Positions 1 through 64,000 of a stretch of 64,000 nucleotides of DNA are shown one piece after another. Within the stretch, counting starts at the first letter, position 1. Every line of letters begins with the position of its first letter. The DNA lies in assembly GCF_039541115.1 (NCBI RefSeq), contig NZ_BAABFP010000005.1:728447-792446 (forward strand). Reading direction: 5' to 3'. The notes under the pieces were generated by a model. It ran no database searches and was not told where the DNA came from. It was given only the letters and a program-made list of their open reading frames with translations. This DNA comes from Angustibacter luteus (GTDB lineage: Bacteria; Actinomycetota; Actinomycetes; Actinomycetales; Angustibacteraceae). The translations under genes were made by a program, and so were the position numbers.

Positions 1-61
1 CGCTTTCCGCCACGTGGGCCGCTCAGGCGGGGTCCAGGAGCGGGCTGAGTGGCGGAAAGCG
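1..61. repeat. 13-bp inverted repeat before the ligase gene
   Basis: Bases 1-13 (CGCTTTCCGCCAC) are the exact reverse complement of bases 49-61, with 35 bp between them. A degenerate direct copy of the right arm follows at about 64-79. It could be the terminator of an upstream gene outside the window or a binding site; the long loop makes a simple intrinsic terminator unlikely. Confidence 0.5.
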
Positions 62-87
62 GACTGAGCGGCGGAAGCGTGGGGTTG

Positions 88-120
88 CCGTGGGGGTGGG
101 GTGGCCGTGGGGGTGGGGTG
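88..120 (+). repeat. G-rich 17-bp tandem repeat
   Basis: A 17-bp unit (CCGTGGGGGTGGGGTGG) occurs at 88-104 and again at 105-120, where it lacks only the last base. With the run at 81-84 this puts five runs of four or five G on the plus strand within 40 bp, directly upstream of the ligase start. The pattern satisfies a G-quadruplex motif; whether it folds or regulates anything is inference. Confidence 0.6.
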
Positions 121-150
121 ATGTCGGTGCCACCCGCCAGGATGGGTGAC

Positions 151-1725
151 GTGCTCCTCGCCGATGTCGCCGCTGCCAGCAAGGTGGTCGCTGCCACCCC
201 CTCCCGGCGCGCCAAGGTGGCCGCACTCGCCACCTGCCTGGCGGCGGCCTCCGCCGGTGGGGACCCGCGCACCGTCTCGGTCGTCGTGAGCTACCTGACC
301 GGTGAGCTGAAGCAGCGGCGCACCGGGATCGGGTACGCCGCGCTTCGCGAGGCCGCCACCGTCGAGCGCGCAGACCGGCCCACGCTGACCGTGCTGGAGG
401 TCGATGACGCCTTCGAGACCGCGGCGGCACTGTCCGGCTCGGGGTCGCAGTCCGCGCGCCGCGACCTGGTTCGCGGGCTGCTGTCCCGGGCGACCGCGGA
501 CGAAGCCGCACTGCTGGTCGCGCTGGTCTCGGGCGAGCTGCGGCAGGGGGCCCAGGTCGGCGTGCTGCTGGACGCGTTGGCCGTCGCGACGGGTGCTGCG
601 CCCGCGGCGGTGCGCCGGGCGATCACCCTGAGTGGCTCGGTCGGCGAGGTGGCCGTCGCCGGCCTGCTGCGCGGGCCGGGCGCCCTCGGCGACTTCACCC
701 TTCAGGTGGGTCGCCCGCTGTCGCCCATGCTCGCCAAGTCGGCCCCGGACGTCGCGACCGCCCTGGCCGGCCTCGGTGGCTGCGCCATCGAGTGGAAGCT
801 GGACGGCATCCGGATCCAGGTGCACCGCGACGGCTCGAAGGTGGCGGTGTTCACCCGCACCCTGGACGACGTCACGGACCGACTGCCCGAGGTCGTGGCA
901 CTAGCGCGGTCCCTGCCGGTCGACAGCGTCGTGCTGGACGCCGAGGCGATCGCGCTGCGACCGGACGGGCGCCCACGCCCGTTCCAGGAGACCGCGTCCC
1001 GGGTCATGACGCAGGCGGCCAGGACCGATGCCGCGGCGGAGCGGACGCCCCTGACGACCTACGTGTTCGACGTGCTCGCGCTGAACGGCACCGACCTCAC
1101 GGACGAGCCGTTGCGGTCGCGCCGAGCCACGCTCGAGTCCGTCGTCCCGGCTCGGGCGGTCGTACCGCACCTCATGGTGCCGAACGACGACCAGGCGGTC
1201 AGCCGGGCCGAGGCCTTCGCACAGGAGGCCCTCGACCAAGGTCACGAGGGCGTGGTGGTGAAGGAGCTGGACGCGCCCTACGCCATGGGCCGGCGCGGCG
1301 CGGGGTGGGTCAAGGTCAAGCCGGTGCACACGCTCGACCTCGTCGTCCTCGCGGCGGAGTGGGGTCACGGCCGGCGCACCGGTCGGCTGTCCAACCTGCA
1401 CCTCGGAGCCCGGGACCCGGCAGGCCGGTTCGGACCGCCGGGCGGGTTCGTCATGCTCGGCAAGACCTTCAAGGGCCTGACCGACCAGTTGCTCGCGTGG
1501 CAGACCGAGGAGCTGCTCGCCCGCGCCGACGGGGACAGCGACCAGTGGGTGGTGTCGGTCCGGCCCGAGCTGGTGGTCGAGATCGCCCTGGACGGCGTGC
1601 AGACCTCCCCGCGGTACCCGGCCGGCATCGCGCTGCGGTTCGCCCGCGTCGTCCGCTACCGGCCGGACAAGGTGGCCACTGACGCCGACCCGATCGAAGC
1701 CGTCGAGGACCTGCGTCCCGACTGA
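151..1725 (+). CDS. ligB: ATP-dependent DNA ligase (LigB type)
   Basis: Joins nicked DNA using ATP through a ligase-adenylate intermediate; in actinomycetes it is an accessory to the NAD-dependent LigA. The adenylation motif [13 protein letters not shown] is present with the nucleophile lysine near residue 216, and the closing KVKP motif lies near residue 390. An N-terminal helical DNA-binding domain comes before it and an OB fold after it ([10 protein letters not shown] to the C-terminus). The length of 524 aa fits mycobacterial LigB, about 507 aa. I chose GTG 151 because the protein then begins [10 protein letters not shown], like LigB, and a CAGGAT hexamer ends 7 nt upstream. ATG 142, ATG 121 and a start at 49 are in frame but would add a G-rich, low-complexity N-terminus. 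It stands alone in its orientation before a sulfur-transfer pair. Confidence 0.93.
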
Positions 1726-1837
1726 CGGCCCGGCTGCCCACATCGCGGACATCCGCCGGCTCCGCTCGGCGCGGACCCAGCCACCTGGGATCATGAAGAC
1801 GCCCACCCCTGATGACACCGACCACGGAGGCCACGTC

Positions 1838-2731
1838 GTGACCCTGCCCAGCGACACCGACGCCAAGCTCGCGCAGTACGCCCATCCCGAGCGCCTGGTC
1901 TCGACCGAGTGGCTGGCCGAGCACCTGGGCGACGAGGGGCTCGTGGTCGTCGAGTCCGACGAGGACGTGCTGCTGTACGACAGCGGTCACATCCCCGGTG
2001 CCGTCAAGGTGGACTGGCACACCGACCTCAATGACCCGGTCACCCGCGACTACGTGGACGGTGCCCGGTTCAGCGAGGTCCTGGGCCAGCGCGGCATCTC
2101 CCGCGACACGACCATCGTGGTCTACGGCGACAAGAACAACTGGTGGGCCGCCTACGCCCTGTGGGTCTTCACGCTCTTCGGCCACGAGGACGTGCGCCTG
2201 CTGGACGGCGGCCGCGCGAAGTGGCTCGCCGAGGAGCGCGACCTGACCCGCGAGGTACCGCAGCCGACCCCCGCGACGTACCCGGTGGTCGAGCGCGACG
2301 ACTCGAAGATCAGGGCCTTCAAGGACGACGTCCTGGCGCACCTGGGCGGCAAGCTGATCGACGTCCGGTCCCCCGGCGAGTTCAGCGGGGAGCTGCTGCA
2401 CATGCCCAACTACCCGCAGGAGGGTGCCGTTCGCGGGGGGCACATCCCCGGTGCGCGCAGCGTCCCGTGGGCCCGCGCCGCCGCCGAGGACGCGACCTTC
2501 CGCTCCCGTGAGGAGCTCGAGGCCATCTACGAGGGCGAGAAGGGCCTGACGTCCACCGACGACGTGATCGCCTACTGCCGGATCGGCGAGCGCTCCTCGC
2601 ACACCTGGTTCGTGCTGACCCACCTGCTCGGCTACGACTCGGTACGCAACTACGACGGCTCCTGGACGGAGTGGGGCAACAGCGTGCGGGTGCCGATCGA
2701 GATCGGCCCCGACGCGCCGTCGGGCAGCTGA
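1838..2731 (+). CDS. Thiosulfate sulfurtransferase (two rhodanese domains)
   Basis: Transfers the sulfane sulfur of thiosulfate or 3-mercaptopyruvate to an acceptor through a persulfide on the active-site cysteine. Two rhodanese folds are visible. The N-terminal one, about residues 15-130, is inactive. The C-terminal one carries [17 protein letters not shown] with Cys near residue 247. The CRIGERS loop is the type seen in actinobacterial CysA/SseA thiosulfate sulfurtransferases. GTG 1838 is chosen because GGAGG sits at 1826-1830, 7 nt upstream; an in-frame ATG at 1793 has no such site. The stop TGA shares its last base with the ATG of the SufE gene, so the two are translationally coupled, suggesting this enzyme feeds sulfur to a SufE-type carrier. 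297 aa. Confidence 0.93.
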
Positions 2732-3174
2732 TGAGCGACGAGCGAGCCCCGCTGCCGTCGGCGATGGCCGAGCTGGCCGAGGACTTCCATGCCCTCGGCC
2801 CGCAGGACCGGCTCCAGCTGCTGCTCGAGCTCAGCGACGAGCTGCCCGCGCTGCCCGAGCGCTACGCCGGGCACCTCGAGGCGATGGAGCAGGTGCACGA
2901 GTGCCAGTCCCCGTTGTTCCTCGCGGTCGAGACCGACCCTGAGTCCGTGCACGTCTTCTTCGACGCGCCGCGGGAGTCCCCGACCACCCGCGGGTTCGCC
3001 GGCATCCTGCACACCGGGCTGAACGGGCTGACCCCGGCGGAGGTGCTGGCGGTGCCGGACGACGCCCCGTACCGCTTCGGGCTCGCCGAGGCAGTGAGTC
3101 CGCTGCGGCTTCGGGGCATGGTGGCGATGCTGTCCCGGATCAAGCGGCAGGTCCGCGCGCAGACGGCCGACTGA
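2731..3174 (+). CDS. SufE family sulfur-acceptor protein
   Basis: A small sulfur carrier of the SufE fold that takes persulfide sulfur for Fe-S cluster assembly or related sulfur transfer. The acceptor cysteine is Cys58 in HECQSPLFL, the usual actinobacterial SufE motif, and the rest of the 147 residues matches the family throughout (FDAPRESPTTRGFAGIL, GLNGLTPAEVL, VSPLRLRGMVAML). The ATG overlaps the stop of the sulfurtransferase gene by one base, so the pair is an operon; in actinomycetes a rhodanese next to SufE is a recurrent arrangement. In E. coli SufE partners the desulfurase SufS. Here the linked donor looks like the rhodanese, although that functional link is inferred from context only. 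Confidence 0.92.
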   Translation: MSDERAPLPSAMAELAEDFHALGPQDRLQLLLELSDELPALPERYAGHLEAMEQVHECQSPLFLAVETDPESVHVFFDAPRESPTTRGFAGILHTGLNGLTPAEVLAVPDDAPYRFGLAEAVSPLRLRGMVAMLSRIKRQVRAQTAD

Positions 3175-3196
3175 CGTCCTGGTGGCCCCGCTCGGC

Positions 3197-3694
3197 TCAG
3201 GCGGGGTCGTGGGCGGTCAGCTGGTGCACGACCTCCAGCGCGGCGAAGTGCACCGTGCTCAACGGGTGGATGCCGTCGACCAGTGGGCGCTCCCCCGCGA
3301 CGACCACCCGCTGCCCCTGCCGGGTGAGCGCACGCATCGCGACGTAGCCGGCGCCCGGCAGGGCAAGGCTGTCCGTGGGCTCGAGGTCCTCGAGCCGCGA
3401 CTGCAGCACGAGCAACAGGCCGATGACGGCGGCGCGAACGTCGACGTCCGCCGCGCCGCCGCCGCTCGAGTGCTTTCCGGTGCTGGTGAACAGCTCGGCG
3501 CTGCCGCCGGCGAGCGCCACGAGGGTCGAACCGCCCCACGGCAGGCCGGTCTCGACGACGGCGGCCCAGACGTCGGGCAGGCGGGGTGTCGGCGTCCAGT
3601 CGACGGCCTGCGGTGTGCGGGTGAGCACGTCGAGCCGGTGGGCCTCGTACTCCGCCCTGGGGTCGCGCAGCGCGGCGCGCCGTCGTCCGAACAC
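3197..3694 (-). CDS. Conserved hypothetical protein, 165 aa
   Basis: I do not recognise the family. The protein starts at GTG 3694 (VFGRRRAALRDPRAEYEAHR), has no signal peptide or membrane segment, and contains a small alpha/beta region with WAAVVETGLPWGGSTLVALAGGSAELFTS, followed by helices (AAVIGLLLVLQSRLEDLEP) and a final strand-rich part (GQRVVVAGERPLVDG). The glycine-rich strand and long helix would suit a roadblock-like or small ligand-binding fold, which is a guess. It converges on the SufE gene (22 bp apart) and lies 20 bp downstream of the SGNH lipase stop on the opposite-reading side, so it is probably its own unit. Codon use is like its neighbours. The frame remains open far upstream, but that part overlaps the lipase and is spurious. 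Confidence 0.6.
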   Translation of the reverse strand: MFGRRRAALRDPRAEYEAHRLDVLTRTPQAVDWTPTPRLPDVWAAVVETGLPWGGSTLVALAGGSAELFTSTGKHSSGGGAADVDVRAAVIGLLLVLQSRLEDLEPTDSLALPGAGYVAMRALTRQGQRVVVAGERPLVDGIHPLSTVHFAALEVVHQLTAHDPA

Positions 3695-3714
3695 GTGCTG
3701 ACGGTAGCCAGTCG

Positions 3715-4938
3715 TCAGCGCAGCGACATCACGGGCTCGCCGAGCGAGGTGAGTCCGGTGCCGGTGCGGACGCACTCGCCGCCGTGTGGTGCGCCGCCGT
3801 TGAACGCCTGGCGCACGCAGCTGCGGTTGGCCAGCTGGGCCCAGTAGTTCGGGTGCAGCGACTCCTGGATCGAGTACGGGCCGACGACGGTCGAGACGGT
3901 GCGGATCTGGTTGACCCACTCGGTCTTGTCGACGGCGCCGCTGGACCGCCAGGAGCTCAGGCCGACCTCCTCGTAGAGGCCGACAGTGTTCTCGCACAGT
4001 CGGCGGCCGTTGTAGGCGCTGGACAGGTCGAGGACGGCGGTGTTGGTGAGGCCCGAGGCGGTGACGGCCGAGGCGACGGCGGAGTTGATCGTCGGCAGGG
4101 CGGTGGTGTTGGCCCAGTCGAGATCCTTGTTCCAGAAGCCGCAGCCGCCGGTGAACTGGCGTGAGTACCCGCTCTGCGGGTAGCGGTTCCCGGCGCCCTT
4201 GGGCAGCGGTGACGGGTACGTCTGCACCAGTGCGGTCCACTGGGCGTCGGTGTAGCCGGCGTCCCGCATCGCGGCGCGCACGTTGCGCAGCGCGTTGGCG
4301 ATCTTGTCGCTGACCGCCGCGACGTTGGCTGCGGTGAAGTTGGTGCGCACGGATGAGTCGTCGTTGCAGTAGTTCGGCAGCCAGGACGGCGACGTCAGGA
4401 AGTCCGTGACGCACTGCTGGACGACGCCGGCGAAGTTGAAGTCGTTGCCGCCGATGGACACGACGACGAGCTGGACGTGGTGGCTGCCGGCGAACGTGCG
4501 CAGCGCGGCGGCCTGGCCCTGCCGTCCGCCGGACCCGGAGTAGAAGTCGAGCCCGGGCTTGAAGGTGCCGGCGGAGTCCGTGTAGGTAGCGGTCTCGGCA
4601 CCGGAGCAGGCGAGATTCACGCCGTTCACCCCGCCCCCGAGGTACGCCTCGGCCGAGGCACTGCGGTGGCACTTGGGGATGGTCTCCGCGGTTCCGCTGG
4701 CGTTGTCGTAGTAGGCGGTCGGGCCGAGCGCGTCGGCGCGGCTGCTGCTGGCGTTCGACGCGCCGGCCCAGCGACCTGCCTCACCGCTGATGTAGCTGTC
4801 CCCCACCGTCACGACCCACGGGGCCCCTCCACCGGGCCCATCTGCTGCGGCCGGAGCCGCTGCCACCAGCCCCCCTGCGGCGGTGGCGCCCATCGTGCAG
4901 CACAGGACGGTGATCAGCTGGAGCCTCGAACCGAGCAT
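3715..4938 (-). CDS. Secreted SGNH/GDSL-family lipase or esterase
   Basis: A 407-aa exported hydrolase. An N-terminal Sec signal peptide (about residues 1-33, hydrophobic core with TAAGGLVAAAPAAADG) comes before the block I motif VTVGDSYISGE with the nucleophile Ser near residue 48. Block III is present as SIGGNDFNF, and block V as SLHPNYWAQ supplies the catalytic His near the C-terminus. The several cysteines in the mature chain suggest disulfides, as in Streptomyces SGNH lipases such as the S. rimosus and S. coelicolor enzymes. It is likely to hydrolyse lipids or esterified polymers outside the cell; the substrate cannot be read. It is divergent from the polymerase gene with 160 bp between the starts. 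The start ATG 4938 fits the signal peptide. Confidence 0.9.
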   Translation of the reverse strand: MLGSRLQLITVLCCTMGATAAGGLVAAAPAAADGPGGGAPWVVTVGDSYISGEAGRWAGASNASSSRADALGPTAYYDNASGTAETIPKCHRSASAEAYLGGGVNGVNLACSGAETATYTDSAGTFKPGLDFYSGSGGRQGQAAALRTFAGSHHVQLVVVSIGGNDFNFAGVVQQCVTDFLTSPSWLPNYCNDDSSVRTNFTAANVAAVSDKIANALRNVRAAMRDAGYTDAQWTALVQTYPSPLPKGAGNRYPQSGYSRQFTGGCGFWNKDLDWANTTALPTINSAVASAVTASGLTNTAVLDLSSAYNGRRLCENTVGLYEEVGLSSWRSSGAVDKTEWVNQIRTVSTVVGPYSIQESLHPNYWAQLANRSCVRQAFNGGAPHGGECVRTGTGLTSLGEPVMSLR

Positions 4939-5098
4939 GGGAACCCCCGGGCGACGGTGACCGGACAGCCGTCACTCTGGCACGGGGAGCCGGCCAAGTT
5001 ACCCATCGGTAGGCAAAGGATTCGTTCGCATCAAGCCAAGTCGCCGCGACGGGCAGTGCGCTCGTCGGCCCGTCGGTGCCTGCCGACACAATGTGCGC

Positions 5099-6892
5099 GT
5101 GCCTGCCGACGACGCCGTGACCTGCTTGCGGCAGGCCGGTGCCCAGCGCGGCGCGCTGGTCGCCCTCGTGGTGCATCCGGACGTCGGTGCCGCGCTGGCG
5201 TTCGGCGACCGGTCGTGGTCCTGGCCGCGCGAGGACACCGCACCGCAGGCGCTGGCGCAGCGGGTCGAGGACGAGCTCCGCCCCCGCTGGGTGTGGTGGT
5301 CCGCGGCCGCGTCACTGGGCCGGCTGCGGACGTCGGGGCTCCACCTGGCGACCTGCTGGGACCTAGCGGTGGCGCACCGGATGCTGGCCGGCGGTCAGCG
5401 GGACGGGCCGCCGGACATCTGGTCCCTGGTGCACGACCTCGATCCCGACTCAGCGCCGCGGACCGGCCAGCTCGACCTGCTGGGCACGGCCGCCGAGCCG
5501 TCACCCGCGGGCCGGGCCGGCCCCGAGTCCTCCGCCGGCCCCGAGTCCCCCGTCGACTCCAGCGGGCACCTGCGGGCCGAGTGGGTGGACGGTGGGTGGG
5601 GCCGCACCGAAGCACGGTTGCGCGCTTGGGCCCTGCTGGTCCTGCGCGTGCAGACGCTCCAGGCCGGCCGGCTCGCCGAGCGGGGCCGTCACCCCACGGT
5701 CTCCGGCGAACCCGAACGCGCCGTTCACGCGGAGTCGGCCGCCGCGATGCTGTGCGTCGAGCTGGAGCGCGACGGCCTGCCGATCGACGTCCCGCAGGCC
5801 GAGCAGCTGATCGACGAGGCGGTCGGGCCGCGTCCGGCCGACGCCCACCAGGCGGCAGCGCTGCGGCGGGCCCGGGACCTGGAGGTCATGCGGCACGCGC
5901 CGCAGTCGGACGGGGTGAGCGTCGACCTGCGCAACCCCGCCCAGGTGCGCGGGCTGCTCGCCGGGATCGGCATCGACGTGCCCGACACCCGGTCGTGGCG
6001 GCTCGAGCCCTGGCGGGAGCAGCACCCGCTGGTGGAGGCGCTGCTGGCCTGGCGCAAGGCCGACCGGATCGGCACGACCTACGGCTACACCTGGCTCGAC
6101 CGGTTCGTCGGGCCTGACGCGCGGCTGCGCGGTCCCTGGCAGGCCAGCGACGGCGCGGCGGGGCGGATGACCGCGGGCGCAGGGCTGCACAACCTGCCCG
6201 CCGAGCTGCGCCCAGCGGTCGCAGCACCCGCCGGGCACGTGCTGGTCCGCGCCGACCTGGGCCAGATCGAGCCGCGGGTCCTGGCCGCCATCTCCGGCGA
6301 TCCCGCGCTGACCAGCGCCACCCTCGAGGACGATCTCTACCTGCCGGTGGCGCAGCGGTTGCGGGTCGAGCGACCCATCGCCAAGGTGGCCGTGCTGGCC
6401 GCGATGTACGGCCAGACCAGCGGCACGGCAGGCGAGGCGCTGAAGGGCCTCGACCGGGCCTACCCGGTCGCGATGCAGTACCTGCGCCGGGCCAGCGACG
6501 AGGGCCGGGCCGGTCGTCCCGTCTTCACCCACGGTGGCCGGCGGGTGCCCATGTGGGGCCAGCTTGAGGGGCTGGCACCGGACGCCCAGAGCTCGCTCGC
6601 CGCAGCCCGGGGCCGGTTCGCCCGCAACGCCGTGGTGCAGGGCTCGGCCGCCGAGCTGTTCAAGGCCTGGGCCGTGACCGTGCGCGCCCAGGCGCGGGCA
6701 CTCAACGCCCGCGTGGTGCTCTGCCTGCACGACGAGCTGCTGGTCGAGTGCCCGACCGAGCGCGCCGACGAGGCCGTCGCCCTGCTGCACCGCACCCTCG
6801 ACGTCGTCGGGGCGGCCTGGGCCCCACGGTCCGCGGTCCGGTTCGTCGCGGACGTGCGGGTCGTCCACCGCTGGTCCGAGGCCAAGGAGTGA
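5099..6892 (+). CDS. Family A DNA polymerase (exonuclease-like/polymerase)
   Basis: A DNA polymerase I relative that lacks the 5' nuclease. The polymerase motifs are intact: motif A DLGQIEPRVLA near residue 384 (catalytic Asp and steric-gate Glu), O-helix RPIAKVAVLAAMYG near 425-440, and motif C LHDELLVE near 542. In the O-helix the Arg, Lys and Tyr are spaced as in E. coli Pol I, but the position of Phe762 is Leu. The N-terminal third resembles the 3'-5' exonuclease region of the actinobacterial bifunctional 3'-5' exonuclease/DNA polymerase family but shows no clear DEDD acidic residues. GTG 5099 is chosen because CACAAT ends 6 nt upstream; GTG 5093 would sit directly on that hexamer. 597 aa. 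Likely a repair polymerase beside the replicative PolA. Confidence 0.9.
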   Translation: MPADDAVTCLRQAGAQRGALVALVVHPDVGAALAFGDRSWSWPREDTAPQALAQRVEDELRPRWVWWSAAASLGRLRTSGLHLATCWDLAVAHRMLAGGQRDGPPDIWSLVHDLDPDSAPRTGQLDLLGTAAEPSPAGRAGPESSAGPESPVDSSGHLRAEWVDGGWGRTEARLRAWALLVLRVQTLQAGRLAERGRHPTVSGEPERAVHAESAAAMLCVELERDGLPIDVPQAEQLIDEAVGPRPADAHQAAALRRARDLEVMRHAPQSDGVSVDLRNPAQVRGLLAGIGIDVPDTRSWRLEPWREQHPLVEALLAWRKADRIGTTYGYTWLDRFVGPDARLRGPWQASDGAAGRMTAGAGLHNLPAELRPAVAAPAGHVLVRADLGQIEPRVLAAISGDPALTSATLEDDLYLPVAQRLRVERPIAKVAVLAAMYGQTSGTAGEALKGLDRAYPVAMQYLRRASDEGRAGRPVFTHGGRRVPMWGQLEGLAPDAQSSLAAARGRFARNAVVQGSAAELFKAWAVTVRAQARALNARVVLCLHDELLVECPTERADEAVALLHRTLDVVGAAWAPRSAVRFVADVRVVHRWSEAKE

Positions 6893-6905
6893 CACGATCG
6901 ACCCC

Positions 6906-7742
6906 ATGAGCAACCCCGTCCACACCGCCTTCGTCCTGGGCGGGGGCGGAGTCCTGGGCGCCAGCGAGGTCGGCATGCTGCAGGCCCTGCACGAGCACGG
7001 CATCCGAGCCGATCTGGTGGTCGGGACCAGCATCGGCGCGATCAACGGTGCCCTGCACGCGGCGCACCCGCAGGACAGCGCGACCCTGGCCCGGCTCTGG
7101 CAGTCGATGGCCGGCTCAGCGGTGTTCGGCCGCGGCGCCGCGCAGCGCATCCGGCACGTCGCCCGCACCCAGATCGCCCTGCATGGGAACGAGGCGCTGC
7201 GCGCCCTGCTCGACTCGCAGCTGCGCGGCCGGACGTTCGCCGACCTGGCGATCCCCTTCGAGTGCTGTGCCGCCTCGATCGAGCGGGCCGCCGAGCACTG
7301 GTTCGACGAGGGCCCGCTGGTCGACGCCATCCTCGCCTCCAGCGCGGTACCCGGCCTGTTCCCCCCGGTGCAGATCGGCGGCGAGCACTTCCTGGACGGC
7401 GGGTTGGTCAACTCCATCCCGATCGGCCGGGCCATCCAGCGGGGCGCCCAGCAGGTCTTCGTCCTGCAGGTGGGCCGGGTCGAGCGACCACTGTCACCAC
7501 CCACCCGGCCGTGGGACGTCGCCACCGTGTCCTTCGAGATCGCCCGTCGGCACCGGTTCGCTCGCGACCTGGCCGAGGTCCCGGACGGGGTGAACGTGCA
7601 CGTGCTGCCCAGCGGTGACGCGGAGACCCCGCTGGCCTCGGTGCGCTACCGCAGCACCGCAGCCGTCCCCCGACGGATCGAGCAGGCCCGTCAGGCCACC
7701 GCCGACTTCCTGGCCGCCCTCGCGGACGAGCCGAGGGACTGA
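6906..7742 (+). CDS. Patatin-like phospholipase
   Basis: A 278-aa cytoplasmic or membrane-associated serine acyl hydrolase. It has the glycine-rich oxyanion region (FVLGGGGVLGASEVGML, about residues 10-26), the nucleophile elbow GTSIGAINGA (about 39-48) and the catalytic Asp in DGGLVNSIPIG near 163. Together these form the Ser-Asp dyad of the patatin/RssA family, which releases fatty acids from phospholipids. It begins 13 nt after the polymerase stop; CACGAT ends 7 nt before the ATG, which may mark a leaderless start. The acyltransferase gene begins immediately after its stop codon. A phospholipase next to a lysophospholipid acyltransferase suggests a deacylation-reacylation cycle for membrane lipid remodelling. 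Confidence 0.9.
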   Translation: MSNPVHTAFVLGGGGVLGASEVGMLQALHEHGIRADLVVGTSIGAINGALHAAHPQDSATLARLWQSMAGSAVFGRGAAQRIRHVARTQIALHGNEALRALLDSQLRGRTFADLAIPFECCAASIERAAEHWFDEGPLVDAILASSAVPGLFPPVQIGGEHFLDGGLVNSIPIGRAIQRGAQQVFVLQVGRVERPLSPPTRPWDVATVSFEIARRHRFARDLAEVPDGVNVHVLPSGDAETPLASVRYRSTAAVPRRIEQARQATADFLAALADEPRD

Positions 7743-7743
7743 C

Positions 7744-8766
7744 GTGCTGCCACCGAAGATCGTGCGGCGCCTGGTGCTGGCCCCGGCCATGGTGCTGCTC
7801 GCCCTCGTCGCGGTCACCGCCGCACCCGTGTGGCTCATCCTGCTCACCGCGGTGTCCCCGCTGGTGCCCTGGGGGCGTTGGCGCCTGCTGCGCGTCGGCT
7901 GGCTCGTCCTGCTGCACCTGCTGCTCGAGGCCGGCATCCTGCTCGCGCTGTTCGTGCTGTGGGTGCTCAGCGGCTTCGGCTGGTGGATGCGGCGGCCGGC
8001 GTTCGAGCGCACCCACTACGACATCGTGCAGTTCTACCTGAACGTCCTGTTCCGCGAGGCCCGACGCGTGCTCGGCGTCCACGTCGAGGTCGAGGGACCG
8101 GCGCCCTCGTCCTACGAGGGCCGTCCACTCCTGGTGTTCTGCCGGCACGCCGGCCCCGGCGACTCCTTCCTGCTGATCCACGCACTGGTCAACTGGTACG
8201 ACCGCGAGCCGCGCATCGTGCTCAAGGACACGCTCCAGTGGGACCCGGCGATCGACGTCCTGCTCGGCCGGCTGCCGACCCGCTTCATCCGGCCCAAGCG
8301 AGGCGACGGCGACGCCCTGGTCCGCCAGATCGGCGACCTGGCCACCGGGCTGGACCACGACGACGCGTTCGTCATCTTCCCCGAAGGTGGCAACTTCACC
8401 CGGCGCCGTCAGGCCCGCGCGATCGCCCGGCTCCGCGAGAAGGGCCTCATCGACGCGGCCGAGCGGGCCCAGCGGCTGCGGCACGTGCTCCCCCCGCACC
8501 CCGGCGGAGTCAGCGCGGCGCTACGCGCCGCCCCGGACGCGGACGTGGTCTGGGTCGCGCACACCGGCACGGACCACCTGATGTCGGTCGCCGACGTCTG
8601 GCGGGCCCTGCCGCTGGACCAGACGATCCGGATGCGCTGGTGGCAGGTCCCCGCGGACGAGGTCCCCGAGTCGGACGCCGACCGGCTGGTGTGGCTGCAG
8701 GACTGGTGGGTCCGGATCGACGACTGGATCGACGAGCACCGGACGGTCCCCGTTCCCGAGGCCTGA
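7744..8766 (+). CDS. Lysophospholipid acyltransferase family protein (PlsC-like)
   Basis: Transfers an acyl chain to a lysophospholipid or related acceptor. The N-terminal 75 residues hold two strongly hydrophobic membrane segments. The catalytic HX4D motif is HAGPGD near residue 133, with the second block RFIRPKRGDGD and the third block VIFPEGGNF near 211, as in PlsC-like enzymes. The protein is 340 aa, longer than bacterial PlsC (about 240), because of the N-terminal membrane part and a C-terminal extension after residue 300. The GTG start lies one nucleotide after the patatin stop, so translation is coupled. The substrate is not evident; the neighbour suggests remodelling of phospholipids after patatin cleavage. 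Confidence 0.88.
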   Translation: MLPPKIVRRLVLAPAMVLLALVAVTAAPVWLILLTAVSPLVPWGRWRLLRVGWLVLLHLLLEAGILLALFVLWVLSGFGWWMRRPAFERTHYDIVQFYLNVLFREARRVLGVHVEVEGPAPSSYEGRPLLVFCRHAGPGDSFLLIHALVNWYDREPRIVLKDTLQWDPAIDVLLGRLPTRFIRPKRGDGDALVRQIGDLATGLDHDDAFVIFPEGGNFTRRRQARAIARLREKGLIDAAERAQRLRHVLPPHPGGVSAALRAAPDADVVWVAHTGTDHLMSVADVWRALPLDQTIRMRWWQVPADEVPESDADRLVWLQDWWVRIDDWIDEHRTVPVPEA

Positions 8767-8872
8767 GCCGACGCCGCCCGCGGTTCGCCTCGCGGTGGCG
8801 GGCCAGGTGCGCCATCATCGTGGCCGCCTCGTGACACGCCTGGTGGAGGCACACGGAGACGGAAGGGCGAAC

Positions 8873-9688
8873 ATGACCTCGCAAGGACTGTCCGGCCAGG
8901 CCAGTGACACCGCACGGCGGGCCGCCAACAGCAAGTGGCTCGAGCGCACGGCCCGGATCGGGTTCGTGGTCAGCGGGCTGCTGCACCTGCTCATCGCCTG
9001 GATCGCGCTGCAGATCGCCTGGACCAACGCCAAGGCCCGGGCCGACCAGTCCGGCGCGCTGGGGATGCTGGCTGACCACAGCTGGGGTGTCGTCGTGCTG
9101 TGGCTCGGCGTGCTCGGCTTCGTCGGACTCACCTTGTGGCAGATCGCCGACGCACTCCTCGGCCGCCACGGAGGCGACGCCAAGGAGGTCGCCGGGGCCC
9201 GGATCAAGGCAGCGTCCAAGGCGGTGGTCTACGCGGCGCTCGCCTACACGACCTTCGCCTTCGCCCACGGCGCCGGGAAGTCCAGCAGCAAGCAGACGAA
9301 GGACTTCACGCACTCCCTGCTGTCCCACAGCGGCGGACGCGTCCTGGTCGTCGTCATCGGCCTGGTCGTGATCGGCGTCGGCGTCTACCACGTCTACAAG
9401 GGCTGGACCCGCGGCTTCCACAAGGACCTCGTGCAGCACCCCGGCACGACCGTCGAGTACCTCGGCGTCGCCGGCTACATCGCGAAGGGCATCGCGCTGG
9501 TCGTGGTGGGTGGACTGTTCTGCCTGGCCGGCTTCCAGAAGCAGGCGAGCGAGGCGACGGGCCTGGACGGGGCTCTGAAGACGTTGCGCGAGCAGCCGGC
9601 GGGTTCCTGGCTGCTCACCGTCGTGGCCCTCGGCCTGGCCGCCTACGGCCTCTACTCGTTCGCCCGGGCCCGGTACGCCAAGCTCTGA
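8873..9688 (+). CDS. DUF1206 membrane protein
   Basis: A 271-aa integral membrane protein made of three internal repeats of about 80 residues, each with a pair of transmembrane helices. The repeats are visible at LERTARIGFVVSGLLHLLIAWIA, then IKAASKAVVYAALAYTTFAFA, then VEYLGVAGYIAKGIALVVVGG, each starting with an R/K-x-GY-x-AKG-like pattern. This is the DUF1206 architecture common in actinomycetes; the function is unknown. A purine-rich GGAGACGGAAGG stretch lies before ATG 8873. It has its own 106-bp upstream gap and is not obviously in an operon with the acyltransferase. Six membrane segments and few charged residues suggest a structural or small-solute role, which is speculation. Confidence 0.85.
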   Translation: MTSQGLSGQASDTARRAANSKWLERTARIGFVVSGLLHLLIAWIALQIAWTNAKARADQSGALGMLADHSWGVVVLWLGVLGFVGLTLWQIADALLGRHGGDAKEVAGARIKAASKAVVYAALAYTTFAFAHGAGKSSSKQTKDFTHSLLSHSGGRVLVVVIGLVVIGVGVYHVYKGWTRGFHKDLVQHPGTTVEYLGVAGYIAKGIALVVVGGLFCLAGFQKQASEATGLDGALKTLREQPAGSWLLTVVALGLAAYGLYSFARARYAKL

Positions 9689-9766
9689 CCCGGCCCGTCC
9701 CACAGCACCGACAGGGCTGTGGACGACGGCCACGCGATGTCGGCCGCCTCGCGTACGGTGCCTCAG

Positions 9767-11896
<2,130 letters not shown>

Positions 11897-11901
11897 GCCG
11901 G

Positions 11902-12543
11902 CTAGCCGCAGGCCCCAGAGCCGATGCTGCTCAGCACCGCCTTGCGTACCGCGGCGCCCGAGCCCCCTGGGGGCGCCTGGATGCCGACTCCGTACCGCTG
12001 CGACCCCGCCGTGTACAACCACATCGAGTACGTGCTCGGAGCCGACGAGCCGGCCGCGGCCTTGGACGGACTGAGCGACCAGGACGGTGCGTCCGTCCCG
12101 TCGGCGAGCGCGACGGTGCCGTGCGTCGCGCGGCCGCTACCGGCCACCAGCCCGGTGTCCTTACCGAACCGGGCCACCAGCTGGTCCAGCACCTCACGGT
12201 CGCTGGCAGTCTCGTCCTCGGACCACGGGTAGACGGCGACGGTGCTCCATCGCGGGCTGCGGGGGGCGCGGTCGTACCGCAGGGCTGCCTGCGACTTCGG
12301 GCCCTGGACCGAGTCGCGGACGAAGCCGGCAGGCACGCTCAGGTGGACAGCCGCGGCGTCGGTGCCGGTCGTCGTGCACAGCGGGGAGGCCAGCGTCTCC
12401 AAGGGTTTCGCCGCCGCGGGAGCGGGATCGGTCCCGGCCGCTTTCGCGGCGTGGTCGGCGGCGCTGCAGGCCGCCAGGGTGGTGGGAAGCAGGAGTGCGA
12501 GGGCCAGGCACGTGAGCGCCCGGGCGCCAGCTGATGAGGACAT
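11902..12543 (-). CDS. Putative lipoprotein of unknown function
   Basis: A 213-aa exported lipoprotein. The signal sequence has a hydrophobic core (LALALLLPTT) and a lipobox LAAC with Cys26 as the lipidation site, followed by an Ala-rich linker. The mature domain begins with a short conserved stretch (LCTTTGTDAAAVHLSVPAGFV) and continues with beta-strand-like segments; I do not recognise the family. The start is ATG 12543: CATAAT lies on this strand at 12551-12556, 7 nt upstream, which makes a leaderless transcript likely and rules out the in-frame ATG 12552 that overlaps that hexamer. It lies 78 bp downstream of the S41 peptidase stop on the same strand but has its own promoter. Confidence 0.75.
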   Translation of the reverse strand: MSSSAGARALTCLALALLLPTTLAACSAADHAAKAAGTDPAPAAAKPLETLASPLCTTTGTDAAAVHLSVPAGFVRDSVQGPKSQAALRYDRAPRSPRWSTVAVYPWSEDETASDREVLDQLVARFGKDTGLVAGSGRATHGTVALADGTDAPSWSLSPSKAAAGSSAPSTYSMWLYTAGSQRYGVGIQAPPGGSGAAVRKAVLSSIGSGACG

Positions 12544-12550
12544 GCGGCGC

Positions 12551-12556
12551 ATTATG
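12551..12556 (-). promoter_or_regulatory. -10 element of lipoprotein gene
   Basis: CATAAT on the minus strand matches five of six bases of the sigma-A consensus. It ends 7 nt before ATG 12543, placing the transcription start at or next to the start codon. No convincing -35 hexamer is visible. Confidence 0.6.
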
Positions 12557-12621
12557 CCCGATTCCGGACACAGCGCGACAGCGTCGGAGACAGCCAGTCA
12601 CGAAGCCCGGTGAGGCAGCCG

Positions 12622-13569
12622 TCAAGCGGCGGCGACGCGGGCAGCCTCGTGCGCCAGGACCAGAGCATCCGCATCAGCACACGCCACATCGGGCTGGACG
12701 CCGACGCCCTCCCAGTTGGTCCCGGAGACGGGGTTGACGCCGCGCCCGGTAGGGACGGTGACCTCGAGGTGCGGGTGGACGGTCCACCCCTCGTACGGCT
12801 GGGCTCCCCCACCGCTCGGCTCCCCCACGACGACGGCCCGACCCAGCTGCTGCAGGTCGTAGGCGAGCTCCTCGGCACCCGAGAAGGTGCGCCCGTCGAT
12901 CAGGACGTAGACGGGCTTGGTCCCCCCGAAGCGCGCCCCCGGTACGTGCGGCAGCGTCCAGGACTGGTCGTCGCGCTCACGCCGTTCGCCGTCGCGCCAG
13001 TGCATCGTGTTCAGGTGGGTGCGCTCGTCGAGCAGGTAGCTGCAGATGAACGCCACCGTGTCCGGGTCCCCGCCGCCGTTGCCGCGCACGTCCAGGATCA
13101 GGGCGCTCGCGGGGGCGACGAGGGTGAGCGCGGCGGCCAGCGGCTGGGCGGCCCAGGCCAACGGGAACAGCGCCGGCGACAGCTTCAGCAGGGCCACCCC
13201 GCCATCGAGGAGCCGGACGAGCGGGACGCCACCCAGCGAGACGTCGAAGTCGCTGCGCATCCGGGACAGCGTGGCGGCGCCCTGCTCGGCGGGCACCGGC
13301 ACGTGGTGGTGGCGCAGGCCGAGGTGGCCGTCCCCGTTGAGGGAGCGCAGGTCCTGCGTGACCAGATCAGCGAGCTGCTCGGCGTCGGCCCCGTCGTACC
13401 CGCCGTCGGCGAGCCGCTGACGCAGCAGCCGCGCCAGGTCCGCGCCGACGTCCGGGAAGACGTAGTGCTGGTCGACCAGGCGGGCGGACTCCTCGATGAC
13501 CTCGGCGATGAGGGGCGGGCTGACCTGCTCCGTAACGGTGTTGGCGGGGCGGATGGTCGACGAGGTCAT
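12622..13569 (-). CDS. S41 family peptidase (tail-specific protease/IRBP-like)
   Basis: A 315-aa serine peptidase of family S41. The N-terminal helical part (VIEESARLVDQHYVFPDVG) and the catalytic core with ILDVRGNGGGD and GRTFSGAEELAYDLQ, nucleophile Ser near residue 230, resemble the interphotoreceptor retinoid-binding protein subgroup, which lacks a PDZ domain. The closing strand EVTVPTGRGVNPVSG is also typical. There is no signal peptide, so it should be cytoplasmic; the substrate is unknown. The start is ATG 13569 because TTGACA-17-TGTAGT lies directly upstream, giving a leaderless transcript; an in-frame start at 13587 would overlap the -10. It is divergent from a winged-helix regulator only 55 bp away, which probably controls it. 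Confidence 0.88.
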   Translation of the reverse strand: MTSSTIRPANTVTEQVSPPLIAEVIEESARLVDQHYVFPDVGADLARLLRQRLADGGYDGADAEQLADLVTQDLRSLNGDGHLGLRHHHVPVPAEQGAATLSRMRSDFDVSLGGVPLVRLLDGGVALLKLSPALFPLAWAAQPLAAALTLVAPASALILDVRGNGGGDPDTVAFICSYLLDERTHLNTMHWRDGERRERDDQSWTLPHVPGARFGGTKPVYVLIDGRTFSGAEELAYDLQQLGRAVVVGEPSGGGAQPYEGWTVHPHLEVTVPTGRGVNPVSGTNWEGVGVQPDVACADADALVLAHEAARVAAA

Positions 13570-13575
13570 GCGAGA

Positions 13576-13604
13576 ACTACAGCGCACCGACGGCTAAGTG
13601 TCAA
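13576..13604 (-). promoter_or_regulatory. Promoter of the S41 peptidase gene
   Basis: On the minus strand TTGACA (13599-13604) is followed after exactly 17 bp by TGTAGT (13576-13581). The predicted start point is about 13569, the A of the ATG, so the mRNA would be leaderless. The site lies inside the 55-bp space shared with the divergent regulator gene. Confidence 0.65.
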
Positions 13605-13612
13605 GAATCCTG

Positions 13613-13618
13613 TACGCT
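13613..13618 (+). promoter_or_regulatory. -10 element of winged-helix regulator gene
   Basis: TACGCT ends 6 nt before ATG 13625, the spacing seen for leaderless genes in this window. An imperfect inverted repeat (GTCAAG at 13600-13605 against CTTTGGAC at 13617-13624) spans this element and the -35 of the divergent peptidase promoter and could be the regulator's own operator. Confidence 0.45.
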
Positions 13619-13624
13619 TTGGAC

Positions 13625-14134
13625 ATGGACGACGAGCAGGTGGTGACGACACCCGCGCAGCACGCGGCACTAGGCCATCCCCTACGCCAACGGCTGCTGC
13701 TGGCGCTGGGGCAAGGACCCAGCACGATCAGCCGTCTCGCGGGCCAGCTGCAGGTCGGAAAGGGCAGCGTCGCGCACCACCTCAGGGTGCTGCGCGAGGC
13801 CGGCCTGGTGGTGGCGGCCGAACGCCGCCAGGTGCGCGGCGGCACCGAGCAGTACTACCAGCGCACGACCCGTCGCCTGGTCAGCGCGGACCCCCAGCCC
13901 TCGCACACCGCCGCCGTGCTCAACGCAGTCGCGACCGACATCGCCGCGTCGCCGGTCGAGACGACCTTGCAGCTGCGCCAGGTGCGACTGTCCGCCAAGC
14001 AGGCCCACCGGCTCACCGAGCTGCTGACCCGGCTCGTCGACAAGGTGGAGGAGGCTGACACCGACGAGCCGGTGCACGGCGTGCTCGTCGCGGTCTACCA
14101 GAAGGCCGACGAGCCCCGGGACCCGTCCTCCTGA
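13625..14134 (+). CDS. Winged-helix (ArsR-like) transcriptional regulator
   Basis: A 169-aa DNA-binding protein. Residues about 10-85 form an ArsR-type winged helix: HAALGHPLRQRLLLAL, then the recognition region STISRLAGQLQVGKGSVAHHLRVLREAGLV, and the wing VAAERRQVRGGTEQYYQRT. The C-terminal half (LRQVRLSAKQAHRLTELLTRLVDKVEEA) is helical and probably dimerises. There are no metal-binding cysteines, so it is not a metal sensor of the classical ArsR kind. The start is ATG 13625, with TACGCT 6 nt upstream; a GTG at 13598 is in frame but less likely. It is divergent from the S41 peptidase and overlaps its promoter region, so it is the likely regulator of that gene and of itself. Confidence 0.85.
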   Translation: MDDEQVVTTPAQHAALGHPLRQRLLLALGQGPSTISRLAGQLQVGKGSVAHHLRVLREAGLVVAAERRQVRGGTEQYYQRTTRRLVSADPQPSHTAAVLNAVATDIAASPVETTLQLRQVRLSAKQAHRLTELLTRLVDKVEEADTDEPVHGVLVAVYQKADEPRDPSS

Positions 14135-14148
14135 GTCGAACGACCAGG

Positions 14149-15495
14149 TCAGCCGGACCGGGGGCGGCCACGACGACGCGCGATGGCCTCGCGCATGGGC
14201 GGGACGACGACCCCGGCCCGGGCCAGCCGGGCCCGCACCTTGCGACGGGTCACCAGGATGCCCGTCACCCCGATCGCCCAGATCACGTACTGCACGCACC
14301 AGGCGAGCTTGAACGAGTCCAGGTCGTACGTCGCGGCGCGACCGACCCCGCCACCGTCCGAGACCGCATCGAGCACCACGCCGACACCCAGGATGGTCAC
14401 CAGGGATGCGACGAACCCCCCGATGTTCACGATGCCCGTCGCACTGCCCAGCCGAGCCCGGGGGTTGAAGGTGCGGGCGAAGTCGAAGCCGATCATCGAG
14501 CCCGGGCCACCGATCGCGAGGGCCCCGACGAGCATCAGCAGCAGCCAGAGCGGCGCCCGACCGGGCCAGGCCAGCACGGCCGTCCAGGCCAGCACGGTCA
14601 CCGCGACGATGCCGAGCACCAGCCACGACCGGCGCAGCGGGTGCCTGGCCACCAGCCGGCCGAAGATCGGGCCCGCCGCCATGGCCGCCAGCACGAACAC
14701 GGTCATCAGGGCACTGGCCGCGCGCGGGGACTGCCCCTCGCCGGACACGAGGAACGGGAAGCCCCAGAGCAGCGCGAACACGGTGCCGGAGAACTGGGTC
14801 GTGAAGTGGGTGAACAGGCCCAGCCGGGTCCCCGGGTGCATGAACGCGGCCGCCAGCTGCCGACCCACCTCGCGCATCGTGGGCGAGCGACGTAGCGGGC
14901 CGTGACCAGGTGGGGTGTCGCGGACGAACACGAACGCCAGCACGGTGACGAACAGACCCGCCGCTGCCGCCACCAGGTAGGTCGGCGTCCAGCCCGGCCC
15001 GTGCAGCAGCGCCACCAGCGGGATGGCGCTCAGGATCTGCCCGAGCTGGCCGGTGAGTCCGGTCAGCTGGGTCATCAGCGGGTTCAGCCGGGCCGGGAAC
15101 CAGGCGACCACCAGCCGCAGCACGCAGACGAAGGTCATGGCGTCGCCGGCGCCGACCAGCACCCGCGCGGTGATCGCGCCGGGCATCGTCGTGGACACGG
15201 CGAGCAGCGCCTGCCCGAGCGACATGACCAGGCCGCCCACCACGATCAGCCGCTTGGAGCCGAAGCGGTCCAGGGCCACCCCGACCGGGATCTGCAGGCT
15301 GGCGTACACCAGCAGCTGCAGCACCGCGAACGTCGCGAGCGCACTCGCCGAGGCGTCGAAGCGCTCCGCCGCGGAGATCCCGGCGACGCCGAGCGACGTC
15401 CGCTGCAGCACCGCGATGACGTAGGCCGACAGCCCCGCGCCCCAGACCAGGAACGCCCCTCGAGGGATGCGGGCTTCGGTCGGAGGAGAGCTCAC
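14149..15495 (-). CDS. MFS transporter
   Basis: A 448-aa secondary carrier of the major facilitator superfamily with about 12 transmembrane helices. The loop 2-3 signature appears as VGVALDRFGSKRLIVVGG, close to the classical GxxxDRxGRR pattern. The two halves are separated by a cytoplasmic loop around VRDTPPGHGPLRRSPTMREVG. No substrate can be assigned; similarity in feel to nitrate/sugar-phosphate type MFS proteins is weak. The start GTG 15495 has GAGAAT ending 6 nt upstream (15502-15507), so it may be leaderless. It converges with the regulator gene, 14 bp apart, and is 66 bp downstream of the desaturase stop on the same strand. The C-terminal tail is strongly basic (AIARRRGRPRSG). Confidence 0.88.
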   Translation of the reverse strand: MSSPPTEARIPRGAFLVWGAGLSAYVIAVLQRTSLGVAGISAAERFDASASALATFAVLQLLVYASLQIPVGVALDRFGSKRLIVVGGLVMSLGQALLAVSTTMPGAITARVLVGAGDAMTFVCVLRLVVAWFPARLNPLMTQLTGLTGQLGQILSAIPLVALLHGPGWTPTYLVAAAAGLFVTVLAFVFVRDTPPGHGPLRRSPTMREVGRQLAAAFMHPGTRLGLFTHFTTQFSGTVFALLWGFPFLVSGEGQSPRAASALMTVFVLAAMAAGPIFGRLVARHPLRRSWLVLGIVAVTVLAWTAVLAWPGRAPLWLLLMLVGALAIGGPGSMIGFDFARTFNPRARLGSATGIVNIGGFVASLVTILGVGVVLDAVSDGGGVGRAATYDLDSFKLAWCVQYVIWAIGVTGILVTRRKVRARLARAGVVVPPMREAIARRRGRPRSG

Positions 15496-15561
15496 GCAGG
15501 CATTCTCCCGCTCTCCCCCGATGCCGCCGAGCCAGGTTCAGCCCGTGGACTCAGCCGGGCT

Positions 15562-16515
15562 TCAGCTGACCCGCTCCACCACGTGGCCACGCGCGGCCTG
15601 ACGGGCGAGGTAGGTGTCGCGCTTGTCCTCGAACCGCGCGGCGGCGGCCTCGAGCTGGTCGAGCAGGTCCGCGAGCTCGGTGCGCGCCTGCTCACCCTCG
15701 GCGCTCAGGCCCTCGCGGTCCCACACCTTCCAGGTGCGCAGGACGGGCGCGAGCACCTCGTCCTTGTGGATGCGCAGGTCGTAGATGCCGGCCATGGCGA
15801 TCTGGATGGATCGGCGGCCGAAGTCCTCGATGGTGTGGCCGGGCATCTGGAAGGTGGAGACCACGTCGCGCACCGCCTGGACGGTCTGGTCCGGTGCGAT
15901 CTCGAAGGCCCCCGCCAGCAGGTTGCGGTAGAAGACCATGTGCAGGTTCTCGTCCTGGGCGATGCGCGCCAGCATCTGCTCGCAGTACGGGTCCTGGGTG
16001 TACTTGCCGGTGTTGCGGTGCGAGATGCGGGTGGCCAGCTCCTGGAAGGAGACGTAGGCGACCGAGCGCAGCATCTCGTCGTGGTCCTGCTCGAAGCCCT
16101 GGCCCATGTGGTTCATGCGCTCGCGCTCGAGCTGCTGCGGGTCGACGGCGCGGGTGACCAGCAGGTAGTCGCGCAGGGCGATGCCGTGGCGACCCTCTTC
16201 CGCCGTCCAGCGGTCCACCCAGGTGCCCCAGGCGCCGTCCCGGCCGAAGGTGTCCGAGATCTCGCGGTGGTAGCTCGGCAGGTTGTCCTCGGTGAGCAGG
16301 TTCACGATCAGCGCGGTGCGCGCCGTCGGGCTCATCTTGGATTGCTCCTGGGTCCAGGGCTCGCCCTCGAAGATCCCGTCGTAGTTGCGGCCCTCGCTCC
16401 ACGGCACGTACTCGTGCGGGAACCACTCCTTCGCGGCACCCATGTGCCGCTCGAGCTCGCGCTCCACGACCGGCTCGAGCTCCTGGAGCAGCTGGAGCTG
16501 CGTGAGTTCCTTCAT
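15562..16515 (-). CDS. Acyl-[acyl-carrier-protein] desaturase (soluble di-iron)
   Basis: Introduces a double bond into an acyl-ACP using O2 and a di-iron centre, adjusting membrane or storage lipid unsaturation. The di-iron ligands are recognisable: the EDNLPSYHREI stretch, EEGRHG with the first E-x-x-H pair, and DENLHMVFYRN with the second. Residues at the N-terminus (LLQELEPVVERELERHMGAAKEWFPHEYVPW) are typical of DesA1/DesA2-type actinobacterial proteins. 317 aa from ATG 16515. The -10 TAGGGT (16524-16529) lies 8 nt upstream, giving at most a 1-2 nt leader, and a perfect palindrome at 16538-16559 covers the spacer and -35 region, so transcription is probably controlled by a dimeric regulator. 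The gene is divergent from the ABC-F gene. Confidence 0.93.
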   Translation of the reverse strand: MKELTQLQLLQELEPVVERELERHMGAAKEWFPHEYVPWSEGRNYDGIFEGEPWTQEQSKMSPTARTALIVNLLTEDNLPSYHREISDTFGRDGAWGTWVDRWTAEEGRHGIALRDYLLVTRAVDPQQLERERMNHMGQGFEQDHDEMLRSVAYVSFQELATRISHRNTGKYTQDPYCEQMLARIAQDENLHMVFYRNLLAGAFEIAPDQTVQAVRDVVSTFQMPGHTIEDFGRRSIQIAMAGIYDLRIHKDEVLAPVLRTWKVWDREGLSAEGEQARTELADLLDQLEAAAARFEDKRDTYLARQAARGHVVERVS

Positions 16516-16523
16516 GGGGCACC

Positions 16524-16529
16524 ACCCTA
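16524..16529 (-). promoter_or_regulatory. -10 element of desaturase gene
   Basis: TAGGGT on the minus strand lies 8 nt before ATG 16515. No good -35 is seen; the expected position falls inside the palindromic operator, which fits a regulated promoter. Confidence 0.5.
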
Positions 16530-16537
16530 CGTTGGCG

Positions 16538-16559
16538 TAACCTACGCTTCCGTAGGTTA
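16538..16559. promoter_or_regulatory. Perfect palindromic operator upstream of desaturase
   Basis: Two 9-bp arms, TAACCTACG and CGTAGGTTA, are exact reverse complements separated by CTTC. A degenerate copy overlaps on the desaturase side (CCTACG-TTGG-CGTAA, about 16526-16540), and a further half-site CGTAGGT lies at 16578-16584 on the ABC-F side. The size and symmetry are typical of TetR-family operators; fatty-acid genes in actinomycetes are often controlled this way. The regulator is not encoded next to the site. Confidence 0.75.
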
Positions 16560-16664
16560 GTGTGCCCGCTACCCGGGCGTAGGTCCAGCCCAACGTACTG
16601 CGACGCGCCGCTCGCAGGGGGAATTCACAGGACTCTCACGTGCCGGCTCGGTAGCGTCGCCCCC

Positions 16665-18329
16665 ATGAGCGCCACGATCGTCGCCCGCGACCTCGCCGCC
16701 GGGCACGGTGCCCGAGCGCTGTTCAGCGGCCTGGACCTCGTGGTCGCTCCCGGCGACGTCGTCGGCCTCGTCGGTGCGAACGGCGCGGGCAAGTCCACGC
16801 TGCTCCGGCTCCTGTCCGGCATCGACAAGCCTGAGGACGGCCAGCTCTCGATCAGCCCGCCCGGCGCCCTGCCGGGCTACCTCCCCCAGGAGCTGGACCG
16901 ACGTCCGGGCGAGTCCGTCCGCGACCTCGTGCACCGCCGCACCGGCGTCGCGGACGCCCAGCACCGCCTGCACGTCGCCACGCAGGCGCTCACCGAAGGG
17001 CTCGCCGGCGCGGACGACGAGTACGCCGAGGCACTCGAGGTCTGGTTGCACCTCGGCGGAGCCGACCTGGACGAGCGGGCCGAGCAGGTGGTGTCGGAGA
17101 TCGGCCTCGGGGTCGGCCTGGACGCGCCGACGGCGAGCCTGTCCGGCGGCGAGGCCGCCCGGGCCGGGCTGGCGTGCCTCCTGCTGTCCCGGTACGACGC
17201 GTACCTGCTGGACGAGCCGACCAACGACCTCGACCTGGCCGGCCTGGCTCAGCTCGAGCAGTTCGTCCGCTCGGTGCGCGCGCCCGTCGTCGTGGTCAGC
17301 CACGACCGCGAGTTCCTGTCCCGCACCGTGAACCAGGTGGTCGAGCTGGACCTGGCGCAACAGCAGGTCGGCGTCTACGGCGGCAGCTACGACGACTACC
17401 TGCGCGAGCGCGAGATCGCCCGGCATCACGCGCGCGAGGCCTTCGAGCAGTTCGACCAGACCCGCGGCCGGCTCGCCGACCGGGCGCGGATGCAGCGGGC
17501 CTGGGCCGACAAGGGCACCCGGAACGCGCTGCGCAAGGCGACCGACGGCGACAAGAACGTCATCCACCACAACCGCGAGACCGCGCAGAAGCAGGCCGCG
17601 AAGGCCAAGCAGACGGACCGGTTGATCGAACGGCTGGACGTCGTCGAGGAGCCGCGCAAGGAGTGGGCGCTCCAGCTGGACATCGCGGCGGCCGGGCGAT
17701 CGGGCTCGGTGGTCGCGACCGCGCGCGGCGCCGTCGTCCGCCGCGGCGGCTTCACGCTCGGGCCACTCGACCTGCAGCTGGACTGGGCGGACCGGGTCGT
17801 GGTCACCGGGCCCAACGGGTCGGGCAAGTCCACGCTGCTGGCCCTGCTGCTGGGCCGCCTCATCCCGGACGAGGGAAGCGCGGGCCTGGGCTCTGGCGTC
17901 CTGGTCGGCGAGGTCGACCAGGCGAGGGCGGCCTTCGACGGGCCGGACCTGCTGCTGCACCGGTTCGCGGCGCACGTCCCGGACTGGCCGACCGCCGAGG
18001 TCCGCACCCTGCTGGCCAAGTTCGGTCTCGGCTCCGAGCACGTCCTCCGCGCCTGCGAGACCCTGTCCCCCGGTGAGCGCACCCGGGCCGCGCTGGCCCT
18101 CCTGCAGGCACGCGGAGTGAACCTGCTCGTCCTCGACGAACCCACCAACCACCTCGACCTGCCCGCGATCGAGCAGCTGGAGCAGGCGCTGGACACCTTC
18201 GGCGGGACCGTGCTGCTGGTCACCCACGACCGGCGCATGCTGTCGACCGTGCGCTCCACCCGGCACTGGGCGTTGGACGGCGGGAGGTTCAGCGAGCAGC
18301 CGGCGGGGGCGAATCAGCCGAGGCCGTGA
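16665..18329 (+). CDS. ABC-F family ATP-binding protein
   Basis: A 554-aa soluble protein with two ABC ATPase domains and no membrane part, the ABC-F arrangement of ribosome-associated factors, some of which protect against ribosome-targeting antibiotics. Domain 1 has Walker A GANGAGKST (about residues 39-47) and signature LSGGEAAR; domain 2 has GPNGSGKST (about 385) and LSPGERTR. Both Walker B stretches (YLLDEPTNDLDL, LVLDEPTNHLDL) are intact. Between them lies a charged helical linker (ARMQRAWADKGTRNALRKA), the interdomain arm that in this family reaches towards the peptidyl-transferase centre. ATG 16665 is chosen; TAGCGT ends 7 nt upstream. The 3' end overlaps the convergent selA gene by 41 bp. 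Confidence 0.92.
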   Translation: MSATIVARDLAAGHGARALFSGLDLVVAPGDVVGLVGANGAGKSTLLRLLSGIDKPEDGQLSISPPGALPGYLPQELDRRPGESVRDLVHRRTGVADAQHRLHVATQALTEGLAGADDEYAEALEVWLHLGGADLDERAEQVVSEIGLGVGLDAPTASLSGGEAARAGLACLLLSRYDAYLLDEPTNDLDLAGLAQLEQFVRSVRAPVVVVSHDREFLSRTVNQVVELDLAQQQVGVYGGSYDDYLREREIARHHAREAFEQFDQTRGRLADRARMQRAWADKGTRNALRKATDGDKNVIHHNRETAQKQAAKAKQTDRLIERLDVVEEPRKEWALQLDIAAAGRSGSVVATARGAVVRRGGFTLGPLDLQLDWADRVVVTGPNGSGKSTLLALLLGRLIPDEGSAGLGSGVLVGEVDQARAAFDGPDLLLHRFAAHVPDWPTAEVRTLLAKFGLGSEHVLRACETLSPGERTRAALALLQARGVNLLVLDEPTNHLDLPAIEQLEQALDTFGGTVLLVTHDRRMLSTVRSTRHWALDGGRFSEQPAGANQPRP

Positions 18330-19650
18330 CGAGCGAGCCGAGCGCGCGGATCAGTGCCGCGTCCTGCTCCGGCTGAACGGATCGCAGGTCGAGCAGGAGT
18401 GCGCCGCGCTCGACCCGGCCCACCACGGACGGCGTCCCCTCGCGCAGCGGCCGGGCCCACCGCGACGGAAGCTGCACGGCCCAGCTCGGCAGTGGTTGCT
18501 CCGGCGCGCCGCCGGCCCCGACCGCCCCGGCGGACGGCACCACCACGGGCACCACCGCCGGCTCACACCCGCTGTCCCGCACCGACTGCGCGATGCGTTC
18601 GGCCCGAGCTCGCAGCTCGTCAGCGTCGACCTCCAATGCCCGGACGACGGGAGCCACCGGCCCGCGCAGCGTCGCCTCCAGGGCGGCCAGGGTCAGCTTG
18701 TCGACCCGCAGCGCTCGGGCCAGCGGATGCCGGCGGAGCCGCTCGACGAGCTCGGCGCCGCCCAGCATCAGCCCGGCCTGCGGGCCGCCGAGCAGCTTGT
18801 CACCGCTGCCGGTGACCAGGTCCGCGCCGGCGCGCAGCGCGGTCGCGGCATCGGGCTCGTCCGGCAGCAGCGGGTGCCGGCGCAGCAACCCCGACCCGAG
18901 GTCGGCCACCAGCGGCACCCCCCGCTCGCGCAGCACCGGCGCGAGGTCCGCGACCGGCACGCTGGCGGTGAAGCCACGCACCACGAAGTTCGACGGATGG
19001 ACCTTCAGCACCAGGCCGGTGTCGGCGCCGACGGCGTCCACGTAGTCCGCCAGCGCGGTGCGGTTCGTCGTGCCGACCTCACGCAGTCGCGCGCCCGTCG
19101 ACGCGAGCAGGTCGGGCAGCCGGAACCCGTCGCCAATCTCGACCATCTCGCCCCGCGAGACGACGATCTCGCGCCCCGCGGCCAGCACCGTCGCGGCCAG
19201 CACCAAGGCAGCGGCCCCGTTGTTGACCACGTGCACCCCGCCGGCCTCCGGAACCGCCTGCGCCAGTGCGGCCAGCGCGCCGCGTCCCCGGCGGGCCCGG
19301 GTGCCGGTAGCCCGGTCGAACTCGACGTCCGTCGTCCCGGACGCCGCCACCACCGACGCCACGGCCGCGTCGGACAGCGCCGCCCGACCGAGGTTGGTGT
19401 GCAGCAGCACGCCCGTGGCGTTGATCACCGGCACCATGCCGGAGGCGTTGTGCGGCAACGCCTCCAGCACAGCCGGCACGACCTGTCCGGCGGGCAGCTC
19501 GGCACCGCGGACCCGGCCCAGCGCGGCGACCACCAGCTCCTTGACGATCCGCGGGCCGAGCTCGGCCACCGCCGCCTCGAGCCTGGGGTCCGCGAGCACA
19601 GCATCGGTGCGCGGGACGGAGCGGCGCGGATCCGTTGCGGCGGTGGACAT
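18289..19650 (-). CDS. selA: L-seryl-tRNA(Sec) selenium transferase
   Basis: Converts Ser-tRNA(Sec) to selenocysteinyl-tRNA(Sec) using selenophosphate and PLP. The protein is 453 aa, normal for bacterial SelA. Recognisable segments are the N-terminal helical part (SVPRTDAVLADPRLEAAV), INATGVLLHTNLGRA, the PLP-lysine motif GSGDKLLGGPQAGL, and the region RALRVDKLTLAALEATL. ATG 19650 has TAGGCT ending 6 nt upstream and no Shine-Dalgarno site, so it is probably leaderless. selB and the tRNA(Sec) gene lie about 4-7 kb away in the same orientation, separated by unrelated genes. selD, needed to supply selenophosphate, is not in the window. The 3' end overlaps the convergent ABC-F gene by 41 bp. Confidence 0.95.
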   Translation of the reverse strand: MSTAATDPRRSVPRTDAVLADPRLEAAVAELGPRIVKELVVAALGRVRGAELPAGQVVPAVLEALPHNASGMVPVINATGVLLHTNLGRAALSDAAVASVVAASGTTDVEFDRATGTRARRGRGALAALAQAVPEAGGVHVVNNGAAALVLAATVLAAGREIVVSRGEMVEIGDGFRLPDLLASTGARLREVGTTNRTALADYVDAVGADTGLVLKVHPSNFVVRGFTASVPVADLAPVLRERGVPLVADLGSGLLRRHPLLPDEPDAATALRAGADLVTGSGDKLLGGPQAGLMLGGAELVERLRRHPLARALRVDKLTLAALEATLRGPVAPVVRALEVDADELRARAERIAQSVRDSGCEPAVVPVVVPSAGAVGAGGAPEQPLPSWAVQLPSRWARPLREGTPSVVGRVERGALLLDLRSVQPEQDAALIRALGSLVTASADSPPPAAR

Positions 19651-19659
19651 CCCGGCAGC

Positions 19660-20433
19660 CTACGAGGTCCGGTGCACCTTGTGCGGCGCCGCCTGGGCCA
19701 GCGGCTTGACGACCAGCAGGTCGATGTTCACGTGGGCGGGCCGGGTCACCACGAACGCGATGGTGTCGGCGATGTCGTCCGCCGTCAACGGGTTCGCGAC
19801 GCCCGCGTAGACGGCGTCCGCCTTGGCCTGGTCGCCACCGAAGCGCACCAGCGAGAACTCGTCCGTGGCGACCATGCCGGGCGCCACCTCGCTGACCCGG
19901 ACGGGCCGGCCGTTGAGCTCGAGCCGCAGCGTCTGGGCCAGGGCGGCCTCAGCGTGCTTGGCGGCCGTGTAGCCGCCGCCGTTCTCGTAGACCAGATGGC
20001 CGGCGATGGACCCGGTGACGACCACGTGGCCGCCCGCCCCGGCCTCGAGCGCCGGGAGCAGCGCCTTCACCATGCGCACGGACCCGAGCACGTTCACGTC
20101 GTACATCCGTCGCCAGTCCTCCACGTCCGAGGTCGCGACCTCGTCCATCCCGAACGCGCCACCCGCGTTGTTCACCAGAACAGCCACGTCCGGCAGGTCC
20201 GCGGCCAGCGCTGCCACCGACGCGTCGTCCGTGACGTCCAGGGTGACGGCCCGGACGTGCTCGACCTCGCCGGCCAACGCGTCCAGGCGGTCCCGTCGGC
20301 GGGCCGCGGCGACGACGTCGTACCCTTCGGCCGCCAGTCGTCGGGCCGTGGCGGCACCGATCCCGCTGCTGGCTCCCGTGACGACTGCGACGGGTCGTGG
20401 GTGGGCAGACGTCGGCCCGGCCTCAGGGGTCAT
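19660..20433 (-). CDS. SDR-family NAD(P)-dependent oxidoreductase
   Basis: A 257-aa classical short-chain dehydrogenase. The cofactor site is VVTGASSGIGAATARRL (about residues 14-30). ARRRDRL after the second strand suggests NADP preference. NNAGG is near residue 90, and the active-site YTAAK is near 155. The C-terminal part (PLTADDIADTIAFVVTRPAHVNID) matches the YdfG/serine 3-dehydrogenase subgroup, which oxidises 3-hydroxy acids, though the substrate is not certain. ATG 20433 has TAGGGT ending 6 nt upstream, so it is likely leaderless with its own promoter, although selA follows after only 9 bp and may be cotranscribed. The HesB-like gene lies 33 bp upstream on the same strand. Confidence 0.92.
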   Translation of the reverse strand: MTPEAGPTSAHPRPVAVVTGASSGIGAATARRLAAEGYDVVAAARRRDRLDALAGEVEHVRAVTLDVTDDASVAALAADLPDVAVLVNNAGGAFGMDEVATSDVEDWRRMYDVNVLGSVRMVKALLPALEAGAGGHVVVTGSIAGHLVYENGGGYTAAKHAEAALAQTLRLELNGRPVRVSEVAPGMVATDEFSLVRFGGDQAKADAVYAGVANPLTADDIADTIAFVVTRPAHVNIDLLVVKPLAQAAPHKVHRTS

Positions 20434-20466
20434 GAGGGAACCCTACGGCCGGGCCGACGCGGACGC

Positions 20467-20742
20467 TCAGGTCGCCGGTGCGGCCAGGAAGAACGACACC
20501 TGGCCGTCGTTCACGTTGGCGTCGAGGGTCTGCTCGTCGAGCAGCGCCGAGGCCTGCTGCTCCAGGTACACCTGCACGCCGTCGGCGTCGATGACGTCGT
20601 CACCGGGGACTCCGCCGTCCACGACGCTCAGCTCGAGTCCGTTCTCGCCCGGGGCGAGCCGAAGGCCGGCGTGCTCGGGCGCCTCGGGGGTCTGGGTGAG
20701 GCCGCGCACGACGTCCACTGCCTGATCGGTCAAGGTGAGCAC
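20467..20742 (-). CDS. HesB/IscA-like small protein without cysteines
   Basis: A 91-aa protein of the HesB/IscA (A-type carrier) fold: LTDQAVDVVRGL at the N-terminus, the core GLRLAPGENGLELSVV, and a closing DGQVSFFLA. The family normally binds Fe-S clusters through one internal and two C-terminal cysteines; this protein has none at all, so it cannot use the standard ligands. Such cysteine-free members are seen in actinomycetes and are often labelled Fe-S assembly proteins, a name the sequence does not support. The start is GTG 20742 with AGGAG six or so nt upstream. It is the first of a minus-strand run with the SDR and selA; the neighbourhood does not reveal its role. Confidence 0.8.
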   Translation of the reverse strand: MLTLTDQAVDVVRGLTQTPEAPEHAGLRLAPGENGLELSVVDGGVPGDDVIDADGVQVYLEQQASALLDEQTLDANVNDGQVSFFLAAPAT

Positions 20743-20899
20743 GTTCGCTCCTGTCGATCGGGATCATTCGGTCACGTCCACCTTGCCCACGAAGGGGCGC
20801 CGCGAGTCAAACCGACCTGCCCCGGCCCTGCTCAGTCCCGGGCGTGTCGCGCGGCGCCGCGTGGTTGACTCAACCTCCTCGGGAGAACGGAGGCCTGGC

Positions 20900-22918
20900 G
20901 TGTCCAGGATCTTCGCGAGCCTGATCCAGGGGGACTTCAGTGGCGGCGACCACCGCAACTTCGAAGCCGTGATCTGGACCGGTGACCAGCTGCAGCACTG
21001 GTTCCGGGACAACAGCGAGGGCCATGAGTGGCGGCCCGGCCAGGTAGTCGTGCCGGCTGGCGCGGCCGGGGCCGGTTGCCTGATCCAGTCCGACTTCGCC
21101 GACGGCGACCACGGCAACTTCGAGGTCGTCGTGCCGATGACCAACGGCAACGGAGGGCTCGAGCTCGTCCACTGGTTCCACGTCAACACCGACGTCACCC
21201 TCCCCTGGCAACGCGCCGGCACCATCGCCACCAACGTCGCCGGACCCGGCTGCCTCATCCAGTCCGACTTCGCCGACGGCGACCACGGCAACTTCGAAGT
21301 CGTCGTCCCCGTCAACAACGGCAACGGAGGGCTCGACCTCGTCCACTTCTTCCACGACAACACCGACGTCACCCTCCCCTGGCAACGCGCCGGCACCATC
21401 GCCACCAACGTCGCCGGACCCGGCTGCCTCATCCAGTCCGACTTCGCCGACGGCGACCACGGCAACTTCGAAGTCGTCGTGCCGGTGCCCTGGGGCGACG
21501 GGCAGCAGCTCCGGCACTTCTTCCACGACAACACCGACGTCACCCTGCCCTGGCAACGCGGCCAGTTCGTCACCGACTCCGCGAACGGCTGGGCGAGCCT
21601 GATCAGCAGCGACTACGGCGAGGACCACCGCAACTTCGAGCTCATCGTGGAGGAGCGCGCGCAGAGCGTCATCGGCTACTTCCACCCCAACGAGGACGTC
21701 GGCGCGCCCTGGCTGCGCAACGGCGTGGTGCGGTGGGAGGAGTACCCCGTGAGCATCACGAGCACCCGCCGGATCTGCCAGCTGACCGGCGAGCACGACC
21801 GGACCGGCTGGGACGGCGAGGGCGACCCGCCGTTCGCCCACAACCGCACCGAGTCTGCCTACCGGGTCCGGGGCACCGACCTCGGCGTCTCGTTCCCGCA
21901 CCGCGGCCGCACGTACTTCCTGTTCGGCGACACGCTGCGCAACAACCAGCCCGCGGACTGGGACAACCTCGACCTCGTGGCGTATACCCAGGACACCACC
22001 CCCGAGGACGGCCTCGACCTCGCCTTCTTCTGGGAGCCACCGCGGATCAGCGACGGCATCAGCCAGCGTGGTTTCGAGGTCCCGCTGGACGCGGTCAGTG
22101 CCGGCGACCACCTGTACGCGTTCTTCTCGACCGACCACCGCAGCTACGGCGGCAGTGAGCTCATGGGCCGCTCGGTGATCACCCGGTGTGACGACGACGG
22201 TTTCGCGTTCCGCCTGGTCCGTGAGCTGTCCCGGCACAAGCTCGTCAACGTGTCCGTCCAGCGCGGCCCGCTGGACGCGCGCGCCGCGGACGGCGTGGGG
22301 CTCCCCGCGGGCACCGACGTCCTGTGGATCTGGGGCAGCGGGCGCTACCGGTCGAGTGACGTCTACCTCGCCGTCGTGCCGTTCGCCCAGCTCGAACCCG
22401 GCCCGTTCGACGTGCGCTACTTCGCAGGGACCCGCACGTCCCCTCGCTGGAGCCGGTCCGAGGACGACGCCACGCCCCTGTTCCACGACGGCTCGGTGGG
22501 CGAGCTGTCGGTCCGCTGGCAGCCGGCCCTGCACCGCTACGTCGCGACCTACAACTCGGACAACCTGCGCGGCATCCACCTGCGCAGCGCGCCCGCGCCG
22601 TGGGGGCCCTGGACGACGGCACCGGTCATGCTCTTCGATCCATGGGCACTGGACGACGCGGCGGACCCGTGCTCAGGGCGCGGCCTGGGCCGCTTCATGC
22701 ACCTTCCGTGGACGACCCGGGTGTGCGACCACGTCCAGGACGACATGTTCGGTCACCGGCGCGACGACGAACCCGGCGGTGAGTACGGGCCGTACCAGAT
22801 CGCCGACCTGACCCGGGCTCGCGGCGGCGGCGCCGACATCTACTTCACGCTGTCGTCCTGGAACCCGTACCAGGCGCACCTGATGACCGCGTTCATCGAC
22901 CCGGCGGTGCTGGGCTGA
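20900..22918 (+). CDS. DUF4185-type propeller protein with N-terminal lectin-like repeats
   Basis: A 672-aa protein in two parts. Residues about 5-290 are five tandem repeats of about 57-58 residues; copies 2, 3 and 4 are nearly identical and carry DGDHGNFEVVV, then an L-x-H-F/W-FH segment, then NTDVTLPWQR. Copies 1 and 5 are diverged. The repeats look like blades of a small beta-propeller of the kind found in lectins. Residues about 295-672 resemble DUF4185 (NRTESAYRVRGTDLGVSFPHRGRTYFLFGDT, VPFAQLEPGPFDVRYF, GEYGPYQIADLTR), a propeller-like, possibly glycan-acting domain. There is no signal peptide despite the secreted look of the repeats. GTG 20900 has GGAGG at 20889-20893. It reads alone on the plus strand among minus-strand sel genes. 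Confidence 0.8.
   Translation: MSRIFASLIQGDFSGGDHRNFEAVIWTGDQLQHWFRDNSEGHEWRPGQVVVPAGAAGAGCLIQSDFADGDHGNFEVVVPMTNGNGGLELVHWFHVNTDVTLPWQRAGTIATNVAGPGCLIQSDFADGDHGNFEVVVPVNNGNGGLDLVHFFHDNTDVTLPWQRAGTIATNVAGPGCLIQSDFADGDHGNFEVVVPVPWGDGQQLRHFFHDNTDVTLPWQRGQFVTDSANGWASLISSDYGEDHRNFELIVEERAQSVIGYFHPNEDVGAPWLRNGVVRWEEYPVSITSTRRICQLTGEHDRTGWDGEGDPPFAHNRTESAYRVRGTDLGVSFPHRGRTYFLFGDTLRNNQPADWDNLDLVAYTQDTTPEDGLDLAFFWEPPRISDGISQRGFEVPLDAVSAGDHLYAFFSTDHRSYGGSELMGRSVITRCDDDGFAFRLVRELSRHKLVNVSVQRGPLDARAADGVGLPAGTDVLWIWGSGRYRSSDVYLAVVPFAQLEPGPFDVRYFAGTRTSPRWSRSEDDATPLFHDGSVGELSVRWQPALHRYVATYNSDNLRGIHLRSAPAPWGPWTTAPVMLFDPWALDDAADPCSGRGLGRFMHLPWTTRVCDHVQDDMFGHRRDDEPGGEYGPYQIADLTRARGGGADIYFTLSSWNPYQAHLMTAFIDPAVLG
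21077..21595 (+). repeat. Three 174-bp in-frame tandem repeats
   Basis: Repeat units start at 21077, 21251 and 21425 with a 174-bp (58-codon) period. Bases 21184-21306 are identical to 21358-21480, about 120 bp without a mismatch. This near-identity at synonymous sites points to recent duplication or ongoing gene conversion inside the gene. Confidence 0.85.
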
Positions 22919-22939
22919 GGCCCCACGGCTCGTCGATGG

Positions 22940-23422
22940 TCAGGGCTCGTCGATGACGTGCACGGCGGCCTCCTCGGCCGACGCGCCGGCACCGTCGATG
23001 CCGGCGTCGTAGCCGACCAGGTCCTTCTCGGTGTCCTCGCCGAAGCCCTGGTCGGGGTCGACCAGCCGGCCCGCCCGGCGGTCGCCGACCTCGTCGCCCC
23101 CGTCGAAGCCGTCGTCCAGGTCGTCCACGGCGTCCGGGTCGTCACGGTCCGGGGCGACGTCGGCGAGCGGGTCGTCGAACGCGGCGCTCGGGTCCGGCTC
23201 CTCCTGCGCGATCCGCTGGTCGAGGCTCTCCCCCTGGCGCGCCTCCTCGAACGTCGTCCCGAAGGACTCGACGCCCCGGGGCTTCTCGGGTGGGCTGTAG
23301 CCCTCGTCCAACGGGTCGACCAGCCCGCGATCGTCCAGGCCGTCCTCGGCGCCGGGCTGGTCCTCGTCGTCGACGCTGAACACGCCGCTGCTGTCGATCT
23401 CGCTGTCAGGCACGTCTGTCAT
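22940..23422 (-). CDS. DUF5709 acidic protein
   Basis: A 160-aa, very acidic, low-complexity protein with no signal peptide, membrane helix or cysteine. The conserved parts match DUF5709: DEGYSPPEKPRGVESFGTT, then EARQGESLDQRIAQEEPD, and near the end GRLVDPDQGFGEDTEKDLVGYDAG. The family is confined to actinomycetes and has no known function; most of the chain is likely disordered. ATG 23422 lies 17 bp inside the 3' end of selB, so the two are on one transcript in this window. The overlap looks positional rather than functional, since DUF5709 genes are found in many genomes without sel genes. Confidence 0.82.
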   Translation of the reverse strand: MTDVPDSEIDSSGVFSVDDEDQPGAEDGLDDRGLVDPLDEGYSPPEKPRGVESFGTTFEEARQGESLDQRIAQEEPDPSAAFDDPLADVAPDRDDPDAVDDLDDGFDGGDEVGDRRAGRLVDPDQGFGEDTEKDLVGYDAGIDGAGASAEEAAVHVIDEP

Positions 23423-25214
23423 GACCCGAGCCTGCCACCATCGCGCCCCCGGCGCGCAGGGACCGAAGCCCCTGGACGTCGCGGACGGTCAACCCCAGGG
23501 CGTCCAGGTGTTCCAGCAGCGGCACGGCGACCCGGCGCGAGGTCTGCCAGACGTCCCGGACCGCGCCCACCGCGAACCCGGGTTGCAGGGTGCCCAGCAG
23601 GTCCGCTGCCCGCTGCCGCGCCAGGGGTGTCAGCACGACCCCATGGCCGCAGTCCACGAGCTGGCCGGCCCGAACGGCTGCGGCGACCTCGCGGCGACCC
23701 AGCCCCAGGTCAGCCAGCCGTTCCGCCGACGCCGCCGGCACCGGCTCGCCGGCCCGGTCCAGCTCGGCGACCAGCGCCGTCACCGCCGAGCCCACGTCAC
23801 CTGGCAGGCGCTGCGGGTCGTCGTCCTCGCGCCGCACCCGTCCACCGGCGATCGTCAGCGGTGGCCGGACCAGCTGGGGCAGCACCTGCACCGACGGCAG
23901 GTGCAGCTGCGCGCGCGCCACCTCCAGCGGCAGACCGCGGTCCAGGGGGTGCTGGTCGTCGTGCCGGCCGACCAGGGCGCTCAGCCGCTCGCCGAGCTCG
24001 ACGCCGTACCCGTCGTGCACCAGCCACTCCCCCGGCTCACCGAACTCCCCGACCTGCCGCGCCGGCAGTCCCATCGCCACCAGGTGCGTTCGCGAGACCA
24101 CCCGCCGCCGAGCGAGCTCTTGCGCGACGTCCGGCGCCCCGGTGACCGCGGTCAGGTCCGCGGCCCGGGCGCGCGCCGCCCCGCGACGGCTCAGCGCCGG
24201 CGGATCGACGTCCAGGACCGTGACGCCGCTGAGGACCAGCCCGCGCCCGGGGTCTCGCAGCAGCCCGACGTCGCCCTGGTGCAGCGGCAGGGCGCGCTCG
24301 AGCCTCAGTCGCCACAGGTCGCCGGCCAGGGGGCGCACGTGGGCGGTCACCTGCGCCGATCCCAGGTGGAGCACGGCAGTGGTCGGCGCCCGCTCCGCCA
24401 TCGTGGGGCACCGGACGTCGATGGTGTCGGTGCGCCAGAACGCTTCCGGCACGGTCAAGGCGTCACCCCGGCGCACCTGGTCGCGGGTGATCCCGCGCAG
24501 GTTCACGGCGACCCGGGCGGCGGCCTCGACCGACGCGTGCGACTGCTCGAGGCTCTGCAACCCGCGGACGGTCGCCGTGGTGCCGTCCCCCAGCGCGAGC
24601 CGGTCACCCTTGCGCAGCGTGCCGGCGCCGAGGGTGCCGGTGACCACCGTCCCGGCACCCTTGATCGAGAACGAACGGTCCACCCACAGACGCACCGGCG
24701 CGGTCCGGTCCGGCGGGGGCAGGCTGCGCACGAGAGCCAGCAACGCCGACCGGACGTCGTCCAGCCCCTGCCCGGTCCGCGCACTCGCTGCCACGACCGT
24801 CGCCCCCGCCAACCCGGTGTGCTGCAACCGTTCCCGGACATCCGTGACGACCGGTGCGGGATCGGCGAGGTCGGCGCGCGACACCACCACGAGCCCGTGC
24901 CGAACGCCGAACGCCTCGATGGCCTCCACGTGCTCCTGGGTCTGCGGCATCCACCCCGCGTCGGCCGCGACGACGAGGACGACGGCAGGCACCGGGCCGA
25001 GCCCGGCCAGCATCGTCGGGACGAACCGCTCGTGGCCGGGCACGTCGACGAACGCCAGCGTCTCGCCGTCCAGCGTCGTCCAGACGAAGCCGAGGTCCAG
25101 CGTGAGGCCGCGGCGCTGCTCCTCGGCGTACCGGTCGGGCTCCTGGCCGGTCACGGCGCGGACCAGCGCGGACTTGCCGTGGTCGACGTGTCCTGCGGTG
25201 GCCAGCACGTGCAT
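23406..25214 (-). CDS. selB: Selenocysteine-specific elongation factor
   Basis: A GTPase that delivers selenocysteinyl-tRNA(Sec) to the ribosome at UGA codons marked by a SECIS hairpin. The GTPase domain has G1 GHVDHGKS (residues 8-15), G3 DVPGHERF and a G4-like VVSRADL, where the usual NKxD/TKxD is SRAD. Elongation-factor beta-barrel domains follow (GAGTVVTGTLGAG). The C-terminal third is helical and fits the winged-helix array that binds SECIS RNA (LIDCGHGVVL-type strands, LGLTVRDVQGLRSLRAGG at the end). It is 602 aa from ATG 25214; a GTG one codon earlier is possible. It starts 20 nt after the tRNA(Sec) 3' end and overlaps the DUF5709 gene by 17 bp. Confidence 0.95.
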   Translation of the reverse strand: MHVLATAGHVDHGKSALVRAVTGQEPDRYAEEQRRGLTLDLGFVWTTLDGETLAFVDVPGHERFVPTMLAGLGPVPAVVLVVAADAGWMPQTQEHVEAIEAFGVRHGLVVVSRADLADPAPVVTDVRERLQHTGLAGATVVAASARTGQGLDDVRSALLALVRSLPPPDRTAPVRLWVDRSFSIKGAGTVVTGTLGAGTLRKGDRLALGDGTTATVRGLQSLEQSHASVEAAARVAVNLRGITRDQVRRGDALTVPEAFWRTDTIDVRCPTMAERAPTTAVLHLGSAQVTAHVRPLAGDLWRLRLERALPLHQGDVGLLRDPGRGLVLSGVTVLDVDPPALSRRGAARARAADLTAVTGAPDVAQELARRRVVSRTHLVAMGLPARQVGEFGEPGEWLVHDGYGVELGERLSALVGRHDDQHPLDRGLPLEVARAQLHLPSVQVLPQLVRPPLTIAGGRVRREDDDPQRLPGDVGSAVTALVAELDRAGEPVPAASAERLADLGLGRREVAAAVRAGQLVDCGHGVVLTPLARQRAADLLGTLQPGFAVGAVRDVWQTSRRVAVPLLEHLDALGLTVRDVQGLRSLRAGGAMVAGSGHDRRA

Positions 25215-25234
25215 CACCGCGCCAGCCTAGGTGG

Positions 25235-25327
25235 CGGAGGCGGACGGGAATCGAACCCGCCAGACCGAGGTGCTCGGTCTCGTCGGTGTTGAAGACCGCG
25301 GGGACCACCAGGTACCCAGACGCCTCC
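25235..25327 (-). tRNA. selC: tRNA-Sec (anticodon UCA)
   Basis: On the minus strand a 93-nt tRNA runs from 25327 to 25235, with an encoded CCA at 25234-25232. The acceptor GGAGGCG pairs with CGCCTCC and the discriminator is G. The anticodon loop is CTTCAAC with TCA at the anticodon positions. The long variable arm has a 7-bp stem (GACCGAG/CTCGGTC) closed by CAC. The T loop is TTCGATT. The size, UCA anticodon and long extra arm identify tRNA(Sec). selB follows 20 nt downstream, so the tRNA is probably processed from a shared transcript. Confidence 0.95.
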
Positions 25328-25394
25328 CCGCGACCGTCGTGCTGGCGGACCGCGGCAGGCCCGAGGCTACCGGGCCACCCGCTCCAACTCCCCC

Positions 25395-25443
25395 GTGATC
25401 ATGCACGTTCGCCCTGGCGTCCGGGGCGAACGTGCATGATCAC
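25395..25443. terminator. 20-bp perfect inverted repeat, terminator-like hairpin
   Basis: Bases 25395-25414 are the exact reverse complement of 25424-25443, with a 9-nt loop. The arm includes ATGATCA-type and ACGTTCGCC segments (GTGATCATGC, ACGTTCGCCC). It lies between the stop of the aldo/keto reductase gene and the start of the tRNA(Sec) gene, both on the minus strand, so it probably ends the reductase transcript. No T tract follows. It may also be a dispersed intergenic palindrome. Confidence 0.6.
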
Positions 25444-25458
25444 CGCGGGGAGGTGGGG

Positions 25459-26493
25459 TCAGTGGTCGCTGGAGGTCTTCCAGAGGTTGATGCCCGCCTC
25501 GATCGCGTGCCCGTCGATGGCCTCGAGCTCGTCGTCGCTGAAGCCGAGGTTGTCGAGCGCGGCGACGTTGGCCTCGAGCTGGCCGACGCTGCTGGCCCCG
25601 ACCAGGACCGACGTGACCCGGTCGTCGCGCAGCGCCCAGGCCAGCGCCATCTGGGCCAGCGACTGCCCGCGCGCCGAGGCAATCTCGTTGAGCGCCCGCA
25701 CGTGCCGGAGCGACTCGTCGGTGAGCAGCTCGGTCGACAGGGACTTGCCCTGGCTGGCCCGCGAACCCTCCGGCACACCGTCCAGGTACTTGTCGGTGAG
25801 CATGCCCTGGGCCAACGGGGAGAACGCGATCGCGCCGACGCCCTCGGCCTCCAACGTGTCCAGCAGGCTCTCCTCGACCCAGCGGTTCAGCATCGAGTAC
25901 GACGGCTGGTGGATCAGCAACGGCGTGCCCATGGCCCGCAGGATCGCGGCCGCCTCGGCGGTCCGCTCCGGGGAGTACGACGAGATACCGGCGTACAGCG
26001 CCTTGCCCGACCGCACGGCGTGGTCGAGGGCGCCCATGGTCTCCTCGAGCGGGGTCTCCGGGTCGAACCGGTGGCTGTAGAAGATGTCGACGTAGTCCAG
26101 GCCCATCCGGGTCAGCGACTGGTCCAGCGAGGCCAGCAGGTACTTGCGGGAGCCCCACTCGCCGTAGGGCCCGGGCCACATGTCGTAGCCGGCCTTGGAC
26201 GAGATGACCAGCTCGTCGCGGTAGGGCCGGAAGTCGGTGGCGAAGTGGCGGCCGAAGTTCGTCTCGGCGCCGCCGTAGGGCGGCCCGTAGTTGTTGGCGA
26301 GGTCGAAGTGCGTGATGCCCAGGTCGAACGCCCGGCGCAGGGTCGCCTGCTGACGCTCGAACGGGACGTCGTCCCCGAAGTTGTGCCAGAGGCCGAGCGA
26401 CACGGCGGGCAGCTGCACCCCGCTTCGCCCCGTCCGTCGGTAGGTCATCGAGTCGTAGCGGTCGTCCGCGGCGCGGAAGGGTGCAGGGATCAT
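25459..26493 (-). CDS. Aldo/keto reductase
   Basis: A 344-aa NADPH-dependent TIM-barrel reductase. The family tetrad is visible: Asp in THFDLANNYG, Tyr in the same segment (NNYGPPYGGAE), Lys in VISSKAGYDMWPGPYG, and His in DIFYSHRFDPETPLEE. The sequence is closest to the YghZ/GrpA L-glyceraldehyde-3-phosphate reductase subgroup, judged by the GPYGEWGSRKYLLASLDQSL stretch; it may detoxify methylglyoxal or small aldehydes. ATG 26493 is chosen because CAGACT (26500-26505) ends 6 nt upstream; the ATG at 26508 would precede it. A strong hairpin separates it from the cold-shock gene upstream, and a long palindrome follows it. Confidence 0.92.
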   Translation of the reverse strand: MIPAPFRAADDRYDSMTYRRTGRSGVQLPAVSLGLWHNFGDDVPFERQQATLRRAFDLGITHFDLANNYGPPYGGAETNFGRHFATDFRPYRDELVISSKAGYDMWPGPYGEWGSRKYLLASLDQSLTRMGLDYVDIFYSHRFDPETPLEETMGALDHAVRSGKALYAGISSYSPERTAEAAAILRAMGTPLLIHQPSYSMLNRWVEESLLDTLEAEGVGAIAFSPLAQGMLTDKYLDGVPEGSRASQGKSLSTELLTDESLRHVRALNEIASARGQSLAQMALAWALRDDRVTSVLVGASSVGQLEANVAALDNLGFSDDELEAIDGHAIEAGINLWKTSSDH

Positions 26494-26525
26494 GGCGCCA
26501 GTCTGCACCGGTCCGGCCAGGACGC

Positions 26526-26560
26526 ACGACGGCCCCCCGCAGACTGCGGGGGGCCGTCGT
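26526..26560 (-). terminator. 16-bp hairpin terminator after cold-shock gene
   Basis: Bases 26526-26541 (ACGACGGCCCCCCGCA) pair perfectly with 26545-26560 around a 3-nt loop. The hairpin lies 15 bp beyond the stop of the cold-shock gene and before the reductase gene. There is no T run, as is usual for high-GC actinomycetes. Confidence 0.75.
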
Positions 26561-26574
26561 TCAGTCTGACGAGA

Positions 26575-26778
26575 TCAGATGGCGGTGACGTTCTCCGCCT
26601 GCGGGCCCTTGGGGCCCTGGGTGATCTCGAACTCGACGCGCTGGTTCTCGTCCAGCGAGCGGTAGCCCTGGCTCTGGATCGCCGAGTAGTGCACGAAGAC
26701 GTCGGCGCCGCCGCCGTCCTGAGCAATGAAGCCGAAGCCCTTCTCAGCGTTGAACCACTTCACAGAACCCTGTGCCAT
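26575..26778 (-). CDS. Cold-shock protein (CspA family)
   Basis: A 67-aa single-stranded nucleic acid-binding protein of the cold-shock domain family, acting as an RNA chaperone. Both RNA-binding motifs are present, KGFGFI and VFVHYSAI, and the start [18 protein letters not shown] is almost invariant in actinomycetes. GGAGGAG lies 7-8 nt before ATG 26778, one of the stronger ribosome-binding sites in the window, as expected for an abundant protein. A -10-like CATAAT at 26956-26961 would give a leader of about 170 nt, typical of csp mRNAs. A perfect hairpin after the stop ends the transcript, so it is monocistronic. Confidence 0.96.
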
Positions 26779-26955
26779 GCCGTCTCCTCCAGGGGACGTA
26801 CTGCGACCGACACTGTGCCGGTCTGGTGTGCGGTCATACATCCCCACGTTGGAGCTGTGGCCCTAGCGAGCGGAGCCCGTGAACATCAGCGCCCGGGGCG
26901 GATACGCCACCCCCAGCGCCGATCAACGCAAGAAATCTGAACTGCAGCACCGACT

Positions 26956-26961
26956 ATTATG
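26956..26961 (-). promoter_or_regulatory. Candidate promoter for the cold-shock gene
   Basis: CATAAT on the minus strand matches five of six -10 bases and sits in an unusually AT-rich patch (about 26921-26961). A weak -35 (CTGGCG) lies 17 bp upstream. If used, it gives a leader of about 170 nt before the csp start. The remaining 26779-26955 interval holds no gene that I can support. Confidence 0.4.
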
Positions 26962-27018
26962 CCATGCAGGGGGCTCAGCGCCAGTGTTGTCACCCGGTCG
27001 ATTCGCTCGAGAACCAGG

Positions 27019-28215
27019 TCAGGACAGGACCCGCAACCGGATGGTCTCGGGCATCTGCTCCAGGCGCTCGACGATCTCCGGCGTGTAGTCGGCGTTGACG
27101 TCCGTGACCAGGTAGCCGACGTCTCCGCGGGTGCTCAGGTTCTGCGCCTCGACGTTGACCCCGTGCTCGGCGAACAGGGCGTTCACGGTGGCCAGCACCC
27201 CCGGCACGTTGCGGTGCATGTGCGCCAGCCGGTGCGACCCGGCCAGGTCGCCGGCCCCGATCGGGGGCATGTTGACCGACAGGGACGTCGAGCCGCCCTG
27301 GGCGTAGCCGATCAGCTTGCCCGCGACGAAGCGCCCGATGTCCTGCTGCGCCTCCTGCGTGCTGCCGCCGACGTGCGGGGTGAGGATCACGTTGGGCAGG
27401 CCGCGCAGGTCGGAATCGAAGGGGTCCCCCTGGCGCTTCGGCTCGAACGGGAAGACGTCGATCGCCGCGCCGGCGATGTGACCGGACCGGATGTGCTTGC
27501 CGAGCGCCTCGGTGTCGACCACGAAGCCGCGGGACATGTTCATGAAGAACGAGCGCGGCCGCATCGTCGCGAACTGCTGCTCGCCGAACATGTCCTGGTT
27601 GCCCGGACGTCCGTCGACGTGCAGGGAGATGACCTCGGCGGTCTCGAGCAGCTCGCCGAGGCTGCCGCAGCGGCGGGCGTTCCCCATCGCCAGCCGGTCC
27701 TCGGTGTCGTAGAAGAACACCGACATGCCGAGTGCCTCCGCGACCACGGACAGCTGAGAGCCGATGTTGCCGTAGCCGACGATGCCCAGCTTGCGGCCGC
27801 GCACCTCGTGCGAGCCCTTGGCCGACTTGTCCCAGATTCCCGCGTGCATGGCGGCGTTCTTCTCGGTCAGCCGGCGGGCGAGCGCGATGATCGCGCCGAT
27901 GGTCACCTCGACCACGCTGCGGGTGTTCGAGTACGGCGCGTTGAACACGGCGACGCCGTTCCCGGTCGCTGCGGTGAGGTCGATCTGGTTGGTGCCGATG
28001 CAGAACGCGCCGACGGCCTGCAGCTGCGGCGCGCCGGCCAGCACCTTCTCGGTCAGGAAGGTCGTCGACCGGATGCCGAGCAGGTCGATGCCGGGCAGGG
28101 CGTCGATCAGCTCGTCCTCGTCCAACGCTCCGGAGCGGGTCTCGACCTCGTGGCCGCTGGCTCGCAGCAGCTCGGCCGCGTCGGTGTGGATGTTCTCGAG
28201 CAGCAGTGCGCGCAC
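27019..28215 (-). CDS. serA: D-3-phosphoglycerate dehydrogenase
   Basis: Catalyses the first committed step of serine synthesis, oxidising 3-phosphoglycerate with NAD. The NAD-binding motif is LGIVGYGNIGSQL (about residues 150-162), and the catalytic Arg, Glu and His fall in MNMSRGFVVD, AAIDVFPFEPK and VILTPHVGGST. A C-terminal ACT domain (about 325-398, AHMHRNVPGVLATVNALFAEHG) allows feedback by serine. At 398 aa it is of the shorter E. coli SerA type, not the long 530-aa type that dominates in actinomycetes. GTG 28215 has AGGAGA 7 nt upstream. It is divergent from the spermidine synthase-like gene, 110 bp away. Confidence 0.93.
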   Translation of the reverse strand: MRALLLENIHTDAAELLRASGHEVETRSGALDEDELIDALPGIDLLGIRSTTFLTEKVLAGAPQLQAVGAFCIGTNQIDLTAATGNGVAVFNAPYSNTRSVVEVTIGAIIALARRLTEKNAAMHAGIWDKSAKGSHEVRGRKLGIVGYGNIGSQLSVVAEALGMSVFFYDTEDRLAMGNARRCGSLGELLETAEVISLHVDGRPGNQDMFGEQQFATMRPRSFFMNMSRGFVVDTEALGKHIRSGHIAGAAIDVFPFEPKRQGDPFDSDLRGLPNVILTPHVGGSTQEAQQDIGRFVAGKLIGYAQGGSTSLSVNMPPIGAGDLAGSHRLAHMHRNVPGVLATVNALFAEHGVNVEAQNLSTRGDVGYLVTDVNADYTPEIVERLEQMPETIRLRVLS

Positions 28216-28325
28216 GCCGTCTCTCCTGGAGCGTCGTCGGAGGTGGTACCTCAGGGTACGAGGACTGCCCGCAGGACGAGACGCCGGTCCACCTCGTGGA
28301 CGCCCGTCGCCCTAGGCTGGGCCGG

Positions 28326-29108
28326 GTGAGCGAGGCAGACCAGCCGCCCAGCCGGCCCTCCGTCGTCCAGGACCCGGACGACCCGCTCGGCTACACGATG
28401 CTGGTCTCGGGGGTGCCGAGCAGCTACGTGCACCTCGGCGACCCCACCCGGCTGGAGTTCGAGTACGTGCGGTGGGCGGGCGACGTCATCGACGTCATGG
28501 CCGCCGAGGGCGAGCCCGTGCACACGGTTCACGTCGGAGGGGCAGGCTGCACCCTGGCCCGGTACGTCGCGGCGACCCGGCCGCGCTCCCGACAGATCGT
28601 GCTGGACGACGACCCCGCGGTGATCGAGCTGGCCCGGCAGACGTTCGGTTACAGCCGGCGCAGCGGCTTCCGGCTCCGCGAGGGCGACGGTCTCGAGGGA
28701 CTGCGTCCGCTCGAGTCCGGGCACTTCGACCTGGTCATCCGCGACGCGTTCGCCGGCGACACGACTCCCGCGCACCTGACGACCACGGAGTTCGTCGGCC
28801 AGGCCGCGCGCGTGCTGAGCGCGGACGGCCTGTACGTGGCCAACATCGCCGACCGTCCCGGGCTCGGGCTGGTCCGGCGCGAGGTCGCGACCGCCTTGAC
28901 GCTGTTCTCGCAGGTGGCGCTCGTCGGCGAGACCCAGCACCTGCGCGGCCGGCGGTACGGGAACGTGCTCCTGCTGGCCTCGCGGCGGCGGCTGCCCATC
29001 GCCGACCTGACCCGCCGGGTGGTCAGCGGTCCGGTACCGGCCCGCGTCGTGCCGCCCTCCGACGTCCGGCAGCTGGCGTCCGGCGCCGACCCGATCACCC
29101 CGCCCTAG
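28326..29108 (+). CDS. Spermidine synthase-like protein
   Basis: A 260-aa Rossmann-fold protein of the polyamine aminopropyltransferase superfamily. The nucleotide-binding loop is VHVGGAGCTLARYV (about residues 60-73), the acidic residue after strand 2 is in IVLDDDPAVIELAR, and the motif IRDAFAGDTTPAHLTTTEF replaces the DAFD-type catalytic loop. It is shorter than true spermidine synthases and has no N-terminal beta-barrel domain, so it may be a methyltransferase-like relative. GTG 28326 has TAGGCT ending 7 nt upstream. Its stop codon TAG interlocks with that of the convergent HxlR gene: both stops share the palindrome CTAG at 29105-29108. Confidence 0.82.
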   Translation: MSEADQPPSRPSVVQDPDDPLGYTMLVSGVPSSYVHLGDPTRLEFEYVRWAGDVIDVMAAEGEPVHTVHVGGAGCTLARYVAATRPRSRQIVLDDDPAVIELARQTFGYSRRSGFRLREGDGLEGLRPLESGHFDLVIRDAFAGDTTPAHLTTTEFVGQAARVLSADGLYVANIADRPGLGLVRREVATALTLFSQVALVGETQHLRGRRYGNVLLLASRRRLPIADLTRRVVSGPVPARVVPPSDVRQLASGADPITPP

Positions 29109-29845
29109 GCAGTGGCCCGCGGGGGTAGCGCCACCGGCGCCACCGGCACGACCTGCCGGCGCAGCTCGGCGCGGCGCAAGCCTTCGGCGAAGAGGCTCAT
29201 GTCGAACCACGTCGGGAAGGCGCGGGCCAGCCGGCTCGGGCCGATCAGGCGGGCGTGGCCGTCCGCGACGAGCTCGCGGAACGGCACCCGCCCGTTCAGC
29301 CACCGGTGCATCTGGGCCGTGTCGGCCTGGACGGCCAGGTCCACGTCGTGGCCCTGGTCCTCGCGGCAGACGGTGGCGCCGCTCGAGTCCACCGCGAGCC
29401 AGCCCTCGGCCGCGCCGGGCCCGGTCAGGGCGAAGTGGACGACGGTGCGCGTCGCCGGGAGCTTGGCCGGGATCGCGTGCTGGTGCAGCCGCCAGATCAC
29501 GGACAGACCGTCGCAGTCCTCGTCGGTGGGGTCGCCGAACACCCACTCCGCCGCCCAGTGCCCCATCGCCCAGACGATCGGGGTCAGCCCCTCACCCGCC
29601 TCGGTGAGGACGTACCGCCCGGGCCGGCCCCGCGTCGAGACCTCGCGGCGCACGAGTCCCTGCCGCGCCAGCTGCCGTAGCCGCTGGGTGAGCAAGGTCC
29701 GGCTGATCCGCGGGATGCCGCGGTGGATCTCGTTGAACCCGGTGGCGCCGACCATGAGCTCCCGGATGACCAGCGGTGTCCACCGGTCACCGAGGACGTC
29801 GACACCCATCGCGATGGGGCAGTAGTCGGAGTAGCTCGTCCTCAT
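29105..29845 (-). CDS. HxlR-family transcriptional regulator with C-terminal SCP2-like domain
   Basis: A 246-aa regulator. The N-terminal 100 residues are a HxlR winged helix, opening with the redox/electrophile-type cysteine region YSDYCPIAMGVDVLGDRWT and continuing through RELMVGATGFNEIHRGIPRISRTLLTQRL with the wing RGRPGRYVLTEAG. The C-terminal half (VVHFALTGPGAAEGWLAV, DVDLAVQADTAQMHRW, RAFPTWF) resembles a sterol-carrier-like ligand-binding fold often joined to this type of regulator. ATG 29845 is used; ATG 29854 is equally possible. An imperfect palindrome at 29881-29897, just upstream, is a good autoregulatory operator. The regulated genes may be the divergent small genes at 30082-30461. 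Confidence 0.85.
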   Translation of the reverse strand: MRTSYSDYCPIAMGVDVLGDRWTPLVIRELMVGATGFNEIHRGIPRISRTLLTQRLRQLARQGLVRREVSTRGRPGRYVLTEAGEGLTPIVWAMGHWAAEWVFGDPTDEDCDGLSVIWRLHQHAIPAKLPATRTVVHFALTGPGAAEGWLAVDSSGATVCREDQGHDVDLAVQADTAQMHRWLNGRVPFRELVADGHARLIGPSRLARAFPTWFDMSLFAEGLRRAELRRQVVPVAPVALPPRATA

Positions 29846-29880
29846 GGCCTCCATGGTCGCCCGGCCACCGAGCGCTGGGT

Positions 29881-29897
29881 AGTGCATTTTCTGTACT
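29881..29897. promoter_or_regulatory. Candidate HxlR operator
   Basis: AGTGCA-TTTTC-TGTACT is an inverted repeat with one mismatch in six pairs, in an AT-rich patch 27-36 nt upstream of the HxlR start. The position and size fit an autoregulatory site for a winged-helix dimer. Confidence 0.45.
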
Positions 29898-30015
29898 GCT
29901 TGGCAGGCGTCGGCCGGGGCGCGCAGCACCGGATATGCGGTGCTTCAGGCGGTTTCGATCGCACGACGCGGGCCGACGGCGGCGGTACGGCATCGCCACT
30001 CGTCGGGGCTACCCG

Positions 30016-30043
30016 GTGCGACGGACGCTACGTGCGACGGACG
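30016..30043 (+). repeat. 12-bp direct repeat upstream of small genes
   Basis: GTGCGACGGACG occurs at 30016-30027 and again at 30032-30043, a 16-bp period. It lies 40 nt before the 43-aa gene. It could be a tandem activator site or chance in a GC-rich leader. Confidence 0.4.
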
Positions 30044-30081
30044 GGCACCGGAGCCGTCCGCACCACGACGAGAGGTCTGTC

Positions 30082-30213
30082 ATGCACTCCGCACTCACCG
30101 CCCCGTACGCCGCCGAGGTCGTCGCCAGCCGCCTGATCGAGGCGCAGCGACGTCACCACGACACCGGACGGCGCCCCCGCCGTCGGTGGATCCGACGCGG
30201 GCTCCCCCGGTGA
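30082..30213 (+). CDS. Small basic protein, 43 aa
   Basis: A 43-residue protein, MHSALTAPYAAEVVASRLIE followed by a strongly cationic tail rich in Arg. Short proteins with an amphipathic helix (AEVVASRLIEAQRRHH) and an arginine-rich end are common in actinomycetes and are usually unannotated or hypothetical. A purine-rich GAGAGG lies 6-8 nt before the ATG, third codon positions are mostly G or C, and the stop overlaps the GTG of the next gene, which supports real translation. The function is unknown; RNA or membrane binding would suit the charge. It is divergent from the HxlR regulator and could be its target. Confidence 0.5.
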   Translation: MHSALTAPYAAEVVASRLIEAQRRHHDTGRRPRRRWIRRGLPR

Positions 30214-30461
30214 CCGCCGCACTGCAGCTGTTCGGTGCGACGGCCATCGGGGTCGGCCTGCTCGGGACGTACCTGGCCGCACAGCGACGCCTGGGCTGGC
30301 TGGTGTGCATCGCCTCGACGGTGATGTGGCGGCCGGCGCTCACCCAGGGGCGGCAGTGGGCGGCCGTCGCCAACTGCGGCCTGTCGATCGCGATCTGCCT
30401 GCGCAACTACCGCGCGACCAGTGGCCGGGACGCGCCGGCTCAGGCTCCGGGGTCCTCTTGA
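30210..30461 (+). CDS. Small membrane protein, 83 aa
   Basis: An 83-residue protein with two hydrophobic segments, ALQLFGATAIGVGLLGTYLA (residues 4-23) and WAAVANCGLSIAICL (about 51-65), joined by a basic loop containing WLVCIASTVMWRPALTQG. The pattern, with a short charged turn and a C-terminal RNYR, resembles small PnuC-like or holin-sized membrane proteins, but I cannot name a family. The GTG start overlaps the stop of the 43-aa gene by four bases, so the two are coupled. Its 3' end overlaps the convergent PAC2 gene by 22 bp. Codon bias is normal for the region. Confidence 0.55.
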   Translation: MTAALQLFGATAIGVGLLGTYLAAQRRLGWLVCIASTVMWRPALTQGRQWAAVANCGLSIAICLRNYRATSGRDAPAQAPGSS

Positions 30462-31372
30462 CCGCCGGGGGCCTCGGCCTTGAGGTAGCGCTCCACCTCG
30501 GCGGCCAGCTCGTCCGCGGACGGCAGCTTCGCGTCGTCGGTCGCCAGCAGGCTGCGGCGCTCCTGACCGCCCACGTAGGCGTCGTACTGCTGCTCCAGAG
30601 CGGTGACCACGCGGGCGACCTCGTCCGAGCCGGCGACCTGCTCGGCAATGGCCTCGCGGGTCTGCTCGGCGGCACTGAGCAGGTCCGAGCGCGGGACCAC
30701 GAGTCCGGCGTAGTCGCTGAGCGAGTCGAGCAGCACAGCGGCCGCATCGGGGTACGGGGTGTCGGACAGGTAGTGCGGCACCTGGACGACGAAGCCCAGT
30801 GCCGGGTGCCCGGCCTCGCCCAGCCGCAGCTCGAGGAGCGCGGCGGCCGAGCCCGGGATCTGCACGGTGCCCGGCCAGCTCTGGCCCTGCGGCACCAGGT
30901 CGGCGCGGTTGGCGTGCCCGATGACGCCGAGCGGACGGGTGTGCGGGACTGGCATCCCGATCGCGTGCAGGCCCACCGTGGAGGACACGTCGAAGTGCTC
31001 GATGAGCTCGGTCACCGCGGCGGCGAAGCGTTCCCACTGGGTGTCCGGCTCCGGTCCGCGCAGGAGCAGGAAGACCTGCCCGTCCCGGTCCCGCACGGCG
31101 TACAGCACCAGCTCGGGGCGCTCGAACGAGGCGTAGTGGTCGTGGTCGTACACCATGGCGGGGCGCCGCGACCGGTAGTCGACCAGCTGGTCCGCGTCGA
31201 AGGTGGCGACCGGCTCGTGCGGCAGGGAGCCGAGCAGGTGGTCCGCGACGAGGCGTGGGGCCGAGCCGGCGTCCACGAACCCGTTCAGCGCGTGCACCAG
31301 CACCGGGCCCGGGCCGGGCACGAGGTCCGGCGAGGGGTCGGCGAGCGTGTACAGGCTACGAGGGTCGAGCAC
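30440..31372 (-). CDS. PAC2 family protein
   Basis: A 310-aa member of the PAC2 (proteasome assembly chaperone 2-like) family, widely conserved in actinomycetes and of unknown biochemical role. Typical segments are VLVHALNGFVDAGSAPRLVADHLL near the N-terminus, YDHDHYASFERPELVLYAVRD, the central VGLHAIGMPVPHTRPLGVIGHAN and FVVQVPHYLSDTPYPDAAAVLLDSL. The C-terminal helix (ALEQQYDAYVGGQERRSLL) also matches the family. GTG 31372 has GGAGG five nt upstream. In archaea and eukaryotes PAC2 relatives assist proteasome assembly, but whether this one does cannot be told. It converges on the 83-aa membrane protein. Confidence 0.88.
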   Translation of the reverse strand: MLDPRSLYTLADPSPDLVPGPGPVLVHALNGFVDAGSAPRLVADHLLGSLPHEPVATFDADQLVDYRSRRPAMVYDHDHYASFERPELVLYAVRDRDGQVFLLLRGPEPDTQWERFAAAVTELIEHFDVSSTVGLHAIGMPVPHTRPLGVIGHANRADLVPQGQSWPGTVQIPGSAAALLELRLGEAGHPALGFVVQVPHYLSDTPYPDAAAVLLDSLSDYAGLVVPRSDLLSAAEQTREAIAEQVAGSDEVARVVTALEQQYDAYVGGQERRSLLATDDAKLPSADELAAEVERYLKAEAPGGQEDPGA

Positions 31373-31469
31373 GTGGTCCTCCGTCAGCGGCGACGTCGAA
31401 GGTGACCGGGTGGTCGCGGGTGCCGCCTGCCGTGGTCAACGCCGACGGCGGCCAGAACCATCCCTGCCG

Positions 31470-31619
31470 TCAGGCCGGGCGGCAGTCCTCGTCGCGCGAC
31501 GTCACGGGCAGCGGGCGACCGGCGTGGTCGAGCCGGAGGCGACGGGGGTTGGCGACGCTCTGGCTGGTCCGGGGACGCTCGCCACCAGACGCGGCGACGA
31601 TGGTGGTGTCCTGGCTCAC
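31470..31619 (-). CDS. Small protein of unknown function, 49 aa
   Basis: A 49-residue protein starting VSQDTTIVAASGGERPRTSQ and ending in a charged stretch with RRLRLDHAGRPLPV. The best evidence for it is a strong ribosome-binding site, GGGAGG at 31625-31630, five nt before GTG 31619, in a stretch with no other gene. There is no signal peptide or membrane segment. I know of no function. It is divergent from the WXG-like gene pair, with 150 bp between the starts, and upstream of the PAC2 gene on the same strand. An immunity role towards the adjacent toxin candidate is conceivable only from position and is not supported by the sequence. Confidence 0.45.
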   Translation of the reverse strand: MSQDTTIVAASGGERPRTSQSVANPRRLRLDHAGRPLPVTSRDEDCRPA

Positions 31620-31742
31620 GAGTGCCTCCCAGCGGTTTTCTGTTGAAGACTTGACCATTCTGGCAGACGCGGAGACTGCCTCCGCATCCGGGGCCCTCCC
31701 CGACCCTGTGGACAACGTCGGCGGCGACCCGCGCACCTTCTC

Positions 31743-31748
31743 TACGGT
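31743..31748 (+). promoter_or_regulatory. -10 element of the type VII substrate/toxin pair
   Basis: TACGGT ends 7 nt before ATG 31756, placing the start point at or beside that ATG. This ATG opens a five-codon frame and not the main gene. Confidence 0.5.
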
Positions 31749-31755
31749 CGGTGAC

Positions 31756-31773
31756 ATGAGGACCCCACGATGA
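31756..31773 (+). CDS. Possible five-codon leaderless upstream frame (MRTPR)
   Basis: ATG AGG ACC CCA CGA TGA begins at the predicted transcription start, and its stop overlaps the ATG of the WXG-like gene (ATGA). If translated it would couple initiation to the main gene. Alternatively the GAGG inside it (31758-31761) acts as a Shine-Dalgarno site 8 nt before ATG 31770 and the mini-frame is incidental. Confidence 0.35.
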   Translation: MRTPR

Positions 31774-32072
31774 ACGGTGCCAGCTTCAGCGTCGTGCCCG
31801 CCGTGCTCGAGGCGGAGGCATCGCGGCTCGAGGCCGCCGCGCACGCCGTCCGCGACCTGCGTGAGCACCCCGGCGTGCTCCGCGGGCGCGCCCTGGACAG
31901 CGGCGACGACGAGCTCGCTGCCGCACTGGTGGGTTTCGCCTCGGCCTGGCAGGACGGGCTGGACCGGGTGGCGTCGCAGGCCACCCGGTGGGCGCTGGTG
32001 ATGCGTACGGCGCGCGACACCTACCTGCGAACCGAGCACGCGGTCGCGTCCATGTCCTGGACGGGCCGATGA
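31770..32072 (+). CDS. WXG100/EspC-like type VII secretion substrate
   Basis: A 100-aa, all-helical, cysteine-free protein. It has the build of small type VII substrates: helix 1 in VVPAVLEAEASRLEAAAHAV, a turn with GVLRGRALDSGDDELAAAL, and helix 2 containing FASAWQDGLDRVASQATRW, followed by a tail with AVMRTARDTYLRTEHAV-like helix and a Y-x3-E pattern (YLRTE) that resembles the YxxxD/E export signal. It sits 13 nt upstream of the large toxin-like protein, as dedicated WXG partners do, so the two probably form a secreted complex. No ESX membrane machinery is in the window. The N- and C-termini read normally for the lineage. Confidence 0.7.
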   Translation: MNGASFSVVPAVLEAEASRLEAAAHAVRDLREHPGVLRGRALDSGDDELAAALVGFASAWQDGLDRVASQATRWALVMRTARDTYLRTEHAVASMSWTGR

Positions 32073-32085
32073 GCGGGCCGGCCCG

Positions 32086-33816
32086 ATGAGCGGGGCGCCG
32101 ACCCTGGCCGAGGCTCCGCCGCGGGCGTTCCCCGGTGCCTCCTGCGGGGCGGACGTCGTCCCCGGGCGGGTGTCGAGGGTGCTGGACGTCGCGACCGAGC
32201 TGGAGCAGGTCTGCGACGGCCTGCTGCGGCTGTCCGCGTTGATGCAGCGGATCGCCGTCCCCGGCTGGCAGGGCCGGGCTGCGCGCTGGTGCCAGCACGC
32301 GATCTCGTTCGACTCGCGCCCGGTGGGTCGAGCCGGGTCCGTGATGGCCCAGGCCGCCGACCACCTCCGCCAGCACGCCGCCGTCCTGGCCCGGGCGCAG
32401 CAGGTCGCGCAGGACGCGGTGACCGCCGACCTGCAGGCCGCGCGGGTGACCGCCGACTGGGCGCGCGCGGGCGCCGCCGGCCGCGACCCGATGGCGGACA
32501 CCCGGATGATGCTGACGGAACAGGTCGACCGCGCCCGGACCCAGGTCCGCGCCAGCGGGGCCGATGCGGCGGCCGCGCTCAGGTCGGCCCGTGACCTCGC
32601 TCCACAGCACTCGACGCTCCAGCGTCAGCTCAGCCGCGCGCTGGACTCCGCCGAGGACATCGACGTCGGACTGGTCAAGGGAACCGCCGACCTCCTGGCG
32701 CCTCTGCTGCTCACCTCCGTGCAGCAGACGGTGAACCCCACCGGCTACCGGGGTGACGATGCGGCCCAGGCGCTCCGGGGAGCCGCGACTCATCCGGGCA
32801 GGACCACCCGCGCGCTGCTCGACCTCGACACCTGGGACGAGAGCAAGACGGTGTGGGGCGCGAGCCTGGTCCCGGCCACGCTCGTCACCGTGGCGACTGC
32901 CGGCACCGGGTCGGCGGCTCGGCTGTCCACGTTCGCGGCGCGGGTGCACTCGATGGCGCCGGGCGCCGAAGGACTCGCACTGCGCACGGCGATCCGCGAG
33001 CAACGGCTGTACGGCCGCGAAGGGCTGAGGGTGCGGGACCTGACGCCGTACGCGAGCGAGCCCAGCCGGATCGGCACGGTGACCCGGCTGGCACCGCTGG
33101 ACCACGCGGTGGCGAAGGCGGTCGCCCGAGACGCTGCGCACGCCGAGCCGGGCGTGACGCCACGGATCGAGCGGGTGGCCGACCGCCTGGGCGGCACCCG
33201 GGAGTACCCCGACACCGTGCTCAAGGGCGGGGCGTCGCTGAACCGGAAGCTCGCCGGTGACCTGGCCGGGGCCAGCGGGCGCCCGGCCCCGGTGGCCGGG
33301 CGGGTCAACGACGCCGTGCGGTACACGATCGTGTACCCCGACGACGTCTACGTCGCCCGATCGGTGCAGACCGTCGAACAGCTGCGGCACGAGGGGTTTC
33401 AGGTCGTCGAAGCCAAGTCGTTCTGGGGCAAGGAGCGCTACCAGGGGCTCAACATCACGGTGCGCGACCCGGTCAGCGGCCGGCTGCTGGAGGTGCAGAC
33501 GCACACCGCGGACAGCTTCCGCGCCGGCGGCGAGACGCACGCCGACTACGACCTCTACCGGGACGTCGGTATCGACCCCGAGCGCAAGGCAGCGCTCGAG
33601 CGGGTGATCGGCGACCGCTACCGGCTGGTGCCACCCCCGCCGGGCATCGGTGACCTGCCGGCTGCACTCGCCCGGCTCGGCCAGGACGCACCGGCCACCT
33701 CGACCGCACCCGGACTGCTCAGCCACGACCCGCGCGCGGTCGCGCAGAACGCGGCGGCGACGCTCGGCGCCACCGGGGCGACGCGGGCGAGCGCGACACC
33801 CGCCGACGAACCGTGA
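32086..33816 (+). CDS. Candidate type VII-exported toxin with RelA/SpoT-like synthetase domain
   Basis: A 576-aa protein in three parts. Residues about 25-130 are helical with a W-x-G turn (PGWQGRAARW), like WXG/LXG targeting domains. Residues about 130-340 are an Ala-rich helical middle. Residues about 340-510 carry, in order, VLKGGASLNRKLAGDL (Lys380, Arg387, Lys388), VNDAVRYTIVY (Asp409, Arg412), RYQGLNITV (Tyr452) and LLEVQTHTADSF (Glu469). These match the order of RelA/SpoT synthetase motifs: the basic ATP-binding segment, the metal-binding Asp, the Y-x-S-L-H strand and the EVQIRT glutamate. No HD hydrolase, TGS or ACT domain is present. The tail is Pro/Ala-rich. It probably uses ATP to pyrophosphorylate nucleotides, as the Tas1 effector does; that is inference. 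Confidence 0.65.
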   Translation: MSGAPTLAEAPPRAFPGASCGADVVPGRVSRVLDVATELEQVCDGLLRLSALMQRIAVPGWQGRAARWCQHAISFDSRPVGRAGSVMAQAADHLRQHAAVLARAQQVAQDAVTADLQAARVTADWARAGAAGRDPMADTRMMLTEQVDRARTQVRASGADAAAALRSARDLAPQHSTLQRQLSRALDSAEDIDVGLVKGTADLLAPLLLTSVQQTVNPTGYRGDDAAQALRGAATHPGRTTRALLDLDTWDESKTVWGASLVPATLVTVATAGTGSAARLSTFAARVHSMAPGAEGLALRTAIREQRLYGREGLRVRDLTPYASEPSRIGTVTRLAPLDHAVAKAVARDAAHAEPGVTPRIERVADRLGGTREYPDTVLKGGASLNRKLAGDLAGASGRPAPVAGRVNDAVRYTIVYPDDVYVARSVQTVEQLRHEGFQVVEAKSFWGKERYQGLNITVRDPVSGRLLEVQTHTADSFRAGGETHADYDLYRDVGIDPERKAALERVIGDRYRLVPPPPGIGDLPAALARLGQDAPATSTAPGLLSHDPRAVAQNAAATLGATGATRASATPADEP

Positions 33817-33908
33817 CCCGGTCCCCCAGCGGCGGGACCCGCGGGCGGGCCACGAGCCTCCCGCTCTGACAGGATCATCCGGGTCGAGTCGAGCGAGGGA
33901 GCGGACGA

Positions 33909-34673
33909 ATGGGTGCACTGGACGGACGCGTGGCACTGGTCACCGGGGCGGCACGAGGTATCGGCGCCGCAACGGCACGTCGACTGGCGGCGGACGGCGC
34001 GAAGGTCGCCCTGCTGGACCTCGACGAGTCGGCTGCAGCCGCCACCGCCAAGGACATTGCGTCGGAGGTCTCCGCGGACGCGATCGGGGTCGGTGCGGAC
34101 GTGCGGGACCCCGAGGCGGTCCAGCGCGCGGTCGACACGGTCGTCGAGCGACTGGGGGGTCTGCACATCCTGGTCAACAACGCCGGCGTGACCAGGGACA
34201 ACCTGCTGTTCAAGCTCAGCGAGGAGGACTGGGACACCGTCATCGGCGTGCACCTGAAGGGCGCGTACCTGATGAGCAAGGCCGCTCAGCAGCACTTCGT
34301 GGCGCAGAAGCACGGCCGGATCGTGAACCTGTCGAGCGTCTCGGCGCTGGGCAACCGGGGTCAGGCCAACTACTCGGCGGCGAAGATGGGCCTGCAGGGG
34401 TTCACCCGCACCCTCGCGATCGAGCTCGGCCCGTTCGGGGTGACGGTGAACGCGGTGGCACCCGGCTTCGTGGTCACCGAGATGACCGATGCGACTGCGG
34501 CCCGGTTGGGCATCACCCCGGACCAGCTGCGGGAGGTGAGCGCGCAGGCGGCGCCGGTGCGGCGGGTGGGGTACCCCGATGACATCGCGAACGCCATCGC
34601 GTTCTTCGCCAGTGACGCCGCGTCGTTCGTCACCGGGCAGACGCTGTACGTCGACGGAGGCGCCAAGCTCTGA
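33909..34673 (+). CDS. fabG: 3-oxoacyl-ACP reductase (FabG type)
   Basis: A 254-aa classical short-chain dehydrogenase that reduces 3-oxoacyl-ACP with NADPH in fatty acid elongation. The cofactor motif VTGAARGIGAATARRLA is at about residues 12-28, NNAGVTRDNLLF at about 92, catalytic Ser in LSSVSALGNRGQANYSAAK with Tyr and Lys at about 158 and 162, and the C-terminal FVTGQTLYVDGG is typical of FabG. The phrase NNAGVTRDNLLFKLSEEDW is especially characteristic. GAGGGAG lies before ATG 33909. Fatty-acid genes in cluster are absent here, so this is likely one of several FabG paralogues rather than the housekeeping one. Confidence 0.92.
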   Translation: MGALDGRVALVTGAARGIGAATARRLAADGAKVALLDLDESAAAATAKDIASEVSADAIGVGADVRDPEAVQRAVDTVVERLGGLHILVNNAGVTRDNLLFKLSEEDWDTVIGVHLKGAYLMSKAAQQHFVAQKHGRIVNLSSVSALGNRGQANYSAAKMGLQGFTRTLAIELGPFGVTVNAVAPGFVVTEMTDATAARLGITPDQLREVSAQAAPVRRVGYPDDIANAIAFFASDAASFVTGQTLYVDGGAKL

Positions 34674-34674
34674 C

Positions 34675-35724
34675 CTACGGACGCAGGGTCTCGTCCCGGG
34701 TGAGGCCCTGCTGGCGCAGCGACTCCACGATCCCGTGGCCGTTGGACGCCTGCACCCAGGGCACGTCGGCTGTCGTCGCGGAGACGCGCTGACCCACCCG
34801 GGGTGTCGGCGTCCCGTGCGTGAGGACCTGCTCGGTGAGGCCGAGCTGGCGGATGGCGACCAGGCGGATGTGGTCGGGCCGCGCCCAGGCGAGCTCCTCG
34901 TACAGGGCGGGGTCGTGCTGGCCGTCGTCGCCGACCAGCACCCAACGCATCTGTGGGAACTCGTCGACGAGCCGGCGCAGGGTCCGGCGCTTGTGGTCCT
35001 GCCCGGACCGGAACCAGCCGTCGGGGGTCGGACCCCAGTCGGTCAGCAGCAGCGGTCCGTCCGGGAACCCGCGCCGCCGCAGGAAGCGTTGCAGCGCAGG
35101 GGCCAGGTTCCAGGCACCGGTCGAGACGTAGACCACGAAGGCTCCGGGGTGGTGCCGGGTGAGGGTGCGGTACAGCTCGGCCATCCCGGGGACCGGCCGC
35201 CGCGACTCCTCGTGCCGGACGAAGGTGTTCCAGAAGGCCAGGAACGGTCGCGGCAGCGCGGTCACCAGGACCGTGTCGTCGATGTCGCTGATGATCCCGA
35301 GCCGCTCGTCCGTCCCGACGATGCGGATGGGCGCCTCCGCCACACCTGCTCCGCTGATCCGCATCTCGGCCGTGGTCCAGCCCGGTTCGAGCGCGACCTC
35401 GACCACGACGTCGATGTACCCGCCGCGGCCGGACTCGACGACCTGCCGCCGTCCGCCGACGTCCACGACGACCGGCACCCCGCCCAGCTTGGCGCTGACG
35501 AAGTGCCGCCAACCGCGGACCGCCACGTCGCTGCGCTGGCCCACCCCGGGCGGGGACAGGAGCACCCGGCCGAGCACGCGGGCGTTGGACGGCGTGCCGT
35601 AGCCGACGTAGGGGATGACCCGGGGACGCCAGCCGCGACGGAACAGGAGCCGGGCGAGAGCCCGCTCGAACGCGTCCTCGGTGCGGGCCGCACGGTGCAT
35701 CTGCTCGTCCGCTGGCGTGCTCAC
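34675..35724 (-). CDS. App1-family phosphatidate phosphatase-like protein (DUF2183)
   Basis: A 349-aa protein with the catalytic domain of the yeast App1 phosphatidate phosphatase, a HAD-superfamily phosphatase. The nucleophile motif is ISDIDDTVLVT (DxDxT, about residue 150), and a GDDGQHDPALYEEL motif with two aspartates follows near 275. HKRRTLRRLV supplies the conserved lysine. The N-terminal 130 residues form a beta-rich domain (PRVIPYVGYGTPSNARVLGRVLL) usual in bacterial members. It may remove phosphate from phosphatidic acid or related lipids. GTG 35724 has TAGAGT ending 6 nt upstream. It converges on fabG, with a single base between the two stop codons. Confidence 0.88.
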   Translation of the reverse strand: MSTPADEQMHRAARTEDAFERALARLLFRRGWRPRVIPYVGYGTPSNARVLGRVLLSPPGVGQRSDVAVRGWRHFVSAKLGGVPVVVDVGGRRQVVESGRGGYIDVVVEVALEPGWTTAEMRISGAGVAEAPIRIVGTDERLGIISDIDDTVLVTALPRPFLAFWNTFVRHEESRRPVPGMAELYRTLTRHHPGAFVVYVSTGAWNLAPALQRFLRRRGFPDGPLLLTDWGPTPDGWFRSGQDHKRRTLRRLVDEFPQMRWVLVGDDGQHDPALYEELAWARPDHIRLVAIRQLGLTEQVLTHGTPTPRVGQRVSATTADVPWVQASNGHGIVESLRQQGLTRDETLRP

Positions 35725-35786
35725 GGCCCCACTCTAGAAGGGTCGCCGGGCGCGCACCGGGGAAGGACGGCCCGTACGGTGAGGCG

Positions 35787-36416
35787 GTGAGCGAGCGACT
35801 CGAGCTGGACGTGGCGGACCTGGACCGGTGGGCCACCTACCCGTGGCTGACGGCGGTGGTGGTCCCCCGGCCGATCGCCTGGGTGTCCACCCGGTCGGCC
35901 GCCGGGGTGACCAACCTGGCGCCGCACTCCTTCTTCACGGTCGCGTCCGCGGAACCACCGGTGGTCTCGTTCACGTCGGTACGCACCAAGGACTCGCTCA
36001 CCAACATCCGTGAGACCGGGGAGTTCGTCGTGAACTTCGCCCCGCGGACCCTGGCCGAGCAGGTCAACCGGACCGGCACGGACTTCCCGCCGGACGTCGA
36101 CGAGCTGGCGGCCGCCGGCCTCACCGCCGAGTCGAGCCGGTTGGTTCGACCCGTCCGGGTGGCCGAGTCGCCCGTGTCGCTGGAGTGCGTCTTGGCCGGC
36201 GAGCACTCGTTCCGCGACGAGCGGGACCACGGCAGCACCGTCGTGTTCGGGCGCGTCGTGCACCTGTCCGTGTCGCGTGAGGTGCTGGCCGCGGACGGCC
36301 TGCCCGACGTGCGCGCGCTGCACCCGGCCAGCCGGCTCGGTCGTGACCAGTGGGGAGCCCTGGGTGAGGTCTTCGAGCTGGCCCGCGAGCCGTACCACGA
36401 ACCGGCCGAGAGGTGA
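35787..36416 (+). CDS. Flavin reductase family protein (FMN-binding split barrel)
   Basis: A 209-aa FMN-binding protein of the flavin reductase-like split-barrel family, which reduces flavins with NAD(P)H or serves as an FMN protein. Family features are the N-terminal TAVVVPRPIAWVSTRSAAGVTNLAPHSFF, the PVVSFTSVRTKDSLTNIRETG region that contacts FMN, and EFVVNFAPRTLAEQVNRTG. The rest is beta-rich without membrane segments. GTG 35787 has TACGGT ending 6 nt upstream and no Shine-Dalgarno sequence, so it is likely leaderless. The divergent App1 gene starts 62 bp away, and the M23-like gene begins 41 bp downstream; no functional partner such as an oxygenase is adjacent. Confidence 0.88.
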   Translation: MSERLELDVADLDRWATYPWLTAVVVPRPIAWVSTRSAAGVTNLAPHSFFTVASAEPPVVSFTSVRTKDSLTNIRETGEFVVNFAPRTLAEQVNRTGTDFPPDVDELAAAGLTAESSRLVRPVRVAESPVSLECVLAGEHSFRDERDHGSTVVFGRVVHLSVSREVLAADGLPDVRALHPASRLGRDQWGALGEVFELAREPYHEPAER

Positions 36417-36457
36417 CCCGTGCTCAAGCCGACGGCCCGCCGTGCCGACAACTCAGC

Positions 36458-37750
36458 ATGAGTTCTGCACTGCGCCATGCCCTGCGCGTTGGCCTGCGCC
36501 CTGGCCTGCTGCTGCTCGCCCTCGTCGGCGTGCTGGCGGGGCTGCAGTCCGCCACCACCACCGCGACGGCGACCGCGACGGCGTCGTCCTCGGCCGCCAC
36601 GTCGGCCGCGGCTCCCAGCGCGCTGCACCCCTACAGCGACCCGACGGTGTTCCCGCTGCGCAAGCCGGCCTCGGTGTCCTGCGTGCTGTCGAACTGCCCT
36701 GGGCCGTACCACGGCCACTGGGCCATCGACTTCGGCGGCACCAAGGGTGACCCCGTGCACGCGGCCGGCGCCGGCGTGTTCCACGTCGGCGCGATCGACC
36801 GGTCCTGCCCGGACGCGGGCGTGACGGCCGGCACCTGGGCCTGGGTGGACCACGGTGCCGCCGGAGTCACGCGGTACAACCACCTGGACTCGATCGTGGC
36901 GAAGGACGGTGCGCTCGTCACCCCCGACACCGTGATCGGCACCATGGGGAACTGGGGCAACACCAAGCCCTGCCGGGTCAGCTACCTGCACCTGGAGTTC
37001 CGCGCGGAGCGGCTCAGCGGACCGTTCCGACCGATCCCGTCGATGAACGCCTGCCTGTCGGGCGTGCCGGTCGCCTTCCCGTCCGAGTTCGGGTACTCGT
37101 CCTGGAACTCCATCCCGGTGGACCAGGTCCACACACCAGCGGTGACCAGTGACTGCCTGGCGCCGGCGGCGACCCCGAACCGGCCCACGCTGAGTGCGCA
37201 GCGGGGTTCCCGGTCAGTGCTGGTGGTCCCCTCGGCGCGCCCGGCGGGGGTCGGGCTCGTGCGGATCAAGGCGGAGATGTACCACCCGAGCCTGCACGCG
37301 TACACGCTGCTCAAGTACCGGGACCTGCCGCCCACCCAGCGCGCGACGACGTTCGGTGGCCTGCTGGACGGGCGGACCTACCGGTTCAGCGCGGCGTACC
37401 ACAACGCCTCGGGATGGAGTGCCTGGTCGACGACGCACTCCGCCATTCCCGCTTCGGTGCCGACCACCCCGCGGTACCGCGGTCTGTCGGCATCGAGCAC
37501 CACGGTGAGCCACCTCTGGTACCGCAGCACCAGCCTGGGCACCTCGGCCGCCACCTACCAGGCAGCTCGGCGCTGCACGGTCGGCGGCACGTTGCGCCCG
37601 TGGTCGTACGCGACCGTGCCGACGCCTGCCATCAGCTACCAGTGGCGCAACCTGCCCCGCGGCACCGTCTGCCAGGTCACCGTGCGCGCGCACAACCCGG
37701 TCGGGTGGAGCGGCTGGTCCCCCCGGCACTCGATCCGCACCAAGCGCTGA
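36458..37750 (+). CDS. Secreted M23-like (LytM) protein with fibronectin type III-like repeats
   Basis: A 430-aa exported protein. A signal peptide occupies about residues 1-45 (LLLLALVGVLAGLQS core), followed by an Ala/Thr-rich linker. Residues about 70-210 resemble an M23/LytM fold: HGHWAIDFGG supplies the HxxxD pair, TRYNHLDS a second His segment and VSYLHLEFR the final H-x-E where M23 enzymes usually have HxH, so activity is uncertain. The C-terminal half contains two beta-sandwich repeats that end in SGWSAWST and VGWSGWSP, like fibronectin type III modules. It is likely to act on or bind the cell wall. ATG 36458 is chosen for the signal peptide. A strong hairpin follows the stop. Confidence 0.8.
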   Translation: MSSALRHALRVGLRPGLLLLALVGVLAGLQSATTTATATATASSSAATSAAAPSALHPYSDPTVFPLRKPASVSCVLSNCPGPYHGHWAIDFGGTKGDPVHAAGAGVFHVGAIDRSCPDAGVTAGTWAWVDHGAAGVTRYNHLDSIVAKDGALVTPDTVIGTMGNWGNTKPCRVSYLHLEFRAERLSGPFRPIPSMNACLSGVPVAFPSEFGYSSWNSIPVDQVHTPAVTSDCLAPAATPNRPTLSAQRGSRSVLVVPSARPAGVGLVRIKAEMYHPSLHAYTLLKYRDLPPTQRATTFGGLLDGRTYRFSAAYHNASGWSAWSTTHSAIPASVPTTPRYRGLSASSTTVSHLWYRSTSLGTSAATYQAARRCTVGGTLRPWSYATVPTPAISYQWRNLPRGTVCQVTVRAHNPVGWSGWSPRHSIRTKR

Positions 37751-37768
37751 ACCGGACCGCGGGAACGC

Positions 37769-37803
37769 CGACGCCGGACGACGCGGTGCGTCGTCCGGCG
37801 TCG
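37769..37803. terminator. 16-bp hairpin terminator
   Basis: Bases 37769-37784 (CGACGCCGGACGACGC) pair perfectly with 37788-37803 around a GGT loop, 18 bp beyond the M23-like stop and 30 bp beyond the stop of the convergent small gene. It probably works for both transcripts. Confidence 0.75.
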
Positions 37804-37833
37804 GGTCGTGCCGAGCCTCGGTGCTGAGGCCCG

Positions 37834-37971
37834 TCAGGCGATCTTGAGGAGCGCGAGCTCGTCGTCGTACTCGGCGGCCAGTCGCTGGATCAGGGCGGTG
37901 TCGTCGTCGGCCACAGCCTGGTTGACCCGCTCGATGAACGTGATCTCGAGGGCAGTCTTGGTGCTGGACAT
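37834..37971 (-). CDS. Small acidic helical protein, 45 aa
   Basis: A 45-residue protein (MSSTKTALEITFIERVNQAV, then ADDDTALIQRLAAEYDDELALL). It is almost entirely predicted helix and acidic, with no membrane segment. AAGGGG lies 8-9 nt before ATG 37971. A longer version starting at ATG 38013 is in frame but would have a low-complexity extension. Small proteins of this look occur in actinomycete genomes without known function. It lies between the M23-like gene and the nagB end; a shared hairpin at 37769-37803 terminates it. Its promoter must lie in the 165 bp before nagB's stop, which holds no other gene. Confidence 0.6.
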   Translation of the reverse strand: MSSTKTALEITFIERVNQAVADDDTALIQRLAAEYDDELALLKIA

Positions 37972-38136
37972 GGGATCGTCCCCTTCTGGTGGGGCCCCGT
38001 CGTCGCCGGACATCGTCGTCGTGATCAGCGCCTCGTGCGCTACGGCAGGACTGGTGGCCCACGACCCAGCGTACGGGCCGTCACCACGGCGGGGCGTGGA
38101 AGACAACGGTGTCAGACGGTGAGTCGCCTCACACGC

Positions 38137-38919
38137 TCAGATTCCTTGCCAGTCGGGCTTTCCGTCCCAGACCTGCTCGTAGTACCCGCGCAGGGTGAGC
38201 AGGCCGGCCGCCTCCGGGTCGAGCAGCACTGTGACGTGCGGGTGCAGCTGCAGCACGGACGCCGGGCAGGAGGCGCTCACCGGACCCTCCACCATCGCTG
38301 CGACGGCGGCTGCCTTGGCCGCCCCCGAAGCCAGCAGCACCAGGTGCCGAGCCTCGCTGATGGTGCCCAGGCCCTGGGTGATCACGTGGTGCGGCACGTC
38401 GTCGACGCGGTCGAAGAACCTGGCGTTGTCCTGCCGGGTCTGCGCGGTCAAGGTCTTCACCCGCGTGCGCGAGGCGAGCGAGGAACCGGGCTCGTTGAAC
38501 GCCAGGTGCCCGTCGGTGCCGATCCCGAGCAGCTGCAGGTCCACTCCCCCGGCGGCGGCGATGGCCTGCTCGTACTGCCCGCACGCGGCCGGGACGTCGT
38601 CCGTGTCACCGTTGGGCCCGTGCACGGCCCCGTCCGCGAAGTCGACCCGGCCCACCAGCTCGCGGTCGATGACCTGGCGGTAGGCCTCGGGGTGCCCCGC
38701 CGGCAGCCCGACGTACTCGTCGAGCGTGAACGCGCGCGCCGCGGCGAACGACACCTGGCCCGCCTGGTGCGCGTCCACCAGCGCGTCGTACACGGGCAGC
38801 GGACTCGACCCGGTGGCCAGGCCGAGCACCGCAGAAGGCTTGCGGCGCAACAGGTCCGTGATCGCCGCGGCGGCGAGCCCGGCCCGGGCGGCCGTTGTCG
38901 GCAGGATGACGACCTCCAC
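38137..38919 (-). CDS. nagB: Glucosamine-6-phosphate deaminase
   Basis: Converts glucosamine-6-phosphate to fructose-6-phosphate and ammonia, the last step of the GlcNAc route encoded here. The 260-aa protein has the phosphate-binding LATGSSPLPVYDAL (about residues 34-47), the catalytic Asp in FTLDEYVGLP (near 66), and GIGTDGHLAFNEPGSSL (near 132-148) with the acid/base Asp and His. The allosteric lid residues seen in the hexameric E. coli enzyme are not evident in the shorter C-terminus. It begins 2 nt after the nagA stop and is the last gene of the operon; 165 bp follow before the small gene, without an obvious terminator hairpin. Confidence 0.95.
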   Translation of the reverse strand: MEVVILPTTAARAGLAAAAITDLLRRKPSAVLGLATGSSPLPVYDALVDAHQAGQVSFAAARAFTLDEYVGLPAGHPEAYRQVIDRELVGRVDFADGAVHGPNGDTDDVPAACGQYEQAIAAAGGVDLQLLGIGTDGHLAFNEPGSSLASRTRVKTLTAQTRQDNARFFDRVDDVPHHVITQGLGTISEARHLVLLASGAAKAAAVAAMVEGPVSASCPASVLQLHPHVTVLLDPEAAGLLTLRGYYEQVWDGKPDWQGI

Positions 38920-38921
38920 GG

Positions 38922-40070
38922 TCAGACCACCTCCACGCCGTCGGTCAGGACTCGGCCGACCTCCAGTGCGTCGTCCAGCACGACGAGGTCCGCAGGGTCG
39001 CCGGGCCGCAGCCGACCCAGCTCAACTCCTCGCTGCTCGCAGCCCAGCAGGCGCGCCGGTCCGGTGGTCGCGGCCCGGATCGCGGTGAGCTCGTCGGCGC
39101 CGACCCGGACGGCCTCGCGGATCGACCCAGCCAACGTCGTGATGCTGCCGGCGATCACCCCGTCCGCGTCCCGGGCCACTCCCGCCCGCACGGTCACGGT
39201 GCGTCCGCCCAGCTCGTAGTCCCCGTCACCCTGACCCGCTGCGGCCATCGCGTCGGTCACCAGGATCCAGCCACCGCAGGCGGCTGCCAGTGCCACCCGC
39301 AACGTCTCGTCGGCCAGGTGCACGCCGTCGCAGATCAGCTGGACGACGACGTCCGGGCGGCTCAGCGCAGCACCGGCCAGGCCGGGCTCACGGGCGGCCA
39401 ACGGGGCCATCGCGTTGAAGAGGTGGGTCACGGTGCGGGCGCCGGCGTCGAACGCCGCGTGGGCGTCGGCCGCACTGCAGGCGCTGTGCCCCAACGAGAC
39501 CAGCAGACCGTGCGCGGCCGCCCAGCGGACCACGTCGACGGCATCCGGCAGGTCGGGCGCGAGGGTGAGCCCCACCACCGCGGACTCCCCCACCAGGGCA
39601 CGCAGCTCGTCCACCGCGGGCGCGCGGAGGTGCTCGGGCGCGTGCACCCCGGCCCGCTGCGGTGAGAGGAACGGCCCCTCGAGAGCGGCGCCGAGCAGTC
39701 GTGCCGTCGCCGGAGCGTCCGGCCGCTGCCTCGGGGTCGCGGCCTCGCCCCGGGCCCGGACGTCCACGTGCCGCAGGGCCGCGGCAGTGCGCTCCGGTGC
39801 GGCCGTGACGAGGTTCGCCACGAACGCGGTGACGCCGTCGCGAGCCAGCGCCTGAGCGGCGCGCGCCCAGCCGTCCTCGTCGGCGTCCAGCAGGTCCACG
39901 CCGCCGTACCCGTTGACCTGCAGGTCGACCAACCCGGGAACCGCGGTGCCGGTGGCCGCCGGCGGCAGACCGACGGCAGTCACCCGGCCGTCCGTCACCT
40001 CGACGTCACCGGGCACCAGGACGTCGTCCACGACGGCGCGCGCGACGCCCAGCCGGCGGGCGCCGCTCAC
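38922..40070 (-). CDS. nagA: N-acetylglucosamine-6-phosphate deacetylase
   Basis: Removes the acetyl group from GlcNAc-6-phosphate. The 382-aa amidohydrolase starts VSGARRLGVARAVV and has the family signature VPGLVDLQVNGYGGVD, the metal-binding LEGPFLSP glutamate, the histidines in SLGHSACSA and TVTHLFNAM, and the catalytic Asp in LVTDAMAAAG. The end (GRLRPGDPADLVVLDD) is typical. GTG 40070 is chosen: AGGAGG lies six nt upstream and its GTGA overlaps the stop of the kinase gene. A frame that continues upstream to 41600 is spurious because it runs across the kinase and hexosaminidase genes. nagB follows 2 nt after its stop. Confidence 0.95.
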   Translation of the reverse strand: MSGARRLGVARAVVDDVLVPGDVEVTDGRVTAVGLPPAATGTAVPGLVDLQVNGYGGVDLLDADEDGWARAAQALARDGVTAFVANLVTAAPERTAAALRHVDVRARGEAATPRQRPDAPATARLLGAALEGPFLSPQRAGVHAPEHLRAPAVDELRALVGESAVVGLTLAPDLPDAVDVVRWAAAHGLLVSLGHSACSAADAHAAFDAGARTVTHLFNAMAPLAAREPGLAGAALSRPDVVVQLICDGVHLADETLRVALAAACGGWILVTDAMAAAGQGDGDYELGGRTVTVRAGVARDADGVIAGSITTLAGSIREAVRVGADELTAIRAATTGPARLLGCEQRGVELGRLRPGDPADLVVLDDALEVGRVLTDGVEVV

Positions 40071-41074
40071 GACACCTCCTGGGCCGTCGTCTCCGACACG
40101 GCGACCGACGAGGCGGCGACCGCGGAACCGGCGACGGGGGGCGAGACCAGGCTCTCGCGGGCCAGCACCGCCGCCCCGACCGCAGCCACCGGCGACTGCG
40201 TGGGCAGCAGCGACACCCGCTCCGACAGGCGCATCGCGGCGAGCAGGGGCGACTGCTTCTCGGCGGCCACGAGCTCGCGGCGCACGGCCGCCAGCAACGG
40301 CTGACCCACCTCGGTCACCCCACCGGCCAGCAGCACGCTCTCGACGTCCCAGGCCAGGACGAGCAACCGGACCGCGGCGGCGACACCACCACCAAATGTC
40401 CGGACCGCCTCGACGGCCTGCGCGTTCCCGGCGGCCGCTGCCGACCACACCGACCCGCCGCTGGCCGCGGGTGTGCCGGTGGCACGCCAGGCCGCGGACA
40501 GCGCAGAGCCCGACGCCACCGTCTCGAGGCAGCCGCGCTGCCCGCAGGAGCACCAGGCGCCGGCCGGGTCCACCGGGATGTGCCCGATCTCCCCCGCCGC
40601 CCCCCGCGACCCGCGGTGCAGCTGGCCGTCCACCACGATGCCGGCCGCGAGGCCGGTGCCGATGCTGAGCACGGCCAGGTCGGCGTGCGCCGAGCCGGCC
40701 AGCCGGTGCGCGCCGACCGCAACCGCGTTCACGTCGTTCTCGACGGCCACGGGTACGGCCAGCCGGTGCTCCAGCGCCGCGGCGAGGTGCACCGGGTCGG
40801 CGCCGAGGTCGAGGTTGACCGCGTGCGAGACCGAGCCGTTGGTCGGGTGCACCAGGCCCGGGATGCCGACGCCGACGCCGCGCAGCTGGGACGGCGCGGT
40901 GCCGGCCATGGCAGCGGCCTGGCGCACCGCCTCGACGGCGGTCGTGACGACGCCCTCGGCGCCGCGCCGGGTGGGCAGCCGGACCTGCCCGACCACCCGG
41001 TTCGCGGCGTCCACGACCACCGCGAGCGCCTTGGATCCCCCGATGTCGACCCCGGCGTAGAGGTCTGCGGTCAC
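40067..41074 (-). CDS. ROK-family sugar kinase, probable N-acetylglucosamine kinase
   Basis: Phosphorylates cytoplasmic N-acetylglucosamine at O6 with ATP, needed because import is by ABC transport rather than a phosphotransferase system. The 335-aa protein has the ATP loop VDIGGSKALAVVVD, the ENDVNAVAVGAH segment with the catalytic Asp, GTGLAAGIVVDG, and the ROK zinc motif CSCGQRGCLE after GEIGHIPVD. The C-terminal tail after about residue 300 is Ala/Ser/Val-rich. GTG 41074 overlaps the stop of the hexosaminidase gene by four bases, and its own stop overlaps nagA, so translation is coupled. There is no N-terminal DNA-binding domain, unlike the ROK repressor at the head of the operon. Confidence 0.9.
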   Translation of the reverse strand: MTADLYAGVDIGGSKALAVVVDAANRVVGQVRLPTRRGAEGVVTTAVEAVRQAAAMAGTAPSQLRGVGVGIPGLVHPTNGSVSHAVNLDLGADPVHLAAALEHRLAVPVAVENDVNAVAVGAHRLAGSAHADLAVLSIGTGLAAGIVVDGQLHRGSRGAAGEIGHIPVDPAGAWCSCGQRGCLETVASGSALSAAWRATGTPAASGGSVWSAAAAGNAQAVEAVRTFGGGVAAAVRLLVLAWDVESVLLAGGVTEVGQPLLAAVRRELVAAEKQSPLLAAMRLSERVSLLPTQSPVAAVGAAVLARESLVSPPVAGSAVAASSVAVSETTAQEVS

Positions 41075-42513
41075 GGAGCGACCCCCGCGAGCAGCTCGTC
41101 GAGCGCAGCCGAGCTGGCCGCGCTCGCACCCCAGGTGCGCAACCGGCCCTGCTCGCTGGGGTCCTGCGCCGGCCAGCCCATCTCGACCACGACGGCGTCC
41201 GGTCGGCGGCGCAGGACCTGCTCGATGACCTGCTCGGCCCAGGCGTGCCGGTGCCCGTCGCGGACCAGGACCACGACCGGCTCGGGGCCGAGGTCGTGCC
41301 ACGGCTCGTCGCCGCGGACGACGTCGCGGACCGGCGTCCCGCCCAGGACCAGGCCCGCGGCGGGTAGCCCCCAGGGGGCGTGCCCGACCGCCTCGTTCGT
41401 GCCGGTGACCAAGCGCAGGACCTGCGCACCGCGCAGCGAGCGGTCGAGCCCCAGCGCGCCGTCGACGGCCTCGAGGGCCGCCCGCCGGCTCGCCTCGGGC
41501 TGCGGAGCGGAAGTCGACGCCGCCCGCAGCGCGGCCACCTGCTCGACCGCCCGGTCCACCCGCCCGGCCGCCTCGACGAGCCGCTCGCGGGGCAGGTCAC
41601 CCGCGTCCACGGCAGCGACGATCGCGTCCTGCACGTCCTGGACCCGCTCGTCGGTGAAGGACGAGCCGAGGCAGAGCAGGTCGACGCCGGCCTTCAGCGC
41701 GAGCACCGCGGCAGCGGGGATGCCCCGACCACCGCTCGCGCCGACCATGTCGAGCGCATCGCTGACCAGCAACCCGTCGAAGCCGAGCTCGTCGCGGAGC
41801 AGCCGGGTCGCGGCGGCGCTGAACGTCGCGGGGACGTCTGGCTCGACGGCCGGCAGCACGACGTGCGAGGTCATCACGGCCAGCGCACCGGCCCGGATGC
41901 CGCTGGCGAACGGGGCGAGCTCGCGGGCGCGCAGGACCGACATGGGCTGGTCGACCGTGGGCAGCGCCAGGTGCGAGTCGGCGGTGGTGTCGCCGTGCCC
42001 GGGGAAGTGCTTCAGGCAGGCCCCCGACCCGGCGCTCTGCACGCCCTCGACCCAGGCTGCGACGTGCCGTCCGACCAGGACGGGGTCCGCGCCGAAGCTG
42101 CGCACGCCGATGACCGGGTTGTCCGGGGTCGAGTTCACGTCGGCGACAGGACCGAGGTCGAGGTCGACGCCGTGCTCGAGCAGCTGCGTGCCGACGTCCG
42201 CGGCCACCGCGCGGGTGAGGTCGACGTCGTCCACCCGGCCGAGCACGGCGTGCCCGGCGTGCGGGCTGCCCTCGAGGTAGTAGAGCCGGGTGACGTCGCC
42301 GCCCTCCTCGTCCAGCGAGGTGATCGCGCGCGGGTTCGCCTCGTGCACCGCGCGGTTCAGCGCGGCGATCTGCGGGCGGTCCACGATGTTGGTGCCGTAC
42401 AGGCAGATCCCACCGAGGCCCTGCTCGAGCCGCCGCCGCGCCCAGCCGGGCAGCGTCGGACCGTCGAACGAGGCCAGCAGGACCCGGGCCGCGATCCCTC
42501 TCACGTCGTCCAC
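41071..42513 (-). CDS. Glycoside hydrolase family 3 beta-N-acetylhexosaminidase
   Basis: Splits beta-linked N-acetylglucosamine from chitooligosaccharides or muropeptides inside the cell. The 480-aa protein carries the GH3 NagZ-type motif ACLKHFPGHGDTTADSH, whose His-Asp dyad acts as acid/base, and the nucleophile Asp in LVSDALDM. The N-terminal part (ALNRAVHEANPRAITSLDEEGGDVTRL) is typical. After about residue 330 there is a second, C-terminal GH3-type domain, longer than E. coli NagZ. There is no signal peptide, so it acts on imported oligomers. GTG 42513 lies 1 nt after the upstream permease stop region and the stop overlaps the kinase start. Confidence 0.93.
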   Translation of the reverse strand: MDDVRGIAARVLLASFDGPTLPGWARRRLEQGLGGICLYGTNIVDRPQIAALNRAVHEANPRAITSLDEEGGDVTRLYYLEGSPHAGHAVLGRVDDVDLTRAVAADVGTQLLEHGVDLDLGPVADVNSTPDNPVIGVRSFGADPVLVGRHVAAWVEGVQSAGSGACLKHFPGHGDTTADSHLALPTVDQPMSVLRARELAPFASGIRAGALAVMTSHVVLPAVEPDVPATFSAAATRLLRDELGFDGLLVSDALDMVGASGGRGIPAAAVLALKAGVDLLCLGSSFTDERVQDVQDAIVAAVDAGDLPRERLVEAAGRVDRAVEQVAALRAASTSAPQPEASRRAALEAVDGALGLDRSLRGAQVLRLVTGTNEAVGHAPWGLPAAGLVLGGTPVRDVVRGDEPWHDLGPEPVVVLVRDGHRHAWAEQVIEQVLRRRPDAVVVEMGWPAQDPSEQGRLRTWGASAASSAALDELLAGVAP

Positions 42514-42514
42514 G

Positions 42515-43441
42515 TCAGCCCTTCACCGCGCCGGAGACCAGCCCCGAGGCCATCCGTCCCTGGACGAACAGGAAGAACACGATGACCGGGATCGTCATCA
42601 GCGTCGAGCCGGCCATGATCGCCCCCCAGTCGGTGCCGCTGTTGACCTGGCGGAAGGAGCGCAGCCACACCGGCAGCGTGAGGTGGTCCGGGCGGTTCAT
42701 CAGCACCAGGGCCAGGACGAACTCGTTCCACGCCTGGATGAACGCGAACACGCCCGTCGCGACGAGGCCCGGCCCGATCAGCGGCAGCGTGATGGAACGG
42801 AACGAGCGCAGCCGCGAGCAGCCGTCGATCATGGCGGCCTCCTCCAGCTCGACCGGGATGCCTGCCACGAAGCCTCGCAGGGTCCAGATGGTGAAGGGAA
42901 GGACCGCCGCCACGTAGACGGCGGACAGGCCAAGCACCGTGTTCGTCAGGTGCCAGCCGTCGAGCAGGCGGAAGAGCGAGATGATCATCGCCTCGCCGGG
43001 CAGCATCTGGATGGCGATGATCAGGAAGATGAAGCCACGCCGGCCGAGGAACGTGAACCGGGTGATGGCCAGCGCGGCGAGCAGTCCGATCACCAGGGCC
43101 ACGGCCACCGCGACGGTCGTCACCGACAGGCTCACCCGCAGGGCGTCCAGGAACGGGAACTGGGTGTCGCGCTTGAGCACCGTGCGGAAGTTGTCCAGCG
43201 TCGGCGAGATCGGGGCGAACGTCGGGTCGACGCTGCGGATCTTGCGGTTGGGCAGCAGGGCCGTGCTGACCATCCAGTACACCGGGAAGACCGAGACGAC
43301 GAAGACCACGAGACCGGCCACCGTGAACAGCACCCGCTGCACACGCTTGCGGGTCCGGCCCCGACCAGCGGCCACCGAGCGCTGCGAGGCGCGGGCGACA
43401 CCCTCCAGCGGGCTCGCCGGGAAGTCGAGCGCGGCACTCAT
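42515..43441 (-). CDS. Sugar ABC transporter permease (MalG/NgcG type)
   Basis: One of two membrane subunits of a carbohydrate importer. The 308-aa protein has a cytoplasmic N-terminus rich in Arg (RTRKRVQRVL) and six transmembrane helices. Its EAA loop, EAAMIDGCSRLRSFRSITLPLIGP (here in parts EAAMIDGCSR and SFRSITLPLIGP), docks the ATPase. The order and sizes match NgcFG/DasBC-like chitobiose or GlcNAc transporters of Streptomyces. ATG 43441 overlaps the stop of the partner permease by four bases. No ATPase gene lies in the operon; actinomycetes use a shared MsiK-type ATPase for such transporters. Confidence 0.92.
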   Translation of the reverse strand: MSAALDFPASPLEGVARASQRSVAAGRGRTRKRVQRVLFTVAGLVVFVVSVFPVYWMVSTALLPNRKIRSVDPTFAPISPTLDNFRTVLKRDTQFPFLDALRVSLSVTTVAVAVALVIGLLAALAITRFTFLGRRGFIFLIIAIQMLPGEAMIISLFRLLDGWHLTNTVLGLSAVYVAAVLPFTIWTLRGFVAGIPVELEEAAMIDGCSRLRSFRSITLPLIGPGLVATGVFAFIQAWNEFVLALVLMNRPDHLTLPVWLRSFRQVNSGTDWGAIMAGSTLMTIPVIVFFLFVQGRMASGLVSGAVKG

Positions 43442-44349
43442 GACACGTCCTCCTGGATGACCTGTCGCACGTAGACGAACGAGACGGCCAGCATGATGAC
43501 CACGAGGATCACGGCGATGGCGCTGCCGGTGTCGAACCGGCCCTGCGCGACACCGAGCTGGTAGATGTACACGCCGATCGTGCTGGTCTTGGCCGTGATG
43601 CCGCCGGCGTCCTGCAGGGCGAAGATCTGGGTGAAGACCCGTAGGTCCCAGATCACCGACAGCATCGTCAGCAGCATGATGACGGGGCGCAGCAGCGGGT
43701 AGGTGATGAGCCGGAAGCGCTGGAACGCCGAGGCGCCGTCTAGCTCAGCGGCCTCGATCAGCTCCTCGGGCACCTGGGTCAGACCCGCGTAGAGCGTGAA
43801 GGCCACGAACGGGATCGACTGCCAGGTGATGACCACCGTGGCCACGAAGAAGAAGGAGATGGGCTGGATCAGCCACGAGTGGCCGAGCATGTTCATCCCG
43901 GCGGCGCTGAGCAGCCAGTTCAGGACGCCGTACTGGGTGTCGAACATCCAGCCCCAGATGACGATCGCCGTCAGGGCGGGCATGGCCCAGGCCAGCAGCA
44001 GACCGACCGTGACGGTGAGCCGCATGAACTTGCCGAGCTTGGTGAGCAGCAGGGCGACCAGCATGCCCAGTGCCATCGTGATCGCCACGTTGACCACGCA
44101 GAACACGGCGCTGCGGGCCAGGACCGTCCAGAAGGTGGGGTCCGTCAGCACCGCGCGGTAGTTGGCGAGCCCCACGAACTCCGGTGGGGCGCCGAACACC
44201 TGCGCCCGTCCGTACTTTTGCGTCGACATCACCAGCAGCCGCACCAGCGGGTAGCCGGTGAGGACGACCAGCAGGACGAAGGTCGGCGCGAGGAACAGGT
44301 AGGGCAAGGGTGAACGGCGCTTGATGCGAGCTGCGACGGCGCCGCTCAC
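43438..44349 (-). CDS. Sugar ABC transporter permease (MalF/NgcF type)
   Basis: The other membrane subunit, 303 aa, with six transmembrane helices and the EAA loop EAAELDGASAFQRFRL. The N-terminus, RIKRRSPLPYLFLAPTFVLL, is typical of MalF-like proteins without the long periplasmic loop of E. coli MalF. GTG 44349 is preferred because GGGAGG lies five nt upstream. In-frame starts at 44397 and 44400 would add a charged stretch with no ribosome-binding site. It lies 108 bp downstream of the binding-protein gene, and the space could hold an attenuating hairpin, though none is striking. It overlaps its partner permease gene by four bases. Confidence 0.92.
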   Translation of the reverse strand: MSGAVAARIKRRSPLPYLFLAPTFVLLVVLTGYPLVRLLVMSTQKYGRAQVFGAPPEFVGLANYRAVLTDPTFWTVLARSAVFCVVNVAITMALGMLVALLLTKLGKFMRLTVTVGLLLAWAMPALTAIVIWGWMFDTQYGVLNWLLSAAGMNMLGHSWLIQPISFFFVATVVITWQSIPFVAFTLYAGLTQVPEELIEAAELDGASAFQRFRLITYPLLRPVIMLLTMLSVIWDLRVFTQIFALQDAGGITAKTSTIGVYIYQLGVAQGRFDTGSAIAVILVVIMLAVSFVYVRQVIQEDVS

Positions 44350-44457
44350 CCTTGCCTCCCTGGTGCGATGGATGGTGTCTCCTCGGTCGGAGCCCATCAT
44401 CGCGAAGGGCTCGTGCTGTTCAGGTCGTGCTGTTCAGGTGGAGCTGCCGGACGACGG

Positions 44458-45732
44458 TCAGCGGTTCAGCGCCGCCGTGATCTTGGCGTCCGCCGCGGTC
44501 GCCAGCTGCTGCACGTCGCCACCCTTGGCGATCTGGACGAACAGGTCCTCGAGGATCTTGTCGGACTCGACGTTCGCCCAGCCCGGAGCGGCCGGGGTGC
44601 TCTTGGTGTTGCTGGCGGCCTGGCCGATGGCCTTGGCGACGTCGTCCGTGCCCAGGGCGGGGAACAGCGACTTCTTGGCCGGGATCAGGCCGGCCTTGGC
44701 CATCTCGGTCTGGTAGCCGTCGCTCAGCAGCACCTTCATCAGGCCGTAGGCCAGGTCCTGGTGCTTGGACTTCGCGGCGATCGCGATGTTCGAGCCACCG
44801 AGGAAGACCGGAGCGGTCTGACCGGCACTGGCACCCGGGAGCGCGAAGACGCCCAGGTTCGCCTCGGCCTTGGGGCAGCCGGCCTTCGGGTCCAGGATCG
44901 AGCCCTTGACCCAGCCCGGCGCGGACAGCATGCCGATCTGGTTGGCGCAGTAAGGAACCTGCGGGTCCGTCTCGTTGCCGTCCTTGGCCGCACCGGACGC
45001 GTTCGCCATGACCTGCTGGACCTGCTTGAGGCCGGCCACGGACTCCGGCGTGGACAGGGAGCCCTGCCACTTGCCGTCCTTCTGCACGGCGAGGTCGCCG
45101 CCCGCGGACCAGATGTAGGGCAGCGCGTTGCGCCAGTCCTGACCCGGGAAGTAGATGCCCGAGAACGGCTTCTTCGTGCTCTGGGCCTTGAGCTTGGTGC
45201 CGGCCGCGATGTAGTCGTTCAGCGTGGTGGGCACCTCGAGGCCGGCCTTCTTCAGCAGGTCCTTGCGGTAGAACACCAGGCGCGAGCCGGCGTAGTAGGG
45301 CGCGGCGTAGAGCTTGCCGTCGTAGCTGCCCGCGTCGACGAAGCCCGAGAGCAGGTCGTCGCCGCCGAGCTCGGCCTTCTTGTCACTGATGTCCTTGAAG
45401 GCGCCGGCCGACGTGAACGCGACCGCCTGGGTGTTGCCGACCTCGACGACGTCCGGGCTGTCGCTGCCCGACAGCGAGGTGGTCAGCTTGTCGACGAGAC
45501 CGTCCCAGACCTGCTGCTCGATGACGAGCTCGGCCTTGGGGTTCTCCTTCTCGAACGTGGCCTTGGCGTAGTCCCGAGCCGCCTGGGGCGTGTCGGTACC
45601 GACGAGCCAGAGCCGGACCTTCGTCTTGCCTCCCGCGGTGGCCGCGTCGTCGGACGAGTCCGTCGAGCTGCCACAGGCGGTCAGGGCCACCGCCGCAGCC
45701 AGAACGACTGCGGCAGACCGGATGTGCTTCAC
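44458..45732 (-). CDS. Sugar ABC transporter substrate-binding lipoprotein
   Basis: The extracellular, lipid-anchored receptor of the importer. The 424-aa protein has a signal sequence with lipobox ALTAC, Cys20 being the lipidation site, then an Asp/Ser/Thr-rich linker. The mature part is a family 1 (MalE-like) solute-binding protein: VRLWLVGTDTPQAARDYAK, PDVVEVGNTQAVAF, YAAPYYAGSRLVFYRKDLLKKAG and the hinge near GGDLAVQKDGKWQG. GTG 45732 has AGGAGG seven nt upstream. It follows the ROK repressor gene by 88 bp and has no operator of its own that I can see, so it may be read from the repressor's promoter. The ligand is probably GlcNAc or chitobiose, inferred from the operon. Confidence 0.92.
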   Translation of the reverse strand: MKHIRSAAVVLAAAVALTACGSSTDSSDDAATAGGKTKVRLWLVGTDTPQAARDYAKATFEKENPKAELVIEQQVWDGLVDKLTTSLSGSDSPDVVEVGNTQAVAFTSAGAFKDISDKKAELGGDDLLSGFVDAGSYDGKLYAAPYYAGSRLVFYRKDLLKKAGLEVPTTLNDYIAAGTKLKAQSTKKPFSGIYFPGQDWRNALPYIWSAGGDLAVQKDGKWQGSLSTPESVAGLKQVQQVMANASGAAKDGNETDPQVPYCANQIGMLSAPGWVKGSILDPKAGCPKAEANLGVFALPGASAGQTAPVFLGGSNIAIAAKSKHQDLAYGLMKVLLSDGYQTEMAKAGLIPAKKSLFPALGTDDVAKAIGQAASNTKSTPAAPGWANVESDKILEDLFVQIAKGGDVQQLATAADAKITAALNR

Positions 45733-45820
45733 GTGGATCCTCCTGCACTGATGTGAGCGAACGCCGGACGGCGATCGCCTGGGCACTGCTGGCGCCTTAC
45801 CTGGTGGTGCACAGCGCGGG

Positions 45821-46966
45821 TCAGGAAACCCCGAGCTGACCGGACAACACGAGAACCGCGGCACCGGTGAGGACGACGTCCTCGCCGAGCGCGGGGAGAC
45901 GGAGGTCGACGTCCTCGCCGACCACGGGCATGCACCGGCGTCGCAGGACGCCGAGCGCGGTGTCGAGCAGCGGGCCGCCGAGGAGCTCGGCCGGACCACT
46001 GAGCACGACCTCGCGCAGATCGAGGGCGCTGATGATCGGGGCGATGGTCGTCCCGAGGTACCGACCGGCGCGGGTCAGCACCTTGCGCGCGGCCGCGTCG
46101 TCCAGGCCCTCGAGCGCGTGCCGCAGGGCGGGGGCGGACAGGATCGTCTCGAGGCAGCCCGTGCGCCCGCAGGCGCACTGCTCGCCGCGCTCGTCGATGG
46201 TCATGTGGCCGATCTCGCCGGCCGCCAGGTGCTGACCGGCGAGCAGCATCCCCTCGATGAGCAGGCCGGCGCCGACACCCTTGCCGACCCGGACCAGCAT
46301 CAGGCCGTGCTCCCCGGCGTCCCCGAAGGTGAACTCCCCCAACGCCGCGGTGTTCGCGTCGTTCGCCACGTGCACGGGCAGGTTCAGGGCGTTTCCCAGG
46401 ACCTGTGCGAGCGGCAGCGCCGTCCAGCCGAGGTTGGGTGCCTGCAGGACGACGCCGTCCTCGTCGACCAGGCCGGGGGTGGCGACGCCGACCCCGAGCA
46501 GGGGACGGTCCGTCAGCGCGAGCAGGTCGCGGCACAGGTCCACGACCAGCGCGACGGCGGCGTCGCCGGTACGGCCCTCCAGGGCCACGTCCCGACGCTC
46601 CAGGATGGCGCCGCTGAGATCCACCACCGCTCCGCAGAGCCGATCCTCGTCGGACAGGTCGACGGCCAGGATGTGGTTCGCCTCGCTGCGCAGCCCCACG
46701 AGGGTGGCCGGCTTGCCGACCCGGCTTCCCGGCTTCGCCCCGAGCTCGCTGAGCAGCCCGTCGGACATGAGCTCGGAGACCAGGTCGCTGATCGTGACCC
46801 GGGTCAGCCCCGTCTCACGGCTGAGGTCGGCCCGCGAGGACGGCCCGGCGTGGAACAGCGACTGCAGGACCAGCGACCGGTTGTGACTGCGGGCGTGCTC
46901 GGGCAGCACCTTCGCCGTCGGGCGCAGGTTCCGGCGCAGTCCGGACCGCGTGCTGGGGAGCGTCAC
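45821..46966 (-). CDS. ROK-family transcriptional repressor (NagC type)
   Basis: A 381-aa regulator. An N-terminal winged helix, with recognition region SSRADLSRETGLTRVTISDL, is at about residues 40-75. It is followed by a ROK domain with VGKGVGAGLLIEG and the zinc motif CACGRTGCLE. Unlike the kinase in this operon it has the DNA-binding part and lacks a clear ATP loop, so it senses rather than phosphorylates sugar, as NagC does GlcNAc-6-phosphate. GTG 46966 directly follows TTGACA-18-TTTACT, giving a leaderless transcript. An inverted repeat (GTTAG at 46971 to CTAAC at 47013) overlaps that promoter, suggesting autorepression and control of the operon. Confidence 0.9.
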   Translation of the reverse strand: MTLPSTRSGLRRNLRPTAKVLPEHARSHNRSLVLQSLFHAGPSSRADLSRETGLTRVTISDLVSELMSDGLLSELGAKPGSRVGKPATLVGLRSEANHILAVDLSDEDRLCGAVVDLSGAILERRDVALEGRTGDAAVALVVDLCRDLLALTDRPLLGVGVATPGLVDEDGVVLQAPNLGWTALPLAQVLGNALNLPVHVANDANTAALGEFTFGDAGEHGLMLVRVGKGVGAGLLIEGMLLAGQHLAAGEIGHMTIDERGEQCACGRTGCLETILSAPALRHALEGLDDAAARKVLTRAGRYLGTTIAPIISALDLREVVLSGPAELLGGPLLDTALGVLRRRCMPVVGEDVDLRLPALGEDVVLTGAAVLVLSGQLGVS

Positions 46967-46970
46967 GGGG

Positions 46971-47013
46971 GTTAGTAAAGACTCCTCGCAAATAATCTGT
47001 CAAGGGGTCTAAC
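46971..47013 (-). promoter_or_regulatory. Promoter and operator of the ROK repressor/GlcNAc operon
   Basis: On the minus strand TTGACA (46998-47003) is followed after 18 bp by TTTACT (46974-46979), which ends 7 nt before GTG 46966. The element is embedded in an AT-rich island. The ends form an interrupted inverted repeat, GTTAG (46971-46975) and CTAAC (47009-47013), with further partial symmetry (AGACTCC against GGGGTCT). ROK repressors commonly bind such AT-rich dyads. Confidence 0.6.
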
Positions 47014-47025
47014 AAATTCTGTGGA

Positions 47026-49527
47026 TCACGAGAGGGACACGTTCCGCAGAGTGACCACGGCGGTGCCCGCCTCGTCGGACGCCGCGAGGTCGACGTCCGC
47101 CTCGATGCTCCAGTCGTGGTCCCCCGCCGGGTCGTCCAGGACCTGCCGGACCCGCCAGGTCGCCGACGTCTTCTCGACCTGGAGCAGCTGCGGACCGCGC
47201 GCGTCGGGCCCGGTGCCGATGTCGTCATGGTCGTCGAAGTACGGGTCGAGGGCCGCGCGCCAGCGCTCGGCGTCCCAGCCGGCCCCCTCGTCGAGGGCGC
47301 CCAGGTCGCCCCAGCGGCGCAGGGCAGCCAGCTCGACCCGCCGGAAGAGCGCGTTGCGCACCAGCACCGTGAAGGCTCGGGTGTTGGCGGTCAGCGGTCG
47401 GGGCGCGGCGTCCACCTGGGCCGGCGCGTCCGGGCGGTTCGGGTCGACGAGCTGCTCCCACTCGTCGAGCAGGCTCGAGTCGGTCTGCCGGACGATCTCG
47501 CCCAGCCACTCGGTCAGGTCGACGATCGCCTCGCTGCGCATGGCCTCGGGCACGGTGCGGCGCAACGCCTTGTAGGCGTCGGCCAGGTAGCGCAGCACCA
47601 GCCCCTCGGACCGGGACAGGCCGTAGAGGTTGATCAGCTCGCCGAAGCCGAGGGCGCGCTCGTGCATGTCCCGGACGACGGACTTCGGGGACAGCTCGTA
47701 GTCCGCGACCCACGGGTGCCCGGCGCTGTACGTCGCGAACGCGTGCTCCAGGAGCTCGGCGAGCGGCTTGGGCCAGGTGACCTCCTCCAGGAGGTCCATC
47801 CGCTCCTCGTACTCGATGCCGTCGGCCTTCATCTGGGCGACGGCCTCGCCGCGAGCCTGGAACTGCTGCGCGAGCAGGACCTGCCGCGGGTCGTCCAGCG
47901 TCGCCTCCAGCACCGAGAGCACATCGAGCGCGTACGTCGGCGCCTCGACGTCCAGCAGCTCCAAGGCGGCCAGGGCGAAGGTGGACAACGGCTGGTTGAG
48001 GGCGAAGTCGACCTGCAGGTCGACGGTCAGGCGGGCCCGTCGCCCGGTCTCGTCCGGCTGCGCGAGCTGCTCCACCACCCCCGCCGCCAGCAGCGCCCGG
48101 TAGATCGCCACGGTCTGCCGCACGTGCCGCAGCTGCTGCGGGCCGGCCTCGTGGTTGTCCCGCAGCAGGTGCCGGAAGTGCGACAGGGTGTCCCCCGGGC
48201 GGCTGATCACGTTCAGGACCAACGAGTGCGTGATCCGCAGCCGGCTCTTCAGCGGCTCCGGCTCGGCCTCCACCAGGCGCTCGAACGTCTCCTGCGACCA
48301 GGTGACCTGGCCCTCCGGTGCCTTCTTGCGCTGCACCTTGCGGCGCTTCTTCGGGTCGTCGCCCGCCTTGGCCAGGGCGCGCTCGTTCTCGATGACGTGC
48401 TCGGGTGCCTCGACGATCACGTACCCGCTGGTGTCGTAGCCGGCCCGGCCGGCGCGGCCGGCGATCTGGTGGAACTCGCGGGCGTTCAACCGGCGCTGGC
48501 GGTGACCGTCGTACTTCGTCAGGCCGGTCAGGACCACCGTCCGGATCGGCACGTTGATGCCGACGCCCAACGTGTCCGTACCGCAGATGACCTTGAGCAG
48601 ACCCGCCTGGGCGAGCTGCTCGACGAGCCGGCGGTACCGCGGCAGCATCCCGGCGTGGTGAACCCCGATCCCGTGCCGCACCAGCCGCGACAGCGTCTTG
48701 CCGAAGCCGGAGGTGAACCGGAACGCCCCGATGTGCGCGGCGATCGCGTCCTTCTGCTCACGGGTCGCCACGTTGGTGCTCATCAGCGCCTGCGCCCGCT
48801 CCAGCGCGGCAGCCTGGGTGAAGTGCACGACGTAGACCGGGCTCTGCCGGGTGGTCAGCAGCTCGTCCAGGGTCTCGTGCAGGGGCGTCAGGACGTAGCT
48901 GTGGCTGAGTGGGACCGGGCGCTCGGTGCCCGACACCACGGACGTCGCCAGGCCGGTCCGGCGGGTCAGGTCGCCGGCAAAGAACGTGACGTCGCCCAAG
49001 GTCGCCGACATGAGCACGAACTGCACCTGCGGGAGCTCGATGATCGGCACCTGCCAGGCCCAGCCGCGCTGCGGGTCGCCGTAGAAGTGGAACTCGTCCA
49101 TCACGACCTGGCCGATGTTCGCGTACTCGCCCTCGCGCAGCGCGAGGTTGGCGAGCACCTCGGCGGTGCAGGCGATGATGGGAGCGCCGGCGTTGACGGC
49201 TGCGTCACCGGTCACCATGCCCACGTTGGCGGAGCCGAACTGCTGGCACAGGGCGAAGAACTTCTCGCTGACCAGCGCCTTGATGGGCGCCGTGTAGTAG
49301 CTGCGCCGACCGGTGGCCAGCGCCGCGAAGTGCGCGCCCGTAGCCACCAGCGACTTCCCGGAGCCGGTCGGGGTCGACAGGATCACGTGGCTGCCGCTGA
49401 GGATCTCGATCAGGGCCTCGTCCTGCGCCGGGTACAGCTCGATCCCTTGCTCCGACGTCCAGGTGGTGAAGGCGTCGTAGAGGGAGTCGGCGTCGGGCGC
49501 CTCGGGAACCAGGTCGGTGAGCAGCAT
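47026..49527 (-). CDS. DEAD/DEAH-box helicase with DUF3516
   Basis: An 833-aa superfamily 2 helicase, Ski2-like. Walker A is LSTPTGSGKS near residue 53, motif II is VVMDEFHFYGD (DEFH) near 142, motif III is LMSATLGD and motif VI is QIAGRAGRAGYD. The C-terminal 300 residues (ALEATLDDPRQVLLAQQFQ, SEGLVLRYLADAYKALRRTVPE, ELAALRRWGDLG) match DUF3516, which is fused to this helicase type across actinomycetes. It probably acts on RNA or on branched DNA; the exact role is unknown. ATG 49527 has a GGGGGA stretch upstream. It reads toward the ROK promoter, with only 12 bp between its stop and the operator region. Confidence 0.92.
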   Translation of the reverse strand: MLLTDLVPEAPDADSLYDAFTTWTSEQGIELYPAQDEALIEILSGSHVILSTPTGSGKSLVATGAHFAALATGRRSYYTAPIKALVSEKFFALCQQFGSANVGMVTGDAAVNAGAPIIACTAEVLANLALREGEYANIGQVVMDEFHFYGDPQRGWAWQVPIIELPQVQFVLMSATLGDVTFFAGDLTRRTGLATSVVSGTERPVPLSHSYVLTPLHETLDELLTTRQSPVYVVHFTQAAALERAQALMSTNVATREQKDAIAAHIGAFRFTSGFGKTLSRLVRHGIGVHHAGMLPRYRRLVEQLAQAGLLKVICGTDTLGVGINVPIRTVVLTGLTKYDGHRQRRLNAREFHQIAGRAGRAGYDTSGYVIVEAPEHVIENERALAKAGDDPKKRRKVQRKKAPEGQVTWSQETFERLVEAEPEPLKSRLRITHSLVLNVISRPGDTLSHFRHLLRDNHEAGPQQLRHVRQTVAIYRALLAAGVVEQLAQPDETGRRARLTVDLQVDFALNQPLSTFALAALELLDVEAPTYALDVLSVLEATLDDPRQVLLAQQFQARGEAVAQMKADGIEYEERMDLLEEVTWPKPLAELLEHAFATYSAGHPWVADYELSPKSVVRDMHERALGFGELINLYGLSRSEGLVLRYLADAYKALRRTVPEAMRSEAIVDLTEWLGEIVRQTDSSLLDEWEQLVDPNRPDAPAQVDAAPRPLTANTRAFTVLVRNALFRRVELAALRRWGDLGALDEGAGWDAERWRAALDPYFDDHDDIGTGPDARGPQLLQVEKTSATWRVRQVLDDPAGDHDWSIEADVDLAASDEAGTAVVTLRNVSLS

Positions 49528-49710
49528 CGGTCCCCCATCGTGCCCGGTCCGCGAGCGGGAGTATTCGGCGGGCGGCCGGTCGCCCTAGTCTGACCCGCAC
49601 GGGTGACGTTTCGGCCATTCGTGGGACAACGGTCAAGTTCGGGTCACCGCTGGACGACGGACCGTCAGGATCTCGGCTCGCGACCGCGGCCGTGCGAGGG
49701 GTGGACACCC

Positions 49711-51285
49711 GTGACCGACGACGTCGTGCTCGAGCTTGACCAGAACCCGGTGGGCCGGCGTGCCCTGCTGCTCGCGGTCGCCGGTGCCGGCGCCGCGGCG
49801 AGCGCGGTCGGCACCCTAGCCACCGCCGCACCGGCCCAGGCCGCGCCGCCGACCACCGGTAGCTACTACGTGAACCGGACCCAGGCCACCCTGCTCGCCC
49901 AGCGGACCACCGGGGGTGCGACACCAGCCCTGGTCGCGTCGATCACCCGGCTGGGCGCCGCGAAGTGGCTCGACTACCAGCTCAACCCCGCGCGGCTCAA
50001 CGACGCCACGTTCGAGCGCATCGCGACCCGGTTCGCCAAGCAGTCCATGCCGATCTGGCAGGTCCGCAGCCTGCTGGAGGAGGGCGGCCTCAAGGGCTGG
50101 GAGCACAAGTTCCAGATCCAGTGCGAGCACGTGGCCCGGCTGTGCTGGTCCTCGCGCCAGCTGCAGGCGGTGATGACGGACTTCTGGACCAACCACCTCA
50201 ACGTGGCCGTCATGTCCGACGGGGTCGACGAGTCCCGGGCCCACTACCAGTACACGATCCGCACCAAGGCCCTCGGCAAGTACTCCGACCTGCTGCTGGC
50301 GGCGAGCCAGCACCCCGCCATGCTCACGTTCTTGGACAACCGGTCCAGCCGGAAGGCGCACCCCAACGAGAACCAGGGCCGTGAGCTGCTCGAGTTGCAC
50401 ACGCTCGGCGTCGGGAACTACACCGAGACCGACGTCCTGAACAGCACCCGGGTGCTCACCGGGCTCAGCGTGGAGAACGAGTCCGGCGAGTTCGAGTACA
50501 AGCCCTGGTACCACTGGACCGGGGCGGTCAAGGTCCTCGGCTGGAAGAGCGTGAACAACAGCCGCCCGGCCGGGCTGGCCGTGGCCCGGTCGATGCTCAC
50601 CTACCTCGCGCACCACCCGGCGACCGCGCGCCGGGTGTGCACGAAGCTGGCCCAGTACTTCGTCGCCGAGACCCCGCCGCCGGCGCTGGTCTCACGCATG
50701 GTGACCACCTACCTCAAGAACGACACGGCCATCGCCCCGGTGCTGCGGATGATGTTCCTGTCCGCGGAGTTCCGGGCCAGCTGGGGCGCGGTCACCCGGC
50801 GCCCGCTGGAGGCCACCGTCGCCAACGTGCGCAGCCTCGGTCTCGGCATCGACGCCACCGGCTACGAGGGCGTGAAGGCGCTGGTCTACGCGATGGGCGA
50901 GGCCGGGCAGTCGCCGATGAACTGGCCGACGCCGGACGGCTATCCGCTGGCCTCGGCCGCCTGGGGCTCGACCTCGGCAACGCTCGAGCGCTGGAACTTC
51001 ACCAGGTCGCTGACCGCCGGCTGGTGGCCGACGACCCTGACGCGGCCGAACCTGCTGACCTTCGTGCACCCGGCGGCGCTGCCCACGACCCACGGCCCCC
51101 TGGTGGACGCCGTGGCCACGAAGCTGTTCGGCCGGACGCTGGCCGCCGCGGACCGCACGGCCGTGCTCACCTTCCTCGGGGTCACCGCGACCAGCCCGCT
51201 GCGGGCGGACTCCGCCGCCGTCACCTGGCGCCTGGCCGAGTGGGTCAGCCTGCTCCTCGACTCCCCGTACCAGCTCTACCGATGA
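49711..51285 (+). CDS. DUF1800 family protein with Tat signal
   Basis: A 524-aa exported protein. The N-terminus NPVGRRALLLAVAGAGAA is a twin-arginine-type signal with a cleavage region near APAQAAPP. The mature part is DUF1800 (about residues 55-524): TLLAQRTTGGATPALVASI, MTDFWTNHLNVAV, NENQGRELLELHTLGVGNYTE, and VLRMMFLSAEFR. The family is paired with DUF1501 proteins in many bacteria, and the pair here overlaps or nearly touches. The function is unknown; the Tat route implies folding or cofactor loading before export. GTG 49711 follows a GAGGGGTGG stretch; a frame open to 49603 reaches close to a TAGTCT -10 (49587-49592), so the leader is about 110 nt. Confidence 0.88.
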   Translation: MTDDVVLELDQNPVGRRALLLAVAGAGAAASAVGTLATAAPAQAAPPTTGSYYVNRTQATLLAQRTTGGATPALVASITRLGAAKWLDYQLNPARLNDATFERIATRFAKQSMPIWQVRSLLEEGGLKGWEHKFQIQCEHVARLCWSSRQLQAVMTDFWTNHLNVAVMSDGVDESRAHYQYTIRTKALGKYSDLLLAASQHPAMLTFLDNRSSRKAHPNENQGRELLELHTLGVGNYTETDVLNSTRVLTGLSVENESGEFEYKPWYHWTGAVKVLGWKSVNNSRPAGLAVARSMLTYLAHHPATARRVCTKLAQYFVAETPPPALVSRMVTTYLKNDTAIAPVLRMMFLSAEFRASWGAVTRRPLEATVANVRSLGLGIDATGYEGVKALVYAMGEAGQSPMNWPTPDGYPLASAAWGSTSATLERWNFTRSLTAGWWPTTLTRPNLLTFVHPAALPTTHGPLVDAVATKLFGRTLAAADRTAVLTFLGVTATSPLRADSAAVTWRLAEWVSLLLDSPYQLYR

Positions 51286-51299
51286 CCACGAGGGACGCC

Positions 51300-52604
51300 A
51301 TGAACCAGTCCGAACTGCCGAGCACCGACTGCAGCGGCTGCGAGGAGGGCCGTCGAGCGCACCGGCTCTCGCGCCGCAGCCTGCTCACCGGCGTGCTCGG
51401 GGTGGGCGCGGCACTGGCTGTCTCGGAGCACCTCACCGTGCGCTACGCCGACGCGTCCACGTCGGCCGGCACCGACGTGCTGCTGGTGATGTTCCTGCGC
51501 GGCGGCTTCGACGGGCTGAGTGCTGTCGTGCCGGTCGGTGACCCGGACTACTACAAGGCCCGGCCGAGCATCGCCGTCCCGCAGGCCAGCACCATCGCCC
51601 TGGACTCGCGGTTCGGGCTGCACCCCGCGCTGTCCGCACTGAAGCCGTTCTGGGACAACGGGACCTTCGGGGTGGTGCACGCCGCGGGGATGACCAGCCC
51701 CAACCGATCGCACTTCTCGGCCATGGAGGAGATCGAGCGTGCCGCAGCCGGTTCGAGCATCCGCACGGGGTGGCTGGACCGCACGCTCGGCCTGCATCCG
51801 GAGCCGGTCGCCCAGGCCCCGTTCCGGGCCACCACCATCGGGGGCCGCTCACCCCGCTCGCTGGCCGGCCCGAACCCCGAGGTGAGCATGCGCTCGATCG
51901 CGGACTTCGCCCTGAGCGGTGCCTCCAGCAGCGCCGACCGGGCGCGGTGGAGCGCCGCGCTGACCCAGCTGCACGCCTCCGCCACCCCGACGGTCGGGGA
52001 CCCGGCCCGATCGACGGTCGCCGGCCTGGCCAGCGCCGCCGACCTCGCGAACGACGGCTACCAGCCCGCCAACGGGGCGAGCTACCCGAACAGCGACCTC
52101 GGCAAGGCCTTCAAGGACGCGGCCCACCTGATCAAGTCGCCGCAGGCCGTGGCCGTGCTGACCATCGACGAGGGCGACTGGGACATGCACGCCGGCCTGG
52201 GCACCGTCGGCAAGGGCTGGATGCACGACAAGCTCGCCGACCTCGGCGGCTCGCTCGCGGCGTTCGGCACCGACCTGGGTGACGACCTCGCGCGGGTCAC
52301 CCTGGTCACCATGAGCGAGTTCGGTCGGCGCACCAGCGAGAACGCGTCCAACGGCGTGGACCACGGCTGGGGCAACGCGATGCTGATGTTCGGCGGCGGG
52401 GTCCAGGGTGGCCAGGTGCACGGCACCTGGCCGGGGTTGTCCGCGGACAACCTGGTGCAGGGTGACCTGCGGGCCACCACGGACTACCGGGCCGTGCTGG
52501 CCGACGTCCTGGTGAACCGTTGCGGCGCGACCCTCGACGAGGCGCGGACCGTGTTCCCCGGTTGGACCGGCACGCCGCTCGGCACCACCAAGCCAGCCGG
52601 CTGA
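51300..52604 (+). CDS. DUF1501 family protein with Tat signal
   Basis: A 434-aa exported protein of the DUF1501 family, which belongs to the alkaline phosphatase/sulfatase-like superfamily. The signal HRLSRRSLLTGVLGVGAALAV is twin-arginine. Mature motifs are LLVMFLRGGFDGLSAVVP near the N-terminus, FGVVHAAGMTSPNRSHFSAME, VAVLTIDEGDWDMHAGLGT, and VTMSEFGRRTSENASNGVDHGWGN, where Glu, His and Asp residues may bind metal. ATG 51300 is preferred, GAGGG lying six nt upstream; ATG 51282 overlaps the DUF1800 stop. DUF1800 and DUF1501 proteins are always found together, which suggests a two-component extracellular enzyme or structure. Confidence 0.9.
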   Translation: MNQSELPSTDCSGCEEGRRAHRLSRRSLLTGVLGVGAALAVSEHLTVRYADASTSAGTDVLLVMFLRGGFDGLSAVVPVGDPDYYKARPSIAVPQASTIALDSRFGLHPALSALKPFWDNGTFGVVHAAGMTSPNRSHFSAMEEIERAAAGSSIRTGWLDRTLGLHPEPVAQAPFRATTIGGRSPRSLAGPNPEVSMRSIADFALSGASSSADRARWSAALTQLHASATPTVGDPARSTVAGLASAADLANDGYQPANGASYPNSDLGKAFKDAAHLIKSPQAVAVLTIDEGDWDMHAGLGTVGKGWMHDKLADLGGSLAAFGTDLGDDLARVTLVTMSEFGRRTSENASNGVDHGWGNAMLMFGGGVQGGQVHGTWPGLSADNLVQGDLRATTDYRAVLADVLVNRCGATLDEARTVFPGWTGTPLGTTKPAG

Positions 52605-52669
52605 CCGGCGCGCTCCACCACCAGCTCGTCCGGCGCGCTGGGCGCCAGCCACGGCGGCACACTGGGCGG

Positions 52670-53074
52670 ATGCTGACGCTCGAGCTGGCCCGACGCCTGC
52701 AAACGGCTGGACTGACCTGGACGCCGTGCCCCGGCGACCGGTTCGCCATCCCGGACCGCGACATGGACGACGACGTGTTCGTCCTCAGCGACATGACGGT
52801 GGAGGTGCACGACCTGCCGTCCGGTCGGGTGATCGGGTTCAACGGCACCACCGAGTGGGCGCTGGACGAGGTGGCCCAGCGGGACGCGCTGTGGATCCCG
52901 CGCGAGGACCAGCTCCGCGAGCTGCTCGGCGACCGGTTCGTGCGGTTGGAGTCCGTCGGCGCCGGCTTCGCCGTCGTGGTGAGCGCCGGGGCGGGCGACG
53001 GGACCCTTCGCGAGGTCGACGTCGACGCCGAGCGCGCCTACGCCCGTGCGCTGCTCATGGTGCTGGCGGACTGA
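52670..53074 (+). CDS. Conserved hypothetical protein, 134 aa
   Basis: A 134-aa soluble protein that I know only as a conserved actinobacterial family, sometimes labelled pilus assembly protein CpaE although it lacks the CpaE ATPase domain. The sequence has DRFAIPDRDMDDDVFVLSDMTVEVHD, a conserved TTEWALDEV, WIPREDQLRELLG and RLESVGAGFAVVV, a compact alpha/beta pattern. The central acidic stretch (DRDMDDD) may bind metal or basic partners. CACACT ends 6 nt before ATG 52670, so it may be leaderless. It follows the DUF1501 gene by 65 bp and converges on a 53-aa gene. Function unknown. Confidence 0.75.
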   Translation: MLTLELARRLQTAGLTWTPCPGDRFAIPDRDMDDDVFVLSDMTVEVHDLPSGRVIGFNGTTEWALDEVAQRDALWIPREDQLRELLGDRFVRLESVGAGFAVVVSAGAGDGTLREVDVDAERAYARALLMVLAD

Positions 53075-53093
53075 CCGGGACGCGACCGGCGGA

Positions 53094-53255
53094 TCAGGAG
53101 GCGCGACGCAGCGGGTGCGTCACCCGCGCCTGCACGGTGCGGCGGGCCTGCTCGCGGGCAGCGCGCGCCACCTCGGCGAAGTACTCGTCGGGACTGATCC
53201 GGCCGCGCAGCCAGCTGAGGCCACGCTCGTCCACGACCTTGTCGCGCTTCACCAC
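53094..53255 (-). CDS. Small basic protein, 53 aa
   Basis: A 53-residue protein that opens VVKRDKVVDERGLSWLRGRI, continues with SPDEYFAEVARAAREQARR and ends in HPLRRAS. GGAGG lies 6 nt before GTG 53255, a clear ribosome-binding site, and the composition is a helix-turn-helix-sized amphipathic fold. Small proteins with a conserved LSWLRG and SPDEYF occur in actinomycetes; the function is unknown. It converges on the 134-aa gene with 19 bp between the stops and lies upstream of nothing else on its strand except that convergence. Codon use matches its neighbours. Confidence 0.65.
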   Translation of the reverse strand: MVKRDKVVDERGLSWLRGRISPDEYFAEVARAAREQARRTVQARVTHPLRRAS

Positions 53256-53301
53256 GATGGGCCTCCTTCGTCCAGGTCGATGATACGCCCCGCCACGCCT
53301 G

Positions 53302-54087
53302 TCACAGCTGACCTTGGGCCGCGCCGAGCAGGTTGGCGAGCACCCGCACCAGCTCGACGTCGTCCTCACTGAGGTCGCCCAGCCCCGGAGCGTCCACCGT
53401 GAGCAGGCCGAGCGGCACCGGCCCCGCCGTGACGGCGACGGCCACCACGGTGCGGTAGCCGGACCCCGTCGTCGGGGTGACCATCGGGCTGGCCGCGACG
53501 TCGTCCACGAAGACGAAGTCGCCCTGGCGCACGATGTCCAGCACCGCATCACCGTCGGGCGTGCCGCCGCTGAACCGCGGCCGCGGCTGCATGGACCGCC
53601 CGCCCCAGCTCTCCCGGGTCAGGCCCAGCCCGTCGCCGTCCAGCCGGTAGAACGCGCTGCGCGCCTCCGCGGCCGTCAGCGTGACGGCGGCGTCGACGAC
53701 GGCCTGGGACACCTGGCCGGCAACGTGCGCGCGGTCGGCGTCCGAGCTGGTGCTCACCAGCTCACCCAAGTAGCTCGTGATGGGAGCGAAGACACCGTTG
53801 ATCGTCAGGGTCAGCGCCGCCTCGGCGTCCACGGCGACCTGCTCGAGGGTCTGCCGCTGGCGGCGGAAACGCTGCTGCTGCAGCAGGTTCGTCAGGACGG
53901 CGATGCCGGCGAGGACCGCCCCGACGGCGAGCAGCCAGGTACGCGTCTGCCCGCGGGTCAGGGCCGCCTGGGCCGACACGAGGAAGGTGGCCATGGCCGC
54001 GACCACCGCGGTCGAGGTCAGCGCTAGCCCGCTCGCGCGCCTGGTCCACCAGGGCTCGCGCGACTGGCGAACGTCGGATCCAGGCAC
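53302..54087 (-). CDS. Membrane-anchored GAF-domain protein
   Basis: A 261-aa protein with two transmembrane segments near the N-terminus (SGLALTSTAVVAAMATFLV and WLLAVGAVLAGIAVLTNLL). A coiled segment (QRFRRQRQTLEQVAVDAEAAL) and a GAF domain (about residues 110-255; AVVDAAVTLTAAEARSAFYRL, DFVFVDDVAASPMV, VPLGLLTVDAPG) follow. The architecture is that of a sensory input module without an output domain, so the signal must pass to a separate protein. GTG 54087 has TAGGGT ending 6 nt upstream, no ribosome-binding site, and is likely leaderless. The ligand is unknown. It lies 70 bp downstream of the oxidoreductase stop on the same strand. Confidence 0.82.
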   Translation of the reverse strand: MPGSDVRQSREPWWTRRASGLALTSTAVVAAMATFLVSAQAALTRGQTRTWLLAVGAVLAGIAVLTNLLQQQRFRRQRQTLEQVAVDAEAALTLTINGVFAPITSYLGELVSTSSDADRAHVAGQVSQAVVDAAVTLTAAEARSAFYRLDGDGLGLTRESWGGRSMQPRPRFSGGTPDGDAVLDIVRQGDFVFVDDVAASPMVTPTTGSGYRTVVAVAVTAGPVPLGLLTVDAPGLGDLSEDDVELVRVLANLLGAAQGQL

Positions 54088-54157
54088 CCGCCGACCCTAG
54101 CGGGACGGTGCGACAGAACGGACGTATGGGCGACGTCCCCGTCCGTCCTCACGGTCG

Positions 54158-55345
54158 CTAGCGGCCGAGGACGTGCTTCCCGGCCGGCTCCGCGGAGGCG
54201 GCGAACCGACCGGCGCCGAACGTCGCGACGTCGGGGTCCGGCGCCTGGCCCTCCGCGAGGTCGGCCAGCACGATGCCCATGAGCGCGGAGAACTTGAACC
54301 CCTCGCCGCTGTCGCCGCACGCGACGACGACCCCGCCGGGCAGCGTGTCGATGATGAAACGGCGGTCCGGCGAGTCCGTCCAGCTGCAGACCTGCGCGTC
54401 CAGGACGCGGGCCGGGACGCCGGTCAGGTCGCGGGCCACCCGGTCGCGCGTCGCCGCCACCACGGCCTCGTCCGGGGTCCGGTCGAGGTCGCCCTCCACG
54501 TAGTCCCGCAGCGGACGGTCCAGACCGACCTTGTAGCCACGGCCCGGGGTCGGCATCGCGTACAGGCCGGGCTCGACGCCGTCCCGTCCGTCGGGGCCGT
54601 GCCCGTCGAGACGTGGACCGTCGAGGCGTGGACCGTCGAAGAGGCAGGGCAGGTCGTCCGTGGCGGTCCCGCCGCTCGGCTCACCGAAGTGCACGACCTG
54701 CTCCAGGTGCGGACCCAACGGGATCGACAGGCCCACCATCTCGAGCAGCGGGGCTGCACCCGGCCCCGGGGCGAGGACCACCACGTCGGCATCCAGGGCG
54801 CTGCCGTCGTCGAAGGACAGCCGCACTCCCCCGCTGGTCGTGCGGACGTCGACCACGACCTGCCCGGTCCGGACGGTCCCGCCGGCGGCCGCCAGCAGTC
54901 CGGCCTGGGCCGCCATCGACTCGGCCGCGAGGACCGGGCCGGCGTCCTCCTGCCACACGGCGTCCCGGCCGTCCGGGCGCAGGCCGCGGAACAGCGTCGC
55001 CACGTCCGCCGCGGCCACCACGCGGTGACCGACCCCCACCTCGTCGAGGGCGGCCCGCACGGCCGGCAGGGACACGTCGTCGCGCCACAGCAGCCCACGG
55101 CGCAGGTGCACGGTCCGGCCGCTGCGGCTCGCCAACCGCTCCATCGCCTCCACGCTGCGCTGCGCCAGGCGCACCCGCACGGCGTCGGGGTGGGTGAGCC
55201 GCCACAGCCGGGTCGGGCCGGGCGACGACGACAGCGGGTTGGCGATCCCGTGCCGGTCGACCAGCACGACCTCGTGCCCTCGACCGGCCAGCTCCGCCGC
55301 GGCGGGCAGACCCCAGGCACCCGCCCCGACCACGACGCACTTCAC
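54158..55345 (-). CDS. FAD-dependent oxidoreductase (DAO/sarcosine oxidase-like)
   Basis: A 395-aa flavoprotein of the D-amino-acid oxidase/sarcosine oxidase superfamily. The FAD-binding start is VVVGAGAWGLPAAAELAGRG with the acidic residue in VVLVDRHG. The substrate domain includes PTRLWRLTHPDAVRVRLAQR near residue 50, typical of monomeric sarcosine oxidase and N-methyltryptophan oxidase. A second FAD contact is in VVACGDSGEGFKFSALMG near 335-350. The residue next to the flavin that in sarcosine oxidase is a cysteine lies in this CGDSGEGFKF region, consistent with covalent attachment being possible but not shown. GTG 55345 has TAGACT ending 7 nt upstream. Confidence 0.9.
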   Translation of the reverse strand: MKCVVVGAGAWGLPAAAELAGRGHEVVLVDRHGIANPLSSSPGPTRLWRLTHPDAVRVRLAQRSVEAMERLASRSGRTVHLRRGLLWRDDVSLPAVRAALDEVGVGHRVVAAADVATLFRGLRPDGRDAVWQEDAGPVLAAESMAAQAGLLAAAGGTVRTGQVVVDVRTTSGGVRLSFDDGSALDADVVVLAPGPGAAPLLEMVGLSIPLGPHLEQVVHFGEPSGGTATDDLPCLFDGPRLDGPRLDGHGPDGRDGVEPGLYAMPTPGRGYKVGLDRPLRDYVEGDLDRTPDEAVVAATRDRVARDLTGVPARVLDAQVCSWTDSPDRRFIIDTLPGGVVVACGDSGEGFKFSALMGIVLADLAEGQAPDPDVATFGAGRFAASAEPAGKHVLGR

Positions 55346-55376
55346 GCGGGCGAGTCTAGGCAGCCGTGCCGCCCGT

Positions 55377-56318
55377 TCAGGCGACGGGCAGCGCCTCGTT
55401 CACGGTGACCGCGATCTGGCGCAGCACGTGGTCGGCCTGCTCGTGGCCCACCTGGCAGGTGCCGGCCGCGTGGTGGCCGCCGCCACCGTTCTCCAGGCAG
55501 ATCGCACCCAGGTCGACCGGCGAGGTGCGGTCCAGGATCGACTTGCCCAGGGCGAGCACGGTGTTCTGCTTGTTGCGTCCCCAGATCACGTGCGCGGAGA
55601 CCCGGCACTGCGGGAAGAGCGCGTAGACCATGAACCGGTTGCCGGCGTGGATGACCTCCTCGTCGCGCAGGTCCACGACCACCAGGTCGCCCATGACGGT
55701 GCTGACCCGGTGCAGCTGCTCGACGAACTTCTCGGTCTGCTCGTGGAACAGCTCGACGCGCTCGGCGACGTCGGGGGTGGCCAGGATCTGCTCGACCGAG
55801 TCCTGGTGCAGCACCTCGTCGATGAGCTGCATCATGAGCTGGTAGTTGGAGATGCGGAAGTCGCGGAAGCGGCCCAGTCCGGTGCGGCTGTCCATCAGGA
55901 AGTTCATCAGCGTCCAGCCGGACGGGTTCAGGATGTCGTCCAGCTCGTACTGCGCCGAGTCGGCCTGGTCGACGGCGCGCATCAGCTCGTCGGAGATGTT
56001 CGTGAACACCTCGGCGCCGCCGTAGAAGTCGTAGACCACGCGGGCCGCCGACGGCGCCTCGGCGTCGATCACGTGGTTCGCCCGCTGGCCCGCGTTGCGC
56101 AGGGTCTCGCTGTGGTGGTGGTCGAACACGATGTGTGCGTCCGCGGCGTAGGGCAGGTTGGTCAGGATGTCCCGGTCGGTGACCTCGACGACGCCGTCCT
56201 GCACGTCCTTGGGGTGCACGAAGGTGATGTCGTCGATCAGGTCCAGCGAACGCAGCAGCACCGCGCACACCAGCCCGTCGAAGTCGCTTCGGGTGACCAG
56301 CCGGTACTTGCCACTCAT
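55377..56318 (-). CDS. DHH-family phosphoesterase
   Basis: A 313-aa protein of the DHH superfamily, which hydrolyses phosphodiester or phosphoanhydride bonds in cyclic dinucleotides, short oligonucleotides or polyphosphate. Metal-binding motifs are TRSDFDGLVCAVLL near the N-terminus, IVFDHHHSET with the DHH triplet near 85, and the C-terminal glycine-rich GGGGHHAAGTC of the DHHA1-type region. A conserved tract with QLMMQLIDEVLHQDSVEQIL separates the two. The family includes a group with exopolyphosphatase names that lack proof. ATG 56318 gives a clean start; a longer frame to 56372 has no support. It lies 31 bp upstream of the FAD oxidoreductase gene. Confidence 0.88.
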   Translation of the reverse strand: MSGKYRLVTRSDFDGLVCAVLLRSLDLIDDITFVHPKDVQDGVVEVTDRDILTNLPYAADAHIVFDHHHSETLRNAGQRANHVIDAEAPSAARVVYDFYGGAEVFTNISDELMRAVDQADSAQYELDDILNPSGWTLMNFLMDSRTGLGRFRDFRISNYQLMMQLIDEVLHQDSVEQILATPDVAERVELFHEQTEKFVEQLHRVSTVMGDLVVVDLRDEEVIHAGNRFMVYALFPQCRVSAHVIWGRNKQNTVLALGKSILDRTSPVDLGAICLENGGGGHHAAGTCQVGHEQADHVLRQIAVTVNEALPVA

Positions 56319-56465
56319 CGGTGTCCTCAGTGTCCTGTGCGTCGCTCGGATAGGGGCTGTCTGCGCCCGCACCCTCTCAATCGGCGGACCCGCACACCCT
56401 GTCGATCCACCGAACGGGTGACGTCGAGGGTCGCGCCCGGCCGCCGGGGGCGGCAGTCTGGGCTG

Positions 56466-56906
56466 GTGAGGTCACCGGACGAGCGCAGCACGCCGCGGGT
56501 CCTGGTGGTCGGCGCGGCGATCGTGGACGACCTGGCTCGTCCTGGCCGGCTCCTGGCCGCCCGTCGGACCCGGCCGGTCGAGACCCAGGGGCTCTGGGAG
56601 CTGCCCGGCGGCAAGGTCGAGCCGGGCGAGGCCCCGCAGCAGGCGCTGCACCGTGAGCTGGTCGAGGAGCTGGGGGTCGAGCTGCGCCTCGGCGACGAGC
56701 TCCCCGGCCCGGACGACGGCTGCTGGCCGATCTCCGCCCGGCTCACGATGCGCGTGTGGCTGGCCGAGCTGTCCGGTGGTGCGCCCACGCCGGACGACGC
56801 GCACGACGCCGTCCGCTGGCTCACCGCGGCGTCCTTGGACGACGTTCCCTGGGTGCCCGCGGACGTGCCCGTCGTGGACGTGCTGCGGACCCTGCTGCTC
56901 AGGTAG
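56466..56906 (+). CDS. Nudix hydrolase (MutT-like)
   Basis: A 146-aa hydrolase of nucleoside diphosphate derivatives. The Nudix box GKVEPGEAPQQALHRELVEE with LGV at its end (about residues 40-62) matches GX5EX7REUXEEXGU in every key position. The start RVLVVGAAIVDDLARPGRLLAARR and the end DVPVVDVLRTLLLR are close to the MutT/8-oxo-dGTPase type, so it may clean the nucleotide pool. GTG 56466 has CAGTCT ending 6 nt upstream and probably starts a leaderless mRNA. It is divergent from the DHH phosphoesterase (147 bp apart), and its 3' end overlaps that of the convergent sigma-factor gene by 8 bp. Confidence 0.92.
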   Translation: MRSPDERSTPRVLVVGAAIVDDLARPGRLLAARRTRPVETQGLWELPGGKVEPGEAPQQALHRELVEELGVELRLGDELPGPDDGCWPISARLTMRVWLAELSGGAPTPDDAHDAVRWLTAASLDDVPWVPADVPVVDVLRTLLLR

Positions 56907-57885
56907 CCGTCATCGGGATCCCGAAGAGCGGGAAGACCCGCTCGGTGTCCAGGAACATCGTGAACTCGACGATCCGCCCGTCGCGGATCTCCAGCACGTG
57001 AAGCGACCACGGCTCGAACGCGCCGCCCGGCCCGCTGGGCCGGTACTGGGCGAACGCCGGCTTGCCGTTCGCTCGCGTCGGCACCAGCCGCGACCCCTTG
57101 CACTCGATCCCGGGGCCGGTCCACCAGGTGAGGATGTCGTCGCGGCCGGACAGCCACATCTCGTACGGCGGCATCGACTGGGTGGCGTCCTCCTTGATCA
57201 GGGCGGTGAGCGCGGGGATGTCGTAGCGCTCGAAGGCGTCCAGGTAGCGGGCCAGCAGCTCCGTGTCCTCGTCGTCCAGCTCGGGGAGCACGTCGGTATC
57301 TGTCGGCTCGCGCTCGGCCATCGTGGCGCGCGCTCGCTGCAGGGCGCTGTTGACCGACGCCGTCGTCGTCTCGAGCAGCTCGGCCACGTCGGCGGCGGGC
57401 ACCGCGAGCACCTCGCGCAGGATGAGGACCGCCCGCTGGCGCGGAGGCAGGTGCTGCAGCGCCGCGATGAAGGCGAGCCGTACGGAGTCACGCGCCACCG
57501 CCAGGTCGGCCGGATCGCTGGAGGACGGCAGCACGCGGTCGTCCGGGATCGGGGTGATCCAGGTGGCCTCGGGCAGGGTCCCACCGGCCGGCGCGGAGGC
57601 CGAGACGGCGGGCCCGAGGTCCATCGGGCGGGCTCGGCGCTGGCGGCCGTCGAGGGCGTCGAAGCAGACGTTGGTCGCGATCCGGTACAGCCAGGAGCGC
57701 AGGCTCGAGCGTCCCTCGAACTTCGCCAGGGCCCGCCAGGCCCGGATCATCGTGTCCTGCACCGCGTCCTCGGCCTCGAACGCCGAGCCCAGCATGCGAT
57801 AGCAGTACCCGGTGAGCTCGAGCCGGTACTGCTCGAGCTGCTCCTCGGCGGGCGCGCCGGTCCGGTCGAACGCCAGGTCGGTCAT
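56899..57885 (-). CDS. ECF RNA polymerase sigma factor with SnoaL-like C-terminal domain
   Basis: A 328-aa extracytoplasmic-function sigma factor of the SigG/TIGR02960 sort. Region 2 (LTGYCYRMLGSAFEAEDAVQDTMIRAWRAL, in parts) is at about residues 25-60, and region 4 (LPPRQRAVLILREVLAVPAADVAELLETT) at about 170-200. After these a 120-residue SnoaL-like domain (TELLARYLDAFERYDIPAL, MWLSGRDDILTWWTG, FTMFLDTERVFPLFGI) replaces a separate anti-sigma factor. Such C-terminal domains are thought to regulate the sigma factor. ATG 57885 has GGAGGG six nt upstream and overlaps the stop of the HhH-GPD gene by four bases, so the two are coupled. No anti-sigma gene is adjacent. Confidence 0.92.
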   Translation of the reverse strand: MTDLAFDRTGAPAEEQLEQYRLELTGYCYRMLGSAFEAEDAVQDTMIRAWRALAKFEGRSSLRSWLYRIATNVCFDALDGRQRRARPMDLGPAVSASAPAGGTLPEATWITPIPDDRVLPSSSDPADLAVARDSVRLAFIAALQHLPPRQRAVLILREVLAVPAADVAELLETTTASVNSALQRARATMAEREPTDTDVLPELDDEDTELLARYLDAFERYDIPALTALIKEDATQSMPPYEMWLSGRDDILTWWTGPGIECKGSRLVPTRANGKPAFAQYRPSGPGGAFEPWSLHVLEIRDGRIVEFTMFLDTERVFPLFGIPMTAT

Positions 57886-58472
57886 CGGGTTCCCTCCCCT
57901 GCCGCGGCCTTCGCGGCTCGTTTGGCCTCCTGCTTGGTCGAGCGCACCTTGAGCAGCGACGCGGCGTCCACCACATCGGCCACCGACCGGTAGCTGCCCT
58001 CCTCGCCGTAGGACCCGGCGGCCTCGCGCCAGCCGGCCGGCTGCACGCCGTACCGCTTGCCCAGCAGCGCGACGAAGATCTTCGCCTTCTGCGCACCGAA
58101 GCCGGGCAGCGCGGCCACGCGCGCCAGCAGCTCCTCGCCGGTGTCGACGTCCGCCCACACCGCCTCGGCGCGACCGCCGTACTCCCGGACCAGGACCTGG
58201 CACAGCTCCTGCACGCGGGCCGCCATCGAGCCGGGGAACCGGTGCAGGGCCGGGGGCGTGCGGAACAGCTCGACCAGCGCGTCCGGGTCGAGCGCGGCGA
58301 TCTGCGCGGCGTCCAGGGCGTCGGCGTCCCCGCCCAGCCGCTCGAGCAGCACGGACGGGGAGGTGAAGGCCTTCTCCATCGGGATCTGCTGGTCGAGCAG
58401 CATCCCGGTGAGCAGGGCGAGCGGGTCCCGGTCGAGCAGGTCGTTCCCGGCGTCGGTGGTCGCGAGGTGCAT
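57882..58472 (-). CDS. HhH-GPD-type base excision protein
   Basis: A 196-aa protein with a helix-hairpin-helix fold of DNA glycosylases. LALLTGMLLDQQIPMEKAF opens the domain and LPGFGAQKAKIFVALLGKRYG (in two parts) is the HhH element. The usual Gly/Pro-rich and catalytic Asp loop is not clear, and there is no Fe-S cluster cysteine set, so catalysis is uncertain; related proteins are annotated as HhH-GPD-type base excision repair proteins. ATG 58472 has CAGGAT ending 6 nt upstream. It is the first gene of a two-gene operon with the sigma factor (four-base overlap), an association that may be simple linkage. The C-terminal end is Lys/Ala-rich (TKQEAKRAAKAAAGEGTR). Confidence 0.85.
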   Translation of the reverse strand: MHLATTDAGNDLLDRDPLALLTGMLLDQQIPMEKAFTSPSVLLERLGGDADALDAAQIAALDPDALVELFRTPPALHRFPGSMAARVQELCQVLVREYGGRAEAVWADVDTGEELLARVAALPGFGAQKAKIFVALLGKRYGVQPAGWREAAGSYGEEGSYRSVADVVDAASLLKVRSTKQEAKRAAKAAAGEGTR

Positions 58473-58552
58473 CCGCCCATCCTGTACCCGACCACCGACA
58501 ACGACTAGCCCGAGCGCGACCTCGGGTGCGCGCAGCCTCCTAGACTCGGCAG

Positions 58553-59437
58553 GTGCCCTCGCCCTCCCTGCCGCTGCCGACCGCGGAGGGCGCCCAGGTG
58601 GTGGTGGCCGCGCCCGCACCCGGGCCGGGCAACTGGGCGGGCGCCGCGAGCGCCGTCCTGGTGGACGGCACCACGTACCTGACCTACCGGGTCCGTCGGC
58701 CGCTCACGGACGGTCGCGGTGTCGCAGTGGTGGTCGCCCGCTCGGACGACGGCGTGCACTTCGAGCCGGTCTGCGCCGTGCGCCGTACGGAGTTCGGCGC
58801 CGAGTCGTTCGAGCGACCGGCCCTGGTGCCGCTGCCGGACGGCGGGTGGCGGCTCTACCTGTCCTGCGCCACGCCGGGTTCCAAGCACTGGTGGATCGAC
58901 TCGTTGACCGCGCCGACGGTCGAGGAGCTGCCCCGGGGCGAGCGTCGCCTGGTGCTGCCCGGGGACGAGCGGACGGCGGTCAAGGACCCCGTCATCGAGG
59001 TGGGCCCGGATGGCTGGCACCTGTGGCTCTGCTGCCACCCGCTGACCGAGCTCGGCGAGGAGGACCGGATGAGCACCCGGTACCTGACCAGTGCCGACGG
59101 GCTGGAGTGGCAGGACCGGGGCGAGGTGCTGACCGGCCGGGCGAACGAGTGGGACGAGCGGGGCGCTCGAGTCACGACCGTGCTGTGCCGCGACCCGTTG
59201 GCGGTGCTGTACGACGGGCGGCGCGATGCGGCGTCCAACTGGTACGAGCGCACCGGGGTCGCCGTCCAGCGGGACGGACGGCTGGAGGCGCTGGACGGCG
59301 TCCGGCTCGGTTCGCCGCACGGCGACGGCGCGCTGCGCTACGCCTGCGCTGTACGGCAGCCCGACGGCCGCACCCGGTTCTACTTCGAGGCCGCCCGCGA
59401 GGACGGCGCGCACGACCTGATGACGAGCCTGGCCTGA
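58553..59437 (+). CDS. Five-bladed propeller glycosidase-like protein
   Basis: A 294-aa protein resembling the GH43/GH130-type beta-propeller family. It has no signal peptide; residues run WAGAASAVLVDGTTYLTYRV, VVVARSDDGVHFEPV, RPALVPLPDGGWRLYLS, VKDPVIEVGPDGWHLWL and RTRFYFEAARED, in a repeated strand pattern with regularly spaced Asp and Glu that fits a five-bladed fold. The actual substrate is unknown, and cytoplasmic location suggests an intracellular sugar or phosphorolytic role. GTG 58553 has TAGACT ending 6 nt upstream, so it is likely leaderless. The stop lies inside a 17-bp tandem repeat, and a sulfotransferase gene converges 30 bp away. Confidence 0.7.
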   Translation: MPSPSLPLPTAEGAQVVVAAPAPGPGNWAGAASAVLVDGTTYLTYRVRRPLTDGRGVAVVVARSDDGVHFEPVCAVRRTEFGAESFERPALVPLPDGGWRLYLSCATPGSKHWWIDSLTAPTVEELPRGERRLVLPGDERTAVKDPVIEVGPDGWHLWLCCHPLTELGEEDRMSTRYLTSADGLEWQDRGEVLTGRANEWDERGARVTTVLCRDPLAVLYDGRRDAASNWYERTGVAVQRDGRLEALDGVRLGSPHGDGALRYACAVRQPDGRTRFYFEAAREDGAHDLMTSLA

Positions 59438-59458
59438 TGACGAGCCTGGCCTGATGAG
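59417..59458 (+). repeat. 17-bp tandem repeat spanning the stop codon
   Basis: CTGATGACGAGCCTGGC occurs at 59417-59433 and 59434-59450, and a partial third copy (CTGATGAGGAGC) follows. The first copy encodes the last residues (LMTSLA), and the TGA stop is in the second copy. The unit is not a multiple of three, so the repeat arose without effect on the upstream frame. Confidence 0.8.
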
Positions 59459-59467
59459 GAGCCGCGC

Positions 59468-60451
59468 CTAGGGCTGCCGCCGCAGGGCGAAGGAGCCGCG
59501 GTCCTCGACCGAGCGCCAGTCCGCGTAGCTCTGCCCGCTCACCTGCTCGAGCAGGTCGATGTCGTCGGCGAAGGCGGGCAGCAGCGCGGCGCGCTCCCCG
59601 GGCTGCAGCCGCGGCCGCGGGGTGTGCGCGTCCCCGTGCAGCGCACGGATCAACGGCCGGCTCAGGTCGCGCCAGCGCTGGGGGTGGGTGAACGCGCCGA
59701 GGGTGGCCCCGGTCCGGACGGCGCGCCCCAGCAGGGCGGCCCGCGCCCCGGGGGTCACGTAGGGCCGCTGGTTGTCACGCGGCACCTGGGTCACGACCCC
59801 CGGTGTGATGCCGACGAAGGCGCTCACCCGGTCGAGCGTGGCGGCCGGCGCGTCGACGACGTCCCGGTACCGCAGCAGGAGGATCCGCTCCCGGTCCACC
59901 CGGGCGTGCAGGTCGGCCAGCTGACGGCCGTAGAGGCCGAGGTCGCGGTAGCGCCAGAAGGGCGCCCAGCCGACGTGGATGCGCTGCGGCTCACGGGCGA
60001 ACGCGGACAGGAAGTCCGGGTCCGGTTCCAGTCCGTCGGACCACAGGTGCATCCAGTTGGAGTACGCGCGGTCGATCGGGTCGCGGAGCACGACCACCAG
60101 GCGCACGTCAGGCAGCTCCTCGGCGATCCGCCGCCGGGCAGTCGGGCTCCACAGGTAGAACGGTGTGCTCTCACCCCGGACTGCACCCTCGGGGGCAGCC
60201 GCGAACAGTGCCTCGTAGTCGGCCCGGCGCCAGACCCACTCGCGGTTGCTGTGCGCGTCCCCGGGCCCGGTGTAGGTAGGCGGTGGCGCGTCGTCGCACA
60301 GGTAGTACTTGGGCTCCTTGAGGTGCGGGGCGGCCGGCGAGGTCAGGTGCACCTCGGGGTGCCGGGCCAGGGCGGCGTGCAGGGCGGAGGTGCCGGCCTT
60401 GGGGGCGCCGACCAGGAGGAAGTCCGGCTGCGGCGGGCGGGGCTGGCTCAC
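59468..60451 (-). CDS. Sulfotransferase
   Basis: A 327-aa PAPS-dependent sulfotransferase that adds a sulfate group to a carbohydrate or lipid. The 5'-phosphosulfate loop is FLLVGAPKAGTSALHAAL (residues about 11-28), and the 3'-phosphate-binding motif is LVVVLRDPIDRAYSNWMHLW near 117-136. Between these, ESTPFYLWSP and the Trp-rich DGLEPDPDFLSAFA surround the acceptor site. There is no transmembrane segment, unlike Golgi enzymes. GTG 60451 has TACGCT ending 7 nt upstream, so it is likely leaderless. The acceptor is unknown; mycobacterial Stf proteins of similar type sulfate trehalose or glycolipids. The convergent propeller gene lies 30 bp away. Confidence 0.9.
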   Translation of the reverse strand: MSQPRPPQPDFLLVGAPKAGTSALHAALARHPEVHLTSPAAPHLKEPKYYLCDDAPPPTYTGPGDAHSNREWVWRRADYEALFAAAPEGAVRGESTPFYLWSPTARRRIAEELPDVRLVVVLRDPIDRAYSNWMHLWSDGLEPDPDFLSAFAREPQRIHVGWAPFWRYRDLGLYGRQLADLHARVDRERILLLRYRDVVDAPAATLDRVSAFVGITPGVVTQVPRDNQRPYVTPGARAALLGRAVRTGATLGAFTHPQRWRDLSRPLIRALHGDAHTPRPRLQPGERAALLPAFADDIDLLEQVSGQSYADWRSVEDRGSFALRRQP

Positions 60452-60494
60452 CCTGGCGAGCGTATTGTCTAGTGCTGCAGGTGACTTCGGCTTC

Positions 60495-61289
60495 TCACGA
60501 TGCGGATACCGGAGCGGGCCGCAGCCACGTGAGGACGTCCTGGATCACCGTGTCCCAGTAGCCCCACTCGTGCTCGCCCGGCCGCAGGTCCGCCGTCACG
60601 TCGACGCCAGCACGCCGCGCCGCGTCCAGGAAGCGCTCGTTGTCCGGCAGCAGCCTGTCCTCGGTCCCACAGGTGACGTACAGCCGTGGCAGGGCCGCGC
60701 GGGCGTCGTCGTCCAGGCCATTCAGCCGGGTGAGCAGGTCGGCGTCCGTGCCGGTGACGTCCGCCCCCGCGAACACCGCGTCGTTGATGTCGGCGTGCAT
60801 CCCGCCGCCCCCGACCCAGGCCGCCAGGTCGAGCGCCCCGGACAGGCTCGCGGCAGCGGCGAACCGCTCCGGTGCGGTCAGCGCCCAGCGCATCGCGCCG
60901 TAGCCGCCCATCGAGAGCCCGGCGACGAACGTGTCCTCACGGCGGTCCGAGACGCGGAAGAACGCCTGCACCACCTCCGGCAGCTCCTCGGTGAGGAACG
61001 TCCAGTAGCGGCCGCCGTGCGCCTGGTCCTGGTAGAAGCTGCGCTGCACCTGCGGCATGACGACGGCGATGCCGTGCGCCGTCGCGTACCGCTCGATCGA
61101 CGTGTACCTGGTCCACGCGGTCGCGTCGTCACTGAGCCCGTGCAGCAGGTAGAGCACCGGGAACGGGCCACCCTGCGAGTCGGCGGCGTCGACCCCGATC
61201 TGGCTGGCGGCGTTCTGCGGCAGCACCACCGACATCGAGGTACCGACCTCCAGGACGTCGGACGAGAAGCTGCACTGGATGAGAGCCAT
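60495..61289 (-). CDS. Esterase of the D/antigen 85-like alpha/beta hydrolase family
   Basis: A 264-aa alpha/beta hydrolase. The nucleophile elbow is VAGLSMGGYGAMRW (Ser near residue 137), with the oxyanion region VLYLLHGLSDDATAW near 45-60 and the catalytic His near GEHEWGYWD at about 245. SASLSGALDLAAW and TCGTEDRLLPDNE (the Asp segment) complete the triad. This is the tributyrin esterase/S-formylglutathione hydrolase-like branch; the start of the chain, MALIQCSFSSDVLEVGTSM, is typical of it. There is no signal peptide. ATG 61289 is ten nt after the stop of the upstream dehydrogenase gene, so they form an operon. The natural substrate is unknown. Confidence 0.9.
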   Translation of the reverse strand: MALIQCSFSSDVLEVGTSMSVVLPQNAASQIGVDAADSQGGPFPVLYLLHGLSDDATAWTRYTSIERYATAHGIAVVMPQVQRSFYQDQAHGGRYWTFLTEELPEVVQAFFRVSDRREDTFVAGLSMGGYGAMRWALTAPERFAAAASLSGALDLAAWVGGGGMHADINDAVFAGADVTGTDADLLTRLNGLDDDARAALPRLYVTCGTEDRLLPDNERFLDAARRAGVDVTADLRPGEHEWGYWDTVIQDVLTWLRPAPVSAS

Positions 61290-61299
61290 GGTCGCCGCC

Positions 61300-62172
61300 T
61301 CAGCTCCGGTCGTACGCGCGGTAGGCGGCGGCGAGGTCCTCGTCGCCGTGGCCGGCCTCGACGACCTGACGCTGCAACCCGCGCAGCGCGTCGATCAGCG
61401 CCGGGTCCAGGCCGACGTCGCGGGCCGCCGCCGCGATCAGGTCCGCGTCCTTGAGGCCGCCGTCGATGCCGAACGACGGCGTGAAGTCGCGGGCGATCAT
61501 CGCCTTGCCCTTGAGCTGCACGTACGGCGCGTCCATCGCGCCGCCACCGATGGCTGCCAGGAACAGGGCCGGGTCCAGGCCCAGCTCGCGGGTGAGTGCC
61601 ACCGACTGGGCGATGCCACCGACGAGCGAGATGACGAACGCGTTGGCGGCGAGCTTGAGCCGCGACCCCTCCCCCGCGGCGCCGAGCCAGACGACGCGGG
61701 AGCCGACCGCGTCCAGCACCCGGCCGATCCGTTCCCGCACCTCGTCGGCGGCCCCGGAGGCCAGCACCACCAGGGCGCCCTGCTCCGCGGGCTGCTTGGT
61801 GCCGAGCACTGGTGCGTCCACATGCACGAGCCCGAGCTCGTCGCACACCCGGCCGAGCCGGTCCGCACCCTCGACGCCGACGGTGCTCATCTGCAGCAGC
61901 ACGGTGCCGGGAGCGAGCGCCGCACCGGCCTCACGGAGCACCCGCTCGACCGAGTCCGCGTCCCACAGCATCGTGACGACAATGTCGGCGCCCTCGACCG
62001 CGTCCGCGACACTCGCGCACACCTTCGCACCGTCAGCGGCCAGCGGCCGCGCTCGTTCCGGCGTCCGGTTCCAGACCCGGAGGTCGATCCCGGCGCGGGC
62101 GATGTTGCGCGCCATGCCCGCACCCATCGTGCCGGTTCCCAGCAGCGCCACGGCCTCGGTGTTCTCGCTCAT
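61300..62172 (-). CDS. NAD(P)-dependent beta-hydroxyacid dehydrogenase
   Basis: A 290-aa enzyme of the 6-phosphogluconate/3-hydroxyisobutyrate dehydrogenase family. The dinucleotide motif is VALLGTGTMGAGMARNIARAG (in part), with NRTPERARPL after strand 2 suggesting NADP. The catalytic lysine is in LKLAANAFVISLVGG. The DAPVLGTKQPAEQGALVVLASG stretch, which in relatives is DAPVSGG, is a strand next to the substrate. The substrate cannot be fixed, though relatives reduce or oxidise small hydroxyacids such as tartronate semialdehyde. ATG 62172 is preceded by AGGAG seven nt upstream. It is divergent from the methyltransferase gene (81 bp apart) and heads an operon with the esterase. Confidence 0.9.
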   Translation of the reverse strand: MSENTEAVALLGTGTMGAGMARNIARAGIDLRVWNRTPERARPLAADGAKVCASVADAVEGADIVVTMLWDADSVERVLREAGAALAPGTVLLQMSTVGVEGADRLGRVCDELGLVHVDAPVLGTKQPAEQGALVVLASGAADEVRERIGRVLDAVGSRVVWLGAAGEGSRLKLAANAFVISLVGGIAQSVALTRELGLDPALFLAAIGGGAMDAPYVQLKGKAMIARDFTPSFGIDGGLKDADLIAAAARDVGLDPALIDALRGLQRQVVEAGHGDEDLAAAYRAYDRS

Positions 62173-62253
62173 GGTCCACTCCTACCGGGTCCCGTGCCGT
62201 CGCGCACCCGCGGGGGTCTGGTCGTGGGGCCAGCGGAGTGGGACCGTCAGGGC

Positions 62254-63066
62254 ATGAGCGGCGACGACACGTACGTGTACCGCCAGTCCTGGGAACAGGA
62301 ACGAGCGCGGCTCGAAGGCCTGTCGGAGCAGTTCGACGCCGGGACGTTCCGCCACCTCCAGGACCTCGGCGTCACCGCAGGCTGGCGCTGCTGGGAGGTC
62401 GGGGCGGGGGGCGGCAGCGTCGCGACGTGGCTCGCGGACGTCGTCGGGCCGTCCGGGCACGTCCTGGTGACCGACATCGACACCCGATTCGTCGACGAGC
62501 TGGCGGACGACCACGTCGAGGTGCGCCGGCACGACGTCAGCGAGGACGACGTCCCGCACGCGGAGTTCGACCTGGTGCACGCGCGGGCGGTCCTCGAGCA
62601 CGTCCCGCAGCGCGAGCGCACGCTACGCCGGTTGGTGACGGCGCTGCGCCCCGGCGGTGTCCTGCTGCTGGAGGACGTGGTGTTCGGCGGCACCCACCTG
62701 GCGCTCGTCCAGCCCCTGTTCGTCCCCGCCGCCTCGGCCGGGGTCCTGTCCCGCGCGATGGCGGCGGTGGCCGGTGCGTTCCGGGCGGCCGGGGCCGACC
62801 CGGAGTACGGCCTGCTGCTGCCGGAGCGGCTCACGGACGCGGGCCTGGTGGACGTTCAGGCCGAGCTGAGCACCCTGCTCATCCGCGGCGGCAGCCTGGA
62901 CGCGCAGTTCTACCGGCTGAGCCTGGCCCAGCTGAGCGACCGGATGATCGCCTCCGGCCTGCTGGACCCCGTCGAGGCGTCGGCCCTGGACGAGATGCTG
63001 AGCGACCAGGACACGCACTGGCCGTCGATCGGCATGCTGAGCGCGTGGGGCCGACGGCCGGACTGA
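62254..63066 (+). CDS. Class I SAM-dependent methyltransferase
   Basis: A 270-aa methyltransferase. Motif I is CWEVGAGGGSVATWLADVVG at about residues 43-62, the acidic end of strand 2 is LVTDIDTRFVDEL, and motif IV is FDLVHARAVLEHVPQRERTL near 105-125. LRPGGVLLLEDVVFGG matches the post-motif strand. A C-terminal helical part (LLLPERLTDAGLVDV, ALDEMLSDQDTHWPSIGMLSAWG) is the likely substrate cap. It is of the UbiE/mycofactocin-like free-standing type; the substrate is unknown. ATG 62254 is chosen; an earlier in-frame region lies inside the divergent promoter. It converges on the PPOX gene with 9 bp between the stops. Confidence 0.88.
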   Translation: MSGDDTYVYRQSWEQERARLEGLSEQFDAGTFRHLQDLGVTAGWRCWEVGAGGGSVATWLADVVGPSGHVLVTDIDTRFVDELADDHVEVRRHDVSEDDVPHAEFDLVHARAVLEHVPQRERTLRRLVTALRPGGVLLLEDVVFGGTHLALVQPLFVPAASAGVLSRAMAAVAGAFRAAGADPEYGLLLPERLTDAGLVDVQAELSTLLIRGGSLDAQFYRLSLAQLSDRMIASGLLDPVEASALDEMLSDQDTHWPSIGMLSAWGRRPD

Positions 63067-63075
63067 ACCGGTCGG

Positions 63076-63498
63076 TCAGCTGGCCGTCCAACCGGTCCAC
63101 CGGTCGACGTCGACGACCAGCACCGGGCCGTCCGGCCGCTGCTCGACGTACTGCGGGTAGCGAGAGGCGAGCCGGTCGAGGGCGTCGCCGGCCTCGACGT
63201 CGTCCGGCGCCAGGACGCGCGCCCGACCGTCCGCCCGCACCCACCACAACGTCGTCCAGTCGTCTGCGTAGTGGTCCACGAGGAGCGCGACGGCCGGGTT
63301 GGCCGCGATGTTGGCGAGCCGGCGAAGGTCGTTGCTGCGCTTGGGCTTGTGGTCGACGGCGCTGACCACGCGGTCGCCGTCGACGGCGAAGACCAGGGGG
63401 ACGACGTGCGGTCGTCCCTGCGCGTCGACCGTGGCCAACCGCGCGACCCGGGCGTCGGCGAAGCGGGCACGGGCCTGCTCGCCGTCCAGCGTGCTCAC
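63076..63498 (-). CDS. PPOX-class F420-dependent/pyridoxamine oxidase-like protein
   Basis: A 140-aa split beta-barrel protein that binds F420 or a flavin. The conserved opening RFADARVARLATVDAQGRPH leads into VVPLVFAVDGDRVVSAVDHK and then RLANIAANPAVALLVDHYADDW and TTLWWVRADGRARVL, the signature of the TIGR03668/PPOX F420 group. The Lys/Arg-rich HKPKRSNDLRR probably contacts the cofactor phosphates. GTG 63498 overlaps the stop of the LLM oxidoreductase gene upstream by four bases, so it is cotranscribed with a likely F420 user, consistent with a shared cofactor. Its substrate is unknown. Confidence 0.88.
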   Translation of the reverse strand: MSTLDGEQARARFADARVARLATVDAQGRPHVVPLVFAVDGDRVVSAVDHKPKRSNDLRRLANIAANPAVALLVDHYADDWTTLWWVRADGRARVLAPDDVEAGDALDRLASRYPQYVEQRPDGPVLVVDVDRWTGWTAS

Positions 63499-64000
63499 GT
63501 GCCCTGGAGGTCGGCGATGGCGTCCTCCCAGGCGGCCAGCTCGCGCTCGACGGGACCGCGGCCGTTCGACGGCAACCAGTGCACCACCCGGCTCATCCCG
63601 GCCTTCTCGTACTCCTCCAGCACCTTCGGGTCGGCCGGCACACCCATCACCGAGACGGCGACCGGGCGGTCGGCCCGGGCCCACAGCTCACGGGACCGCT
63701 CGAGCACCTCGGGCCGGTGGTTCGGGAACCAGGCGTCGCCGAACGCCAGCACCCGGTCCAGCACGGTCGGTCCGAGGCCGCCGACCAGCACCGGCGGGTG
63801 CGGTCGCTGGGCCGGCTTCGGCCACGACCAGATCCGGTCGAAGTCGACGAACTCGCCGTGGTAGGTCGCCTCGTCCTGGGTCCAGATGGCCTTCATCGCC
63901 TCGACCCGCTCCTTGAGCACCGTCATCCGGCGACGCGGATCGGTGCCGTGGTTCTCCATCTCCTCGCGGTTCCACCCCGCACCGACTCCGAACTCAAGCC
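63495..64000 (-). CDS. LLM-class oxidoreductase, probably F420-dependent (5' end outside window)
   Basis: A partial gene whose start lies beyond the right edge. The last 168 or so codons are present: LEFGVGAGWNREEMENHGTD is the family motif G-x-G-W, followed by RMTVLKERVEAMKAIWTQDE, FDRIWSWPKPAQRPHPPVLVGGLGPTVL, and FGDAWFPNHRPEVL. These are typical of the luciferase-like monooxygenase (LLM) class in actinomycetes, in which the cofactor is usually F420. The coupled PPOX-type gene downstream (four-base overlap) supports that. The substrate cannot be told from this part. Its stop codon is at 63495. Confidence 0.9.
   Translation of the reverse strand, partial: LEFGVGAGWNREEMENHGTDPRRRMTVLKERVEAMKAIWTQDEATYHGEFVDFDRIWSWPKPAQRPHPPVLVGGLGPTVLDRVLAFGDAWFPNHRPEVLERSRELWARADRPVAVSVMGVPADPKVLEEYEKAGMSRVVHWLPSNGRGPVERELAAWEDAIADLQGT

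Follow-up and report, generated by a model that had tools for sequence, protein, structure and literature searches.

In Escherichia coli, the TetR-family regulator FabR controls fabA, fabB and trhA (yqfA); its repression of trhA becomes stronger with oleate (PMC9017321, excerpted text). As FabR controls these three genes, the co-control of fatty acid unsaturation and of TrhA has a precedent. Among mycobacteria, MadR (Rv0472c) is a TetR that keeps the acyl-ACP desaturases desA1 and desA2 repressed until saturated C16-C24 acyl-CoA releases it (PMC8872791, in part). FasR (Rv3208) is a TetR-family activator of fatty acid synthase that responds to long acyl-CoA (PMC7382501, in part), and QacR illustrates how more than one TetR dimer can occupy a single longer palindromic region, in that case of 28 bp (PMC4482099, in part). 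Closest to the present case is Rv1019, reported in 2022 to negatively regulate Rv3230c-Rv3229c, the desA3 operon for oleic acid synthesis enzymes, in M. tuberculosis (doi 10.1111/febs.16647, as cited in PMC9861118). Rv1019 is also cited as a negative regulator of mfd, with mfd-mazG among its targets, in the passages seen of PMC9579286, and excerpted accounts link it to oleate synthesis and hypoxia.

Here we describe a palindromic element of Angustibacter luteus on which a repressor, with its gene at another place in the genome, very probably docks. We consider it highly likely, from the sequence comparisons below, that a TetR of the Rv1019 type acts in trans on this composite operator, that it represses a desaturase gene and controls trhA, and that it governs a membrane fatty-acid regulon across actinobacteria. 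The window, i.e., the whole 64,000-nucleotide stretch that was analyzed, contains the following features, the relatives G001 to G003 being introduced below.

15562-16515, minus strand: acyl-ACP-type (FA_desaturase_2) desaturase gene, presumed target (Pfam FA_desaturase_2, E 1.4e-74)
16523-16544, no strand: second palindrome, putative dimer site 2 (14/18; 15 bp from site 1)
16538-16559, no strand: main palindrome, putative dimer site 1 (exact; unique in the window; 0/100 shuffles; core kept in G001-G003)
16565-16586, no strand: weak third palindrome with CGTAGG (11/18; doubtful; absent from G002 and G003)
16665-18329, plus strand: ABC-F ATPase gene, divergent from the desaturase gene (105 bp from site 1; a neighbor, unsupported as a target)
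18289-19650, minus strand: selA (NCBIfam)
23406-25217, minus strand: SelB-like elongation factor gene (named from a look at its translation)
25232-25327, minus strand: tRNA-Sec

The last three features belong to a selenocysteine cluster (18289-25327) with other ORFs interspersed; a large ORF with near-identical internal repeats (LIQSDFADGDHGNFEVVVP...) lies on the plus strand between selA and the SelB-like gene (20735-22918).

The main palindrome, TAACCTACG-CTTC-CGTAGGTTA, is found at 16538-16559 exactly as the sequence-only reading had described it, as 22 bp with two 9-bp arms, free of any arm mismatch, around a 4-bp spacer. It is the single match in the 64-kb window when up to three mismatches are allowed, and 100 dinucleotide shuffles give no match at all. 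The overlapping degenerate copy announced by the same reading is also there: the second palindrome, CACCCTACG-TTGG-CGTAACCTA (that is, CACCCTACGTTGGCGTAACCTA), fits at 14 of 18 positions, and its center lies 15 bp from that of the main one, both together making up a 37-bp composite operator (16523-16559). Nowhere else in the window does a place score above 12/18. An additional half-site had been proposed toward the ABC-F gene, and this proposal stands in part: CGTAGG is present at 16578, within a weak third palindrome (16565-16586, 11/18) that is partly kept in G001, of the same genus, but is missing from G002 and G003. We regard this third palindrome as doubtful.

As is typical of TetR operators, the main palindrome is an inverted repeat near the beginning of the gene that it presumably controls: it lies upstream of the desaturase with 22 bp between its edge and the ATG. 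Because the operator ends at this distance from the start codon, it very likely overlaps the desaturase core promoter. The palindrome had been said to cover the -35 box, a claim that we could not uphold, since a sigma-70 consensus scan of 16400-16750 returns no promoter; a terminator scan is likewise empty. The element is preserved in relatives. In the desaturase promoters of G001 and of G002 and G003, which belong to other genera of the same family, both palindrome cores are kept while the flanks diverge, the conserved core reading TACGGAA-CGTA...TACGC-AACGTA. The context of the desaturase start codon is also conserved in relatives, and in G001 the operator sits between the same desaturase/ABC-F gene pair.

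A genome search with the arms had been suggested as a check, and it brings out a second strong copy. In the 4.16 Mb genome, two sites only are found with up to three mismatches, the one at the window desaturase and one at C7:117292. The latter precedes a hemolysin III/TrhA (PAQR) gene (NCBIfam TrhA, 139 bits for a cut-off of 80), whose divergent partner is a prenyl diphosphate synthase gene. This trhA site also has a second palindrome 15 bp off (13/18), and its operator core is kept in the trhA promoters of this genome (G000), G001 and G002. A looser search adds the overlapping window copy and a weaker third site (L003, 1501-1537; G000:C4:110271), which scores 15/18, has a 12/18 partner at 15 bp and lies just upstream of an NYN-domain gene. 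As the NYN-domain genes of nine other relatives carry no site of 14/18 or more, L003 is not counted as a conserved target.

The absence of the motif from the desaturase or fatty-acid promoters of relatives would have spoken against a TetR-type operator bound by a trans-acting lipid regulator; the motif is, on the contrary, widely present there. The pattern TAACYTACGNNNNCGTARGTTA, scanned over GTDB species genomes, gives at least 120 exact sites in at least 119 stretches, and 79 of 80 titles among the matches listed are actinobacterial by name, one being an Acidobacteria MAG. These stretches were annotated by script and the genes starting within 200 bp of a site were clustered, families being assigned by running cluster representatives only. 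Among the matches listed, the clusters comprise 35 DesA3-like membrane desaturases, 23 TrhA proteins, 15 uppS products (divergent partners), 14 stearoyl-CoA-type desaturases, 9 acyl-ACP desaturases, 8 acyl-CoA ligases and 8 ferredoxin-reductase-like proteins, plus smaller groups and singletons. Over a sample of 149 genomes spread evenly across the order of the host, the pattern has 199 matches vs. 6 for its reversed form. The order set covers part of the matches, with 78 sites out of 95 loci (one per genome among the matches listed, and 37 chosen regions), after dropping sites below 16/18 and merging overlapping copies.

A recount based on similarity finds a lipid-related neighbor at 111/120 sites among the matches listed and at 73/78 sites of the order set, the remaining 9 and 5 sites, respectively, having no assigned neighbor. 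The classes are DesA3-type, stearoyl-CoA-type and acyl-ACP desaturases, reductases, FadD ligases, TrhA and 2-oxoacid dehydrogenase E1-alpha; as their reference proteins were drawn from these same loci, classes with a single member are circular and prove nothing. In the order set, the main neighbors are TrhA/uppS (27 sites), 2-oxoacid dehydrogenase E1-alpha (20) and acyl-CoA ligase (13). The motif also occurs in 56/60 genomes of the genus of M. celatum, many of those listed having two sites about 1.2 kb apart, and in ten loci fetched from this genus it stands before the reductase and DesA3 genes.

Two of the neighbor types call for a remark of their own. The operator precedes 2-oxoacid dehydrogenase E1-alpha genes at L022, L252, L267 and L322, the four loci on which the family assignment was run, and NCBIfam names the products of L022 and L252 as pyruvate dehydrogenase E1-alpha. 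Such sites may reflect control of the precursors of branched-chain fatty acids. Nitronate-monooxygenase-like genes come behind the operator at four order sites, L027 (1501-1537) and three that resemble it, a family assignment run on L027 only.

The double form of the operator recurs too. A second palindrome of 13/18 or better is found exactly 15 bp to one side of 87 of the 120 exact sites among the matches listed, and ten other offsets at the exact sites give no partner palindrome. When the flanks are shuffled in 500 rounds, the partner count averages 0.88 and never exceeds 5; this control is fair because the 7 shared positions are kept. The arrangement suggests that two dimers would sit side by side on the DNA, a stoichiometry derived from the site geometry.

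The operator had been attributed, on its form and the lack of an adjacent regulator gene, to a TetR-type, trans-acting lipid regulator, and the distribution of regulators supports this attribution and narrows it to one TetR family. At the threshold used, the genome contains 26 TetR genes. One of them, L153 (G000:C8:34538-35197), is unlinked to the operator and lies beside glmU. Among the matches listed, all 14 loci with a stearoyl-CoA-type desaturase have an L153-like TetR (63-71% identity) encoded directly downstream on the same strand, and thus the operator is common to the desaturase genes linked to this TetR; none of the other loci among the at least 119 listed has an L153-like TetR. The 14 linked loci include Pseudonocardiaceae, Streptosporangiaceae and one Micrococcales MAG. 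In the 149 order genomes, TetR and motif are found together in 84, TetR only in 24, motif only in 4 and neither in 37, counting the motif at no more than one mismatch and the TetR at E 1e-50 or better (5 genomes with weaker matches being counted as without). The Fisher p-value of 1.7e-14 is overstated because the genomes are related, and the 24 TetR-only and 4 motif-only genomes speak against the pairing; the latter four are 62-93% complete. Matched absences of both TetR and motif are seen inside several families (f3, f4, f5, f17). Furthermore, 19 of 20 motif-bearing genomes picked from the GTDB scan have the TetR, a Thermoleophilaceae MAG being the one without.

In a tree of 27 picked orthologues and the 26 TetRs of the genome, whose bootstrap is not fully settled, L153 and its orthologues lie on one side of a branch with 99/98 support. 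Of 68 distinct orthologues, 67 cover the helix-turn-helix stretch SKPVVYEHFGGK, which hardly varies: 10 of its 12 residues never change, and at the two Val positions the valine is kept in 63 and 65 of the 67 sequences. The nearest solved relative of L153 is FasR (E 1.5e-26). An AlphaFold model of an orthologue, built on a 7-row alignment, was discarded as too poor (mean pLDDT 51).

Each mycobacterial genome searched contains a single match to L153. This match adjoins glmU in two of them, L288 by family annotation and L289 by look, and an Mfd-like gene is found nearby, with a UvrB-interaction domain in L288. This glmU/mfd setting is presumably that of Rv1019, whose gene order we partly assume. 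By glmU synteny and the single match per mycobacterial genome, the L153 family would then be orthologous to Rv1019. The linkage, the co-occurrence and the published result on this presumed orthologue together support the Rv1019-type TetR as the best candidate regulator. The regulator-target pair was thus already in print for M. tuberculosis, and our analysis, led by the operator, arrived at the same regulator.

Autoregulation through the motif was considered and rejected in this genome: the best score is 12/18 over the 26 TetR loci, of 3 kb each, and again 12/18 in the 9.5 kb around L153. No operator of 14/18 or more is found in the TetR region of this genome (L287), in the mycobacterial L288 and L289 or in 30 order TetR loci (L208-L237), and in a further 19 such loci (L268-L286), taken from other genomes, this level is reached by L269 (16) and L271 (14) only. 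Because the TetR/glmU/mfd regions L287-L289 have no site of 14/18 or more, the reported control of mfd is not explained by this operator, and the mfd-mazG activity, if right, uses other DNA.

In the mechanism that we infer, as regards binding, repression and ligand, the Rv1019-type TetR encoded beside glmU would bind the operator in trans, probably as two dimers on the 37-bp element, 15 bp center to center and near the start codon. The bound dimers would block transcription of the desaturase gene; the position of the operator, right at the gene start, favors repression. The same TetR would also control trhA in this genome. Elsewhere in actinobacteria its targets would be other desaturases together with the electron donors of these enzymes, as well as FadD ligases and 2-oxoacid dehydrogenase E1-alpha. 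The regulon would thus set the composition of membrane fatty acids and be the actinobacterial counterpart of that of E. coli FabR. Release by long-chain acyl-CoA may be proposed from the kinship to FasR and from the role of FasR and MadR as acyl-CoA sensors.

This same kinship raises the alternative that the regulator is an activator, as FasR is. We consider it unlikely: a protein docked on an operator whose edge is 22 bp from the start codon should stand in the way of RNA polymerase, and the title of the Rv1019 report, as cited in PMC9861118, reads "negatively regulates". Another regulator could also use the operator and merely co-occur with the Rv1019-type TetR. The L153 gene is indeed unlinked to the operator here and has no operator of its own (best 12/18 around the gene), and our survey of regulators covered the TetR family only. 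The 14/14 linkage across Pseudonocardiaceae, Streptosporangiaceae and a Micrococcales MAG, the matched losses and the published link between Rv1019 and desA3 nevertheless make such a regulator distinctly improbable.

Two known acyl-CoA-responsive TetRs fare worse, and we give either of them very little chance of being the protein that binds here. A FasR orthologue would be L154, which is FasR-like at 252 bits, below the cut-off of 330, and FasR is, as said above, the closest solved relative of our candidate. L154 relatives are however found in 41/149 genomes, and 61 of the 88 motif genomes have no FasR-like match. Nine of the 41 are without an Rv1019-type TetR; 8 of these 9 are also without the motif, the ninth being G003, which is 62% complete and has it. 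In addition, the crystal oligonucleotide of FasR, as it appears in the excerpted text, is without this palindrome, though containing a CGTAG. FasR is thus rejected by its distribution.

The same holds for MadR, a TetR that represses the very enzyme class encoded in the window. The genome encodes L152, which we take to be MadR-like, but relatives of L152 are found in 5/149 order genomes vs. 88 for the motif, and the linkage points to another TetR. The MadR consensus TCTGTGxxxxxxxGT, as given in the excerpted text of PMC8872791, is also unlike this operator. Finally, a chance palindrome or a structure with no regulatory role can be set aside as next to impossible, given the absence of matches in 100 shuffles, the footprint in four species and, decisively, the recurrence at lipid genes. 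Three further TetRs were considered and not retained: Rv0158, as a desA3-linked TetR, and SCO3201 of Streptomyces, whose motifs in the excerpted reports are unrelated, and JTY_0672/Rv0653c, another desA3-linked TetR, for which the excerpts give no motif.

The regulation by an Rv1019-type TetR, which we therefore retain as our reading, can be set against the systems described above. With Rv1019 itself it shares, besides the presumed orthology, the type of target, a desaturase and its reductase, and the mycobacterial loci that we retrieved have the motif before DesA3 and reductase genes; our case differs in that the presumed targets here are an acyl-ACP-type desaturase and trhA. Like FabR, it would be a TetR controlling both unsaturated fatty acid enzymes and the PAQR protein TrhA; L153, however, with 34 bits for a FabR cut-off of 151, falls in another TetR subfamily, its presumed targets are aerobic desaturases, and the phylum is different. 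MadR is alike in exerting TetR control of acyl-ACP desaturases but differs by its reported motif and the narrow spread of L152 relatives in the order. FasR is the nearest solved relative of L153 and, if our proposal on the ligand is right, shares acyl-CoA sensing with it; the score of L153, 102 bits for a FasR cut-off of 330, a clade separate from that of the FasR-like L154 and another operator set them apart. As in QacR, more than one dimer would be held by one longer palindromic region, the 28-bp site described in the excerpted source being replaced here by a 37-bp site with a 15-bp offset, at a stoichiometry predicted from the DNA.

In the listed matches and excerpts of the open-licence PMC literature that we searched, we found no description of the operator, of its 15-bp double form, of the wide regulon or of an actinobacterial co-regulation of TrhA, and a search with the motif letters gives only unrelated papers among the matches listed. 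Within that literature, what appears to be new is how the operator is defined, its doubling at 15 bp, its spread over actinobacteria and its link to TrhA. The operator itself, its composite form, its neighboring genes and the linkage and co-occurrence of the TetR can be read directly in the genomes.

We moreover lean, with some reserve, toward a broader proposal, in which one conserved TetR and its 15-bp-offset double operator form a phylum-scale regulon where the fluidity enzyme of each lineage would be controlled together with TrhA. By fluidity enzymes we mean a soluble or membrane desaturase with its reductase, an acyl-CoA ligase, or a 2-oxoacid dehydrogenase, possibly as a supplier for branched-chain fatty acids. 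If this is true, the pairing of unsaturation and PAQR proteins arose, or was kept, under different regulators, FabR in E. coli and a TetR of another kind in actinobacteria. For membrane fatty-acid control in actinobacteria, including mycobacteria, our analysis provides an operator of defined sequence and a candidate regulator that can be named. The operator also precedes a gene for a bacterial relative of the animal adiponectin receptors (PAQR); the PAQR/TrhA proteins, whose role in bacteria is unsettled, would be tied to desaturation in a second phylum, and their function would become testable through the common regulon.
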